From NCBI GenBank assembly GCA_023663465.1, contig JAMPHJ010000006.1, forward strand, positions 1 through 50,926: a stretch of DNA of 50,926 nucleotides. Direction: 5' to 3'. The DNA comes from Muribaculaceae bacterium (GTDB taxonomy: Bacteria > Bacillota > Clostridia > Lachnospirales > Lachnospiraceae). Position numbers and translations under genes: made by a program. Numbering within the stretch: the first letter of the stretch is position 1; each line of letters begins with the position of its first letter. The notes under the pieces were generated by a model that saw only the letters and a list, made by a program, of their open reading frames with translations, did not search any database and was not told the DNA's origin. Of this stretch, positions 1 to 50,926 are shown piece after piece.

Positions 1-1
1 G

Positions 2-1006
2 GTTCCGATAGCTTTTGGTATGCTGCTTGTTAATATCTATCCTGATATTATGGCGGAATACGGCGAAGGCGGTGCAGGCGGCGGTTTGTTGTATTATTTT
101 TATAAACTGGATGAGTGGGCGATTTTACCGTCCCTGATTTTCATGGGCGTTGGCGCGATGACAGACTTTGGTCCGCTGATTGCCAATCCTAAGAGTTTCT
201 TACTTGGCGCTGCGGCGCAGTTTGGTATTTTCGCTGCTTATTTTGGAGCGATTGCAATGGGCTTTAATGATAAGGCGGCAGCGGCAATTTCTATCATCGG
301 TGGTGCGGATGGTCCTACTTCTATTTTCCTTGCCGGAAAATTGCAGCAGACGACTCTGCTTGGACCGATTGCGGTTGCGGCATATTCTTATATGTCTTTA
401 GTACCGATTATCCAGCCGCCTATTATGAAGCTTTTGACGACAGAAAAAGAAAGAAAAATCAAAATGGCGCAGCTTCGTCCTGTTACGAAGTTAGAGAAGA
501 TTTTGTTCCCAATCGTCGTTACCATCGTCGTTTCCATGATTCTTCCGACTACGGCGCCGTTAATCGGTATGTTGATGCTTGGTAATCTCTTTAGGGAGTC
601 TGGCGTTGTAAGACAGTTGACCGATACGGCTTCCAATGCGCTGATGTATATCGTGGTTATCATTCTCGGTACTTCCGTTGGCGCAACGACGAGCGCGGAG
701 GCATTCCTGAATGCAGATACCTTGAAAATCGTAGCGCTTGGTCTGATAGCGTTTGCCTTTGGTACGGCGGCAGGTGTATTGTTTGGTAAGTTGATGTGCG
801 TTGTTACCAAGGGAGCTGTCAATCCGCTGATTGGTTCGGCGGGCGTATCTGCTGTGCCGATGGCGGCGAGAGTTTCCCAGAAGGTAGGTGCGGAAGCAGA
901 CCCTACCAACTTCCTGTTAATGCACGCAATGGGACCGAATGTAGCGGGCGTTATTGGTACTGCGGTAGCAGCGGGAACCTTTATGGCAGTGTTTGGTGTC
1001 TTCTAG
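2..1006 (+). CDS. oadB: Oxaloacetate decarboxylase beta subunit (sodium pump), 5' partial
   Basis: Membrane subunit of a sodium-translocating decarboxylase (OadB/GcdB/MmdB family). It takes the carboxyl group from carboxybiotin and couples its release as CO2 to Na+ export. The frame is open from base 2, so the true start lies upstream; about 335 residues are visible and roughly 40 are missing against the family's usual ~375. Motifs seen are the GGADGPTS loop, which holds the conserved aspartate of the family's Na+ pathway, and the C-terminal SAVPMAARV and HAMGPNVAG segments. Several hydrophobic spans are evident. The alpha subunit gene follows 54 bp downstream, preceded by AGGAGG, so both are probably in one operon with the biotin carrier and small subunits further upstream. 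The paralogous decarboxylases differ mainly in the alpha subunit; the neighbour argues for oxaloacetate. Confidence 0.93.
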
Positions 1007-1060
1007 AAGACAAAAAGAATTTCTAGGATATATTTAGAGAAAAAATAGGAGGAAATAGAA

Positions 1061-2488
1061 ATGGCGGAACAGGTTAAGAAACCGGTGGGAATTATGGAAA
1101 CAATTCTGCGTGATGCGCATCAGTCTTTGATTGCCACCAGAATGCCCACGGAAATGATGCTTCCAATTGTAGATAAAATGGATAAGGTTGGTTATCATGC
1201 GGTAGAGTGCTGGGGCGGCGCGACATTTGACGCATCCCTGCGTTTCCTGAAGGAAGACCCGTGGGAAAGACTGAGAAAATTAAGGGATGGATTCAAGAAT
1301 ACGAAATTGCAGATGCTTTTCAGAGGTCAGAATATCTTAGGATATAGACCGTATGCGGATGACGTAGTAGATAGTTTCGTAGAGAAATCCATCGCAAACG
1401 GGATTGATATTATTCGTATTTTCGACTGCTTGAATGATTTGAGAAACTTGCAGGAAGCGGTCAATGCGACGAATGAAGTCAAGAAAAGGGAAGGCAGGGG
1501 ACATGCCCAGGTTGCTCTTTCCTATACATTAGGCGATGCTTATACGATGGAATACTGGATGGATATGGCTAAGAAGATTGAAGAAATGGGCGCTGATTCC
1601 ATCTGTATCAAAGATATGGCGGGACTTCTGGTTCCTTATAAGGCATCCGAAATGATAGCGGCGATGAAATCCGCTACGAAACTTCCGATTCAGCTGCATA
1701 CGCATTATACTTCCGGCGTTGCCAGCATGACTTACTTAAAAGCGGTAGAAGCGGGCGTAGACGTTATTGACTGTGCGATTTCCCCATTTGCGCTTGGTAC
1801 GTCCCAGCCGGCGACGGAAGTTATGGTAGAAACCTTCAAAGGTACGCCTTATGATACTGGATATGACCAGAATCTGCTGGCTGAGATTGCAGATTACTTT
1901 AGACCATACAGGGATGAATGCCTTGCAAGCGGATTACTGAATCCGAAGGTTATGGGCGTTGATATTAAGACGCTGCTGTATCAGGTACCGGGCGGTATGC
2001 TTTCCAACATGGTAAGCCAGTTGAAAGAACAGAATGCGGAAGATAAGTATTATGATGTTTTGAAAGAAATCCCGCAGGTAAGAAAAGACCTTGGCGAACC
2101 GCCGCTTGTTACACCTTCTTCCCAGATTGTAGGTACACAGGCTGTATTTAACGTATTGATGGGCGAAAGATACAAGATGGCGACGAAAGAAACAAAAGCG
2201 GTTCTGCGCGGTGAGTATGGTCAGACCATCAAACCGATGAATCAGGAAGTTATTGATAAAGTTATTCCGGGTGAAAAGAGAATCACCTGCCGTCCTGCGG
2301 ACTTATTGGAAAATGAGATGGATAAGTTAGAGGCGGAAATGAAGGAATGGAAACAGCAGGATGAAGATGTATTATCCTACGCGCTGTTCCCGCAGGTAGC
2401 GACCGATTTCTTCAAATATCGTCAGGCACAGCAGGATAAAGTGGATATGACGCAGGCTGATACGAAGAATGCGGCATACCCGGTCTAA
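1061..2488 (+). CDS. oadA: Oxaloacetate decarboxylase alpha subunit / pyruvate carboxylase subunit B, carboxyltransferase only
   Basis: Cytosolic carboxyltransferase that moves the carboxyl group of oxaloacetate to biotin (or the reverse). The 475 residues comprise the DRE-TIM-type barrel with RDAHQS at 17-22, the catalytic lysine in ICIKDMAG (K184) and metal ligands in LHTHYTSG (H213, H215), followed by the conserved PYC_OADA region to about residue 440. There is no C-terminal AMKM biotin-attachment domain, so biotin must sit on a separate small protein, as in many Clostridia and Veillonella-type complexes; that gene is not in the window. Start ATG follows AGGAGGAAATAGAA. A hairpin terminator lies 25 bp after the stop, ending the operon. 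Confidence 0.93.
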   Translation: MAEQVKKPVGIMETILRDAHQSLIATRMPTEMMLPIVDKMDKVGYHAVECWGGATFDASLRFLKEDPWERLRKLRDGFKNTKLQMLFRGQNILGYRPYADDVVDSFVEKSIANGIDIIRIFDCLNDLRNLQEAVNATNEVKKREGRGHAQVALSYTLGDAYTMEYWMDMAKKIEEMGADSICIKDMAGLLVPYKASEMIAAMKSATKLPIQLHTHYTSGVASMTYLKAVEAGVDVIDCAISPFALGTSQPATEVMVETFKGTPYDTGYDQNLLAEIADYFRPYRDECLASGLLNPKVMGVDIKTLLYQVPGGMLSNMVSQLKEQNAEDKYYDVLKEIPQVRKDLGEPPLVTPSSQIVGTQAVFNVLMGERYKMATKETKAVLRGEYGQTIKPMNQEVIDKVIPGEKRITCRPADLLENEMDKLEAEMKEWKQQDEDVLSYALFPQVATDFFKYRQAQQDKVDMTQADTKNAAYPV

Positions 2489-2513
2489 ATGCATAGAATT
2501 TCAAGAAAGAAAG

Positions 2514-2543
2514 CGTCTCTGCCAGAAGGCAGGGACGTTTTTT
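2514..2543 (+). terminator. Rho-independent terminator after oadA
   Basis: A 10-bp stem, CGTCTCTGCC with GGCAGGGACG (one G-U pair), and an AGAA loop are followed by TTTTTT. It closes the decarboxylase operon. Confidence 0.9.
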
Positions 2544-2566
2544 CGAGAAATTTCTTGTTTTTTATA

Positions 2567-2607
2567 TTGACGTAGGTTACATAATATATTATAATAACAT
2601 ATGTTAT
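2567..2607 (+). promoter_or_regulatory. Promoter and probable operator of the TetR gene
   Basis: TTGACG at 2567-2572 and TATAAT at 2590-2595 are separated by exactly 17 bp. Overlapping the -10 and the expected transcription start is a perfect 14-bp palindrome, ATAACATATGTTAT (2594-2607); a second AT-only palindrome, ATAATATATTAT, lies in the spacer. Position and symmetry suggest autorepression by the TetR-family product. Operator function is inferred. Confidence 0.7.
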
Positions 2608-2646
2608 AAAAAATGGGTCTTTTATAGATAAGTGGGGAAAACAGGT

Positions 2647-3204
2647 ATGGCGAGAAAAGAAACGATTACAAAAGCAGATATTTTGAACGCGGCGTTTGAA
2701 ATGGCGCGTGAAGAAGGGTTTAACCATGTGACGGCAAGAACGCTTGCAGCGAAGGCGGGATGCTCCACACAACCGATTTTCAGGGTCTACAAGAACATGG
2801 AAGAGTTAGGGAAGGAGCTGTTTGAACAGATTCTTGTGTACTTTGGGGATTATTATGATAAATTCCCGAAGAAAAATAGCACGCCTTTTGTCAATCTGGG
2901 GCTGGCTTATATCCGGTTTGCGCAGGATGACCCGAAACTGTTCCGGCTGTTATTTGATTCCGAAAACCGTTACGGAAAGAGTCTTTATGATATGTTAAAC
3001 GGTAAAGAAGGGGTTATCGTTAAAGAAATTAACAGCGCCAGACTGCATGGGTGCAGTAAGCCCAGCGATATGTTTATGAAAATGTGGATTATTATTCATG
3101 GCGCAGCGTGCATGTCCTTAACGGGAGATTATGATTTGAAAGAAGAGGAAACAATAGCGCTTTTGGAGGAATCCTATCAGGCTTTTCTAAAGACGATGCA
3201 TTAG
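2647..3204 (+). CDS. TetR/AcrR-family transcriptional regulator
   Basis: A 185-residue repressor-type protein. The N-terminal helix-turn-helix (about residues 8-55) contains ITKADILNAAFEMAREEG, then VTARTLAAKAGCS and the FRVYKNMEELGKEL recognition region. The C-terminal half (AYIRFAQDDPKLFRLLF) resembles the WHG-type ligand/dimer domain. The ATG at 2647 is preferred: a GTG at 2632 in frame has no ribosome binding site, while GGGGA lies suitably upstream of the ATG. The gene is monocistronic, behind its own promoter with a palindrome over the start site, which suggests autoregulation. Ligand and targets are unknown. Confidence 0.85.
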   Translation: MARKETITKADILNAAFEMAREEGFNHVTARTLAAKAGCSTQPIFRVYKNMEELGKELFEQILVYFGDYYDKFPKKNSTPFVNLGLAYIRFAQDDPKLFRLLFDSENRYGKSLYDMLNGKEGVIVKEINSARLHGCSKPSDMFMKMWIIIHGAACMSLTGDYDLKEEETIALLEESYQAFLKTMH

Positions 3205-3265
3205 AAGCGGCTTCCTTCATCGTTGAAGGGGCAGGAAAGTACGGCAGGATAAGGAGCGGAAGGGA

Positions 3266-4201
3266 TTGGTTACGCAGATGGAAAATCGTTATGATATCAT
3301 TACGAGAATTAACGACCACGTTGCGAAAATGAGCAAAGGGCAGAAGGCGATAGCGGCGTTTATTTATGACCATTATGACCAGGCGGTTTTTATGACGGCG
3401 GCAAAGTTAGGCGATACGGTTGGTGTCAGCGAATCGACGGTTGTACGGTTTGCATCTTTTATCGGGTATAGCGGATATCCAGAATTTCAGAAGGACTTAG
3501 AAGAATGGGTGCAGAATAAAATCAATTCCGTACAGAAAATCGGTGTGAAATATGGGCACAGTACCCAGTCGGAAATCCTGACGTCCGTGTTAAACGCTGA
3601 TATTGAGAAAATCAGTGATACGATAGATCACTTAGACCCGATTGCGTTTGAGACGGCGGTTAATATTATTCTGGAAGCCAAAAACGTATACATAATGGGA
3701 ATCAGAAGCTGCGCGCCGCTGGCGGATTTTTTACATTTTTACCTGAATATGATCCGGGGGAATGTGATACTGCTTCGGACGACGAGTGTGTCGGAAACGT
3801 TCGAGCAGATGATTCGGATTGATGAGAAAGATGCGATTATAGGAATCAGTTTTCCGCGGTATTCCATGCGTACCTTGAAGGCGATGGAGTTTGCCAACGA
3901 TAGAAACGCCAAGGTCATCACCATTACCGATACGGTGCATTCCCCCATGAATCTGTATTCTTCCTGTAATCTACTGGCGAGAAGCGATATGGTTTCTATC
4001 GTGGATTCGCTGGTTGCGCCTTTGAGTCTGATTAATGCCCTGGTGGTTGCCATGTGCTTGAAGCGGCCGGAGGGCGTCAAGAGGAATCTGAAAGATTTGG
4101 AATATGCATGGAATAATTATCAGGTTTATCTGAATGATGAAATTAATTTCATTGACGAGGAACCGATGTTAAATTATCCTTTATGGAAAGATAAAACATG
4201 A
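3266..4201 (+). CDS. MurR/RpiR-family regulator (HTH + SIS domain)
   Basis: A 311-residue transcription factor: an RpiR-type HTH at about 8-85 (SKGQKAIAAFIYDHYDQAVFMTAAKLGDTVGVSESTVVRF is interrupted by no gap) and a phosphosugar-binding SIS domain at about 125-265 (NVYIMGIRSCAPLADF, then VITITDTVHSP). These regulators usually sense phosphosugars. A TTG at 3266 lies 9 nt after AAGGAG and is taken as the start; an in-frame ATG at 3278 is the alternative. The stop overlaps the next ATG (ATGA), so it is translationally coupled to the flavoprotein gene. No sugar gene is adjacent, so its effector cannot be read from context. Confidence 0.88.
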   Translation: MVTQMENRYDIITRINDHVAKMSKGQKAIAAFIYDHYDQAVFMTAAKLGDTVGVSESTVVRFASFIGYSGYPEFQKDLEEWVQNKINSVQKIGVKYGHSTQSEILTSVLNADIEKISDTIDHLDPIAFETAVNIILEAKNVYIMGIRSCAPLADFLHFYLNMIRGNVILLRTTSVSETFEQMIRIDEKDAIIGISFPRYSMRTLKAMEFANDRNAKVITITDTVHSPMNLYSSCNLLARSDMVSIVDSLVAPLSLINALVVAMCLKRPEGVKRNLKDLEYAWNNYQVYLNDEINFIDEEPMLNYPLWKDKT

Positions 4202-5442
4202 GTAAAGTAGTGATAGTCGGAGGAGGAGCCGCCGGCATGATGGCAGCGTATGGCGCGGCGTGTCAGGGACACCGGACGATTCTTTTGGAACAGAATGAGA
4301 AATTAGGGAAAAAGTTGTTTATTACGGGAAAAGGCAGGTGCAATGTCACAAATGCCTGCGATATGGATAAACTGTTTGAAAATGTTGTATCCAACCCGAA
4401 ATTTTTATACAGCGCCTTTTATGGCTTCGATAACAGGCGGATGATGGCTCTTTTAGAAGAGGCGGGCTGTCCGCTGAAAATTGAGAGAGGGGATAGGGTA
4501 TTTCCGGTATCCGATCATTCCTCGGATGTGATTGCAGCCATGCAGCGTCTGTTAAAAGCAAAACAGGTAGAAGTCCGTCTGCATACCAAAGTGGATAAGT
4601 TATGGCTGGAAGAGGAAGAGACGGGCGTTTTATCGGTACAGGGCATATATCTGGCGGATGGCAGGAAAGAGCAAGCGGACGCGGTGGTGCTTGCCACGGG
4701 CGGGCTCTCTTATCCCGCGACGGGAGCTGGCGGGGACGGTTATACTATGGCAAAGGCAGCGGGGCATCAGTTGAAAGAATGTAATCCTTCCTTAGTGCCT
4801 TTTGAAGTTTCAGAAACCTGGTATAACAGTCTGCAGGGGCTGTCGTTAAAGAATGTGAGTCTGACCATGTATGAGGGAAAGAAGAAACGATATCAGGGGT
4901 TCGGCGAGATGCTTTTTACACATTTTGGCGTCAGCGGACCTCTTGTTTTGAGCGCCAGCAGTTTTTATGGGAAATGCAAAAGAAAGGAAGACGTCTTCTG
5001 CGAGGTGGATTTAAAGCCGGCGTTGTCCGAAGAACAACTGGATAAACGAATTTTAAGGGACTTTTTAGAAAATCAGAACAGACAGTTTAAAAATGCCCTA
5101 AGCGATTTGTTTCCTGCGAAATTGATACCGGTCATGGTGACGCTTTCCGGCATCCTGGCGGATAAGAAAGTAAATGAAATTACAAGACAAGAACGGGGGA
5201 ATCTGACGCATCTGACGAAACATCTTGTGTTTCATGTGATGGGAACAAGAGGATTTGAGGAAGCGATTATTACCCAGGGCGGCGTACATGTGAAAGAAGT
5301 CAACCCTTCTACGATGGAGTCCAAACTGGCAAAAGGATTGTATTTTGCAGGAGAAGTATTGGATTTGGACGCCATGACCGGGGGATTTAATCTACAGATT
5401 GCATGGTCTACGGGATATCTTGCGGGAAGCAGTATTTCTTAA
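4198..5442 (+). CDS. BaiN/HI0933-family NAD(P)/FAD-dependent oxidoreductase
   Basis: A 414-residue flavoprotein with an N-terminal dinucleotide fold, VVIVGGGAAGMMAA (GxGxxG at 8-13), then the family block LGKKLFITGKGRCNVTNA and GDRVFPVSDHSSDV. The C-terminal FAD motif is YFAGEVLDLDAMTGGFNLQ and IAWSTGYLAG. Members are annotated as YhiN-like or BaiN-like; the bile-acid role of BaiN is established only for specific orthologues and should not be assumed here. ATGA overlap couples it to the RpiR gene, and cmk follows 72 bp downstream. The arrangement flavoprotein-cmk-ispH-rpsA recurs in clostridia as remembered from family knowledge. Confidence 0.88.
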   Translation: MSKVVIVGGGAAGMMAAYGAACQGHRTILLEQNEKLGKKLFITGKGRCNVTNACDMDKLFENVVSNPKFLYSAFYGFDNRRMMALLEEAGCPLKIERGDRVFPVSDHSSDVIAAMQRLLKAKQVEVRLHTKVDKLWLEEEETGVLSVQGIYLADGRKEQADAVVLATGGLSYPATGAGGDGYTMAKAAGHQLKECNPSLVPFEVSETWYNSLQGLSLKNVSLTMYEGKKKRYQGFGEMLFTHFGVSGPLVLSASSFYGKCKRKEDVFCEVDLKPALSEEQLDKRILRDFLENQNRQFKNALSDLFPAKLIPVMVTLSGILADKKVNEITRQERGNLTHLTKHLVFHVMGTRGFEEAIITQGGVHVKEVNPSTMESKLAKGLYFAGEVLDLDAMTGGFNLQIAWSTGYLAGSSIS

Positions 5443-5514
5443 TTTGTATAAGATGACATTTAGTCATGGAAGTTTATCTGATAAATATTGATTTTGGAAA
5501 AGGGGAATAAGCAT

Positions 5515-6198
5515 ATGGGATATCAAATAGCGATTGACGGGCCTGCGGGAGCGGGGAAAAGCACGATTGCCAAAAGGGTTGCGAAGCAGCTTGGATTTAT
5601 TTATGTGGATACCGGCGCAATGTACCGCGCTATGGCGCTTTTTCTGATGAAAGAGCAGGTTGACCCGCAGGATACGGACAGGGTCAGCCAGAAATGCCGG
5701 GAGGCGGATATTACCATCCGTTATGAGAATGGGGAGCAGATTGTTTCCCTAAACGGAGAAAATGTCAATGGTATGATACGGACCGAACAGGTCAGCCAGA
5801 CGGCGTCTCTTACAAGCGCCAATGCCAGTGTCCGGGGAAAGCTTGTAGAATTGCAGAAAAAGCTGGCTGCGGATACGGACGTGGTCATGGATGGACGGGA
5901 TATCGGAACATGCGTTCTACCCGATGCAGAAGTAAAAGTTTTCCTCACAGCCAACAGCCGGGTGCGCGCCGAAAGACGATACCAGGAGCTTATGGCAAAA
6001 GGGGAATCCTGCGATTTGGACAGTATTGAGAAGGATATCATCGAACGCGACCATCAGGATATGACGAGGGAAATATCCCCGCTGACGCCTGCAGGGGACG
6101 CTTCCTTTGTAGATTCTTCTTATATGACAATCGAAGAGGTAGCCGCCGTGATTATGGAAATGGCGCAGAAGAAAATGGGAAAAGGGCATGGTTTCTAA
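5515..6198 (+). CDS. cmk: Cytidylate kinase
   Basis: Phosphorylates CMP and dCMP with ATP in pyrimidine nucleotide metabolism. The 227 residues show the P-loop GPAGAGKS (9-16), YVDTGAMYRA and the substrate-binding segment MDGRDIGTCVLPDAEVK, then RAERRYQEL, all typical of bacterial Cmk. The ATG at 5515 follows AGGGGAATAAGCAT and gives the family's usual N-terminus; an in-frame start at 5488 lacks a site and would add nine unconserved residues. The next gene begins almost at its stop codon. Confidence 0.95.
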   Translation: MGYQIAIDGPAGAGKSTIAKRVAKQLGFIYVDTGAMYRAMALFLMKEQVDPQDTDRVSQKCREADITIRYENGEQIVSLNGENVNGMIRTEQVSQTASLTSANASVRGKLVELQKKLAADTDVVMDGRDIGTCVLPDAEVKVFLTANSRVRAERRYQELMAKGESCDLDSIEKDIIERDHQDMTREISPLTPAGDASFVDSSYMTIEEVAAVIMEMAQKKMGKGHGF

Positions 6199-6199
6199 T

Positions 6200-7048
6200 A
6201 TGGAAGTGATTTTGGCAGGAAACGCCGGGTTTTGTTTTGGCGTAAAGCGGGCGGTGGATACCGTATATAAACAGATAGAGACTGGCGGCCCAATCTATAC
6301 ATACGGACCGATTACCCACAATGAAGAGGTCGTAAAGAGTCTGGCAGGGAAGGGAGTCCGTATTCTTGAATCAGAAGAAGAGCTGGCGCAGATTAAAGAA
6401 GGAACTGTCATTATCCGCGCCCACGGCGTATCGAAACGAATCTGTGAGCAGATAGAGCGGCAGGGCTTAAAATGTGTGGACGCTACCTGCCCTTTCGTAA
6501 AAAGAATCCATGAGACGGTAGAGAAGGAAAGTAAGGCGGGCAGACAGATTGTGGTAATCGGAAACGCGGGACACCCGGAAGTGGAAGGCATTATGGGATG
6601 GTGCCAGACGCCGGCTATTGTAATCGAATCCGTGGAAGAAGCGGAAAAATTTCATTACGATGGGGATAAAGAACTCTGCATGGTTTCGCAGACGACATAT
6701 AACTACAATAAATTTCAAGATATAGTTGAAATTTTTAACCAAAAAGGGTACAATGTTATTGTTGTGAATACTATATGTAACGCTACGGAAGTGCGACAAG
6801 CCGAAGCTAGAAGAATAGCGGCCAAGGTTGATATTATGATAGTAATAGGCGGTAATCAGAGCTCCAATACACAGAAGTTATATGAAATCTGTATGCAAGA
6901 ATGTGAAAACACATATTATATACAGACACTAGATGACCTGCATTTAGATTCAACTAAATCTGTCCGACTGGTGGGTATTACAGCAGGGGCGTCCACCCCA
7001 AACAATATTATAGAGGAGGTTCAAAATTATGTCAGAGTTAACTTTTGA
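6200..7048 (+). CDS. ispH: 4-hydroxy-3-methylbut-2-enyl diphosphate reductase
   Basis: The last enzyme of the MEP isoprenoid pathway, an iron-sulfur reductase making IPP and DMAPP. Cluster cysteines are C12 (AGFCFGVKRAV), C97 (DATCPFV) and C193 (NTICNAT); substrate histidines lie in ITHNEEV (H40), RAHG (H75) and GHPEVEG (H125). The start at 6200 matches the conserved N-terminus; an ATG 12 nt upstream (6188) is in frame and overlaps cmk. The 3' end overlaps rpsA by 20 nt in another frame. In many Clostridia IspH and S1 are one fused protein; here they are two coupled ORFs. Confidence 0.95.
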   Translation: MEVILAGNAGFCFGVKRAVDTVYKQIETGGPIYTYGPITHNEEVVKSLAGKGVRILESEEELAQIKEGTVIIRAHGVSKRICEQIERQGLKCVDATCPFVKRIHETVEKESKAGRQIVVIGNAGHPEVEGIMGWCQTPAIVIESVEEAEKFHYDGDKELCMVSQTTYNYNKFQDIVEIFNQKGYNVIVVNTICNATEVRQAEARRIAAKVDIMIVIGGNQSSNTQKLYEICMQECENTYYIQTLDDLHLDSTKSVRLVGITAGASTPNNIIEEVQNYVRVNF

Positions 7049-8174
7049 ACAAATGTTAGAAGATTCATTAAAGACAATACACACGGGAGAGGTAGTTGAG
7101 GGTACGGTCATTGATGTAAAACCAGAAGAAATTGTTCTTAATATAGGATATAAATCAGATGGGATTCTTACCAGAAATGAATATACAAACGAACCTAACG
7201 TAGATTTAACAACTATCGTCAAACCGGGCGATACGATGGAGGTGAAAGTATTAAAAGTAAATGATGGCGAAGGACAAGTGCTTCTGACTTATAAGCGTCT
7301 TGCCGCAGACCGCGGTAATAAACGCATTGAAGAAGCATATAATAATAAAGAGGTTCTGACGGCTACCGTTTCCCAGGTATTGGACGGAGGACTAAGCGTT
7401 ATCGTGGAAGAGGTCAGAATTTTTATTCCTGCAAGCCTTGTATCCGACAGTTATGAGAAGGATTTGACGAAGTATGCGGGACAGGAAATCCAGTTTGTAA
7501 TCAGCGAGTACAATCCTAAGAGAAGAAGATACATCGGCGATAGAAAACAACTGTTATTGGCGGAAAAGGCGGAATTACAGAAGAAACTGTTAGAAAGCCT
7601 TCATGAAGGCGATACAGTGAACGGTGTCGTAAAGAATGTAACAGATTTCGGCGCATTCATCGACCTTGGCGGTATGGACGGATTGCTCCACATTTCCGAG
7701 ATGTCCTGGGGCAGAGTTGAAAATCCTAAGAAAGTCTTTAAGGTTGGAGACGAGCTGAAGGTACTGATTAAAGAGATTTCCGGGAATAAGATTGCACTCA
7801 GCCTGAAGTTTGAAGAGGAAAATCCCTGGAGAGACGCAGCGAGCAAATATGCGATTGGCAATATCGTAACCGGGAAAGTTGCACGCATGACGGATTTTGG
7901 CGCGTTTATTGAGCTGGAAACCGGTATTGACGCACTGCTTCATGTTTCCCAGATATCCAAAGAGCATATCGAGAAACCTGCGGATGTTCTCAAATGCGGC
8001 GAGGAAGTAACGGCGAAAGTAGTCGATTTCAATGAAGAAGACAAGAAAATCAGCCTGAGCATCAAGGCAATGATGGCGCCGGAACCGAAAGAAGAAGTCG
8101 TAGAAGAAGAGGATGCGGACGTAGTATCTGTGGATATTGAATCTGTTATCGCAAACGAAAGTGAAAATGAGTAA
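7029..8174 (+). CDS. rpsA: Ribosomal protein S1-like RNA-binding protein with four S1 domains
   Basis: A 381-residue protein with four S1 OB-folds at about 20-89, 107-175, 193-261 and 277-347. The last two are the most canonical (VTDFGAFIDLGGMDGLLHISEMSWG and MTDFGAFIELETGIDALLHVSQIS split by a linker). An acidic tail (EEVVEEEDADVVS) follows. It likely binds mRNA at the ribosome or acts as a clostridial S1 homologue; E. coli S1 has six domains. The ATG at 7029 sits 9 nt after GAGGAGG, inside the 3' end of ispH, implying coupled translation. Confidence 0.88.
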   Translation: MSELTFEQMLEDSLKTIHTGEVVEGTVIDVKPEEIVLNIGYKSDGILTRNEYTNEPNVDLTTIVKPGDTMEVKVLKVNDGEGQVLLTYKRLAADRGNKRIEEAYNNKEVLTATVSQVLDGGLSVIVEEVRIFIPASLVSDSYEKDLTKYAGQEIQFVISEYNPKRRRYIGDRKQLLLAEKAELQKKLLESLHEGDTVNGVVKNVTDFGAFIDLGGMDGLLHISEMSWGRVENPKKVFKVGDELKVLIKEISGNKIALSLKFEEENPWRDAASKYAIGNIVTGKVARMTDFGAFIELETGIDALLHVSQISKEHIEKPADVLKCGEEVTAKVVDFNEEDKKISLSIKAMMAPEPKEEVVEEEDADVVSVDIESVIANESENE

Positions 8175-8210
8175 GCATCACAATCATAAAAAATGGGAGT
8201 GAAATTGGAT

Positions 8211-8987
8211 ATGGCATATGATTATGAGTATTTCAAAAAAGCAGTTTTTGATTTGACGAAGATTGATTTGAATGCTTACAAAGAGAAGCAGATGAAGCGG
8301 CGTATCGATACGCTGATAGCCAAAAATAAGATTACAGGCTATGAAAATTATGTCGCGGCGTTGAAAAAGGACGTCAAGCTGTTCGAAGAGTTTGTTAATT
8401 ACTTAACAATCAATGTTTCGGAATTTTACCGGAACCCGGAACAGTGGCAGATTATGGATAAAGATATTATTCCTGAAATGATACAGAAATTTGGGAAGAA
8501 TCTGAAAATCTGGAGCGCCGCATGTTCTACCGGGGATGAGCCTTATTCCCTTGTCATGGCGTTGTCGAGACACCTTCCGTTAGAGCAGATTAAAATTTTT
8601 GCGACGGATTTGGACAAACAGGTCATTGCCAAAGCCAAGACGGGTCTGTATTCCGAAAAGAGCATTGCAAGTGTGCCGGATGATTTGAAGAAAAAGTATT
8701 TTACCAAAATCGGTCCTTCCTATCAGATTTCTAAGGATATCAAGGCGCGGGTGGAATTTAAAGAGCATAACCTGTTAAAAGATACATACCCGACGGACTG
8801 CCATTTAATTGTTTGTCGTAATGTGCTGATTTATTTTACGGAAGAAGCGAAAGAAGAAGTATTCCGTAAATTCCAGAAGAGTTTAAAACCCGGCGGATTT
8901 TTGTTTATCGGCAGTACGGAGCAGATTATCAATTATAAGGAAATCGGATATACGAGAAAAAATTCCTTCTTCTATGGGAAACCATAA
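8211..8987 (+). CDS. cheR: CheR-type protein-glutamate O-methyltransferase (orphan)
   Basis: SAM-dependent methyltransferase that methylates glutamates of chemoreceptors. The 258 residues contain the N-terminal helical CheR_N region, TINVSEFYRNPEQW (67-80), the SAM site WSAACSTGDEPYS (101-113) and CRNVLIYF (202-209). The start at 8211 has GGGAGTG 9 nt upstream; an ATG at 8193 overlaps that site and is less likely. No other chemotaxis or flagellar gene is visible, so the target receptors must be encoded elsewhere, or the enzyme acts on another signalling protein. It is separated from rpsA by 36 bp and is followed by a strong terminator. Confidence 0.88.
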   Translation: MAYDYEYFKKAVFDLTKIDLNAYKEKQMKRRIDTLIAKNKITGYENYVAALKKDVKLFEEFVNYLTINVSEFYRNPEQWQIMDKDIIPEMIQKFGKNLKIWSAACSTGDEPYSLVMALSRHLPLEQIKIFATDLDKQVIAKAKTGLYSEKSIASVPDDLKKKYFTKIGPSYQISKDIKARVEFKEHNLLKDTYPTDCHLIVCRNVLIYFTEEAKEEVFRKFQKSLKPGGFLFIGSTEQIINYKEIGYTRKNSFFYGKP

Positions 8988-9025
8988 CATGTGTTATCAT
9001 ACAGAAAACCGGGAAATTCCGGATA

Positions 9026-9059
9026 AAAAGCCAGGCAGTTGTAAATGTGCCTGGCTTTT
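9026..9059. terminator. Bidirectional terminator between cheR and the YprB-like gene
   Basis: Perfect 12-bp stem, AAAAGCCAGGCA with TGCCTGGCTTTT, around a 10-nt loop. The A and T runs at both ends let it serve both convergent genes. Confidence 0.92.
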
Positions 9060-9069
9060 GGATTGTATT

Positions 9070-10182
9070 TTATGATTTTCGTTTCTCAAACTGCAGCATT
9101 TTATCCAGGACATGTTTGGCATATTCGGAAAAAAGGCTGCGGTCTTTTTTACGCTCTTCCGTCAGCTCAAAGAACAAATCGCTGCTTTTGTAGTCCCGTT
9201 TGAAAAAGGGTTCCACCAAAAGCTCCCATTCCGGCAGGTAGGAGGAAAATTTGCGGGTGTAACAGGTTGCGGCGCTCGCCTGGACACGGTGCTCTTTGTC
9301 CACAAAAGAGGCAACCGATTTATGCATGGCGGCGTCTTCTGCTGGAAGATAGTAGTAATCTTTATAATTGGAGTAAAAATATTTCATTTCTTCGTCATAG
9401 ATTGGAACCTGTATAGTGCCTTCTTTGCCTTCTGCATTGAAGCGGCAGCCGTTCGCCAGAATAGAAAGCGGGACGGGAAGAGCGCAAGGAAGGTCAAGTT
9501 TCATCAGCAGTACATGATGAGGATTACCATGATAGTCCTGATAGGTTTTGGCCTGTACCTTTTTGACACGCAGGGGGGAGTTAAATAAATCATAATAGGC
9601 AAGCAGCGAGGTGATCTGCAGCATACCGCGCATGTCGTCGCTGTTATGTAATAAAAGGGAATAGTAATATTCCGTTCCTTTTTGGACGTAATTGTGATAT
9701 ACCCCGATTAATTCCCCGCCGTTATAAGTATCCTTTCGTTTGATGCCTAGGAAGCCTTCCAGCGTTTTTTGTTTGCAATTCGGCAGATTTAGGAAAAACT
9801 TGTAAGGCGAGATTCTCTTATAAAGGTCGATTCCTTCAAATTTATCAAAAGCATAGGGAAGAGCGTATTGCGTGCATTTTTGCAATAAATAGGGCAAATC
9901 GAAATTATTGCCGTTAAAATGTACCAGCTGGGTATAGGGCGCAGCAAAAGTAAAAAAGGCTTCCAGAACGTCTTTTTCCTCTTCGTAGGTCTGGGCAAAC
10001 CATTGTCTGATGTACCAGAATCCTTCCGTATAATAAGCGGCTCCAATCAGATACAGACAGGAGCTTTTGGCTGTGAATCCTGTCGTTTCAATATCTACAA
10101 AAAGGAATTGTTCGAGGGGGGCAATCTGCTGCAGCGGATATGCCATTTTGTAGTTTTCCAGTTTCAATACCTCAGTACGCAT
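9070..10182 (-). CDS. YprB-like ribonuclease H-fold 3'-5' exonuclease domain protein
   Basis: A 370-residue protein whose first ~175 residues form a DEDD-type nuclease fold: FVDIETTGF carries the first acidic pair, VHFNGNNFDLPYL the second, and LEGFLGIKR plus NSDDMRGMLQ the final acidic motif. This is the RNase_H_2/YprB pattern; in bacilli yprB sits beside a DEAD-box helicase gene, which is not seen here. The C-terminal ~190 residues are not recognised and carry no clear motif. The start is placed at the ATG at 10182 with GAGGTG upstream; a GTG four codons earlier overlaps that site. Substrate unknown. Confidence 0.8.
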   Translation of the reverse strand: MRTEVLKLENYKMAYPLQQIAPLEQFLFVDIETTGFTAKSSCLYLIGAAYYTEGFWYIRQWFAQTYEEEKDVLEAFFTFAAPYTQLVHFNGNNFDLPYLLQKCTQYALPYAFDKFEGIDLYKRISPYKFFLNLPNCKQKTLEGFLGIKRKDTYNGGELIGVYHNYVQKGTEYYYSLLLHNSDDMRGMLQITSLLAYYDLFNSPLRVKKVQAKTYQDYHGNPHHVLLMKLDLPCALPVPLSILANGCRFNAEGKEGTIQVPIYDEEMKYFYSNYKDYYYLPAEDAAMHKSVASFVDKEHRVQASAATCYTRKFSSYLPEWELLVEPFFKRDYKSSDLFFELTEERKKDRSLFSEYAKHVLDKMLQFEKRKS

Positions 10183-10400
10183 ATGTAATAACACCTCATC
10201 CTTGTATTTCAGGGATCTTTGTGGATTTTCCCTGCGCTATGATTCTGTAAATAATATAAAGAAACACTATAATCATATCATATTTTTTGAATTAACAGTA
10301 GTATTTTCCGTCGAAAAATAGTATATTTATTATATGGGTTTTTGCAGATGAAAAGAGTTTCTGATTTCATCTGATTTTAGGATGGAAAGAAGGGCAGTGA

Positions 10401-11729
10401 ATGGCAAAATTAACGTTTGTGGGCGGGATTCATCCGTATGACGGGAAAGATTTATCCAAGGATAAGCCTATGAAAGCCGTATTACCAAAAGGAGAACTGG
10501 TTTATCCGCTGTCTCAGCATATCGGGGCGCCGGCGTCGCCGATTGTAAAAAAAGGCGATCATGTGCTTACAGGGCAGAAAATTGCGGAGGCGGGCGCTTT
10601 TGTGTCTGCGCCGATTTATGCAACCGTATCGGGAACAGTCAAGAGCATTGAACCAAGGCGCGTCGTGACCGGCGATAATGTTATGAGCATCGTCGTGGAA
10701 AATGACGGACTGTATGAGGAAGTAGAATATCCGCCGGTGAAACCGCTTGAGGAAATGAGTAAGGAAGAGATTATTGACCGGGTGAAAGAAGCTGGAATCG
10801 TAGGCATGGGCGGCGCAGGGTTTCCTACTTTTATCAAGCTTTCCCCGAAAGAACCGGAGAAGATAGATTATGTGATTGCAAACTGCGCAGAGTGCGAACC
10901 TTATCTGACTTCCGACTACCGGAGGATGATAGAAGAGCCAGAGAAACTGGTGGAGGGACTGAAGATATCCCTACGGCTGTTTGACAATGCAAGGGGAATC
11001 CTTGCGGTGGAGGACAATAAGCCGGATTGTGTCGAAATTTTAAGAGGACTTGTAAAGGATGAGCCGAGAATCAGTGTGAAGGCTTTGAAGACAAAATATC
11101 CGCAGGGCGCCGAGCGGCAGTTAATTTATGCGACGACCGGACGGAAAATCAATTCTTCCATGCTTCCTGCGGACGCGGGCTGCGTGGTCAATAATGTAGA
11201 TACGATTGTGGCGATATACCATGCAGTAATCGATGGAAAACCGTTGATGCACCGTATCGTTACGGTAACGGGGGATGCGATTGCAGACCCTAGGAATTTC
11301 ATTGTAAGAATCGGTACGAATTATCATGAGTTAATCGAGGAAGCGGGTGGGTTTAAAAAAGAGCCGGTGAAAATTGTTTCCGGCGGTCCGATGATGGGAT
11401 TTGGTATCTTTGATTTGGATGTGCCGACGACCAAAACGGCGTCTGCGTTGCTCTGCCTGACGGAAGACGATGTATCGCGCATGGAACCGAGCGCCTGCAT
11501 CAACTGCGGAAGATGTGTGGAAGTCTGTCCGGGGCGTGTTGTACCGAGGCTGCTTGCAGATTATGCAGAAAATTACAATGAAGAGGCATTTCTTTCTCAT
11601 GATGGTATGGAATGTTGTGAATGCGGCTGCTGTAGTTATGTATGTCCGGCGAAGAGACCGCTGACACAGACGATTAAGTCTATGCGCAAAATGCAGCTTG
11701 CGAAGAGAAGTGCGAAGAAAGGAGTATAG
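10401..11729 (+). CDS. rnfC: Rnf electron transport complex subunit C
   Basis: Peripheral subunit thought to be the NADH/NAD+ site of the Rnf complex, which couples ferredoxin:NAD+ electron transfer to Na+ or H+ export. The 442 residues include the lipoyl-like N-terminal fold, the nucleotide/FMN-binding VGMGGAGFPT (134-143), an SLBB-like segment, and two C-terminal 4Fe-4S motifs near 366-376 (CINCGRCVEVCP) and 405-415 (CCECGCCSYVCP). It is the first of six genes in the order C-D-G-E-A-B. The 206 bp upstream separate it from the divergent YprB-like gene and should contain the operon promoter, but no convincing -35/-10 pair stands out. Confidence 0.95.
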   Translation: MAKLTFVGGIHPYDGKDLSKDKPMKAVLPKGELVYPLSQHIGAPASPIVKKGDHVLTGQKIAEAGAFVSAPIYATVSGTVKSIEPRRVVTGDNVMSIVVENDGLYEEVEYPPVKPLEEMSKEEIIDRVKEAGIVGMGGAGFPTFIKLSPKEPEKIDYVIANCAECEPYLTSDYRRMIEEPEKLVEGLKISLRLFDNARGILAVEDNKPDCVEILRGLVKDEPRISVKALKTKYPQGAERQLIYATTGRKINSSMLPADAGCVVNNVDTIVAIYHAVIDGKPLMHRIVTVTGDAIADPRNFIVRIGTNYHELIEEAGGFKKEPVKIVSGGPMMGFGIFDLDVPTTKTASALLCLTEDDVSRMEPSACINCGRCVEVCPGRVVPRLLADYAENYNEEAFLSHDGMECCECGCCSYVCPAKRPLTQTIKSMRKMQLAKRSAKKGV

Positions 11730-11737
11730 TCAGAAAG

Positions 11738-12670
11738 ATGAGTGATTTGATGAAGGTATCATCCAATCCCCATATTCGTTCCAAAGCTTCTACAAGCAGT
11801 ATTATGCTTGCCGTTGTTATTGCACTTCTCCCTGCGGCGGGATTTGGGATTTACAATTTTGGGCTGGATGCACTGATTTTAATTTTGGTAACGGTTCTAT
11901 CCACTGTTTTAACAGAATATATATTTGAGAAAATTCTTGGTAAAAAAATAACGATAGGAGATTATTCTGCGGTCGTAACGGGTTTACTTCTGGCGATGAA
12001 CCTGCCTTCCTCTGCGCCCTGGTGGATTGGCGTGATTGGCGGTATTTTCGCAATTCTGGTTGTGAAGATGCTGTTTGGCGGGTTAGGACAGAATTTCATG
12101 AATCCGGCATTGGGGGCAAGATGCTTTTTGCTGATATCTTTTACTTCTATCATGACGGATTTTAACTGCGACGCTTATACGGGCGCAACACCCCTTGCCA
12201 GCCTGAAAAACGGCGATACCGTAGACATTTTTAAGATGGTGATTGGTAAGACGGCGGGAACGATTGGCGAGACGTCCATGATTGCGATTGTCATTGGCGC
12301 CTGCTTCCTGATTCTGATAGGGGTAATTGATTTGAGAATCCCCGGAAGTTACATAGTCAGCTTTGTGATTTTTATCAGTATCTTTGGCTCCCACGGTTTT
12401 GATTTTGCCTATATTTCCGCGCATCTTGCCGGTGGCGGTCTGATGCTTGGCGCTTTTTTCATGGCGACGGATTATGTGACAAGGCCGATTACCATAAAAG
12501 GGCAGTATGTATATGGAATCCTGCTCGGTATTCTGACAGGAATTTTCCGTATTTTCGGAGCTTCCGCAGAAGGCGTTTCTTATGCGATTATTATAGGAAA
12601 CCTGTTAGTGCCGCTGATTGAGAAAGCGACTCTTCCGACAGCGTTTGGGAAAGGAGGAGCAAAGGCATGA
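11738..12670 (+). CDS. rnfD: Rnf electron transport complex subunit D
   Basis: Integral membrane subunit with about nine to ten hydrophobic spans in 310 residues. The motif DAYTGATPL (145-153) is the site of covalent FMN attachment in RnfD/NqrB proteins, with T151 the acceptor by homology. NLPSSAPWW and GGLGQNFMNPALGARCF are also family blocks. The gene lies 8 bp after rnfC and overlaps rnfG by 4 bp, so expression is coupled. The flavin would be installed by the ApbE protein encoded 4 kb downstream. Confidence 0.95.
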   Translation: MSDLMKVSSNPHIRSKASTSSIMLAVVIALLPAAGFGIYNFGLDALILILVTVLSTVLTEYIFEKILGKKITIGDYSAVVTGLLLAMNLPSSAPWWIGVIGGIFAILVVKMLFGGLGQNFMNPALGARCFLLISFTSIMTDFNCDAYTGATPLASLKNGDTVDIFKMVIGKTAGTIGETSMIAIVIGACFLILIGVIDLRIPGSYIVSFVIFISIFGSHGFDFAYISAHLAGGGLMLGAFFMATDYVTRPITIKGQYVYGILLGILTGIFRIFGASAEGVSYAIIIGNLLVPLIEKATLPTAFGKGGAKA

Positions 12671-13299
12671 AAACAGATAAGAAAAGTTCCGATATTGCCG
12701 GAATGTTAAAAGATGCGGGGATTTTGCTCGTAATTACGGTAGTTGCCGGGCTGTTGCTTGGTCTGGTCTATCAGGTGACAAAAGAGCCAATTGCCATTCA
12801 GAAACAGAAGGCGAAACAGGAAGCCTGTCAGGAGGTTTTTAAAGACGCCGCTTCTTTTGAAGAAATGGAGTGGAAACAGCCGGAGGAGCAGACTTGGGCC
12901 GAAGCGGGCTTTGTACAGGAATCCGTCGATGAAGTGATGACGGCGCATGATGCTTCCGGTTCTGTGTTGGGATATGTGATTACCGTTACTACGAAAGAAG
13001 GGTATGGCGGCGATATCCGCTTTACCATCGGTATCCGGACGGACGGAACAATTAACGGCATATCGATTTTGGAAATTGCAGAGACCGCGGGACTTGGTAT
13101 GCGCGCAGAAGAGGTCTTAAAACCTCAGTTTGAGGGCAGAAACGTGGAAAAATTCGAGTACACCAAATACGGGGCGGTTTCCGATTATCAGATAGACGCT
13201 ATTTCCGGCGCGACGATTACCACCAATGCGGTAACGAACGGCGTGAATGCGGGAATCTACTATTTCCAGACGGAATTGAGGGGAGGTAGTGTTGAATGA
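12667..13299 (+). CDS. rnfG: Rnf electron transport complex subunit G
   Basis: A single N-terminal membrane anchor (about 17-36) is followed by an extracytoplasmic FMN-binding domain; 210 residues. The flavinylation motif DAISGATIT (177-185) matches the ApbE consensus Dxx(S/T)GATxT, in which the last threonine carries FMN. TAGLGM at 140-145 is also conserved in the FMN-binding domain. Its start overlaps the rnfD stop and its stop overlaps the rnfE start (ATGA-type overlaps), typical of tightly balanced subunits. Confidence 0.95.
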   Translation: MKTDKKSSDIAGMLKDAGILLVITVVAGLLLGLVYQVTKEPIAIQKQKAKQEACQEVFKDAASFEEMEWKQPEEQTWAEAGFVQESVDEVMTAHDASGSVLGYVITVTTKEGYGGDIRFTIGIRTDGTINGISILEIAETAGLGMRAEEVLKPQFEGRNVEKFEYTKYGAVSDYQIDAISGATITTNAVTNGVNAGIYYFQTELRGGSVE

Positions 13300-14036
13300 A
13301 TAGAATGAAAGAACGTCTGCTGAACGGAATCATCAAAGAAAATCCTACGTTCGTTTTAATGCTTGGAATGTGTCCGACCCTCGCGGTTACGACTTCTGCG
13401 ATAAATGGGCTTGGCATGGGGCTGACGACGATGGTAGTATTGGCGCTGAGCAATGCTTTTATCTCACTACTTAGGAATATTATTCCCGAAAAGGTCAGAA
13501 TCCCGGCGTTTATTGTCATTATCGCCTCTTTTGTAACCATCGTGGAATTGTTGTTGGAAGGATTTATTCCCACGCTTTATGATGCGCTGGGAATCTATAT
13601 TCCGCTGATTGTTGTAAATTGTATTATTTTAGGACGGGCGGAAAGTTTTGCTTCTAAAAACCCAGTGCTTCCTTCTTTATTTGATGGAATCGGCATGGGA
13701 CTTGGCTTTTCGTTTGCACTGACCTGTATTGGCGCCGTCCGGGAATTAATCGGGGCGGGGACATTATTTGGTTTTACGGTGATGCCAGAAAGCTATGTAC
13801 CCTGTAGTATCTTCATTATGGCGCCGGGCGCATTCTTCGTGCTTGCCGCGCTGACGGCGATTCAGAATAAAATCAAGATTGCCGGAGAGAAAAAAGGCAA
13901 AGATATGTCGAAGATTCAGTCAGGCTGTAATAGTGATTGTATGAATTGTGCGGACAGTGGCTGTACGAAGCGTTTTTATGATGAGAAGGCGCAGCGTGCA
14001 GAGAATACACAGGAAAAAGGGAAGGGGGAGAAATAA
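13296..14036 (+). CDS. rnfE: Rnf electron transport complex subunit E with Cys-rich tail
   Basis: Membrane subunit with six spans; RnfA and RnfE together hold an intramembrane 2Fe-2S cluster, for which C26 (GMCPTLAVT) and C109 (VVNCIILGRAE) are the expected ligands. The 246-residue protein is longer than the usual 200-230: after the last span it has a soluble tail with C211, C215, C218 and C223, spacing C-x3-C-x2-C-x4-C, then a charged end. Metal or cluster binding by this tail is only an inference. The start overlaps rnfG. Confidence 0.93.
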   Translation: MNRMKERLLNGIIKENPTFVLMLGMCPTLAVTTSAINGLGMGLTTMVVLALSNAFISLLRNIIPEKVRIPAFIVIIASFVTIVELLLEGFIPTLYDALGIYIPLIVVNCIILGRAESFASKNPVLPSLFDGIGMGLGFSFALTCIGAVRELIGAGTLFGFTVMPESYVPCSIFIMAPGAFFVLAALTAIQNKIKIAGEKKGKDMSKIQSGCNSDCMNCADSGCTKRFYDEKAQRAENTQEKGKGEK

Positions 14037-14615
14037 ATGGTAAAAGATTTGTTGATAATTCTGATTGCTTCCTCTTTGGTGAATAATGTTGTATTGAGTC
14101 AGTTTCTTGGTTTGTGTCCGTTCCTCGGCGTTTCTAGAAAGACCAATACGGCGGGCGGCATGGGCGTGGCGGTTATTTTCGTCATTACGCTGGCGTCTGC
14201 GGTGGCGGGAACTATTTATCAATATGTACTCATACCGTTGGATATCACCTATTTACAGACCATCGTATTCATTCTGGTGATTGCGGCGCTTGTACAGTTT
14301 GTGGAGATGTTTCTAAAGAAATTCATCCCCGCCCTCTATGAATCGCTGGGCGTCTATCTGCCGCTGATTACAACCAACTGTGCAGTATTGGGCGTGGCGT
14401 TGACGAATGTACAGAAAAATTACGGGATTCTGACCGGAGTGGTCAATGGATTTGCCACAGCGGTAGGATTTACCGTTTCCATTATTATTTTGGCAGGTAT
14501 CAGAGAAAAAATGGAATATAACGATGTACCAGAATCCTTTAAGGGAATGCCCATTGTCCTTGTTACCGCGGGACTTATGGCGATTGCCTTCTGTGGCTTC
14601 TCTGGTTTGCTATAG
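14037..14615 (+). CDS. rnfA: Rnf electron transport complex subunit A
   Basis: A 192-residue, six-span membrane protein homologous to RnfE in inverted topology. The paired motifs SQFLGLCPFLGVS near the N-terminus and PLITTNCAVLGVAL in the middle supply the cysteines of the intramembrane 2Fe-2S cluster. Its ATG directly follows the rnfE stop codon (TAA-ATG), with a GGGAAGGGGGAGA ribosome binding site inside rnfE. Confidence 0.95.
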   Translation: MVKDLLIILIASSLVNNVVLSQFLGLCPFLGVSRKTNTAGGMGVAVIFVITLASAVAGTIYQYVLIPLDITYLQTIVFILVIAALVQFVEMFLKKFIPALYESLGVYLPLITTNCAVLGVALTNVQKNYGILTGVVNGFATAVGFTVSIIILAGIREKMEYNDVPESFKGMPIVLVTAGLMAIAFCGFSGLL

Positions 14616-14633
14616 AAAGGAGCGGTATTGAGT

Positions 14634-15425
14634 ATGGAAATGACCGGAATTTTAATTGCAACAATGGTGGTCGGAGGCGTCGGATTATTTGTCGGATTGT
14701 TTTTGGGCGTGGCGGCGATTAATTTTAAAGTAGAAGTTGATGAGAAAGAAGAAGCCATATTGGGCGTACTGCCAGGAAATAACTGTGGCGGTTGCGGTTA
14801 TGCCGGATGCTCGAATCTTGCTGCGGCGATTGCCAAAGGCGAGGCGCCTGTCAATGCCTGTCCAGTAGGCGGGGAAAACGTCGCAAAACAGATTGCGGAT
14901 ATCATGGGAGTCGAGGCGGAAGGCTCTGTTAGGCAGGTTGCGTTCGTACAGTGCCAGGGAGATTGTGATAAAACGAAACTGGACTATGAATATCATGGTA
15001 TTGAAGATTGCAGAATGTTATCCTTTGTACCGAACGGAGGCGCAAAATCCTGTAATTACGGATGTCTGGGGTTTGGAAGCTGCGTAAAGGTCTGCCCTTT
15101 TGACGCAATCCATGTGGTAAATGGCGTCGCGGTTGTGGATAAAGAGAGTTGTAAGGCATGTGGCAAGTGTGTTGCCGTCTGCCCGAAAAAGCTGATTACC
15201 CTGATTCCCTATGATGCCAAACATGCTGTGGCATGCAGCTCCCACGATAAGGGACCGGTTACGATGAAAGCATGTGAAGTGGGTTGTATCGGCTGCCAGT
15301 TATGTAAGAAAAACTGCCCGGCGGACGCGATTGTCATAGAGGATTTCAACGCGACAATCGACCAGGAAAAATGTACCGGCTGTGGAACCTGCAAAGAAAA
15401 ATGTCCTAAGAAAGCGATTGTATAA
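14634..15425 (+). CDS. rnfB: Rnf electron transport complex subunit B (polyferredoxin)
   Basis: The subunit that accepts electrons from ferredoxin. It has an N-terminal membrane anchor (about 5-28), a 4Fe-4S domain with NNCGGCGYAGCSNLA and NACPVGG, then ferredoxin-like repeats: CNYGCLGFGSCVKVCP, CKACGKCVAVCP, CIGCQLCKKNCP and CTGCGTCKEKCP. It therefore could carry several 4Fe-4S clusters. AAAGGAG lies 11 nt before the ATG at 14634; a TTG at 14628 (spacing 5) is an equally possible start. It is the last gene of the operon, and no terminator hairpin follows, so readthrough into the aldo/keto reductase gene is possible. Confidence 0.94.
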   Translation: MEMTGILIATMVVGGVGLFVGLFLGVAAINFKVEVDEKEEAILGVLPGNNCGGCGYAGCSNLAAAIAKGEAPVNACPVGGENVAKQIADIMGVEAEGSVRQVAFVQCQGDCDKTKLDYEYHGIEDCRMLSFVPNGGAKSCNYGCLGFGSCVKVCPFDAIHVVNGVAVVDKESCKACGKCVAVCPKKLITLIPYDAKHAVACSSHDKGPVTMKACEVGCIGCQLCKKNCPADAIVIEDFNATIDQEKCTGCGTCKEKCPKKAIV

Positions 15426-15489
15426 ATTCTAATAAATTCTATAAGAAGTTTACATAGTGATACAGACTGAGAAAGAGCGGGGAATGGAT

Positions 15490-16515
15490 ATGGAAACAGT
15501 AAGACTTGGCAGGACGGGAATTGTAACGAACAAAAACGGCTTTGGCGCGCTGCCGATTCAGCGTATTTCGGATGAAGAGGCAGTGTCTCTTTTAAGAGAG
15601 GCATATGAAAACGGCATTACTTATTTTGACACGGCAAGATGGTATACGGACAGCGAGCATAAAATCGGGCTTGCTTTTCATGGAATGCGTGAGAAAATCT
15701 GGATTGCTACCAAGACCGGCGCAGAAAATGCGCAAGGTTTCTGGAAGGATTTGGAAACCAGCCTGGAGAATCTACAGACGGATTATATTGATATCTATCA
15801 GTTCCACAATCCGGCGTTTTGCCCGAAACCGGGCGAAGACAACGGACTCTATGATGCCATGCTGAAGGCGAAAGAACAGGGGAAAATAAGGCATATCGGG
15901 ATTACAAACCATCGGCTTGTTGTAGCAGAGGAGGCAGTTGAGAGCGGATTATATGAAACGCTGCAATTTCCATTTTGCTATCTTGCCGATGAAAAAGATA
16001 TCGCGCTTGTTCATAAGTGTCTGGAAAAAGATATGGGATTTATTGCAATGAAGGCATTGTCGGGCGGATTGATTACAAATTCTGCGGCGGCTTATGCATA
16101 TCTTGCACAATATGAGAATGTGCTTCCCATCTGGGGTGTCCAGCGCAAAGAGGAGCTGGAAGAATTTCTTTCTTATATTGAGAATCCGCCAGTTATGAAT
16201 GAAGAAATAAGGACGCTGATAGAGCAGGACCAGAAAGAACTACGCGGTGAATTTTGCCGGGGCTGCGGTTATTGTATGCCCTGTCCTGCGGGCATTGAAA
16301 TCAACAATTGCGCGCGAATGTCCCTACTGCTGCGCCGTTCCCCGTCAGCCGGGCATTTGAGTCCGGAAGGGCAGGAAAAGATGATGAAGATAGAAAACTG
16401 TCTGCATTGCAACCAGTGTAAAAATAAGTGCCCCTATGGTCTGGATACCCCGGAGCTGTTAAAGAGAAATCTAGAAGATTATAAGAATGTACTGGCAGGA
16501 AAAGTGCAGGTATAA
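15490..16515 (+). CDS. Aldo/keto reductase with C-terminal 4Fe-4S domain
   Basis: A 341-residue oxidoreductase. The AKR barrel has the usual catalytic residues: D and Y in YFDTARWYTDSE, K in WIATKTG, H in IYQFHNP. The C-terminal ~80 residues hold two cysteine motifs, CRGCGYCMPCPAGIEINNC and CLHCNQCKNKCPYG, as in the iron-sulfur AKR family common in anaerobes. It probably passes electrons between NAD(P)H and an iron-sulfur partner; the carbonyl substrate is unknown. The start at 15490 is chosen because GGGG lies 7 nt upstream; ATG 15484 and GTG 15457 are in frame but poorly placed. It lies 64 bp after rnfB in the same direction. Confidence 0.88.
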   Translation: METVRLGRTGIVTNKNGFGALPIQRISDEEAVSLLREAYENGITYFDTARWYTDSEHKIGLAFHGMREKIWIATKTGAENAQGFWKDLETSLENLQTDYIDIYQFHNPAFCPKPGEDNGLYDAMLKAKEQGKIRHIGITNHRLVVAEEAVESGLYETLQFPFCYLADEKDIALVHKCLEKDMGFIAMKALSGGLITNSAAAYAYLAQYENVLPIWGVQRKEELEEFLSYIENPPVMNEEIRTLIEQDQKELRGEFCRGCGYCMPCPAGIEINNCARMSLLLRRSPSAGHLSPEGQEKMMKIENCLHCNQCKNKCPYGLDTPELLKRNLEDYKNVLAGKVQV

Positions 16516-16534
16516 GGATGAGATAAGAAAAAAG

Positions 16535-16580
16535 ATTGCCACAAAGGATATGCGAAATTACGCCTATTTTTTGTGGCAAT
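16535..16580. terminator. Bidirectional terminator between the aldo/keto reductase and apbE genes
   Basis: An 11-bp perfect stem, ATTGCCACAAA with TTTGTGGCAAT, has a long AT-rich loop that may extend the stem. The A6 run before it gives a strong U-tract on the minus strand, and TTTT follows on the plus strand. Confidence 0.8.
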
Positions 16581-16581
16581 T

Positions 16582-17742
16582 TTATCTATTTTCAATCCCG
16601 CTGGAATAGTGCAGAACGAAATCTTCCGTAATAAAAACCGCCTCTACCTCTTCTAAGGATTCAATCAGAGCCATTCCTTCTTCCAGCCCCAGGACAAAGC
16701 AGCTGGTAGAGAGCGCGTCTCCAATCATGGAAGAATCCGAAAGGATTGTCACACTTAGGAGATGATTCTGGATGGGATATCCGGTGTCACTATTTAAAAT
16801 ATGATGGTATAGTGTGTTGTCCTGATAAAAATAGCGTTCATAGATTCCAGAGGAAACCAAGGATTTATCGGAAACGGATAGTACGTCGATGGGAGTGCCC
16901 TGACTGTCAAAAGGTTTCTGGATACCGAATTGGAAAGGGGTGCCATCAGGTTTGGAACCGACAGCCAGAAGATTGCCGCCGAGATTGATAATAGCGCTTT
17001 TCACTTGTTGGGATAATAGGTATTCCTTTATTTTATCCGCAATAAATCCTTTGGCAATGAATCCCAGACTGATTGCGGCTTCTGGGTCTAGCAGGGTGAC
17101 GGTGTTCCCCTTTATAGATAAGTTATGATAGTCTACATGGCGGATGGCTTCTGCCAGGTCTTTTTCAGAAGGAATCCGGTTTGTGGATAGGGAATCTTCG
17201 GATACAGCGGGAATCTGGTTTGTGGAGGGGGAATCTTCGGATAAGGCGGAAGATTCCTGTGTCGCAGAAGTATCCTGCGTATGAAAATCCCAGAGCTGGC
17301 TGACGGTTTCCATAGTAGGGTCGATGCGTCCACTTGTTATTTCACTATAGGAAAGGGCGGTTTGCAAAAGCAGCAGCGTCTCATCGGAGACAACGACAGG
17401 CTGTCCGTTGTTGTGATTGATATTCCAGATATCGGAGCCTTCGACAGTCGGACTAAGCAGCCCTTCATAGTATCCGGCAAGTTCCAGACAGTCTTCTAGA
17501 AGGGGTTCTTCTTTTTTCTCATAGACGGTAATCTGAATCATCGTATCAAAATAAAATCCTGTGCGGGAAATGGGAGTCTGCGTTTTGGTGCATCCGCTAA
17601 GAAGCAGGGGGAGACAGAGAGGGAGAATGAGTGCGATGGTCAGGATACGCACAGGAATTGCTGTAAAGTTGGGAGTGCGTTGGTGCTGTAAAATTAGCGG
17701 ATGATAATTTTTCTGCAAGATTCTACGGTTTGATTTTTTCAC
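16582..17742 (-). CDS. apbE: FAD:protein FMN transferase (ApbE), lipoprotein
   Basis: Transfers FMN from FAD to a threonine of target proteins outside the membrane. Key blocks are the lipoprotein signal ending LLLSGC, FDTMIQITVY, ISLGFIAKGFIADK, NLGGNLLAVG, SSGIYERYF, HHILNSDTGYP and DALSTSCFVLG (the metal/FAD site). Convergence with the rnf region makes RnfD and RnfG its obvious substrates. The frame opens at 17874, but that stretch is AT-rich with no ribosome binding site; the GTG at 17742, about 10 nt after AAGGAAA, gives a more normal signal peptide with a long basic n-region. A 39-bp internal duplication inserts about 25 residues of repeated Ser/Asp-rich sequence before IPSEKDLAEAIRHV. 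Start uncertain; function solid. Confidence 0.88.
   Translation of the reverse strand: MKKSNRRILQKNYHPLILQHQRTPNFTAIPVRILTIALILPLCLPLLLSGCTKTQTPISRTGFYFDTMIQITVYEKKEEPLLEDCLELAGYYEGLLSPTVEGSDIWNINHNNGQPVVVSDETLLLLQTALSYSEITSGRIDPTMETVSQLWDFHTQDTSATQESSALSEDSPSTNQIPAVSEDSLSTNRIPSEKDLAEAIRHVDYHNLSIKGNTVTLLDPEAAISLGFIAKGFIADKIKEYLLSQQVKSAIINLGGNLLAVGSKPDGTPFQFGIQKPFDSQGTPIDVLSVSDKSLVSSGIYERYFYQDNTLYHHILNSDTGYPIQNHLLSVTILSDSSMIGDALSTSCFVLGLEEGMALIESLEEVEAVFITEDFVLHYSSGIENR
17172..17249 (-). repeat. 39-bp tandem duplication inside apbE
   Basis: Two adjacent 39-bp units (17172-17210 and 17211-17249) differ at only a few positions and encode two copies of a 13-residue SEDS-type stretch (SEDSPSTNQIPA and SEDSLSTNRIPS). 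The length is a multiple of three, so the frame is kept. Confidence 0.85.
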
Positions 17743-18021
17743 GATTTTCCACTTTCCTTGATTTCCGGCGTCCTCATAAGTTGTCATTTCTTCTGTTTCA
17801 TGATAAAATAATTCTGGATTCTTTTTATTATAATAATGATTATAATGGATATGGTATTTTTTTTCCATATCCATACGAATGTTTTATTTAGTAGGAAATT
17901 GCTCAATATAATAAGATAATTGCGGAGCGATTTTCTTGTAGGTAAAAGGTTGTGCCTGATGACGCAAACTCGCAGGCTGAGGAAAGGCATAGTTATAAAA
18001 ATGAAAGTCCAGAAATGTGTA

Positions 18022-18168
18022 GTTGTACAGAATATAAAATCCAAAAGCAGGCACTGTGAAAACGCCGGTACTTAGTGAAAAAGACGCAAAGCGGCTTTTG
18101 AACTTAGTACCGCTGCGTTTGAACCGTAGCGAGAGCGGGCCTGCGTTGGATTTTATATTCTGTACAAC
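18022..18168. repeat. 147-bp MITE-like element with perfect 21-bp terminal inverted repeats
   Basis: The ends 18022-18042 (begins GTTGTACAGAAT) and 18148-18168 (ends ATTCTGTACAAC) are exact reverse complements. Just inside, GCAGGC (18047-18052) pairs with GCCTGC (18139-18144), and further in CGGTACT (18066-18072) pairs with AGTACCG (18106-18112). The whole element folds as one long branched hairpin and contains no ORF. This is the form of a non-autonomous miniature element or a structured RNA. No flanking target-site duplication is evident. It occupies the gap 17743-18287; the rest of that gap is AT-rich with no other feature seen. Confidence 0.75.
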
Positions 18169-18287
18169 GGACGGTTTGCAACACCCCCTCAATTTCGTAA
18201 TAACCTAATTTTGCAGCAATTTAATTTCACAATTATTTCGATAATATTTAGACAATATTTTGACAAGAAAGGAGCATGATTACCCAA

Positions 18288-19460
18288 ATGAGATTACCAG
18301 GTGACGAGGGACAAAAATCAACAGGATTCTCGCTGGTTCCTATGGTGGTCGGCGTATCCGCATTTGTATTGATTCTGTTATTAGCGGTTATGAAAAGTAA
18401 TTCCAATAAGGGAAGCGGCAGCGAATATGTGCAGAATGCGTTGCAAAAGCAGCCAGAAGAAACGGAAGCTATACAGGAAACGGAAGAAAATGCAGCAGAG
18501 CCGGAGCGGAAACTGCGTGCCGAGGACTTGGGTTTCTGGGATATGTATCCTGTCGAAGAAGAAGAGGGCAATACGCAGGGAACATTGGCTGGCGCACAGG
18601 GGCGGGCTCCGGATAAAAATGATAATGATATTTCAGAAAAGAGTGAAAAGGATAACGTAAAGACAGAGGAAACCATACAGGAAGACCCGGCGCTCGATGG
18701 AAAACATACGCTGGTGAAGGCGGCGGACGGGACGGAAGAGTGGGTTTTAATCAATCCATATCTAAAGAAAAACACTTATGATTTTAACAATTTGTCAGAA
18801 ACTTCCAATTTGCGCAAATATACGGAAAACGGCAAAAAAATTTCCCAGGTGGGCGTGGATATTTCCAAGCATAGCGGAGCGGTTAATTTTAAGAGTATGA
18901 AATCCGCGGGAATTGATTTCGTCATCATCCGTCTGGGCGCGAGAGGATATGGCACGGGACAGATTTCTCTGGATGATAACTATGTGGAGCATATGGAAGC
19001 GGCGATAGAAGCGGGATTAGGTATCGGAGTTTATTTCTATTCCCAGGCAATCAATCAGGAAGAGGCGGTTCAGGAAGCCAATTTTGTCATTCAGAATCTG
19101 GAAGCCTATAAGGCGCATATTTCTTATCCGGTTGCTTTTGATATGGAAAATGTGGCAAACGACCAGGCGCGAATCGACGGACTATCCAGAGAGGATAAGA
19201 CGACCATTGCCGTCACTTTTCTGGATGGCGTACAGGCAGCGGGTTATATTCCGATGGTCTATGGCAATAAAGAATGGCTGATTAAGAATGTAGATTTGTC
19301 TAAATTACAAAATTATGATGTATGGCTTTCCGAAGACCAGGCGATTCCCGATTATCCGTATCTGTATACAATGTGGCAGTATACGACGACGGGAACGGTA
19401 AACGGCGTGAGTGGCGATGCCAATCTGAATCTCTGTTTTGTCAATTATTCGGACAGATAA
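18288..19460 (+). CDS. GH25 family lysozyme (muramidase), membrane-anchored
   Basis: Hydrolyses peptidoglycan between MurNAc and GlcNAc. About 390 residues: one N-terminal transmembrane anchor (SLVPMVVGVSAFVLILLLAV), a charged 110-residue Glu/Asp-rich stalk, then a GH25 barrel from about 185 (VGVDISKHSGAVNFKSM) with the DxE pair in VAFDMENVAND. The barrel ends with WQYTTTGTVNGVSGDANLN, typical of the family. AAAGGAG lies 13 nt before the ATG at 18288 and only 1 nt before an in-frame ATG at 18276, so 18288 is preferred. The 3' end overlaps the convergent AP2-domain gene by 16 bp. Confidence 0.88.
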   Translation: MRLPGDEGQKSTGFSLVPMVVGVSAFVLILLLAVMKSNSNKGSGSEYVQNALQKQPEETEAIQETEENAAEPERKLRAEDLGFWDMYPVEEEEGNTQGTLAGAQGRAPDKNDNDISEKSEKDNVKTEETIQEDPALDGKHTLVKAADGTEEWVLINPYLKKNTYDFNNLSETSNLRKYTENGKKISQVGVDISKHSGAVNFKSMKSAGIDFVIIRLGARGYGTGQISLDDNYVEHMEAAIEAGLGIGVYFYSQAINQEEAVQEANFVIQNLEAYKAHISYPVAFDMENVANDQARIDGLSREDKTTIAVTFLDGVQAAGYIPMVYGNKEWLIKNVDLSKLQNYDVWLSEDQAIPDYPYLYTMWQYTTTGTVNGVSGDANLNLCFVNYSDR

Positions 19461-20239
19461 TGTTCAATTTTAGGGGAAATGGGAATAGAAGCATATAAGT
19501 CGGCGTAAACAGACGGTGAGATTCCTTCCATATAATTGGGAGTAAAAGCCTTCTTTACGCCGGCTTTTTTCAAGAAGTCAATCGCTTTGTTATAGGCGAT
19601 TGCGGCTTCTGTTTCGGTATCGTAGACGCCTACGGTGTAGTTGCCTTTGATATGGATTTTGGTTTTGTAGTATAATTTCCCATTGCGGAAAAAGGAAGAA
19701 ACTCCATTGTAAGTATTCAGGATTTCTATGTTTTCATAGCGGTAATCGTGCGTATTCCCGTTGATAAAACGATAATCTTTATTCAACACAGCGTAATTTT
19801 TAATGCCGTAGCGGTTCATGATATTGACCTGCATACCATAATCCGCGACGAAATAATGCCCGCCGCGGCAGGAAATTTTACGGGAGGAGTAATAGAATAA
19901 GTCATCTCTGTCAAATATGAAAAAGCGGGACGGAGAAAAATAATAGTAAAAAAAGGAAGGACGAATATAAATCGGCGTGGAAAAATAAAGGTCGTTATCC
20001 CGGAAATTGATTAAAGTAACCCATTTTTCAAACGCAAGAACGCAATCCGGGGGAAAATCGGAAATCCCGATTGCCGGCTCCTGTAAGATGCGGCTTGCAA
20101 GCAAATAAGCCTGATGCGCGTCTTCCATAGTAGAAAAACTGCCGAGGCTGATGTGTTTTGCGCGATAAGTTAATGAGGAACGGTAGTAGATAGCGCCGTT
20201 TTTCTTTGTAGCCGTGTAAACACCGGGTAATTTTGGCAT
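19445..20239 (-). CDS. Protein with two AP2-like domains flanking a degenerate HNH core
   Basis: A 264-residue probable DNA-binding protein. Residues ~4-50 (GVYTATKKNGAIYYRSSL, then HISLGSFSTMEDAHQAY) and ~185-240 (KTKIHIKGNYTVGVYDTE, then EAAIAYNKAIDFL) both fit the AP2 fold seen in plant ERF factors and in bacterial/phage homing endonucleases. Between them DYRFINGNTHDYRYENIEIL aligns with the HNH pattern xNHIDGNxxNNxxENLE but has lost the first histidine pair. It may be a domesticated homing-endonuclease derivative acting as a binding protein, or may be inactive. RBS GGAG is 9 nt upstream. Function unknown. Confidence 0.65.
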   Translation of the reverse strand: MPKLPGVYTATKKNGAIYYRSSLTYRAKHISLGSFSTMEDAHQAYLLASRILQEPAIGISDFPPDCVLAFEKWVTLINFRDNDLYFSTPIYIRPSFFYYYFSPSRFFIFDRDDLFYYSSRKISCRGGHYFVADYGMQVNIMNRYGIKNYAVLNKDYRFINGNTHDYRYENIEILNTYNGVSSFFRNGKLYYKTKIHIKGNYTVGVYDTETEAAIAYNKAIDFLKKAGVKKAFTPNYMEGISPSVYADLYASIPISPKIEHYLSE

Positions 20240-20387
20240 TCCAAAAACTCCAATCTTTAGAAATATTTCTTAATATTAACAACAGTATAACATATTTTTC
20301 CGGATTTCTGTATAAAATATTACAGAAGTATTACAGGACAACCGTTATTAAGGAAAGATACTTCAGATTGGAGAAAGACGAAAAACT

Positions 20388-21008
20388 ATGTATAAGAAAT
20401 ATGGATTGATGTTACTTTTGATAAACTTGACTTTTTTATCCTCGTGGATTTGCGTAAAAGAATTGAAACTGAACCGGATTGCGGCGACGCAGGCATTCCG
20501 CATGGAATTTCTGGGTGTCATGCCGGAAGAAGACAAAAAAAGTTTTCTGGAAGTGGTCGCCTGCGTATCATCCGGGCAGCGCGTTGTGGATTATGAAGTA
20601 TTGGAAAAAGAAGCAAAGTATCAGTTGTCGGACAAAGATTACGATTCCTTGCTTAGAATTGTGGAAGCGGAAGCCGGTGGAGAGGATGAGGATGGGAAAC
20701 TGCTGGTGGCAAATGTCGTGCTAAACCGGGTCAATAATGAAAGATTCCCGGATACGGTAACGGAAGTGGTCATGCAGAAAGGACAGGGTGTGGCGCAGTT
20801 TACCCCTACGGTGGACGGGCGTTTTCAGAATGTGACAATCAGCGAAGAAACTTATGAGGCAGTGGAACGCGCCGTTTACGGGGAAGATATCTCGCAGGGG
20901 GCTTTATTTTTCTGTGCCAGACATGGAGCGGATTCTGGAAAACTAGCGTGGTTTGACCAAAAGCTGACCAAGCTTTTTACCTACGGAAACCATGAGTTTT
21001 TCCTATAA
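20388..21008 (+). CDS. SleB/CwlJ-type cell wall hydrolase
   Basis: A 206-residue secreted or anchored hydrolase: N-terminal hydrophobic signal/anchor (GLMLLLINLTFLSSWICV), a short spacer, then the Hydrolase_2 domain from about 80 with LLRIVEAEAGGEDEDGKLLVANVVLNRV (catalytic Glu in the EAEAGG motif), GQGVAQFTPTVDGRF and ALFFCARHGA. SleB-type enzymes are spore-cortex lytic transglycosylases; related proteins also act in vegetative cells. It lacks the SleB peptidoglycan-binding N-terminal domain, so a germination role is not proven. The gene is divergent from the AP2 gene and has a 146-bp gap to thrC holding the thrC promoter. Confidence 0.8.
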   Translation: MYKKYGLMLLLINLTFLSSWICVKELKLNRIAATQAFRMEFLGVMPEEDKKSFLEVVACVSSGQRVVDYEVLEKEAKYQLSDKDYDSLLRIVEAEAGGEDEDGKLLVANVVLNRVNNERFPDTVTEVVMQKGQGVAQFTPTVDGRFQNVTISEETYEAVERAVYGEDISQGALFFCARHGADSGKLAWFDQKLTKLFTYGNHEFFL

Positions 21009-21039
21009 GCTGCGTTCGCGTAAAATTGTAGTTGCAAAG

Positions 21040-21068
21040 TTGCAAGCGCTGACGCTTTATGCTATAAT
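21040..21068 (+). promoter_or_regulatory. Promoter of thrC
   Basis: TTGCAA (21040-21045) and TATAAT (21063-21068) are separated by 17 bp. This gives a leader of about 90 nt before the thrC start; no T-box motif is visible in it. Confidence 0.8.
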
Positions 21069-21166
21069 TCTCACAAATAAAATGAGACGTATGCGACAGG
21101 CGGCAGTAAGCGCTTTGGAATGGAGGGCGCAAATTCGCACGTTGAGAAAGGAGCATGGTGATAAAG

Positions 21167-22657
21167 ATGGGAGTATTTTATAGAAGCACAAGAGATAATA
21201 CGCGAAATGTACAGGCATCGCAGGCAATTTTGAAAGGATTGTCCGAAGACGGAGGTTTATTTGTGCCGGATCATATACCCAAGCTGGACAAGCCGTTTGG
21301 GGAATTGTCCGCCATGAAGTATCAGGAAATTGCTTATGAGGTCATGAAATTATTTTTGTCCGATTTTACAGAAGAAGAGTTAAAAGATTGCATTAACAAA
21401 GCGTATGATTCCAAGTTTGATACAGAAGTAATCGCGCCCTTGACAGAGGCTGACCATACATATTATCTGGAGCTTTTTCATGGACCGACGATTGCTTTTA
21501 AAGATATGGCATTGTCTATTCTGCCGCACCTTATGATTACGTCTGCAAGGAAAAACAATGTCCATGAGAAAATTGTGATTCTGACTGCCACATCAGGGGA
21601 TACGGGCAAGGCGGCGCTTGCAGGTTTTGCAGATGTAGAAGGCACGAAAATTATCGTGTTTTATCCTAAAAACGGCGTCAGCCCGATTCAGGAAAAGCAG
21701 ATGTTGACACAGAAGGGAAGCAATACCTATGTCATCGGTATTCATGGAAATTTTGACGATGCGCAGACCGGTGTGAAACAGATTTTTTCCGATAAAGAAC
21801 TGGAAGGGGAAATGCAGGAACACGGTTTTCGTTTTTCTTCCGCCAACTCCATTAATATTGGACGGCTTGTGCCGCAGATTGTCTATTATGTGTATGCTTA
21901 TGCGAAGCTGCTTGGCGAAGGGAAGATAGCGGAAGGTGAAAAAATTAATTTTGTAGTCCCGACAGGCAATTTTGGAAATATCCTTGCCGCTTTCTATGCG
22001 AAAAATATGGGTGTGCCGATTGCCAGACTGCTTTGCGCTTCCAATGAGAATAAAGTATTGTACGACTTTTTTAAGACGGGCGTTTATGACCGCAACCGGG
22101 AGTTTGTCTTAACCAGCTCTCCTTCTATGGACATTCTGATATCCAGTAATCTGGAACGTCTCATTTACCGTATTGCAGGGGACGATGCTAAGAAGAATGG
22201 GGAATTGATGGCGGCGTTATCGAAAGAGGGAAGTTATCGGATTTCCGAGGATATGAAAGCGCAGTTAAGTGATTTTTACGGCAATTATGCAAACGAGCAG
22301 GATACGGCGGATAGGATTCGTAAGTTATATGAGGATACCGGATATATTCTGGATACCCATACAGCGGTTGCCAGCGCAGTTTATCAGAAATACCAGGCAG
22401 AAACGAAGGATGAGACGAAGAGTGTCATCGTATCTACCGCAAGTCCCTTTAAGTTTACGAGAAGCGTCATGAACGCCATCGATAAAAAGTACGACACCAT
22501 GTCGGATTTCGAGCTGGTGGATGAATTGGCAAAACTTGGGAATCTTAAAATACCCGGCGCAATTGGGGAAATCAGGACAGCTCCCATTTTGCATGATACG
22601 GTTTGCGATAAGGCGGAAATGAAGGATATCGTAAGAGGGATTCTGAAATTATCGTAG
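21167..22657 (+). CDS. thrC: Threonine synthase
   Basis: PLP enzyme converting O-phosphohomoserine to threonine. 496 residues: the N-terminal YRSTRDN segment followed by SQAILKGLSEDGGLFVP, the PLP lysine K112 in FHGPTIAFKDMAL, TSGDTGKAAL, and VPTGNFGNILAAFYAKNMG. This is the longer, fungal/E. coli-like class of threonine synthase. The start at 21167 gives the usual M-x-x-YRST N-terminus; AAAGGAG lies 13 nt upstream, and an ATG at 21155 (1 nt from it) is in frame. It stands alone under its own promoter rather than with hom/thrB. Confidence 0.93.
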   Translation: MGVFYRSTRDNTRNVQASQAILKGLSEDGGLFVPDHIPKLDKPFGELSAMKYQEIAYEVMKLFLSDFTEEELKDCINKAYDSKFDTEVIAPLTEADHTYYLELFHGPTIAFKDMALSILPHLMITSARKNNVHEKIVILTATSGDTGKAALAGFADVEGTKIIVFYPKNGVSPIQEKQMLTQKGSNTYVIGIHGNFDDAQTGVKQIFSDKELEGEMQEHGFRFSSANSINIGRLVPQIVYYVYAYAKLLGEGKIAEGEKINFVVPTGNFGNILAAFYAKNMGVPIARLLCASNENKVLYDFFKTGVYDRNREFVLTSSPSMDILISSNLERLIYRIAGDDAKKNGELMAALSKEGSYRISEDMKAQLSDFYGNYANEQDTADRIRKLYEDTGYILDTHTAVASAVYQKYQAETKDETKSVIVSTASPFKFTRSVMNAIDKKYDTMSDFELVDELAKLGNLKIPGAIGEIRTAPILHDTVCDKAEMKDIVRGILKLS

Positions 22658-22707
22658 GCTGTGCACAAAAGAAGCCTGTAGGGTAGGAAAGGGATAAGGA
22701 TTGTTCA

Positions 22708-23088
22708 ATGTATGGATTTCATTATTTTCCAATTGTGGTGGATGTACTGATGATACTTGGCGGCGCTCTTATGTCTTGTTTTTTCCTATGGCTGAAAAAA
22801 CAGGAATGGCTGCCAGGGAATGCCATGCGAAATCAGACGGCAGGAGAAAACATCCTCTATGATGTAAAAAATCTGCTTTCCCAGCTATATCGCCGTATGA
22901 TAGGGCTTGGCATATTCGTTGGTCTGCTGGGTCTCATAAACCTTCTAAGCGATTGCCTGAAAGGACCCGGTATCATAAAAACGATAACCTGCTGTTTCCT
23001 ATTCATTGCTTTTATCGTCTATGGGATTCTGGAAGGACGGACATTCCAGAAGATTCGTCATACGTTTCAGAGACAGGATACCAATTAA
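22708..23088 (+). CDS. Small predicted membrane protein, function unknown
   Basis: A 126-residue protein not recognised as a named family. It has one hydrophobic helix at about 7-28 (IVVDVLMILGGALMSCFFLW), a polar stretch to about 65, and two further helices at about 66-82 (GLGIFVGLLGLINLL) and 91-107 (ITCCFLFIAFIVYGIL), ending in a basic tail. AAGGA is 8 nt before the ATG. It lies 50 bp after thrC in the same direction and upstream of a bidirectional terminator, so it may be cotranscribed with thrC. A conserved role cannot be inferred. Confidence 0.7.
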   Translation: MYGFHYFPIVVDVLMILGGALMSCFFLWLKKQEWLPGNAMRNQTAGENILYDVKNLLSQLYRRMIGLGIFVGLLGLINLLSDCLKGPGIIKTITCCFLFIAFIVYGILEGRTFQKIRHTFQRQDTN

Positions 23089-23133
23089 TAGGATACAGAA
23101 GGCTTTACTCATTTTTAACTTATGCATAAAGAA

Positions 23134-23165
23134 AACGGCTTCGGACTATCTGTCCTAAAGCCGTT
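23134..23165. terminator. Bidirectional terminator between the small membrane protein gene and gltA
   Basis: AACGGCTT pairs with AAGCCGTT, an inner GGAC pairs with GTCC, and the tip is small. T-rich sequence flanks it on the minus-strand side (TTTTCTTT) and the plus side (CATTTTA). Confidence 0.8.
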
Positions 23166-23204
23166 CATTTTATACTAATAGGAAATTTCTTCGCAAGTTT
23201 CTTG

Positions 23205-24569
23205 TCAGCGAAGCTTCATAGGCACATATTCCCTGTCCTGGCAGATAGGTTTATAGGCAGGACGGATAATTTTTCCATTATTGGCAAGCTCTTCCATCCG
23301 GTGTGCGCTCCATCCGGCGATTCTCGCGATGGCAAAAATCGGCGTGTAAAGCTCCATGGGAAGATTGAGCATATGATATACGAAACCAGAATAAAAGTCT
23401 ACATTGATACTGACGCCCTTATAAATCTGCCGCTCTTTGGAAATAATTTCCGGCGCCAGACGCTCCACAAGAGAGTAGAGTTCAAATTCGTCCTGTAACC
23501 CTTTTTCCTGAGATAATTTTTCTACAAAGGATTTGAAGATAATCGCTCTTGGGTCAGATTTGGAATAAACGGCATGACCGACGCCATAAATGAGACCGGC
23601 ATGGTCGAAAGCGTCTTTATGCAGTAATTTTTTCAAGTAGTTTCCGACTTGTTCCTCGTCTTTCCAGTCAGAGATTTCCTTCTTCATCTCATCAAACATT
23701 TTTACGACTTTAATATTGGCGCCGCCGTGTCTAGGACCTTTTAAGGAGCCGATTGCTGCGGCGATGACAGAATAAGTGTCCGTCAGGGAAGAAGTCACGA
23801 CATGAGTGGTAAAAGTCGAGTTGTTACCGCCGCCGTGTTCCATATGCAATATCAAGGCAATATCCAGAATCTTCGCTTCTAACGGCGTATAATTACTGTC
23901 GGGGCGAAGAATATGTAAGATATTTTCTGCCGTGGATAATTCTGGCATGGGTTGATGGATGAATAAACTTTTCCCGTCGTGATAATGACTGTATGCCTGA
24001 TACCCATAGATAGTCAGTAACGGAAAGAGACTGATAAGCTGTAAGCACTGGCGGAGTACATTAGGAAGAGACGTATCGTCCGCCCGGTCGTCATAGGAGT
24101 ACAGGGTCAATACACTTCTGGCCAGCGTGTTCATCATGTCGTTGCTGGGCGCTTTCATGATAATATCGCGCACAAAACTGGTAGGCAGGGAACGGTATCC
24201 CGCGAGAAGTTGTTTGAACATCTGTAATTCTTTTTCATCGGGAAGCTGGTCAAAAAGCAGTAGATAGGCGATTTCCTCATATCCGAAATGATTATCTTCC
24301 GATAAGCCGTTAACAAGGTCCTTGACGTTATATCCTCTGTAAAAAAGTTCCCCAGGAAGGGGAATCTGAACACCATCCACAATTTTGCTGGCGCGCACGT
24401 CGGAAATATTGGTGAGTCCCGCCAGTACGCCCTTACCGTTTAAGTCGCGCAGCCCACGTTTGACATCGTATTTGGTAAATAGTTCTGTATCTATGATGCC
24501 GGCCTCTTTACTCATGTTCGCAAGACGAAATATTTCCGGTGTAATCTCTGAATAGCTGTTGTGATCCAT
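23205..24569 (-). CDS. gltA: Citrate synthase
   Basis: Condenses oxaloacetate with acetyl-CoA. The 454 residues contain ISDVRASKIVDG plus PGELFYRGYNVKDL, HMEHGGGNNSTFTTHVV, the catalytic histidine in GSLKGPRHGGANIKVV, GVGHAVYSKSDPRA (second histidine) and VDFYSGFVYHML (acidic catalytic residue equivalent). The length with an N-terminal extension fits the clostridial type II-like forms. AAGGAGG sits just upstream of the ATG. It is probably the glutamate-directed half of an incomplete TCA pathway; no aconitase or isocitrate dehydrogenase gene is adjacent. It is divergent from deoC, with about 200 bp between them holding both promoters. Confidence 0.93.
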   Translation of the reverse strand: MDHNSYSEITPEIFRLANMSKEAGIIDTELFTKYDVKRGLRDLNGKGVLAGLTNISDVRASKIVDGVQIPLPGELFYRGYNVKDLVNGLSEDNHFGYEEIAYLLLFDQLPDEKELQMFKQLLAGYRSLPTSFVRDIIMKAPSNDMMNTLARSVLTLYSYDDRADDTSLPNVLRQCLQLISLFPLLTIYGYQAYSHYHDGKSLFIHQPMPELSTAENILHILRPDSNYTPLEAKILDIALILHMEHGGGNNSTFTTHVVTSSLTDTYSVIAAAIGSLKGPRHGGANIKVVKMFDEMKKEISDWKDEEQVGNYLKKLLHKDAFDHAGLIYGVGHAVYSKSDPRAIIFKSFVEKLSQEKGLQDEFELYSLVERLAPEIISKERQIYKGVSINVDFYSGFVYHMLNLPMELYTPIFAIARIAGWSAHRMEELANNGKIIRPAYKPICQDREYVPMKLR

Positions 24570-24780
24570 GAAATAGACCTCCTTTCATGTAGTGTGATAC
24601 ATATACTACCATTTTCAGTATATTATAACATGAAACATTGGTAAAAAGGAATTAAGAAAAAAAATTTAAGAAACTTTTAACATATTGGGGCTTTTTCTTG
24701 CGAAGGCACAAAAAAGGTATTAAAATAGGAATCATATGAAGTAATTTATCAATAGAGAAAGACGAGGCATGGTTATTACT

Positions 24781-25431
24781 ATGAAAAAACAGGAAATATT
24801 AAGTCATGTAGACCATACGCAGTTAAAGGCGTATGCGACTTGGGAGGATATCGTGGCGTTATGCGACGAGGCGATTTTGTATCAGACAGCCTCAGTCTGC
24901 GTTCCGCCTGCTTATGTGAAAAAGATACATGATACTTACGATGACGAGATTCGGATTTGCACGGTTATCGGATTCCCGTTAGGATACAATACAACACAAG
25001 TGAAAGTCATGGAAACGAAACAGGCAATCCAAGACGGGGCGGCGGAAATTGATATGGTCGTCAATATCGGCGCGGTTAAGAGCGGACTCTATGAGGATGT
25101 GGAAAAAGAAATCCGCGCTGTAAAGGAAGCCTGCGGCGGACATATTCTGAAAGTCATTATTGAAACCTGTTATTTAAATGAGGAAGAGAAAATTGCGATG
25201 TGCCATGCGGTAACGAATGCGGGGGCGGATTATATCAAGACGTCCACAGGTTTTGGGACGGGCGGAGCAGCGATGGAAGATATCAGATTATTTAAAGAGC
25301 ATCTTGGAGCGGATGTAAAAATTAAAGCAGCGGGCGGCATTTCCACGCAGGAAGAAATGGAAGCGTTTCTGGCGGCGGGCTGCGATAGAATCGGCACATC
25401 CCGCGCAGTTGGACTGTTGAAAGAAGCATGA
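24781..25431 (+). CDS. deoC: Deoxyribose-phosphate aldolase
   Basis: Cleaves 2-deoxyribose 5-phosphate to glyceraldehyde 3-phosphate and acetaldehyde in deoxynucleoside catabolism. 216 residues with HTQLKAYAT, VIGFPLGYN, IDMVVNIGAVKSG (D91), the Schiff-base lysine K153 in DYIKTSTGFG and KIKAAGGI (K182). The ATG at 24781 gives the family N-terminus; an ATG 12 nt upstream lies directly after GAGGC and is in frame. No deoA/deoD/deoR genes are adjacent. Confidence 0.94.
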   Translation: MKKQEILSHVDHTQLKAYATWEDIVALCDEAILYQTASVCVPPAYVKKIHDTYDDEIRICTVIGFPLGYNTTQVKVMETKQAIQDGAAEIDMVVNIGAVKSGLYEDVEKEIRAVKEACGGHILKVIIETCYLNEEEKIAMCHAVTNAGADYIKTSTGFGTGGAAMEDIRLFKEHLGADVKIKAAGGISTQEEMEAFLAAGCDRIGTSRAVGLLKEA

Positions 25432-25485
25432 AAAGCTTAGGAAAGGCTCTGGGCAGTACAAAACAACGCAGAAATGAGGTCAGTT

Positions 25486-27285
25486 ATGGAAATCAAAGAC
25501 AGAATCAGACAATTGCAGGACAGATTAAAAGAAGAGGGAATCGACTATTATCTGATACCGACGTCGGATTATCATCATTCCGAATATGTCAGTGATTATT
25601 TTAAAATAAGGGAGTATTTTTCCGGGTTCACAGGTTCCAATGGGACACTCGTGATAAGTCAGACAGAGGTGGGACTCTGGACGGATGGGCGTTATTTTGT
25701 CCAGGCGCAGAAGGAGTTAGAAGGAAGCGGTATCGTGCTCTTTCGGATGCAGGAGGAAGGCGTTCCTACGATAAAAGAATATCTGGGACAGCATATGCAG
25801 AACGGGGAAGTCCTCGGCTTTGATGGAGGCGTGGTGACAGCGGCTTACGGAATGGAATTACAAGAAGCGCTGCAGTCCCAAAACATTACCATCCGCCATG
25901 AAGAGGATATTGCCGGAAGCCTCTGGGCGGACAGACCGGCTATGCCGGGGAAACCGGTTATTCTTGTAGCGGAAGCGTTATGCGGGGAAAATGTTTCCGG
26001 GAAACTGGCGAAAGTAAGGGAAGTGATGAGAGAAAAGCAGTGCAGTGCGCACCTGCTTGCGAAATTGGACGATTTGATGTGGCTTCTGAATATCCGGGGA
26101 GCAGATGTGGCGTGCAATCCGGTGGCATTGTCCTATGGCTATCTGACCGGGACCGAATGTTATTTGTTCTTGCAAAAGAAGGCGATGAGTGAAGAACTGT
26201 CAGAGTATGCGGCAAAATGGGGGATTACGCTCAAAGATTATACAGAGATTGGTGCATTTCTGGAAAGTAACGCATCTGGCAGGATTTTATTAGATGACAC
26301 CAATGTCAGTTATTCGCTGTATAGCATTTTGCAGAAGAGGGCGGAAGTCGTAAGCGCACCCAATCCAAGCGAGAAGCTGAAAGCTGTCAAAAATCCGGTA
26401 GAACTGGCGAATATGGAAAAAGTTTATTTGCAGGACAGTGTTGCTTTAACGAAATTTATTTACTGGCTGAAAAAAAATATCGGCAATATACCGATTACAG
26501 AATATTCCGCCGCGATGTATATGGATGATTTAAGAAGACAAATAGACGGTTTTCTGGATTTGTCCTTTCCAACGATTGCCGCATACGGTGAGAATGCAGC
26601 AATGATGCACTATGAGGCGACAGAGTCTGCGCATAAGGAATTAAAGCCGGAGGGGATGTTTTTAATCGATTCCGGCGGGCAGTATTTAGGCGGCACCACG
26701 GACGTCACCAGAACCATTGTACTTGGCAAAATCAGCGAGGAAATGAAACTGCATTTTACGGCAGTGGCAACCGGTATGCTGCAGCTTGGCAGCGCCAGGT
26801 TTTTATATGGGTGCACTGGCAGGAATCTGGATATTCTGGCGAGGGAGCCGTTGTGGAATCTGGACATCGATTATAAATGCGGTACGGGACACGGGGTCGG
26901 TTATATGCTGAATGTGCACGAAGGACCCCAGAATATCCGGTGGCGCTACAGCGAGGAGATGCAGGAAGCCGTCATAGAGGCGGGGATGGTGACGTCAAAC
27001 GAACCTGGCGTCTATAAAGAGGGCAGTTACGGCATCCGCACGGAAAATATCATGGTTGCCAAAAATGGTGAAAAAAACGGCGATGGTCAGTTTATGTATT
27101 TTGATATGCTGACTTATGTGCCTATTGATTTAGAAGGAATCGACACCGCTTTTATGAGGGAGTGTGATATCGAAAGACTGAACCGGTATCATGAAGCGGT
27201 CTATGAGAAAATAAGCCCGTATCTGGACGAAGAGGAAAGAAAATGGTTAAGAGGGGCGACGCAGCCTTTATCCGGCTGTTCATAA
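25486..27285 (+). CDS. pepP: Xaa-Pro aminopeptidase, M24B family
   Basis: Metallopeptidase that removes N-terminal residues before proline. The ~599-residue, three-domain form (two creatinase N-domains plus catalytic domain) matches cytosolic aminopeptidase P1. Metal ligands: aspartates in LIDSGGQYLGGTTDVTR, histidine in GTGHGVGYMLNVHEGP, glutamates in TSNEPGVY and GIRTENI. GAGGT lies 5 nt before the ATG at 25486; the in-frame ATG at 25474 overlaps that site. It follows deoC by 54 bp, perhaps cotranscribed, although no functional link is evident. Confidence 0.93.
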   Translation: MEIKDRIRQLQDRLKEEGIDYYLIPTSDYHHSEYVSDYFKIREYFSGFTGSNGTLVISQTEVGLWTDGRYFVQAQKELEGSGIVLFRMQEEGVPTIKEYLGQHMQNGEVLGFDGGVVTAAYGMELQEALQSQNITIRHEEDIAGSLWADRPAMPGKPVILVAEALCGENVSGKLAKVREVMREKQCSAHLLAKLDDLMWLLNIRGADVACNPVALSYGYLTGTECYLFLQKKAMSEELSEYAAKWGITLKDYTEIGAFLESNASGRILLDDTNVSYSLYSILQKRAEVVSAPNPSEKLKAVKNPVELANMEKVYLQDSVALTKFIYWLKKNIGNIPITEYSAAMYMDDLRRQIDGFLDLSFPTIAAYGENAAMMHYEATESAHKELKPEGMFLIDSGGQYLGGTTDVTRTIVLGKISEEMKLHFTAVATGMLQLGSARFLYGCTGRNLDILAREPLWNLDIDYKCGTGHGVGYMLNVHEGPQNIRWRYSEEMQEAVIEAGMVTSNEPGVYKEGSYGIRTENIMVAKNGEKNGDGQFMYFDMLTYVPIDLEGIDTAFMRECDIERLNRYHEAVYEKISPYLDEEERKWLRGATQPLSGCS

Positions 27286-27324
27286 TGGATAAAGTATGAT
27301 AGAATGTATGGGATGGGGTGAACC

Positions 27325-27657
27325 GTGAAATTTTATAAAAATCTATATATCGGAAATACTATTAAAAATCCGAATCGGACAAAGAGAAAACTCAGGCGTC
27401 ATGCGAAACAATTAAAGATTTTTGTGATTCTGCTCTCTGGCGGGGATGCCCAGCTTGAAATCTGTCATAGTATGCTGCTTGAACAGCCCTATTACCGGGA
27501 AAAAGAAAATGAGCCATATATTGTTGGAATTGCCGGGAACTATGAAGATGCAGTCGGATTAGTCTGTCAGATTGTGGAAGAAGCGGTAGCGCAAAATGGA
27601 AATGCTGATTTAAAACACTATTTATTTCCTGAAACGGAAGCAGCAGGAAAGGCATGA
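27325..27657 (+). CDS. Conserved-type small cytosolic protein, function unknown
   Basis: A 110-residue basic-to-acidic protein starting at GTG with GGGGTG just upstream. It begins MKFYKNLYIGNTIKNP and contains KLRRHAKQLKIFVILLSGGDAQLEIC, then PYIVGIAGNYEDAVGLVCQIVEE; no signal or membrane span is clear. The N-terminal half resembles a family of short clostridial proteins without assigned function, but no name can be given. Its stop overlaps the upstream ATG of the ytfI-like gene (GCATGA), so it is probably the first gene of a small operon with ytfI and ytfJ. Confidence 0.7.
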   Translation: MKFYKNLYIGNTIKNPNRTKRKLRRHAKQLKIFVILLSGGDAQLEICHSMLLEQPYYREKENEPYIVGIAGNYEDAVGLVCQIVEEAVAQNGNADLKHYLFPETEAAGKA

Positions 27658-27665
27658 TTATTACA

Positions 27666-28727
27666 ATGTTACATATATTATTGCTGATTTTGAAATTCAT
27701 AGGCATACTGTTGGGCGCGCTGCTTGGGCTGGTTCTTGTGCTTGTAGGGCTTGCGCTTTTCGTTCCGGTGCGCTATCAGCTGGATGCTTCGCGGACGGAA
27801 GGCGAAGGAAATCCGCCCATAGAAGTCCGGGTAAAACTCACTTGGCTGTTACATTTTATCAATGTAAAGATTTGTTATCCCGCAGAGGTTTATCTTAGGG
27901 CAAGGATTCTTTTCTTTACCATCTTTCGGATGCCGCCGAAAACGCCGAAGGATTCCAAAGCTTCTAAGGACTCTAAGCCTTCAAAGGATTCCAGAGCTTC
28001 TAAGGCTGAAAAAGCAGAACAAAAAAAGAAGGAATCCATAGAGAAAGAAAGCAGAGCTGGAACAGGAATAGGCACAGAAACAGTCATTGACGATGATAAG
28101 AATGCAGAGGAACCGCAGGGAACTGTTGGAAGCCAAAAAGCTACCAGAAACGATACCGAAGAATCGACGGTATCTGATACAGATACAGACAATCCGGCAG
28201 AAGAGGCGCCTGTTCAGACAGAAACCGAACCGGAAGAGAAGGAGTCTGGCGAGCCGCTGAAAGAGAAGCTGATAAAAATATGGAAGTTCTTTCAAAATAT
28301 CTGGTACACAATCAGAGGAATCTATGATAGAATAAAAGACATACTGGAAAATATAGAATATTATTGGGGCGTTTTGCAGGGCGATACGTTTAAAAAGGCG
28401 TATTCTTTGTGCAAGGATGAGCTTGCTTCTATTCTGGCATATATCAGACCGCGGAAGTTTCGTGCGGATATCGTTGTCGGGACGGACGACCCGGCGACGA
28501 CGGGACAGATTCTTTCTTATTATGGAATACTATATCCGCTGCTCGGAAATCATGTTACTGTGACGGGTGATTTTGAGCGGAAGCGGATAGAAGGAACCGT
28601 ATATATGAAGGGCAGGGTCAGACTGTTTACCCTTTTAAAAGCGGTAATCCGCATTTATTTCAGTAAAGATATCAAGAAGTTACTCAAGTTATTTAAGAAG
28701 GAGGACAATAGGAATGGCAGAGAATAA
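27666..28727 (+). CDS. ytfI: DUF2953 (YtfI-like) membrane protein
   Basis: A ~353-residue protein with an N-terminal membrane helix (HILLLILKFIGILLGALLG and LVLVLVGLALFVPVRYQL), a low-complexity Lys/Ser then Glu/Thr-rich middle (repeated SKASKDSKPSKDS-type units), and a C-terminal DUF2953 domain, ADIVVGTDDPATTGQILSYY, GNHVTVTGDF and KGRVRLFTLLKAV. In Bacillus ytfI is paired with ytfJ, as here, where the genes overlap by 14 bp. Role unknown; association with sporulation follows from the partner. The ATG at 27654, 12 nt upstream and overlapping the previous stop, is an alternative start. Confidence 0.82.
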   Translation: MLHILLLILKFIGILLGALLGLVLVLVGLALFVPVRYQLDASRTEGEGNPPIEVRVKLTWLLHFINVKICYPAEVYLRARILFFTIFRMPPKTPKDSKASKDSKPSKDSRASKAEKAEQKKKESIEKESRAGTGIGTETVIDDDKNAEEPQGTVGSQKATRNDTEESTVSDTDTDNPAEEAPVQTETEPEEKESGEPLKEKLIKIWKFFQNIWYTIRGIYDRIKDILENIEYYWGVLQGDTFKKAYSLCKDELASILAYIRPRKFRADIVVGTDDPATTGQILSYYGILYPLLGNHVTVTGDFERKRIEGTVYMKGRVRLFTLLKAVIRIYFSKDIKKLLKLFKKEDNRNGRE

Positions 28728-29106
28728 TTTTACCGGTGTAATCGAGTCTTTGATGAAGGGCATGAACGCCGTTTTATCGACGAAGACGGTAGTAGGGGAA
28801 GCAACGCAGATTGGTGATACCATTATTTTGCCGCTTGTGGACGTGACTTTCGGGGTGGGCGCCGGGGCAAGCGCAGGAGATAAGAAAAATGGCGGCGGCG
28901 GCGGTTTTTCCGCGAAGATGAGTCCCAGCGCCGTACTTGTCATTAAGAATGGAATGACGAAACTTGTCAATATTAAGAATCAGGATACTGTTACGAAAGT
29001 GCTTGACATGATTCCCGATATTGTCGATAGATTTACAGCGCCCAAAGAAGAGATGATGGAAGACGCGGAGGCAGTAGATATCGCATTCCCGGAAGAAAAT
29101 AAATAG
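28714..29106 (+). CDS. ytfJ: GerW family sporulation protein YtfJ
   Basis: A 130-residue protein of the YtfJ/GerW family, made in the forespore in Bacillus and needed for full response to germinants. Sequence blocks: MKGMNAVLSTKTVVGEA, GDTIILPLVDVTFGVGAGASAG, a glycine run encoded by GGC repeats, and SPSAVLVIKNGMTKLVNI. AGGAGG precedes the ATG, inside the 3' end of ytfI. Its presence supports a spore-former. Confidence 0.92.
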   Translation: MAENNFTGVIESLMKGMNAVLSTKTVVGEATQIGDTIILPLVDVTFGVGAGASAGDKKNGGGGGFSAKMSPSAVLVIKNGMTKLVNIKNQDTVTKVLDMIPDIVDRFTAPKEEMMEDAEAVDIAFPEENK

Positions 29107-29133
29107 ATTCCCTGTCACGCCGGAATCCATTTT
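29106..29133 (+). terminator. Weak hairpin terminator after ytfJ
   Basis: GATTCC (29106-29111) pairs with GGAATC (29122-29127), followed by CATTTTTT. The stem is short, so termination is probably partial. Confidence 0.5.
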
Positions 29134-29171
29134 TTCATATGATAGTATAAAAGCATAGGCGGAAATCTTAT

Positions 29172-29312
29172 ATGAAAAAACTAATCGGGCTTGTAGCGTT
29201 GTGCGTAGCGATAGGGATGCTGTGTATGCTTTTTATGACAAATCGGTTTGTCGCGCTGGTTTTGATTGTATTATTACTGCTAATCGGTTATAATTTTTTT
29301 TGTTGCAGTTAA
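29172..29312 (+). CDS. 46-residue hydrophobic membrane peptide
   Basis: A short ORF, MKKLIGLVALCVAIGMLC through to a C-terminal GYNFFCCS, terminated by TAA at 29310-29312. A lysine pair is followed by two hydrophobic helices (about 4-22 and 26-40) separated by TNR, and the protein ends in a CC pair. GGCGGAAATC lies a suitable distance upstream. It sits between ytfJ and the J-domain gene in a 240-bp gap that would otherwise be empty. Function unknown; a role in the membrane during sporulation is only a guess from the neighbours. Confidence 0.6.
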   Translation: MKKLIGLVALCVAIGMLCMLFMTNRFVALVLIVLLLLIGYNFFCCS

Positions 29313-29346
29313 TTGTGGTGATTAAGGTGAAATGTGGTAGAAAATT

Positions 29347-30003
29347 ATGGAGCGTAATGTTTTAGGGCAGGACTTAGAGAATACGGAAACGGATACAGTT
29401 GTGGACAAGAATGCCGGGGATGCGGAGAAAGTTTCTGGGCAGGATTCTGGAAATTCCGAAGTTTCTGAGAAGGTAGAAACCATTCTGGAGCAGGGGAATG
29501 AGGCGGAGTTAAATAAGTTGAAAGCATGGCTTTTTAAAGAAAATGTCCGCATCATTTCCGCAGGGAAAGAACTGGAGCAGATGCAGGAACAGTTTTTGCA
29601 GGAAAAAGAGCAGTTTCAGAATGAAATGAAATCTGTCAACCGCAGACTGGCTTTTGAAAAGGACAGGCTGAAAGAGGACAATCTCTTTTTTGAAAAGAAG
29701 ATGGAAATCTTACAGAGCGGTTTTGCCAAACTGGATATGGACCGTAGAAGGCTTGAGAAGGAACGGGCGAAATTGGAAGCGCAGAAAGAATTTATGGACA
29801 GACCGATGTATGGCGGAAGCTGCGGGGAAGTATCCGCTTTTTTCAGGGGCGTGAAGAATCCGCTTGCGCTGAAAAAGCGGTATAAGGACTTGATTAAGAT
29901 TTTTCACCCGGACAATGTGGCGGGTGATAAGGAAATCATCCAAATGATTAACAAAGAATATGAGAATTTAAAACGCGACTATGATACCGGGAAGTGGGCA
30001 TAG
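29347..30003 (+). CDS. J-domain protein with coiled-coil N-terminal region
   Basis: 218 residues: an acidic, low-complexity start (about 1-55), a long coiled coil (about 60-145, with KELEQMQEQFLQEKEQFQNE and RRLEKERAKLEAQKEF), then a C-terminal J domain (about 165-215), KKRYKDLIKIFHPDNVAGDKE, with the HPD motif that stimulates DnaK ATPase. It is not canonical DnaJ: no Gly/Phe, zinc-finger or substrate domains. It is probably a specialised co-chaperone recruiting DnaK to an unknown client. The ATG at 29347 has only a weak site (GTGGTAG). Confidence 0.78.
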   Translation: MERNVLGQDLENTETDTVVDKNAGDAEKVSGQDSGNSEVSEKVETILEQGNEAELNKLKAWLFKENVRIISAGKELEQMQEQFLQEKEQFQNEMKSVNRRLAFEKDRLKEDNLFFEKKMEILQSGFAKLDMDRRRLEKERAKLEAQKEFMDRPMYGGSCGEVSAFFRGVKNPLALKKRYKDLIKIFHPDNVAGDKEIIQMINKEYENLKRDYDTGKWA

Positions 30004-30016
30004 AAGCAGAAAAATA

Positions 30017-30046
30017 AAAAAGACCAATTCAACGATTGGTCTTTTT
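30017..30046. terminator. Bidirectional terminator between the J-domain and rpmB genes
   Basis: Perfect 12-bp stem AAAAAGACCAAT / ATTGGTCTTTTT with a TCAACG loop; U-tracts form on either strand. Confidence 0.93.
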
Positions 30047-30088
30047 CAATATAGCCATATGAATCAGCCATGATTTCTCAATGCAGAC

Positions 30089-30274
30089 TTATGCTCTTTC
30101 CACTTTTCCGGATTTCAAGCACTGGGTACATACATGTAATCTTTTTGAGGCTCCATTTACTTTACATTTAACATTCTTGATATTAGGATGCCAAATTCTG
30201 TTAGATCTTCTATGAGAATGGCTTACGTTATTCCCGAAATGAGCGCCCTTACCACAAATATCACATTTAGCCAT
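30089..30274 (-). CDS. rpmB: 50S ribosomal protein L28
   Basis: 61-residue ribosomal protein. It begins MAKCDICGKGAHFGNNVSHS and has the matching CTQCLKSGKVERA end; the CxxC pairs make this the zinc-binding form of L28. RRSNRIWHPNI in the middle is diagnostic. AGGAGGTG is 6 nt before the ATG. Confidence 0.96.
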   Translation of the reverse strand: MAKCDICGKGAHFGNNVSHSHRRSNRIWHPNIKNVKCKVNGASKRLHVCTQCLKSGKVERA

Positions 30275-30389
30275 TGTTGCACCTCCTAACGATTTATCGA
30301 TTCTTGTCTCTTACACAACGTTAATATAATAGCAGAAATAGGAAAGAATTGCAAGTAAAATATAAGAATCTTTTTATTTCTTTACCAAC

Positions 30390-30418
30390 TTGACTTTTAT
30401 GTGTGGTTTTGAGATAAT
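30390..30418 (+). promoter_or_regulatory. Promoter of pckA
   Basis: TTGACT (30390-30395) and GATAAT (30413-30418) are separated by 17 bp, predicting a ~80-nt untranslated leader. Confidence 0.8.
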
Positions 30419-30440
30419 ATAAGCGTCGTGTTGTTACTAT

Positions 30441-30472
30441 AATAGAGAACGCTTTTTTTGGCGCTTTCTATT
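30441..30472 (+). promoter_or_regulatory. 5'-leader hairpin of pckA
   Basis: AATAGAGAACGC (30441-30452) pairs with GCGCTTTCTATT (30461-30472) with one mismatch and one G-U, around a T7G loop. It lies ~15 nt into the predicted transcript. The T-run is in the loop, not after the stem, so it is not a terminator; an mRNA-stabilising 5' hairpin or a protein-binding site is possible. Confidence 0.55.
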
Positions 30473-30504
30473 GTCATAAATAATATAATTAAGGAGGATA
30501 TACC

Positions 30505-32220
30505 ATGTCAACAAAAGCAAATTACAAGATTGACGAAATCGGTAAAGGCAAAGTCGGTTTTTCCAAGACCCGCTCTATTATCGAGGCTGCTTTCTACGGA
30601 AACAACGTAGTAAAAGTTAACACATTGAAAGAGGCTTATAATTTAGCGAAAAACTCACCGGGCACAATTGTGACCGACATGCCGGTAAAAGATGGCGAGA
30701 CATTTGGTCTTGACGCTGATGCAAAAGTACTGTTATTTAACGATGGCGCCGTAACAGGCCGTTACGCTGCTGCACGCCGTATCAAAGGCGAACCGGGAGT
30801 TGATGAGACCAAACTGGATAAAGTCGTTATGGACGCTATTTATGAGACACGTTGGAAAACGATGTATCATGCGGAATGCTTCGTAGGTCTTGACCCTGAA
30901 TTTATGGCGAAGGCACACCTTTTGATTCCGGAAGGGGAAGAGAATCTTCTCTATAACTGGATGATTAACTTCCAGTATATGTCCGACGAATATGTAAAAA
31001 TGTACAAGAAATCCCAGCCTATCGGCAACGGTAACGAGCCGGATATCTACATTTTCTCAGACCCGCAGTGGGCTCCTCACGAGGCTCCCGATGTGGATTA
31101 TAGCTGCCTGAGTGACCCGCTTACGCTCTGCTATTTTGATACCAACGAGAACTGCGCGGCAATTCTTGGTATGAAATATTTTGGCGAGCATAAGAAAGGC
31201 ACGCTGACAATGGCCTGGGCGCTTGCTAACAGAAATGGTTATGCATCCTGCCACGGAGGACAGAAAGAGTATACCTTAAAAGACGGCTCCAAATTTGTTG
31301 CTTCCGTATACGGTCTGTCAGGCTCCGGTAAATCTACGCTGACCCATGCAAAACACGGCGGAAAATATGAAATCAAAGTGCTTCATGACGATGCTTTCAT
31401 TATCAACTCCGATACCTGTGCATCTATCGCGTTAGAGCCTACTTATTTCGATAAGACAGCAGACTATCCGACAGGATGTCCTGATAATGAATATCTCTTA
31501 TCCGCACAGAACTGCTCCTGTACTTTGGACAGTGAGGGTAAGATTCAGTTAGTAACGGAAGATATCAGAAATGGTAACGGTCGTGCGATTAAATCCAAAT
31601 TGTGGTCTCCGAACCGTGTGGACAAGATTGACGCTCCTGTTAACGCAATCTTCTGGATTATGAAAGATCCTACCATCCCGCCGGTAGTAAAACTGAAAGG
31701 TTCTGCTTTGGCATCTGTTATGGGCGCTACCCTGGCAACCAAGACGTCTACCGCGGAGCGTGTTGCGGCTGGTACAGACTTAAATGCAATCCGTATCGTA
31801 CCTTATGCGAACCCGTTCAGAACTTATCCGCTGGTTAACGACTATGAGAAATTCAAGAAACTGGTAGAAGAGAAGAACGTAGCATGCTACATCGTAAATA
31901 CAGGCGATTTCATGGGCGAGAAGGTAAAACCGGCTGATACGCTTGGCATTCTTGAGACAATCGTAGAAGGCAAAGCGAATTTTGAGCAGTGGGGACCTTT
32001 CGATGATATCGAAATCATGAATACATGGGATGGACAGACAGAAGGCTTCAAGAACTTCAAGGCTGACCTTAGCGATGCTGATTATAAGGCACAGTTAAAA
32101 GCAGCTATGGAAACCCGTGTGAATGCGGTAAAAGACTTTGCTTCCAAGAAAGAAGGATATGACAAACTTCCTGATGAAGCATTGGAAGCGCTTGAGAAAT
32201 TAGTGAATGTTTTGAGCTAA
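30505..32220 (+). CDS. pckA: Phosphoenolpyruvate carboxykinase (ATP)
   Basis: Interconverts oxaloacetate + ATP and PEP + CO2 + ADP. 571 residues; the kinase-1a P-loop YGLSGSGKSTLT is near 270 and is followed by HDDAFIINSDT (metal/substrate) and FRTYPLVNDYEKF. In fermenting anaerobes it commonly runs toward oxaloacetate and succinate. AAGGAGG sits 8 nt before the ATG. Codon choice is more restricted than in neighbours, as expected for a highly expressed gene. It has its own promoter and terminator. Confidence 0.95.
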   Translation: MSTKANYKIDEIGKGKVGFSKTRSIIEAAFYGNNVVKVNTLKEAYNLAKNSPGTIVTDMPVKDGETFGLDADAKVLLFNDGAVTGRYAAARRIKGEPGVDETKLDKVVMDAIYETRWKTMYHAECFVGLDPEFMAKAHLLIPEGEENLLYNWMINFQYMSDEYVKMYKKSQPIGNGNEPDIYIFSDPQWAPHEAPDVDYSCLSDPLTLCYFDTNENCAAILGMKYFGEHKKGTLTMAWALANRNGYASCHGGQKEYTLKDGSKFVASVYGLSGSGKSTLTHAKHGGKYEIKVLHDDAFIINSDTCASIALEPTYFDKTADYPTGCPDNEYLLSAQNCSCTLDSEGKIQLVTEDIRNGNGRAIKSKLWSPNRVDKIDAPVNAIFWIMKDPTIPPVVKLKGSALASVMGATLATKTSTAERVAAGTDLNAIRIVPYANPFRTYPLVNDYEKFKKLVEEKNVACYIVNTGDFMGEKVKPADTLGILETIVEGKANFEQWGPFDDIEIMNTWDGQTEGFKNFKADLSDADYKAQLKAAMETRVNAVKDFASKKEGYDKLPDEALEALEKLVNVLS

Positions 32221-32252
32221 TTTCCCAGCTTGCAATAATTGATTACTATATG

Positions 32253-32285
32253 GAGCGGTAGGGATAATTCTTTACCGCTCTTTTT
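32253..32285 (+). terminator. Terminator after pckA
   Basis: GAGCGGTA (32253-32260) pairs with TACCGCTC (32273-32280), followed by TTTTT. Confidence 0.92.
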
Positions 32286-32290
32286 CTGTG

Positions 32291-32593
32291 TCAGAGGTCG
32301 CTGATGACGTCTAAAATATGTCTGCGTTTCTCACTGTCTAAAGATTGCAGTTTCTTCAAGGCTGCCAGTAATTCCATGCTGGGGGCAGCATCGTCTATAA
32401 AAAATTCACCGGGGGTTATTCCGAAATATTCGCATATATAGAAAAAGACTGTCATGGAGGGGAGCATTTTGCGGCTTTCGATGCGGTTTATATAGGATTC
32501 GCTCTGTCCGAGAGAAAGACTCATTTCCCTTGCAGATACATCTTTTTCGATACGAAGCTGGGTAAGACGTTTCGCAAAATCATCTTCAAACAT
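32291..32593 (-). CDS. XRE-family helix-turn-helix regulator
   Basis: A 100-residue Cro/C1-type DNA-binding protein. HTH_3 covers about 8-62: RLTQLRIEKDVSAREMSLSLGQ, then SESYINRIESRKMLPSM and YICEYFGITPGEFF. The C-terminus is a short helix with no effector domain. GGAGGTG lies 6 nt before the ATG. It is divergent from the sortase gene across 177 bp that contain both promoters, so control of the sortase-LCP-SPRTG genes or of itself is plausible. Confidence 0.88.
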   Translation of the reverse strand: MFEDDFAKRLTQLRIEKDVSAREMSLSLGQSESYINRIESRKMLPSMTVFFYICEYFGITPGEFFIDDAAPSMELLAALKKLQSLDSEKRRHILDVISDL

Positions 32594-32684
32594 ACGTTCA
32601 CCTCCAATAGAATGATAAAGTATCTATACACGCATTGTAATATATACGCTATCTAAAACTATGCATTTAAAATATAGAACAGTA

Positions 32685-32714
32685 TTGACAATATATACTT
32701 TGAATATGTATAAT
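32685..32714 (+). promoter_or_regulatory. Promoter of the sortase operon
   Basis: TTGACA (32685-32690) and TATAAT (32709-32714) with an 18-bp spacer. The -10 overlaps the first possible upstream start codon of the ORF (TTG at 32714), which therefore cannot be the translation start. Confidence 0.8.
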
Positions 32715-32770
32715 TGGACTGGATAGGTATTCTGTATATTTATGCAGTGAAAGACCCTTGTGGGAATAAA

Positions 32771-33766
32771 ATGGAAAAGAATAGGGACAGCAAAAAAATG
32801 AATCAGAAAAAAGAAAAGTCAAAAATATGGCTTACTTTATTTTGTATATGTCTGGGCGTTGTGATTCTGGCGTCGGGAATCTTATGTATACAGTACCTGG
32901 ACAGCCGGGCGGCAAACAAGCAATTAAGCAGTTTACAGGAAGCTGCAAATGAACAGGCGGACGCATCGGTAGTATTGGATGAAAATGCAGACGGCAGCCG
33001 GGAAGCTGTAAATGGAAATGTGGGCGATGATCAGACAGACATAAATAGACTGACGGATAACCGTGCCGGGGAAACCGCAGGATATAGAGCGAAACAAGAC
33101 GATTCCGGGGAAACAGGGGAAAACCTGGAGCAGGGGAAAAATACGGATGCAGCAAACCTGACAGAGGTGCAGGGTATCAAAATACCGGAGAAAAATCTGG
33201 ACTGGGATAAGCTGCATGAAGAAAACGGTGATATTTACGCATGGATTTATGTGCCGGATACCACGGTGGATTATCCTGTGCTGCAACATCCGACAGATAA
33301 TAGTTATTATCTGAATCATAATATGAATGGAACGAAAGGATATCCGGGCTGTATTTATACAGAGAATTTTAACAGCAGGGATTTTTCAGACATCCATACG
33401 GTAATCTATGGTCACAACCTCAAAGATAAGAGTATGTTTTCTACGTTGCACAATTTTGAAGATGAGGAATTGTTTGGCGAAGACCACTATATTTTCCTTT
33501 ATACAGAAGAGAACGTATTCGTTTACCGGATATTTGCCGCTTATGAATTTAGTGCGATTCATCTGCTGGATAATTTTGATTATACCAATGAATATGTTTA
33601 TGAGGATTATCTGAAAAAAATATATCAGACGACAGATAGGGTAGCAAACGTAAGGACGGATATCCAGGTTACGGCAGCGGATAAGATTGTCACACTGTCC
33701 ACTTGTACAGAGGACCATGATTCGGAAAGGCGTTTTCTGGTAACAGGCGTGTTGGTAAATCCGTGA
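32771..33766 (+). CDS. srtB: Class B sortase
   Basis: Membrane transpeptidase that attaches secreted proteins to the wall or to pili. About 331 residues: N-terminal anchor (IWLTLFCICLGVVILASGIL, 19-38), an Asp/Glu-rich stalk, then the sortase barrel from about 140. Catalytic H215 (VIYGHNLKDKSMF), C312 (TLSTCTED) and the arginine of ERRFLVTG (R320 or R321). The YPVLQHPTDNSYYLNHN block is class B. Upstream in-frame codons overlap the promoter, so ATG 32771 is preferred, although its ribosome binding site is weak; ATG 32798 is an alternative. It is followed by the LCP gene and then by a protein with an SPRTG sorting signal, its likely substrate. Confidence 0.9.
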   Translation: MEKNRDSKKMNQKKEKSKIWLTLFCICLGVVILASGILCIQYLDSRAANKQLSSLQEAANEQADASVVLDENADGSREAVNGNVGDDQTDINRLTDNRAGETAGYRAKQDDSGETGENLEQGKNTDAANLTEVQGIKIPEKNLDWDKLHEENGDIYAWIYVPDTTVDYPVLQHPTDNSYYLNHNMNGTKGYPGCIYTENFNSRDFSDIHTVIYGHNLKDKSMFSTLHNFEDEELFGEDHYIFLYTEENVFVYRIFAAYEFSAIHLLDNFDYTNEYVYEDYLKKIYQTTDRVANVRTDIQVTAADKIVTLSTCTEDHDSERRFLVTGVLVNP

Positions 33767-33779
33767 GAGCAGGGAAACT

Positions 33780-34853
33780 ATGTTAGATAAAGAAACCATT
33801 GTGGAAAAAAAGAAATTTGGAATCGGCACGCTTACCGTGATTATCATTATCACGGTGATTTTGTCGGTTGCAGGCACCGTGACAGTGATGCGGATGGTGG
33901 GGAAGGCTTCTTTGTCCGTCAAGGTCACGAGCACGGAAATGGCTGAGCTTGGCGAGGAGTCTGCAGAGCCGGAAGAGAAGCAGATTCTCTATCAGGACGA
34001 TTATGCTTTCAATGAGGATTTGGTTACGATTCTGGTCATGGGCATTGACAAAGAGACCGTTACCGATGTCGGCGGGCAGAGCTGGGAAGCGGAGGATGGA
34101 TATGCGGGCGGACAGGCTGACGCTTTATTTTTGATGCTTATCAATCCGCACGATAAAAATGTCTATGTCATAGCGATTAATAGAAACGCTATGGCGCAGG
34201 TGGATGTTTTTGATGAAGCGGGCAATTATCAGGGAATTTTCACTAAGCAGATTGCGCTTCAGCATGGATACGGCGATGGCGGGGAAGAGAGCTGCCTCAG
34301 ACAGGTAAAAGCGGTATCCAGAATGTTCCATAATATTCCCATCAATGCATATGCAGCAATCAGTATGGACGCGATACCGGAGTTAAATGATTTGGTCGGC
34401 GGTATTACCGTAGAAGTATTGGACGATATTATTTATCCAGAATACGATATGGACCTTCATCAAGGGGATACGGTAACGTTACTAGGTGAAAAGGCGTATT
34501 GGTATGTTCGTCTTAGGAATGAAAATGTATTCAATTCCAACGAGCTTCGTTTACAGAGACAGAAACAGTATATGACGACATTTGCGGCAGAAGCTAAGAA
34601 TCAGTCTATGTCTGATATCCGTGTGGCAGTCAATCTTTATCAGACGGTACGCAAATATATGGTCACGGATATTGATTTGAACGAGTTTACCTACATGGTG
34701 ACAGAGTATATAAACTATGATTTCGATAGGGATAATATGTATTCTTTGCCCGGTGAAGCCGTACAGGGAAACAATTTTGAAGAATTTTATGTAGATGAAG
34801 ACGCATTGGAAGCGTTGATTCTGGAATTATTTTATGAGCCGGCAGTAAAGTAA
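33780..34853 (+). CDS. LytR-CpsA-Psr (LCP) family protein, divergent active-site loop
   Basis: LCP enzymes move lipid-linked glycopolymers onto peptidoglycan. 357 residues: anchor at about 15-37 (TLTVIIIITVILSVAGTVTV), then the LCP domain from about 80. The C-terminal block YWYVRLRNENVFNSNELRLQ and RQKQYM keeps the usual arginines. The two canonical signatures are altered: RSDT is replaced by GQADAL and IPRD by AINRNA. It may therefore use a different acceptor or be non-catalytic. It lies 13 bp after the sortase gene and just upstream of a polysaccharide locus, which suggests a role in anchoring surface polymer. Confidence 0.8.
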   Translation: MLDKETIVEKKKFGIGTLTVIIIITVILSVAGTVTVMRMVGKASLSVKVTSTEMAELGEESAEPEEKQILYQDDYAFNEDLVTILVMGIDKETVTDVGGQSWEAEDGYAGGQADALFLMLINPHDKNVYVIAINRNAMAQVDVFDEAGNYQGIFTKQIALQHGYGDGGEESCLRQVKAVSRMFHNIPINAYAAISMDAIPELNDLVGGITVEVLDDIIYPEYDMDLHQGDTVTLLGEKAYWYVRLRNENVFNSNELRLQRQKQYMTTFAAEAKNQSMSDIRVAVNLYQTVRKYMVTDIDLNEFTYMVTEYINYDFDRDNMYSLPGEAVQGNNFEEFYVDEDALEALILELFYEPAVK

Positions 34854-34939
34854 ATACTGCCGCGATTCGGTATCTTCCGGGGAAGTAAATCTTCGGTTTG
34901 ATATAGCCACATGAATATATTAGGAGAGGAGGAGTGACA

Positions 34940-35620
34940 ATGAAGAGAAAATTTTTAGCAGTGTTAACTGCGCTGACAGTTCTTACCATGAGCTCCCTGA
35001 CTGCATTTGCAGCAAGCCCGACGGTAGGTACGACAGAAGCTCCTGTCAAAACACAGAAAAGCTTAACGGTCGTAGGAGCAACGGCAAGCTCTTCCGATTA
35101 TCTGAAAAAAACATCGGCGTCAGCGGGATATAATGTATCCGAGGTATCCAGTACAACGATTCGGGCGGCGGCAGTGGCAGTCCAGAATGCAATTTTAAAT
35201 GATGTTGCATCTATTGCAGCTAGGCTTGGAAGTAGAACTCTTGCTAATGCAGCCGGAAATTCGTCAAGCCAGGTGACGGCATCCATTCTGACGGTTATTG
35301 AGGTCAAAGCGTTAGGCGCTACGAAAGACGCCAACGGAAATTATGTGGTAACATTAAACCTTCCCGATATTGCCGCAGGAGATGCGGTGGTAGTCCTGCA
35401 TTATACAGGCAGCGTATGGGAAACGATTGTTCCTACGGGTGTAGCAAACGGTTCTGTAACGTTTGCCAGCGCAAGCCTTTCTCCGATTGCGGTTGTAAAA
35501 CTTGATGTGACGAGTGTTTCCCGGTCCCCCAGGACTGGTTCCGAAATGCCTGTTGCAGCAGCGGTCCTGGTGATTGGCATCGCTGGTACAACAGTATGTG
35601 GAAAGAAGTATTTTGCATAA
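34940..35620 (+). CDS. Secreted protein with C-terminal SPRTG sorting signal
   Basis: 226 residues. A classic signal peptide (MKRKFLAVLTALTVLTMSS and cleavage near AFAAS), a Ser/Ala/Thr-rich mature region with a beta-rich segment at about 112-190, then a wall-sorting end: SPRTG at 196-200, a hydrophobic helix 203-219 and GKK at 221-223. Class B sortases of C. difficile are known to use (S/P)PxTG motifs, so the neighbouring sortase is the obvious partner. No catalytic motif is recognised; it may be a small surface or pilin-like protein. GGAGGAG lies 5 nt before the ATG. Confidence 0.75.
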   Translation: MKRKFLAVLTALTVLTMSSLTAFAASPTVGTTEAPVKTQKSLTVVGATASSSDYLKKTSASAGYNVSEVSSTTIRAAAVAVQNAILNDVASIAARLGSRTLANAAGNSSSQVTASILTVIEVKALGATKDANGNYVVTLNLPDIAAGDAVVVLHYTGSVWETIVPTGVANGSVTFASASLSPIAVVKLDVTSVSRSPRTGSEMPVAAAVLVIGIAGTTVCGKKYFA

Positions 35621-35651
35621 AATTTAAGTTTGAGTAAAAATAAATCTTATT

Positions 35652-35714
35652 TTTCTAAATATCATGTGGTAGATTTAGAAAGCAAAAGCCGGGCGGAGGA
35701 ATCCCTTCGCCCGG
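35652..35714 (+). promoter_or_regulatory. Two consecutive stem-loops in the leader of the polysaccharide operon
   Basis: Stem 1: TTTCTAAAT (35652-35660) with ATTTAGAAA (35673-35681). Stem 2: CCGGGCGGAGG (35689-35699) with CCTTCGCCCGG (35704-35714), 11 bp with one G-U. Neither is followed by a real U-tract, so stem 2 is a poor terminator. A processing site or attenuator controlling the downstream glycosyltransferase genes is possible. The rest of the 169-bp gap shows nothing else. Confidence 0.5.
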
Positions 35715-35789
35715 ACGATTGTTTCTATGGTTTGGAAGTGATTTGGAATACGGAAGCGCCGGATAGGGAAAGGAATGCAATGAATACTC

Positions 35790-36932
35790 ATGAAGAAGGT
35801 TTTAATCATAACAACCATCAGTGGTTTCCTGCCGCAGTTTGAGATGAATCATGTAAAGTTGTTGCAGGAAGCAGGATGTGAAATTCATTATGCATCCAAC
35901 TTTAAGAATCCGGTTTATACTTTTGAGGAAGCCGATTTAAAAGCACAGGGAATCCGGCTGCATCAGATAGATATTGCCAAAAGCCCTTTTCAATTTAGGA
36001 CTAATTTCCGGGCAGTCAAGCAGTTATTTCATATTATTCTGGAAAATGATATTGAAATGATTCATTGTCATAATCCTATGGGAGGCGTGGCAGGGCGCAT
36101 AGCTGCGGGATTGTGTAGAAGACACCCCTATGTGATTTATACTGCGCACGGGTTCCATTTTTACCGGGGAGCGCCTAAGAAAAACTGGCTGCTGTATTAC
36201 CCTGTGGAATGGCTGCTTGCCCATGGGACAGATATCCTTGTGACCATCAATGGAGAAGATTATGAAAGAGCGAGACGGCTCCCGTTTCGGAAAAACGGGG
36301 CGGTTTTTCAGATACATAGCGTGGGAGTCGATAAGCATCGTTTTTTCCCTAAAAAAGAAATCAGTGAAAAGAAACGCAGGGAATTGCAGGTGCCGACAAA
36401 GGCGTTTCATATTGTGACGGCGGCGGAACTAAATGAGAATAAAAACCAGAAGGTTATCATCGACGCGATTCGTATGCTTCCCCAACAAGATATTTATTAT
36501 AGTATCTGCGGCAAGGGGGAAAAAGAAGCGTTTTTAAGAAAGCTGATCAAGGAAAAAGGATTGGAAAACAGAGTGAAGCTGCTAGGATTTCGGACGGATA
36601 TGGAAGAAATTCTACAGACTGCGGACTGTTTTGCCTTTCCATCCTACCGGGAAGGGCTGGGCGTAGCTGCCATAGAAGCACTTTTGTGCAGTGTAGTGCT
36701 TGTGGCTTCTGATAACCGGGGGACGAGAGAATATGCGGTACAAGGCAAAAACGCCATTGTATGCAGGGCGGATAATCCGGCGGAATTTGCGCAGGCGATT
36801 GATACCTTATATAAGAATCAGAAATTGCGGGAAGACATGGCAGGAAACTGTCGGGATTCCGCAAGAAAATTCACGGTTGAAGAAGTGGAAAAGATAATGA
36901 GAGAAGTATATGACAAGGCGCTCAATGCTTGA
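35790..36932 (+). CDS. Glycosyltransferase family 4 (GT-B)
   Basis: 380 residues with a retaining GT-B fold. N-terminal domain: MKKVLIITTISGFLPQFEMN, IHCHNPMGGVAGRIAAGL and YTAHGFHFYRGAP. C-terminal nucleotide-sugar site: VTAAELNENKNQKVIIDA, and FAFPSYREGLGVAAIEALL with the conserved EGLG glutamates. It is capsular-polysaccharide-type and cytosolic, probably one of the first sugar transferases of the locus. The donor sugar cannot be read from sequence. The start has no strong ribosome binding site (AAAGGA is 18 nt away). Directly after its double stop (TGA TAA) the same frame runs into an 18-bp repeat array. Confidence 0.88.
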   Translation: MKKVLIITTISGFLPQFEMNHVKLLQEAGCEIHYASNFKNPVYTFEEADLKAQGIRLHQIDIAKSPFQFRTNFRAVKQLFHIILENDIEMIHCHNPMGGVAGRIAAGLCRRHPYVIYTAHGFHFYRGAPKKNWLLYYPVEWLLAHGTDILVTINGEDYERARRLPFRKNGAVFQIHSVGVDKHRFFPKKEISEKKRRELQVPTKAFHIVTAAELNENKNQKVIIDAIRMLPQQDIYYSICGKGEKEAFLRKLIKEKGLENRVKLLGFRTDMEEILQTADCFAFPSYREGLGVAAIEALLCSVVLVASDNRGTREYAVQGKNAIVCRADNPAEFAQAIDTLYKNQKLREDMAGNCRDSARKFTVEEVEKIMREVYDKALNA

Positions 36933-36938
36933 TAAAAA

Positions 36939-37064
36939 GATACGATAACGCAACAAGATACGATAGAACAGAAAGATGCGATAGAACAGAAAGATACGAT
37001 AAAGCAGAAAGATACGATAATGCAAAAAGGCACAGTAACGCAACAAGACACAATAACGCGGATA
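36939..37064 (+). repeat. 18-bp tandem repeat array, about seven units
   Basis: Units start with GATACGATA and end in CAGAAA or CAACAA (consensus GATACGATARMRCARMAA), at 36939, 36957, 36975, 36993, 37011, 37029 and 37047. The array fills the gap between the GT4 and GT2 genes. Read in the GT4 frame it would encode DTIxQK hexads, but it lies beyond that gene's stop codons. Confidence 0.85.
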
Positions 37065-37092
37065 TATAACAGCGCGGGGAAAGAGGAAGAGG

Positions 37093-38040
37093 ATGGAAGA
37101 GCCGCTTGTTTCTGTCATCATGGGTGTATTTAATCAATGGGATGAAAAAGTATTGCAGGAGTCGGTGGACTCTATCTTACATCAGACCTATCGCAAACTG
37201 GAATTTATCATCTGGGATGACGGCTCCTGCCCGGAGGCGGCAAGGCTGGTCCAGAAATTGAAGGGACTGGATGAGAGAATCCTTGTAGCCGGAAAAGAGG
37301 AAAACAGGGGACTGGCCTATTGTCTGAATGAGTGTATCCGCCTTGCGAGGGGCAAATATATCGCGCGTATGGATGCAGACGATATTTCCAAGCCTTTCCG
37401 CATTGAGAAGCAGGTAGCGTTTCTGGAAGCCCACCCGGAATACGGCTGGTGTGGAACCGGGGCGGAGCTATTTGATGAAAAAGGCGTGTGGGGAAGCAGA
37501 CCGATGCCGGAAATGCCACAGATGCGGGATTATTTTCGCTATTCCCCCTATATTCATCCTTCGGTAGTGTTCCGGGCAGAGCTTTTTGATGAGAATACAG
37601 GATATTTTGCATCGGAAGAAACGCTCCGCTGTGAGGATTATGAGATTTTCATGAATCTGACACAGCGCGGATTGCGGGGCTATAACCTGCAGGAAAACCT
37701 TTTCTGCTATCGTGAGACAAGGGATTCTTATAAGAAGCGGAAAGTAAAGTTTCGTGTCAACGAAGCCAGAATCCGGTATCGGAATTATAAGAAGATGGGA
37801 CTGCTGTTTCCTGTGGGATGGGTCTATGTGCTCCGTCCGCTTGCAGCATGTCTGATTCCCACGAGGGTACTGGAATTTGTGAAGCGTCATGAGGGGCGTC
37901 GCATGAAAAAAAGAGAAATTAGCGATTGCCTGACAGAAAATGCCACAAAAGAAATGCATTTTCAAGGCGTGGACTTTCAAGGCATGGATTTTCAAAGCAT
38001 AGAAATAATGCCAGTAAAAGCGGACAGGGCATATCGATGA
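37093..38040 (+). CDS. Glycosyltransferase family 2 (GT-A)
   Basis: 315 residues: PLVSVIMGVFNQWDEKVLQESVDSI begins the GT-A domain, then IIWDDGSCPEAARLVQKL, NRGLAYCLNECIRLARGKYIARMDADD (the DxD-type metal motif) and RCEDYEIFMNLTQRG. This is the WbbL/EpsE-like class that adds hexoses to a lipid-linked oligosaccharide. The last ~30 residues are a repeat tail (FQGVDFQGMDFQS) outside the family domain. GGAAGAGG lies just before the ATG; ATGA overlap couples it to the next gene. Confidence 0.9.
   Translation: MEEPLVSVIMGVFNQWDEKVLQESVDSILHQTYRKLEFIIWDDGSCPEAARLVQKLKGLDERILVAGKEENRGLAYCLNECIRLARGKYIARMDADDISKPFRIEKQVAFLEAHPEYGWCGTGAELFDEKGVWGSRPMPEMPQMRDYFRYSPYIHPSVVFRAELFDENTGYFASEETLRCEDYEIFMNLTQRGLRGYNLQENLFCYRETRDSYKKRKVKFRVNEARIRYRNYKKMGLLFPVGWVYVLRPLAACLIPTRVLEFVKRHEGRRMKKREISDCLTENATKEMHFQGVDFQGMDFQSIEIMPVKADRAYR
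37960..38004 (+). repeat. 15-bp tandem repeat in the GT2 C-terminus
   Basis: Three in-frame 15-bp units, TTTCAAGGCGTGGAC, TTTCAAGGCATGGAT and TTTCAAAGCATAGAA, encode FQG(V/M)D-type pentads. Confidence 0.8.
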
Positions 38041-39650
38041 GACGGGGTGAGAAAACCCCTAGGGGAAGCTGCAAGGGAAGTTATGGGGAAAAGAATTATA
38101 GGAAAAGCTATGGGGAAAAAAGTTATAGGGAAAAAGGCTATGGGAAAAACGATTGGGAAAGCTGTGGGGAATATCAGGAACGGCTGACGTATTATAGGAG
38201 TGTTTTGCAGGAAAAACCTGTATATAGGAAGGCAGTAGATAGCTGCATGGAAAACAAAGAGAAAGAATGCCAGGAAACAGTTATTCTTCCTATGGGTGTC
38301 GAAAATGCTGGAAATGGCATAAGGCATCAGCGTGTGCGGGAAGAAGTCTTCCTGCATGTGTGGCTGCCTGTTTTGACGGAATATGTGGAATGGGTGCTGG
38401 ATGAAGCTGTAAAAAGCGGGAAAGAAAGGCTCTATTTCCTCGCACGGGACGGATACATGATGTACCTTATGGCAAAAAAGATTGTGGAAGCAAGAGGGAT
38501 TGCCCTTGATGTCAGGTATCTGAAACTATCCAGATTCGCGATTCGCAGCGCAGAGTACTATTTTGTCGGGAAAGCGGCGTTAGATACCTTATGCACGGGC
38601 GGTATCGACATTAGTTTTGAGAAAATCATGAAGCGGGCAAACCTGACGAAAGAGGAAGCGCTTCATATTGCAAAGCTGGCAGGATACACGAAAAACTACA
38701 AGGCAGTACTAAATTATCGGCAGCTTTGCAGATTAAAGAAAGAACTAGCGCAGATAGAGCCACTATTTGTCTGTCTGCAAAAACATGCGAAAGACCATTA
38801 CCATACTGCCATAGCTTATTTAAAACAGGAAGGGCTGTTGGAGCAGATACCTTACGCCTTGGTGGATAGCGGATGGACGGGAAGTCTGCAGCTTAGCTTA
38901 CAACGGATATTAGAGCATGGGAGCAAGGGAAAAGTCAGATTAGAGGGATATTATTTCGGGCTTTATGATAGACCTGAGGGAACGGATAGCTATCAATACC
39001 GCGCGTTTTATTTTGATAAGAGAGAAGTCCGGCGGAAGGTTTCTTTTTCCAACTGCCTGTTTGAGACGGTCTTCTCGGCGCCGGAGGGAATGACCTGTGG
39101 GTATAGAATAAGCGGACAGGAACAGATGGATATGGTCTATGAAGCCATAGAGGATGGCAGGAATCCCAATGCAGAAGTACTGGAGCGTTTTGCCAGACTA
39201 TTGATGCAGTATGCATCTTACTATGTGAAAGTAAGAAATGTAAAAGTAAGAAATGTGAAAATAAGAAATGAAAAAATAAGAAATGTGAAAGATGCAGAAA
39301 AAATGTCAAACCGTCAACAAATAAATATTTTTATAGAAAAACTATTTAAGCCTATGATGGGCTATCCTACGCGGTGGGAAGCGGAGGCATTTGGTAGAAT
39401 GCGCTTCTGCGACGATGTACTAGAGCTGCAATTACAGCCCGTGGCGGTAAAATGGGATAAAGAGGAATTGTGTAAACAGCGTTTTTTTCAAAAACTTTTG
39501 ATAAAAGCAAACTTGAAAGCCGATGTCCTGCACGAAAGCGCATGGGCAGAGGGAAGCATTGTAAGGTCTGGAAAAAAGATAGAAAGTCTTCTGTGGCAGG
39601 AAAGACTCTATAAAAGTCTGATGTATCTAAGAAAGGCAGTTAACAGGTGA
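38037..39650 (+). CDS. Polysaccharide-locus protein resembling HAD-associated COG5610 family
   Basis: 537 residues. After a repeat-rich basic N-terminus (about 15-45) comes a globular region with ERLYFLARDGYMMYLMAKKI, then DVRYLKLSRFAIRSAEYYF, and PYALVDSGWTGSLQLSLQRIL in the middle. The FLARDGY plus YLxxSR combination recalls proteins annotated as predicted HAD-superfamily hydrolases in capsule loci. No N-terminal DxDxT motif of a true HAD phosphatase is visible. A pentad repeat (VKVRN) interrupts the C-terminal part at residue ~397-416. ATGA overlap with the GT2 gene fixes the start; an ORF extension upstream to 37926 would overlap GT2. Function unknown; a role in sugar-phosphate handling is inferred from context. 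Confidence 0.5.
   Translation: MRRGEKTPRGSCKGSYGEKNYRKSYGEKSYREKGYGKNDWESCGEYQERLTYYRSVLQEKPVYRKAVDSCMENKEKECQETVILPMGVENAGNGIRHQRVREEVFLHVWLPVLTEYVEWVLDEAVKSGKERLYFLARDGYMMYLMAKKIVEARGIALDVRYLKLSRFAIRSAEYYFVGKAALDTLCTGGIDISFEKIMKRANLTKEEALHIAKLAGYTKNYKAVLNYRQLCRLKKELAQIEPLFVCLQKHAKDHYHTAIAYLKQEGLLEQIPYALVDSGWTGSLQLSLQRILEHGSKGKVRLEGYYFGLYDRPEGTDSYQYRAFYFDKREVRRKVSFSNCLFETVFSAPEGMTCGYRISGQEQMDMVYEAIEDGRNPNAEVLERFARLLMQYASYYVKVRNVKVRNVKIRNEKIRNVKDAEKMSNRQQINIFIEKLFKPMMGYPTRWEAEAFGRMRFCDDVLELQLQPVAVKWDKEELCKQRFFQKLLIKANLKADVLHESAWAEGSIVRSGKKIESLLWQERLYKSLMYLRKAVNR
38079..38150 (+). repeat. 15-bp tandem repeats near the N-terminus of the HAD-associated-type protein
   Basis: Imperfect 15-bp units (one 12-bp) such as AGTTATGGGGAAAAG and AGTTATAGGGAAAAA encode SYGEK/SYREK/GYGKN pentads; all keep the frame. 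Confidence 0.8.
39225..39284 (+). repeat. 15-bp tandem repeats, four units, inside the HAD-associated-type gene
   Basis: Units at 39225, 39240, 39255 and 39270, consensus GTGAAARTAAGAAAT, encode VKVRN, VKVRN, VKIRN and EKIRN in frame. Confidence 0.88.
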
Positions 39651-40435
39651 AAACAAAAGACAGCGATTATAATAGCGATATCAGACAATATGCATTTGTC
39701 ATCCGGGAATTGACGTCAAGAGAAATCAAACGGAAATATGCTAGAAGCTCTTTGGGGATTTTATGGAGCGTTTTAAATCCGCTTCTGCATATGGTTGTCA
39801 TGTCATTGATTTTTTCTACGATGTTCAGACGTTCGATTGAGAAATTTCCGATTTATTATTTGACCGGACAGGTTTTCTGGACCCTGTTTAGTGGGGCGAC
39901 GGATTCTGCCATGACGGCACTTGTGGATAATAGGAGCCTGTTAGTCAAGGCGAAACTTCCGAAACAAACTTTTGTACTATCGAGGATTTATACCGCATTG
40001 GTGAATTTTGGATATACCTGTATCGCCTATGTACTGATGCTGGCGGTATTTCAAATCAAACCCAGTGTGACGATGCTGCTGTTTCCGATAGCCGTGCTCC
40101 CTATCATATCCATGTCGGTTGGAGTAGGTTACATTCTGTCGGTTATTTATGTTTTTTTTGCGGATGTAAAATATTTGTACTCCGTGTTTTTGACATTGTG
40201 GATGTATATGTGTGCACTCTTTTATCCGGTTACGAGTCTGCCGGAAGCAATGCAGACTTTTATAGGGTGCAATCCCATCTATGTAGCGATTGCCTTTGCA
40301 AGAGAATGTGTAATCTATGGAAGAGTCCCTGAACTCATGATGTGGATTAAGTTAGCGGCATGGAGCATCGGAAGTCTCGTGGTGGGACTGGAAGTTTTCA
40401 AACTGAAAGAAAACCAGGTCATGCAGAGAATTTAA
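39647..40435 (+). CDS. ABC-2 polysaccharide exporter permease (Wzm/TagG-like)
   Basis: 262 residues, six hydrophobic spans. Starts with the cytosolic amphipathic segment FVIRELTSREIKRKYARSSLGILWSVLNP, the hallmark of Wzm/TagG/RfbA permeases that carry undecaprenyl-linked polymers across the membrane. Later VFFADVKYLYSVFLTLWMY and CNPIYVAIAFARECVIYG are family blocks. GTG start overlapping the previous stop (GTGA). Its ATPase is the following gene. Confidence 0.92.
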   Translation: MKTKDSDYNSDIRQYAFVIRELTSREIKRKYARSSLGILWSVLNPLLHMVVMSLIFSTMFRRSIEKFPIYYLTGQVFWTLFSGATDSAMTALVDNRSLLVKAKLPKQTFVLSRIYTALVNFGYTCIAYVLMLAVFQIKPSVTMLLFPIAVLPIISMSVGVGYILSVIYVFFADVKYLYSVFLTLWMYMCALFYPVTSLPEAMQTFIGCNPIYVAIAFARECVIYGRVPELMMWIKLAAWSIGSLVVGLEVFKLKENQVMQRI

Positions 40436-40457
40436 AATACAGGTGAAGGAAAAATTT

Positions 40458-42440
40458 GTGGCGATGAAGGGAAAGCAGAAACTTACGCTGATTGCCCTGC
40501 TCTTTGCCGTAATCCTAGGATTTGTGGGAACCCCTCTAGAAGTCTATGCAGCGGAAGCAACCGTGACTTTTGGCTCTAACTGGTATGATAAAAAAAGCGG
40601 GGAAACCTTTCCGGTAGGCGTGTATCTAAAGGCAAAAGAGGCAATCGGTGATTACCATATAGAAATTCAATATGACACGCTGCGGTTGAGCTATGTAAAA
40701 GGCGCAGACGAGACGGACGAAGAAAACGGTATCCTGATTCTGGAAGGCAATCAGAATGCCAAAGAAATTAAGTTCTGGCTTCAATTTAAAGCCATCAGCG
40801 GCGGCGAAGCCTCGATTGAGGTGTCTTCCGCAGAGGTACTACTGCGAAACAGTGCGGAAAATGAAGCATTTACCATTGCTGCATATAGCAGTGCGCCGGT
40901 GCATATCCAGGGAGAGGATACGGCGGCGCAGATTGAGGAACGATTGGCACAGGAGGCGGAAGAGGCAGCAAGGGAAGAGGAGGAAGCAAGAAGGGCAGAA
41001 GGGGAAACAAGAAGAGCCGAAGAGGCTGCAGCAAGAGGAGCCGAAGAAGCGGCGGGAGCAGAAGGAACTGCGGACACCGAAGGGACAGTGGGCGCTGGGG
41101 AGTCGGCAAGCGTCGAAGAGACCGCGGGCGCTGAAGGAACCGATGAGGAAATGGCAAGAGGCGGCGAGACGGTTGGGAATGTGGGAGCGTCGCAAGAAGC
41201 AGGCGGAAGGCAGAATTTATCCAGTGAAACTGATGGAAGAAGGCAGAGGAAGACAATTTTTTTCAATGTTTATTTTGTCTTTGTGCTGGCAGTCATTTTC
41301 CTAATTATCATTGTAGAAGTCATCGTATGGAGTATTATTAAACGGGTGCGGACAAGGCATAAAAGAAAAAAACAAAAACAGGAGAAGAAACAGCAGAAGA
41401 AACAAAAGCGGCAAGAAAAGAAGAATCAGAAGAAACAAAAACGAGAAGAAAAGAAACAACAAAAAAAGAAACGAAACAGACGGAATAAACAGGATAGAAC
41501 ACAACAGCGTAAACAAAGTAACTATGCTTATCCTCAACAAAGCAACAGGAGTCATATGCTGGATTTCATAGACCTCGATATCGAAGGACAGACGGCGAAA
41601 CTGGAAGTACTAACTGTCAATGCGATATTAAATGAAATGAAAAAGCAGGATACGGCGGAAATTCCTGTGACAAGTGAGGATGAGTTGGAATGGCAGTTAG
41701 GAAGACCCGTTATCAAAGTTTCCGATGTGACGATGGAGTTTAAATTGTATTCGGTAAATCCGTCCGGCTTAAAGGAATATGCAGTACAACTTTTAAAAAG
41801 GGAAGTATCTTACCGCAGACTTTATGCCCTGTACCATGTGTCTTTCAATGTCTATAAGGGAGAAGTCATTGGCATTATCGGAACCAATGGTTCCGGCAAA
41901 TCTACACTGTTAAAAATTATATCTGGAGCGCTTAAACCTACGAGCGGTCATGTGGAAATCGTAGGACGTAGGAAAGTGCAGCTTCTGACAATCGGCACTG
42001 GCTTCGATGTGGAGCTGACCGCCAAAGAAAACGTTTTCCTAAACGGTTCCATTATCGGTTACAGCAAGAAATTCCTGGAAACCCATTATGATGAAATCGT
42101 GGAATTTGCAGAGCTTCAGGATTTTATGGATGAAAAAGTCAAAAACTTTTCAAGCGGCATGGTCAGCCGCTTGGGTTTTGCGATTGCAACAGCGGGGCAG
42201 GCGGCGGAAATCTTGATTCTGGATGAAATTTTAAGCGTCGGGGATGAATTTTTCCGGCAAAAGAGCCTAAAACGGATTAAAGAAATGATACATGGTGGTA
42301 GTACTGTGTTAATGGTCAGCCACAGTATGGGGACGATTATGGAGCATTGTTCGAGATGCGTCTGGATTGAGAAAGGCGAGCTGAGAATGGTTGGGGAGCC
42401 GAAGGTGGTTTGTGAGGAGTATCGGAGGATGAATGGGTAG
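40458..42440 (+). CDS. Signal peptide-cohesin-like domain-TM-ABC ATPase fusion (Wzt/TagH-like)
   Basis: About 660 residues in an order not expected for an exporter ATPase. Residues ~5-33 are a signal peptide (LIALLFAVILGFVGTPLEVYA); 34-150 a cohesin-like beta domain (GETFPVGVYLKAKEAIGDYH, IQYDTLRLSYVKG); 155-262 an Ala/Glu/Gly-rich linker; 266-294 a transmembrane helix; 295-350 a Lys/Gln-rich arm; ~417-660 an ATPase with Walker A GTNGSGKST (475-483), signature FSSGM (564-568), Walker B LILDE (D589, E590) and H-loop H622. The ATPase pairs with the permease just upstream, so it should energise polymer export while the cohesin-like domain faces outside. TagH also has an extracellular part, but C-terminal. 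GTG 40458 lies 7 nt after AAGGA; GTG 40443 and ATG 40464 are alternatives. Confidence 0.87.
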   Translation: MAMKGKQKLTLIALLFAVILGFVGTPLEVYAAEATVTFGSNWYDKKSGETFPVGVYLKAKEAIGDYHIEIQYDTLRLSYVKGADETDEENGILILEGNQNAKEIKFWLQFKAISGGEASIEVSSAEVLLRNSAENEAFTIAAYSSAPVHIQGEDTAAQIEERLAQEAEEAAREEEEARRAEGETRRAEEAAARGAEEAAGAEGTADTEGTVGAGESASVEETAGAEGTDEEMARGGETVGNVGASQEAGGRQNLSSETDGRRQRKTIFFNVYFVFVLAVIFLIIIVEVIVWSIIKRVRTRHKRKKQKQEKKQQKKQKRQEKKNQKKQKREEKKQQKKKRNRRNKQDRTQQRKQSNYAYPQQSNRSHMLDFIDLDIEGQTAKLEVLTVNAILNEMKKQDTAEIPVTSEDELEWQLGRPVIKVSDVTMEFKLYSVNPSGLKEYAVQLLKREVSYRRLYALYHVSFNVYKGEVIGIIGTNGSGKSTLLKIISGALKPTSGHVEIVGRRKVQLLTIGTGFDVELTAKENVFLNGSIIGYSKKFLETHYDEIVEFAELQDFMDEKVKNFSSGMVSRLGFAIATAGQAAEILILDEILSVGDEFFRQKSLKRIKEMIHGGSTVLMVSHSMGTIMEHCSRCVWIEKGELRMVGEPKVVCEEYRRMNG

Positions 42441-43884
42441 GGGAATGGTGGTACAAACTTTTATTTTTCCTAATCGTGTATGTGCTGAGAAAGAACTATA
42501 TTTCCGAACAAATGAAAAGGTATATTTTGAGAATGAACATATCCATATGTTTCCAGGTGGAAAACTGACTACGGATACCTATATGAATTTGTTTGATGCA
42601 GCTATTTGGCAGAAGTATACGGGGATGAAAAGCTGGAAGATCCTTTTTCATGCGTCTGGTTTTGGGAAAGTGAGGCTTAGGGCAGGGAATATTACAGTTG
42701 CAGAGCAAGATGTACATTGTATGGAGGCGGATGAAAAACAGATAGAATTTACATGTAATTTCAATAGCGCAGGGTTTTATTTAGATGTGGAAGCAAGAGA
42801 TAAGATGGAATTATCAGATATACAGATTATAACAAATGAGACAGAGAAAGAATTTACAAAAGTATGTATTGCACTAAATATCTGTACTTTTCATCGGCAG
42901 AAAGCTTTATATCATTCTTTGGGTGTAATCCAAAGCAGCAGATTTTTCCAGACAAATGATTCCTTATATGGAAAGTTACAGGTTTATGTGGTGGATAATG
43001 CTTCGGAAATCTCTATACCGAAAGAAGAATTTATTTCTGTTTATCATAATCCGAATACCGGGGGTTCAGGCGGATTTACAAGAGGACTTGTTGAGATTAG
43101 AAAAGAGCTGCCAGAAGCTGGAACTACGCATGTAATTTTTATGGACGATGACGTGGAATTTATTCCAGAGACGCTTTATAGACTATATGCGTTGTTATCA
43201 CTCATAAAAGAGGAATATAGGGATGAAGTAATTGCAGGGCGTATGTTTCGTATGGATGACAGGAAAGTACAGTATACGGCTGCTGAAATTTGGAATAGGG
43301 GAAATATCCGGCATCTTGGCTTTAATGCAGACATGACCCAATTAGATGCATTAAAAGAAGTAAATGATAATACGGGTGCAGAATATGGCGGCTGGTGGTT
43401 TTGCTGTTTCCCTATGAGCTTTGCAAAGAATAATAATCCTCTTCCATTTTTCCTGCACTGTGATGATGTGGAATATGGATTACGGCATGGGGGAACGCCG
43501 ATTATTTTAAATGGTATCCAGGTTTGGCACGAGACATATGAATATCGGCAGACGCCGGTTATGGCGTATTATGATTGTAGGAATAGTTTGGTGGTAAATT
43601 CCAAATATACTGACAAAAGTACAGTTGACATACAAATAAAACAGTGTATGTCAAGGATTAAGGAAGCGCATATCGAACAGAATTATATATTAGAATATTT
43701 TTTGATACAGGCATGCTGGGATTATCTTAAAGGTGAAAAATGGTTTATGCAAAAAGCTGATTCTGCTATACATATGTGTTTGATTAAAAAAGAGAAAGTA
43801 AACAGATATATTAACAATATAAGACGAAAAAGACTTGAAAGAATTATAGCATCGGATAAAAACAAAGAACTATGGGGAGCATGA
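42433..43884 (+). CDS. GlfT2-like galactofuranosyltransferase-type glycosyltransferase
   Basis: 483 residues: an N-terminal beta-rich region (to about 135), then a GT-A domain with VYHNPNTGGSGGFTRGLVEI (204-223), FMDDDVEFIPETLYRLY with the metal-binding MDDD at 237-240, GGWWFCCFPMSF (319-330), HCDDVEYGLRHGG (catalytic acid region) and VWHETYE (364-370). These blocks match mycobacterial GlfT2. The likely product is galactofuran in the surface polymer; the UDP-galactopyranose mutase gene needed to supply the donor is not in the window. It overlaps the ATPase gene by 8 bp. AT content rises from here on. Confidence 0.85.
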   Translation: MGRGMVVQTFIFPNRVCAEKELYFRTNEKVYFENEHIHMFPGGKLTTDTYMNLFDAAIWQKYTGMKSWKILFHASGFGKVRLRAGNITVAEQDVHCMEADEKQIEFTCNFNSAGFYLDVEARDKMELSDIQIITNETEKEFTKVCIALNICTFHRQKALYHSLGVIQSSRFFQTNDSLYGKLQVYVVDNASEISIPKEEFISVYHNPNTGGSGGFTRGLVEIRKELPEAGTTHVIFMDDDVEFIPETLYRLYALLSLIKEEYRDEVIAGRMFRMDDRKVQYTAAEIWNRGNIRHLGFNADMTQLDALKEVNDNTGAEYGGWWFCCFPMSFAKNNNPLPFFLHCDDVEYGLRHGGTPIILNGIQVWHETYEYRQTPVMAYYDCRNSLVVNSKYTDKSTVDIQIKQCMSRIKEAHIEQNYILEYFLIQACWDYLKGEKWFMQKADSAIHMCLIKKEKVNRYINNIRRKRLERIIASDKNKELWGA

Positions 43885-43885
43885 T

Positions 43886-45703
43886 ATGTATAAGTTACAA
43901 AATATACTGATAAATGGTTTTATTGAAATAGACGGTACCAGACAAATGTACTATAGGGGGTCTGATACTATTTATAGTGGACTTAATGAAGCGAGCATTT
44001 TATATAAAAATAATTGGTTTGAATTTTTTACATATTTTAATTCGTTATCGGTAGAAAAATGGAAGAAATATACATATGCAGAAAAATTTTATCTGGTATT
44101 GGAAGCAGAAGGAAAGTTTACAATAGATTTATTTGGTCATTATGGTAAAAAAACATCTGATATTAAGAAAGAATGGCTTGGAAGTTATGCATATGATCTG
44201 CAGGAAAGGACACAAATTATATTACCGTATCCCATTGGAATGCAGAGTACAGTGGTTGCTTTTCAAATAAATTCCAATAAGAAGACTTTTATCTATGATG
44301 CTTATTATGCTGCAGATATAAATAAAGATGAAATTGATAATCCTTATATAGCATTGGTAACGACTACCTTCAAAAAGGAGTCATATGTCAACCGAAATAT
44401 TGCTTTATTGAAAGAACAGATATTTTCTGATACCGAGTATGCGAATGCATTTTGTTGGAACATTATAGATAATGGACAAACGCTCACGGAGCAGACAAGT
44501 TATGAAGAAAGTATAAGGATTTTCCATAATAAGAATGTCGGAGGAGCAGGAGGATTTGCAAGGGGAATGATAGAATCTCTTAGGCAGCCCAAAATGCCTA
44601 CGCATATTCTTTTAATGGACGATGATGTAAATGTTTTTCCTGAAAGCTTTAAACGAATATACAAGTTGCTTAGTATTTTGAAACCGGAATATAGCGATTA
44701 TTTTGTAAGCGGAGCTATGCTTAATATGGATGTTGCCAATATTCAGCATGAGAATACAGGCATTTTAGTAGAAGCGGGATATTGTAAACCTATTAACTCT
44801 GGATTAGACATGAATCTGTGGGATAGTGTGGTTTGTAATGAAGTAATTAATGACGGAGTAAAGTATCAGTATGCAGCGTGGTGGTTTTGCTGTATTCCCA
44901 CCAGCATTGCCGGACTGGATAATCTTCCGGTTCCGGTATTTGTCAGGGAGGATGATGTGGAATATTCCATCAGGAACAAGGCGAGATTTATTACGATGAA
45001 TGGTATCTGTATCTGGCATGAAGGATTTGAGAATAAGTTTAGTGCAGCATTGGAGTTTTATCAGGTTAGACGAAATGAGTTGATTGCTCAGGCATTGAAT
45101 ACACATATAAAGGATGTGGACTTTATTGGACATATAAAACAGATTTTCTGGGAGGAAATATATAAATATAATTATAAGGGCGCTTCATTCTTACTTGATG
45201 CGGTGGAAGATTTCTTAAAAGGACCAGACTATATCATGTCGCTTGACGGCGAGCAATGTATAAAGGATAAAATGGCAAAAGATAATAAGTTGGCAGACAT
45301 TGAAGAAAAGGTAGAAAAATATATCAAAACAGAGACGCTATATCAATATGACATTATAGGAGGAGTACGTCTGTTTTTGTATAATCATACATGCAACGGG
45401 CAGAAAAGGATACTTGAAATTTTTTCGGGGAAAGGTACGGGGGTGATTCCGTATGGATGGGGATATGATAAAGGTAAATTAGCAGGGAATAAAATTATTT
45501 ACGCAGTCGATTTGCAGAATCAAAAATATGCTACGTTCATTCGTTCAAGGAAAAAGTTCAAAGAGCTGACCCAGCGTTATCAAAGGCTGATGCAGAGGTT
45601 TGAACAGGAAAAGGATGAAATAAGTTCGCAATATGCCGAGTACTCTGGAAAAATGACGAATGTAGCATTTTGGAATGAATATTTGAAAGTCAGAATGGGA
45701 TAA
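43886..45703 (+). CDS. Second GlfT2-like glycosyltransferase
   Basis: 605 residues. Same blocks as its neighbour: HNKNVGGAGGFARGMIE (214-230), LLMDDDVNVFPESF (MDDD 244-247), AAWWFCCIPTS (330-340), VREDDVEYSIRNKA (353-366) and IWHEGFENKF (376-385). A longer C-terminus contains GVIPYGWGYDKGKLAGNKI and a coiled-coil segment. With the first enzyme this looks like an initiator/polymerase pair or an alternating-linkage pair, as with GlfT1 and GlfT2, but division of labour is inferred. ATG 43886 is 6 nt after GGGGAG and immediately follows the previous stop. Confidence 0.85.
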   Translation: MYKLQNILINGFIEIDGTRQMYYRGSDTIYSGLNEASILYKNNWFEFFTYFNSLSVEKWKKYTYAEKFYLVLEAEGKFTIDLFGHYGKKTSDIKKEWLGSYAYDLQERTQIILPYPIGMQSTVVAFQINSNKKTFIYDAYYAADINKDEIDNPYIALVTTTFKKESYVNRNIALLKEQIFSDTEYANAFCWNIIDNGQTLTEQTSYEESIRIFHNKNVGGAGGFARGMIESLRQPKMPTHILLMDDDVNVFPESFKRIYKLLSILKPEYSDYFVSGAMLNMDVANIQHENTGILVEAGYCKPINSGLDMNLWDSVVCNEVINDGVKYQYAAWWFCCIPTSIAGLDNLPVPVFVREDDVEYSIRNKARFITMNGICIWHEGFENKFSAALEFYQVRRNELIAQALNTHIKDVDFIGHIKQIFWEEIYKYNYKGASFLLDAVEDFLKGPDYIMSLDGEQCIKDKMAKDNKLADIEEKVEKYIKTETLYQYDIIGGVRLFLYNHTCNGQKRILEIFSGKGTGVIPYGWGYDKGKLAGNKIIYAVDLQNQKYATFIRSRKKFKELTQRYQRLMQRFEQEKDEISSQYAEYSGKMTNVAFWNEYLKVRMG

Positions 45704-45723
45704 AAGCCAGAGGGGGGATATAT

Positions 45724-47451
45724 ATGCTAAATATTAATAAGGATAACAATTTTTTATTATTTCTGGAACATTTAAAATTGCTTAAAGAAAAATTAGTATT
45801 TATAGCGGCTAAGGATACGATTGGATTCAAAATCTCTGATGAGCAATATGAATTGTTGAATAGTCTTGGACTGAATAAACTGAATGAAAACAGAAGAGAG
45901 ATAGGTCATTGGAAAGGTTATATATCTGTTATTGACGATGGGAATGTCATTTACGAAGAGATTTCAAGCGTTCATGAAGACATGATATTCAATCAATCTT
46001 TATATGGGTATGATATATCCATATACAGTTCGCCATTATGTCAGGCGAATTGTTGTTCAATGATGATTAATGGAAAGGAATATGCGGTAAATCAAAGGGG
46101 ACTGAACTTTGCGGTGCTTGATAAAAATTCGGGAAGGATAGAGGAATCGGTCGCATTTGACACTCATGCAGACAATATTCCCTGCCATCGGGACGAAGAA
46201 AAAAGAAGCATACGGATTGATGCAAAGAAACGAAATAAAAACGAAATATTCCTGAATAACCTAAATGAGGTGCGGCGTAACTTAAATATAAAAACAATTT
46301 TAGGTAGTAGTTATGATGCGTTAATCACACAATATATAAGTCGAATAAAGATAAGATTTTTTTACTGGGGATCATATGTGTTATGGCTTGGACTGCGTAC
46401 AGTGGCAGAAGAATTTGCCAAAGATAGCAGGTTTGATGTGTTGGTAGTTATAAATAATATTTTTATGTATGAGAAAAAAGTGCAAGTGCTTCAAGAGAGT
46501 AATGTAAATTATATTATTGATTTCAAATATAAAATCAACGATGATCGCCCGGATATTGTAGTTTATAATATGCTAGGTTGGTATAGAGGAATCCAAAGTC
46601 AAAGTCAATGGAAACCTAAATTAAAGATACATATTTCGCCTGAAATAATAAATGGCATATTTTCCAGTAATAGACAGTCAGATTATTTAGATAACTTAGA
46701 TAAAAATGATGAGCAGAGGGATTTTTGTATTGTTGAAAAAAATATTTATAATGCATGTGTCCGGAAAGAGGGTAGTAATATACTGCCAATGGGAAATCCC
46801 AAAATAGACATCATCGTTCCGCAAAAAAACAATAAAAAAGAACTGCCTGAGGATTGGAAGAAGCTTAATGGGAAAAAAATTATATTATGGGCATTTGACC
46901 ATAATTGGAATACTGTAAGTTGTACATTTGATCTTTACATAAAGGCTATGTTTGGATTGTTTGCAAGGATAGATGAGGGACTTATTATCAGACCTCATGC
47001 AAATTATTTACAGGAATTGATAAAAAATCATTTGATGGAAGAAAATGATTTGAATTTGTTAAGGCTGTTCTGCAAAAAGTCAAAAAACATTGTCTGGGAT
47101 GAAACATTGGATTATAGTTACGCATACTCGATTGCGGATGCAGTTATAACAGATATAAATTGTGGGATTTCGATTTCGGCGCTCCCGTTGGATATACCGG
47201 TTGCAGTGTTGGAAAGATACGATGGAAATCATTGCGAACCGTTGTATCCGGAAGTATATCAGTCGTTGTACAAAATACGTTCTCTGGAAGATTTAGAAAA
47301 GTTTACAGATATGGTAGCGAAGGAAGAACATCCTATGAAACAACAACAAAATGACATCAGAGATAAATATATTGCGAATGTGGATGGAAAAAATGGTCAG
47401 CGCATAAAGGACTTTATTGTAAAAAGTTATTTTGATAAAATAGAAAGGTAA
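45724..47451 (+). CDS. CDP-glycerol glycerophosphotransferase-like protein
   Basis: 575 residues. The C-terminal half has the GT-B signature of the TagB/TagF group: ILWAFDHNWNT, GLIIRPHANYLQELI, VITDINCGISISALPLDIPVAVL (counterpart of the usual TDYSS motif) and a final REL-like helix. N-terminal ~190 residues are unrecognised. It may add glycerol-phosphate or another polyol-phosphate to the polymer. No tagD-type CDP-glycerol gene is adjacent, and the active-site motifs differ from TagF, so another donor is possible. GGGGG precedes the ATG. Confidence 0.65.
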   Translation: MLNINKDNNFLLFLEHLKLLKEKLVFIAAKDTIGFKISDEQYELLNSLGLNKLNENRREIGHWKGYISVIDDGNVIYEEISSVHEDMIFNQSLYGYDISIYSSPLCQANCCSMMINGKEYAVNQRGLNFAVLDKNSGRIEESVAFDTHADNIPCHRDEEKRSIRIDAKKRNKNEIFLNNLNEVRRNLNIKTILGSSYDALITQYISRIKIRFFYWGSYVLWLGLRTVAEEFAKDSRFDVLVVINNIFMYEKKVQVLQESNVNYIIDFKYKINDDRPDIVVYNMLGWYRGIQSQSQWKPKLKIHISPEIINGIFSSNRQSDYLDNLDKNDEQRDFCIVEKNIYNACVRKEGSNILPMGNPKIDIIVPQKNNKKELPEDWKKLNGKKIILWAFDHNWNTVSCTFDLYIKAMFGLFARIDEGLIIRPHANYLQELIKNHLMEENDLNLLRLFCKKSKNIVWDETLDYSYAYSIADAVITDINCGISISALPLDIPVAVLERYDGNHCEPLYPEVYQSLYKIRSLEDLEKFTDMVAKEEHPMKQQQNDIRDKYIANVDGKNGQRIKDFIVKSYFDKIER

Positions 47452-47459
47452 TTACTAAT

Positions 47460-48617
47460 ATGAACAAAGGAATACTTTACTGGCTGACGGGATTGTCGGG
47501 AGCAGGCAAAACAACTATCGGGAACAGATTATATTATAGTATGAAGTCTCAAAAACAAAATACAGTAATCCTTGATGGTGATATCTTAAAGAAAATAGCA
47601 GGAAAAGATTTAGGATATAACAGAGAAGAACGGCTAGAAAGGGCATATAGATATTGCTCGTTATGTAAACTATTAACAGATCAGGGAATTAACGTAATTA
47701 TATGTACTATAGCGATGTTTGATGAAATAAGAGAATGGAATCGGGATAATATTGAAAACTATGTAGAAGTATTTGTCGATGTTGAAATGGAAGTACTGAA
47801 ACTTAGAAATCGAAAAGGGCTGTATTCTAGAGTAAATGGAAACATAGCTGGTGTAGATGTGGAAATTGAGTATCCTAAAAATCCGGATATTGTTATAAAA
47901 AATAATGTAAGCCAGTCTTTAGAAGAAAATGTCCAAAGAATTTTGAAATATGAAGTTGTTCCAAGGAAACGGTGGAACAGGGATGAAGATTATTGGAATA
48001 ATTATTATTCTAATAGAGGGGCTGATTCTGAATCAAAGAGTACGCCCAGTTTGTTTGCTTGTGCTATGCTGCAAAAGTACATGAAAAGCGGAGAATATTT
48101 AGTTGAATTTGGGTGTGGTAATGGTCGGGATAGCTTGTATTTTGCAAAAAATGGACTTAATGTTACAGGAATAGATGCATCACAAATTGCAATAAAAAAA
48201 CTGCAGGAAGAAATTTTGTTGGATAATTGTCTTTTTATATGCGATGATTTTGTGAGTGCAGAAGCAATTTATCAGATTCAATATGATTATTGTTATAGCA
48301 GATTTACGCTTCATGCCATTAATGAGCAGCAGGAGACTCAGATTTTAAAGAAAGCGTATGATATGCTCAAAGAAAAGGGGTATCTTTTCATAGAGGCGCG
48401 CTCTGTAAATGACAAAAAATGTGGTGCAGGATTGAAAGTCGAAAGAAATGCATTTATCAGCGACGGGCATTATAGACGTTTCATTGTATTGTCGGAATTG
48501 GTATCAAAATTGGAAAATATAGGTTTTGTTATAATTGAAAGTGCAGAAAGTGATAAATTTGCTCCATCAAGTGGAGATAACGCTGTATGTGTACGGATTG
48601 AAGCACAGAAGATTTAG
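47460..48617 (+). CDS. APS-kinase-like domain fused to SAM methyltransferase
   Basis: 385 residues. N-terminal ~165: kinase of the CysC fold with P-loop GLSGAGKTT (11-19), VILDGD (36-41), VEVFVDVEMEVLKLRN and RKGLYSRVNGNIAGVDVE. The arginine of the usual DGDNVRHG APS site is replaced (DGDILKKIAG), so sulfate activation is doubtful. C-terminal ~175-385: class I methyltransferase with LVEFGCGNGRDSLYFAK (214-230) and GIDASQIAIKK. In Campylobacter an APS-kinase-like protein (Cj1415) phosphorylates CDP-phosphoramidate for O-methyl phosphoramidate capsule decoration, so a nucleotide-linked modifier that is phosphorylated and methylated is one hypothesis. Partner genes are not visible here. Confidence 0.75.
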   Translation: MNKGILYWLTGLSGAGKTTIGNRLYYSMKSQKQNTVILDGDILKKIAGKDLGYNREERLERAYRYCSLCKLLTDQGINVIICTIAMFDEIREWNRDNIENYVEVFVDVEMEVLKLRNRKGLYSRVNGNIAGVDVEIEYPKNPDIVIKNNVSQSLEENVQRILKYEVVPRKRWNRDEDYWNNYYSNRGADSESKSTPSLFACAMLQKYMKSGEYLVEFGCGNGRDSLYFAKNGLNVTGIDASQIAIKKLQEEILLDNCLFICDDFVSAEAIYQIQYDYCYSRFTLHAINEQQETQILKKAYDMLKEKGYLFIEARSVNDKKCGAGLKVERNAFISDGHYRRFIVLSELVSKLENIGFVIIESAESDKFAPSSGDNAVCVRIEAQKI

Positions 48618-48757
48618 AAAACACATTTATTGTAGCATTGTTAATATTCAGAAGATAAGAGATGAACATAGAAGATTATGTCATTATGGAAATATGCTTG
48701 GTTACTATGAAATTATTGATGAGCAAAAGCCATGAATATGTATAAGGAGATATAACT

Positions 48758-49357
48758 ATGAGGGATTCAGAAGCGGCAATTATCAAAAAAATTAAGAATA
48801 ATCTGGCGGGAAGGAAAATTGCGCTTAGATGGAAAGATGAATCATTTGAAAAGATCATGTCAGAAGAAGGTTTGTCGGCGTCTGTTTATATATCTGATGC
48901 TCCTGGGAGAATAGATAATGTACATACATTTCCGTCAAGCTTCCTTAATGGCAAGCGAAATGAGTATTATCAGATTATTTCACCGGAATTGCATCAGAGT
49001 GTTCATGAGAATGAAAAATATTCCCACTATGGCTATTTAGATGAAAGAGAAATTCTTTGGATGTATCATCTGCCTTTTACACCCGAACAGGCTGAAAAAT
49101 ATGATAATAAGTTTCAAAGTGAGTCAGACATAAATGTAATGTTTACAGGTTGGAGCGCCAGCGTTAGTATTGGGAAAAATGTAAAATTTCCTAAAAATAA
49201 GAGCCTTGTAGTTCATAGTGATAGCAATGTGCAGATAGGAGACAGCGTTAATCTTAATGGGTGTGATATAACACTTTCCAACGGAAGTAAGATTAAAATA
49301 GGGAATAAATGTTCCTTGGGGGGGCGAAGATATTTCTTAATGTTGACGGAAAATTAG
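48758..49357 (+). CDS. N-terminal part of a frame-disrupted hexapeptide-repeat acyltransferase
   Basis: 199 residues as read: an N-terminal region of ~125 residues and the first coils of a left-handed beta helix (IGKNVKFPKNKSLVVHSDSN, VQIGDSVNLNGCDITLSNGS, KIKIGNKCSLGG). It then runs through a seven-G tract into an unrelated tail (RRYFLMLTEN) and stops. One extra G (eight) or two fewer (five) would join it directly to the downstream ORF. AAGGAG lies 8 nt before the ATG. The intact ~345-residue protein would be an O-acetyl or other acyltransferase decorating the surface polymer. Confidence 0.75.
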   Translation: MRDSEAAIIKKIKNNLAGRKIALRWKDESFEKIMSEEGLSASVYISDAPGRIDNVHTFPSSFLNGKRNEYYQIISPELHQSVHENEKYSHYGYLDEREILWMYHLPFTPEQAEKYDNKFQSESDINVMFTGWSASVSIGKNVKFPKNKSLVVHSDSNVQIGDSVNLNGCDITLSNGSKIKIGNKCSLGGRRYFLMLTEN

Positions 49358-49800
49358 ATATAGGAGAAGGAAGTACATTTGGTTCCGGTCGTGTAGCAAG
49401 TGGCAGGAATCAAAGCATCATTATTGGCAGGGATTGTATGTTTTCATGGGATACTGTGCTGCTTGCACAAGATGGGCATTTGATTTTTGATTTGGATACA
49501 GGTGCATGTACTAACAATACTACCGGAGAAAGAAAAGACAGTATTGTGATAGGCGACCATGTATGGGTGGGCGGTGAAGCGGCAATATTACCTCATTCAT
49601 TTATAGGAACAGGCAGCATATGTGCGTATCGTGCAGTTATTAAAGGTATGTTTCCTAATAATTGCATTATCGGAGGAATACCAGCTAGGATATTGAAGAA
49701 AAACGTCGCATGGATGAGGGACAATATTTGCCTTGATGAAGATATGATATACAGATTACCAGAAGAGTATAGAAAATTAACGGAAAATAGTGAACAATAA
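49309..49800 (+). CDS. C-terminal part of the frame-disrupted acyltransferase
   Basis: 163 residues in the +1 frame relative to the preceding ORF; it carries the rest of the beta helix (KLDIGEGSTFGSG, IIIGRDCMFSWDT) and the conserved acyltransferase end: IVIGDHVWVGGEAAILP, IGTGSICAYRAVI and NCIIGGIPARILKKNVAWM. The active-site histidine is that of GDHVW. The ATG at 49309 lies within the N-terminal ORF, with GGGAA just upstream, so separate translation cannot be excluded, but the split through a helix coil argues for one protein. Overlap between the two ORFs is 49 bp. Confidence 0.75.
   Translation: MFLGGAKIFLNVDGKLDIGEGSTFGSGRVASGRNQSIIIGRDCMFSWDTVLLAQDGHLIFDLDTGACTNNTTGERKDSIVIGDHVWVGGEAAILPHSFIGTGSICAYRAVIKGMFPNNCIIGGIPARILKKNVAWMRDNICLDEDMIYRLPEEYRKLTENSEQ
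49318..49324 (+). repeat. Seven-G homopolymer at the acyltransferase frame break
   Basis: TT then G7 then CGAAG. The upstream ORF ends 33 bp later in this frame, while the continuing beta-helix sequence is in another frame. The tract sits exactly where the two coding frames cross. Confidence 0.85.
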
Positions 49801-49844
49801 ATCAGATAATTATTGAAAAATGTTGTTGGAATATAAATTTTTAT

Positions 49845-49873
49845 TTGCCATATCCGTTATTTCATGCTATCAT
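49845..49873 (+). promoter_or_regulatory. Promoter ahead of the nuclease-gene leader
   Basis: TTGCCA (49845-49850) and TATCAT (49868-49873), spacer 17 bp. The predicted leader is about 210 nt, unusually long for this window. Confidence 0.7.
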
Positions 49874-49902
49874 AAACTTAAAAGCATACTTTCTTTTCTA
49901 TC

Positions 49903-50085
49903 ACGGTCAAAGCAACCGTAGCTGCCAAACATAAAGGCAGTTTCATATCAGTGGTTTTGTGGCACAAATCCACTGTCATGCGCAAATTCAATTCGCAATT
50001 CAAAGAAATTCATGCTTTCAATCACTCATTACAAAGCAGGAGTTTCTTAAAGAAAAGCGGACTCCTGTGACAACTGCATAGGAGG
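49903..50085 (+). promoter_or_regulatory. Structured leader with alternative hairpins controlling the ribosome binding site
   Basis: Three hairpins in series: ACGGT/ACCGT (49903-49919), CTGCC/GGCAG (49922-49940) and a long CAGTGG/CCACTG stem (49949-49975). Then CAGGAGT (50037-50043) can pair with ACTCCTG (50061-50067). Alternatively CTCCTGTG (50062-50069) pairs with CATAGGAG (50077-50084), which buries the AGGAGG of the next gene. The two folds share CTCCTG and exclude one another, as in a translational riboswitch or thermosensor. The class of the upstream part is not recognised. It fills the gap 49801-50091. Confidence 0.55.
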
Positions 50086-50091
50086 AACAGG

Positions 50092-50926
50092 ATGGAAAAG
50101 ACGATTCAGGGAAGCTTAGGAGCCGCCAGCGCCTTCCAACTGACGGAAGAAATGAATGCACTAGACAAACAGAGCAAAAAGATTTTGCAGTACAGGGAAG
50201 TGCTTGCGATTATCTTAAAAGAAACAGTAGAAGAATACCAAGGGTATTCCGAAACTGAAATCATGGAGTTTATTGAAGCGGACAGCATTACAGAGACGAT
50301 AGAAGTGTCCAGCGGCAGAACCAATACAAAGATTGCCGGGGCGGCAACGGAGTTTGCGGAATTAGACGAGAAAACCACTAACTTTGACATTGCATTCCGG
50401 GCGAAGAATCCGCGTCTGTCAAATGGAAAAGTAGCAGTAAATCTGTATGTTGACGTAGAACCGCAGAAGAACTACAGACCGGGATATCCAATAGAAAAAA
50501 GAGGCATCTATTACCTGGCAAGAAGGTTGTGCTCCCAATTAGACGTAGTAACCGAAAAGACGAATTATGGTCAGCTGGAAAAATGCTATACGATTTTTAT
50601 CTGCAGGGACAGGATACCCAAGCGGGAGCAGATGAGCATTTCTTTTTACAAGATGGTGAATGATAAGAATATCGGAAACTGTCATCCCCGGAAAAAGGAC
50701 TATGACCTTATGACTCTTGTAATAATACGTCTGGGGGATAAAGATTATCATAGTGAAGAAAAGAATATCTTAGACTTTCTGACGATTGTATTTCAGCCGC
50801 ATCAGAAAGGCTTTCGGAAAAAACTTTCCAGATATATCAGTTTTGAAGAAGAATTAGAAGTGAAGGGGGAACAGCATATGATAGGGCTAGGGATGAGTAT
50901 TTATGAGGAAGGAATCGAGAAAGGGA
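50092..50926 (+). CDS. Rpn-like PD-(D/E)XK nuclease family protein, 3' partial
   Basis: The open frame runs off the window end (278 complete codons). It begins MEKTIQGSLGAASAFQLTEE and has the nuclease-like core NFDIAFRAKNP, KVAVNLYVDVEPQKNYRPG (D and E with Q in place of the usual lysine) and GIYYLARRLCSQL, the R..YY pattern of Rpn/transposase-31-type proteins. Such proteins are recombination-promoting nucleases, often in many copies per genome. AGGAGG is 6 nt before the ATG, inside the alternative-hairpin leader. Base composition returns to that of the housekeeping part. Mobility or host function cannot be decided from this fragment. Confidence 0.75.
   Translation, partial: MEKTIQGSLGAASAFQLTEEMNALDKQSKKILQYREVLAIILKETVEEYQGYSETEIMEFIEADSITETIEVSSGRTNTKIAGAATEFAELDEKTTNFDIAFRAKNPRLSNGKVAVNLYVDVEPQKNYRPGYPIEKRGIYYLARRLCSQLDVVTEKTNYGQLEKCYTIFICRDRIPKREQMSISFYKMVNDKNIGNCHPRKKDYDLMTLVIIRLGDKDYHSEEKNILDFLTIVFQPHQKGFRKKLSRYISFEEELEVKGEQHMIGLGMSIYEEGIEKG

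Follow-up and report, generated by a model that had tools for sequence, protein, structure and literature searches.

The window (the whole stretch of 50,926 nucleotides that we analyzed, from contig JAMPHJ010000006.1 of a Lachnospiraceae genome) encodes an exporter ATPase with a cohesin-fold domain at its N-terminus. This anatomy is well supported by sequence, fold, and conservation. From the gene neighborhoods of related proteins, we infer that the partner of the cohesin-fold domain is a polymer ligase of the LytR-CpsA-Psr (LCP) family. The best explanation as a whole, which we consider somewhat probable, is a TagGH-like exporter with its domain order reversed, whose ectodomain docks LCP or attachment machinery.

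In Gram-positive bacteria, wall polymers that have been exported must reach the LCP ligase. An exporter tied to an extracellular module that is often encoded beside LCP elsewhere points to a connection between these two steps that can be tested. The protein also suggests that, in gut bacteria, an ABC motor can follow an N-terminus that is itself exported, as a mirror image of the arrangement in TagH.

A cohesin fold and an exporter ATPase in one protein

The fused gene is a single unbroken open reading frame of 665 codons (40443-42440 on the + strand). This confirms an earlier interpretation, made from the DNA alone (the sequence-only reading), that one uninterrupted frame encodes these domains in this order. 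There are three candidate starts in frame: GTG at 40443, GTG at 40458 (the start in the sequence-only reading), and ATG at 40464. Residue numbers count from GTG 40443. The parts of the gene are:

40443..42440, + strand: fused gene, 665 amino acids (signal peptide, cohesin fold, linker, membrane helix, basic arm, and Wzt/TagH-type ABC ATPase); relatives share this architecture
40443..40550, + strand: signal peptide, residues 1-36 (hydrophobic core, with a VYA-A site by reading the sequence)
40551..40916, + strand: beta-rich cohesin-fold ectodomain, residues 37-158 (AF2, Foldseek, VIA-align, dN/dS)
40917..41258, + strand: Ala/Glu-rich linker, residues 159-272 (fast-evolving)
41259..41348, + strand: lone membrane helix and its flanks, residues 273-302 (helix at about 277-300; Kyte-Doolittle score of 3.2 over 19 residues)
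41349..41702, + strand: Lys/Gln/Arg-rich arm with a FIDLD motif, residues 303-420, predicted from sequence to be cytosolic
41703..42437, + strand: ABC ATPase of the Wzt/TagH class, residues 421-665 (PF00005; Walker A at 41880-41906)

The ATPase domain has a complete set of motifs: Walker A (GTNGSGKST, 480-488), SSGM (570-573), ILILDE (590-595), and H627. In the alignment of ATPases, H627 is invariant, as is every position of Walker A except T481, which is nearly so. The protein as a whole matches PF00005 (E = 5e-21) and its best match in NCBIfam is TagH (E = 9e-54). The class of the ATPase (Wzt/TagH) is the one given in the sequence-only reading. The open reading frame ends with the ATPase, and no domain lies C-terminal of it.

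We examined the likely topology in 34 fused open reading frames (33 from named genomes, described below, and the window). All 34 have exactly one hydrophobic segment between the cohesin and the ATPase. Lysine and arginine outnumber aspartate and glutamate in the 20 residues past the helix in 30 of them; in the window's arm, the count is 11 to 1 in the first 20 residues past the scored helix segment. A segment like a signal peptide scores in 31/34, and by eye we recognized one in two more (L124 and L125). The remaining one (L099, from genome G406) has no signal peptide. These signs in the sequence agree with the idea of an external domain tethered to a cytosolic motor, and they suggest a type I topology, with the ectodomain outside and the ATPase inside.

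The fused gene lies in a probable wall-polymer locus

The fused gene begins 7 bases 3' of a permease gene, and it shares its last 8 bases with the glycosyltransferase gene that follows. The other genes of the locus are:

32714..33766, + strand: sortase (PF04203)
33780..34853, + strand: LCP (LytR-CpsA-Psr) polymer ligase (PF03816, E = 2.1e-19)
34934..35620, + strand: small secreted protein with a PRTG-helix end, by sequence (no match in Pfam; many named clusters encode a relative)
35790..36932, + strand: GT4 glycosyltransferase of the conserved cluster (PF00534)
37093..38040, + strand: GT2 glycosyltransferase of the conserved cluster (PF00535)
37926..39650, + strand: conserved cluster protein (no match in Pfam; a match of 99 residues to Bcs3; the start is uncertain and overlaps the GT2 gene)
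39647..40435, + strand: Wzm/TagG-type permease, the presumed partner of the ATPase (PF01061; NF050109 below cut-off)
42433..43884, + strand: GlfT2-like glycosyltransferase (PF00535; PF17994 below cut-off)
43886..45703, + strand: GlfT2-like protein that resembles the previous one (PF17994 below cut-off)
45724..47451, + strand: TagF/TagB-like glycerophosphotransferase, a homolog of CDP-glycerol glycerophosphotransferase (PF04464, E = 3.8e-7)

Because the cluster encodes a sortase, LCP, glycosyltransferases, a glycerophosphotransferase, and a protein with a short match to the capsule polymerase Bcs3, we consider it to be a wall-polymer locus. The small secreted protein is possibly a sortase substrate of this locus, judging by its C-terminal end. 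The permease's matches in PDB are chains of transport permeases, O-antigen exporters, and TarG.

The sequence-only reading had proposed a search for homologs with the same domain order next to Wzm-like permeases, and such homologs exist: a Wzm-type permease is the neighboring open reading frame of 33/34 fused genes, and the exception (L125) is cut at the end of the locus.

We also noticed that proteins ending in PKTG are encoded in two other loci (L078 and L086); the window's PRTG protein lies near the sortase gene.

The fusion is present in many genomes

Using the first 423 residues as the query, we found the full-length fusion in 7 of 77 genomes from the genus, including the window. Scanning named genomes, we identified 52 loci, of which 33 encode the cohesin and the ATPase in one open reading frame. 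(One of these, L104, has a cohesin on the permease as well.) In two of the 52, the cohesin is on the permease instead of the ATPase (L116, L129), and in two more, the cohesin and the ATPase are adjacent open reading frames (L121, L122). Four have an ATPase with just a membrane helix, by eye (L101, from the same genus, and L123, L126, and L128), and nine have no cohesin match (L130, L132, L134, L135, and L137-L141). In L119 and L131, the ATPase gene begins outside of the covered sequence.

The concern that the two halves might be separate genes, united here by a frameshift or an assembly join, is not borne out: most homologs are one gene, and L121 and L122 are the exceptions. L121 is a draft stretch in which two neighboring genes are also in pieces, and in L122, a single stop codon separates two open reading frames that are in the same frame. 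For six of the 33 fused loci (L097, L103, L110, L112, L117, and L124), the title of the record contains neither "MAG" nor "uncultured"; L124 is from a cultured bacterium, Pseudobutyrivibrio ruminis AD2017. Since the fusion is present in so many genomes, including these six, we rejected chance, an assembly join, or a frameshift as its origin.

A family survey of 397 genomes with the ATPase alignment found 27 matches at E ≤ 1e-100. Ten of these have the cohesin on the ATPase, one has it on the permease (G142), and 10 are plain. Another four have a membrane helix only, by eye (the helix-only ATPases of this survey include L148 and L157), and two have a C-terminal extension. Of the other 29 loci listed by the class survey, none has an ATPase with a cohesin match. 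In a tree of 106 ATPase domains, 38 of the 43 sequences with a cohesin fall within one group of 53.

Some ATPases (L134/L151 from G160, and L154 from G489) have C-terminal extensions that contain YTGL/W-YV-G repeats and in which, by eye, we saw no membrane helix.

The ectodomain has a cohesin fold and is conserved

The window protein matches the cohesin family PF00963 with E = 0.022, and its 15.4 bits are under the gathering cut-off of 24.1 bits. A search of the window's own genome with PF00963 found no match, so we relied on alignments and on fold comparison instead. Among the members of the ectodomain family, 31/41 match PF00963 at E ≤ 0.1 (the best has E = 1.2e-6). An AF2 model of the window's ectodomain has a pLDDT of 85.9, and its top structural matches are cohesins with both Foldseek and VIA-align, at 8-20% identity. 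The confident model argues against the concern that the fold prediction might lack an extracellular domain. Between the fold comparison and the weak but repeated matches to Pfam, the proposal of a cohesin-like domain is upheld at the level of the predicted fold.

The ectodomain is under purifying selection. Between the window and G079, the cohesin part has a dN/dS of 0.04, compared to 0.03 for the ATPase and 0.28 for the linker; between L023 and L002, the corresponding values are 0.04, 0.02, and 0.39. Of three more distant pairs, two yield a ratio for the cohesin part, namely 0.14 and 0.10, versus 0.04 and 0.06 for the ATPase. Because the values for the cohesin part of the distant pairs are above those of the ATPase, the ectodomain is well kept, yet less so than the motor.

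In another close pair (L024 and L026, from G067 and G070), the DNA for the signal peptide and the cohesin is identical (dN and dS are 0), which leaves no dN/dS ratio for the cohesin, and the ATPase part has a dS of 0.20. This pattern is possibly a sign of recent recombination.

We searched for dockerins in the window's own genome (86% complete) and found none. Of 16 genomes with an exporter fusion, the window's own among them, 15 have no dockerin match, including one that is 99% complete in just 2 contigs (G403); the single match is in G406. This fusion differs from both cellulosomal and non-cellulosomal cohesins in this respect, as well as in its low identity to them (8-20%) and in its attachment to an ABC motor. 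B316 is described, in a passage of PMC2914790, as being without scaffoldin/cohesin components.

Similarities to known exporters

Passages of PMC11466899 describe TagGH from Bacillus subtilis as a Type V exporter of wall polymers, in which a membrane helix fused to the ATPase continues into an extracellular domain; one section calls the ATPase subunit TagG. Besides the NCBIfam match described above, the window's ATPase resembles this system in that the best match of its subfamily's profile in PDB is a TagH (7dd0, E = 7e-63). In contrast to TagH, where the ATPase is followed by the helix and an extracellular C-terminal domain, the signal peptide and ectodomain come first here and the ATPase comes last. 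Also, the ectodomain is cohesin-like, while that of TagH is SH3b-like. Compared to TagH in the strict sense (NF010066), the window protein scores 182.6 bits, versus an equivalog cut-off of 320 bits. Its mode of action would resemble that of TagH, with the domains in the opposite order, but it is not TagH by the curated cut-off.

The permease and the ATPase are also of the same classes as those of the Wzm-Wzt exporters of O-antigen. Unlike Wzt proteins with a C-terminal carbohydrate-binding domain, the extra domain is N-terminal, between the signal peptide and the membrane helix. Another similar system is the mycobacterial-type galactan exporter Wzm/Wzt (RfbD/RfbE). The galactan_ABC matches in NCBIfam (E = 4.7e-20 for the permease and 2.3e-43 for the ATPase) are all below cut-off, and so are the PF17994 matches of the GlfT2-like proteins that are encoded alongside. 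We know of no ectodomain in the galactan exporter.

The sequence-only reading knew of no described family with this domain order, and our search of the open-licence literature found no description of one either.

Related modules on permeases and in stand-alone proteins

The same ectodomain is found on the permease instead of the ATPase in L116 and L077/L129, and on both subunits in L104. It is also common in stand-alone proteins, which are comprised of a signal peptide, the cohesin, a second domain that we call X, a membrane helix, and a tail. Domain X has about 145 amino acids; examples are:

L104:2048-2482: domain X
L116:6553-6978: domain X
L203:17798-18262: domain X

We found domain X in 136 of 299 genomes from the Lachnospiraceae family (E ≤ 1e-6). 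Of the best 30 X loci, 29 have a cohesin in the same open reading frame, and one of these (L218) is a permease fusion. The X domains of the exporter fusions (together with one stand-alone sequence, L079) align to those of the stand-alone proteins with an hhalign probability of 96.5% (E = 7e-10). An AF2 model of domain X has a pLDDT of 90.4 and is all beta, save for one short helix. Twelve members had no match in Pfam at E ≤ 0.01, and a comparison to folds in PDB gave no clear match. The predicted structure may represent an undescribed fold.

The arms of the fused proteins and the tails of the stand-alone proteins share a FIDLD-like motif. The pattern [FILVM][IVLFM]D[LFIM][DNE] occurs in 13/34 arms and 7/21 tails. 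In shuffled sequences, the means are 0.50 (arms) and 0.65 (tails), and the observed counts were never reached in 1000 shuffles; this comparison is uncorrected for relatedness.

In genomes that contain both an X gene and a Wzt-type ATPase, the two are within 30 kb of each other in 8/32 cases, versus 0.69 expected by random placement. In L248, a stand-alone cohesin gene precedes the genes for Wzm and the ATPase and is 217 bases from Wzm. From this gene order, a permease fusion would need just one join. Given the shared architecture and gene order, the fused form probably originated from the stand-alone protein: a cohesin(-X)-membrane-helix protein from the wall or capsule loci of Lachnospiraceae would have been joined to the exporter.

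In another locus (L209:5164-8920), the gene directly 5' of that for a stand-alone cohesin-membrane protein encodes a secreted protein. This protein has cadherin-like domains and a borderline match to dockerin (23.0 bits, versus a cut-off of 22.9).

LCP ligases are often encoded beside the module

LCP adjoins the X gene, on the same strand, in 20 of the best 30 X loci, which include the permease fusion L218; 7 of these LCP genes were among the sequences on which the LCP model was trained, and without them the count is 13/23. In the first group of stand-alone loci (L201-L208 and L248-L250), whose neighbors we picked by eye, 10/11 neighbors are LCP by PF03816, with E = 6e-33 or better; the neighbor in L207 is an epimerase-like protein instead. 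LCP is also within the covered stretch of 25 of the 33 fused loci from named genomes. The association is not universal. Among the stand-alone loci from the first cohesin survey, just 5/20 have LCP in the covered flank, and in one context group (G171, G195, G200, G205, G265, G284, and G364), none do.

As a control, we considered 43 Wzt loci without a cohesin; none of them (0/43) has LCP within 1.5 kb, which is as far as this comparison reaches. In the window, the LCP gene is 5.6 kb upstream of the fused gene, or beyond the reach of the control. The candidate targets for the ectodomain were the polymer, the wall, or another surface protein. Among these, gene neighborhoods point most to the LCP ligase.

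A proposed mechanism and its alternatives

We propose that the fused gene encodes the ATPase half of a TagGH- or Wzm-Wzt-type exporter, and that its substrate would be a lipid-linked wall polymer made by the neighboring glycosyltransferases. The signal peptide would export the N-terminus, so the cohesin-fold domain would lie outside of the membrane, where a flexible linker (about 110 residues) would hold it. A single helix would cross back through the membrane, and the basic arm would lead to the cytosolic ATPase. If there are two ATPases per exporter, as in TarGH, then two cohesin domains would sit at the exit of the permease. The most likely role of the ectodomain would be to dock extracellular attachment machinery, with the LCP ligase as the first candidate, and the enzyme responsible for linkage to the wall would thus receive polymer as it leaves the permease.

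A broader version of this proposal is plausible but, to us, a little short of probable: one family of wall-polymer exporters in Lachnospiraceae would carry a cohesin-fold docking module, covalently attached to the ATPase, the permease, or both; the stand-alone form would belong with LCP; polymer flipping and wall ligation would therefore be physically coupled in one machine; and the module would have moved between subunits during evolution.

The ectodomain might instead bind the exported polymer or another wall glycan, and act as a specificity check or a ratchet, as suggested for the SH3b-like ectodomain of TagH. The known partners of cohesins are proteins (dockerins), which does not favor this idea. 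There is a precedent in the regulatory domains of Wzt, which recognize modifications of the O-antigen, according to a passage of PMC11466899. Against glycan binding, the module is found in loci with different gene sets, including GlfT2/TagF-type, rml-like, and cps-like loci (we assigned the rml and cps labels by eye). Since the sugar genes vary from locus to locus while the module recurs, we favor a protein partner common to these loci over a site specific to one polymer, and we consider glycan binding to be rather unlikely.

We think it improbable that only the membrane helix and the arm matter, as an anchor for the ATPase, and that the ectodomain is a dispensable leftover. Helix-only ATPases do seem to exist (by eye, in L101, L123, L126, L128, L148, and L157). 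But the cohesin part is conserved (dN/dS of 0.04 in close pairs and 0.10-0.14 in distant pairs), the ectodomain is kept in 33/52 named loci, and some permeases carry it too, although a permease requires no additional anchor.

The long and fast-evolving linker, along with the existence of stand-alone versions, raises the issue of whether the linker is cleaved, so that the cohesin domain is released or separate and the ATPase works alone. The repeated covalent tethering to the ATPase or the permease suggests that the tether is useful, and we see little chance that cleavage is the explanation. Finally, the exporter might dock a secreted enzyme, as in the cellulosome, but this is very unlikely given that no dockerin was found in 15/16 genomes with an exporter fusion, including the window's own genome, even if the fold matches dockerin-binding cohesins and L209 has a neighbor with a borderline dockerin match.

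Permeases in this class can have other additions. In L106 (2941-5235), the permease and a homolog of the conserved cluster protein (at 37926 in the window) are in one frame of 765 codons. In L137, L138, L140, L141, L169, L179, L186, and L188, the Wzm-type permeases have a different N-terminal extension of about 190-245 amino acids, which reads by eye as a helix, an ectodomain, and another helix (for L141, we judged this by length only).
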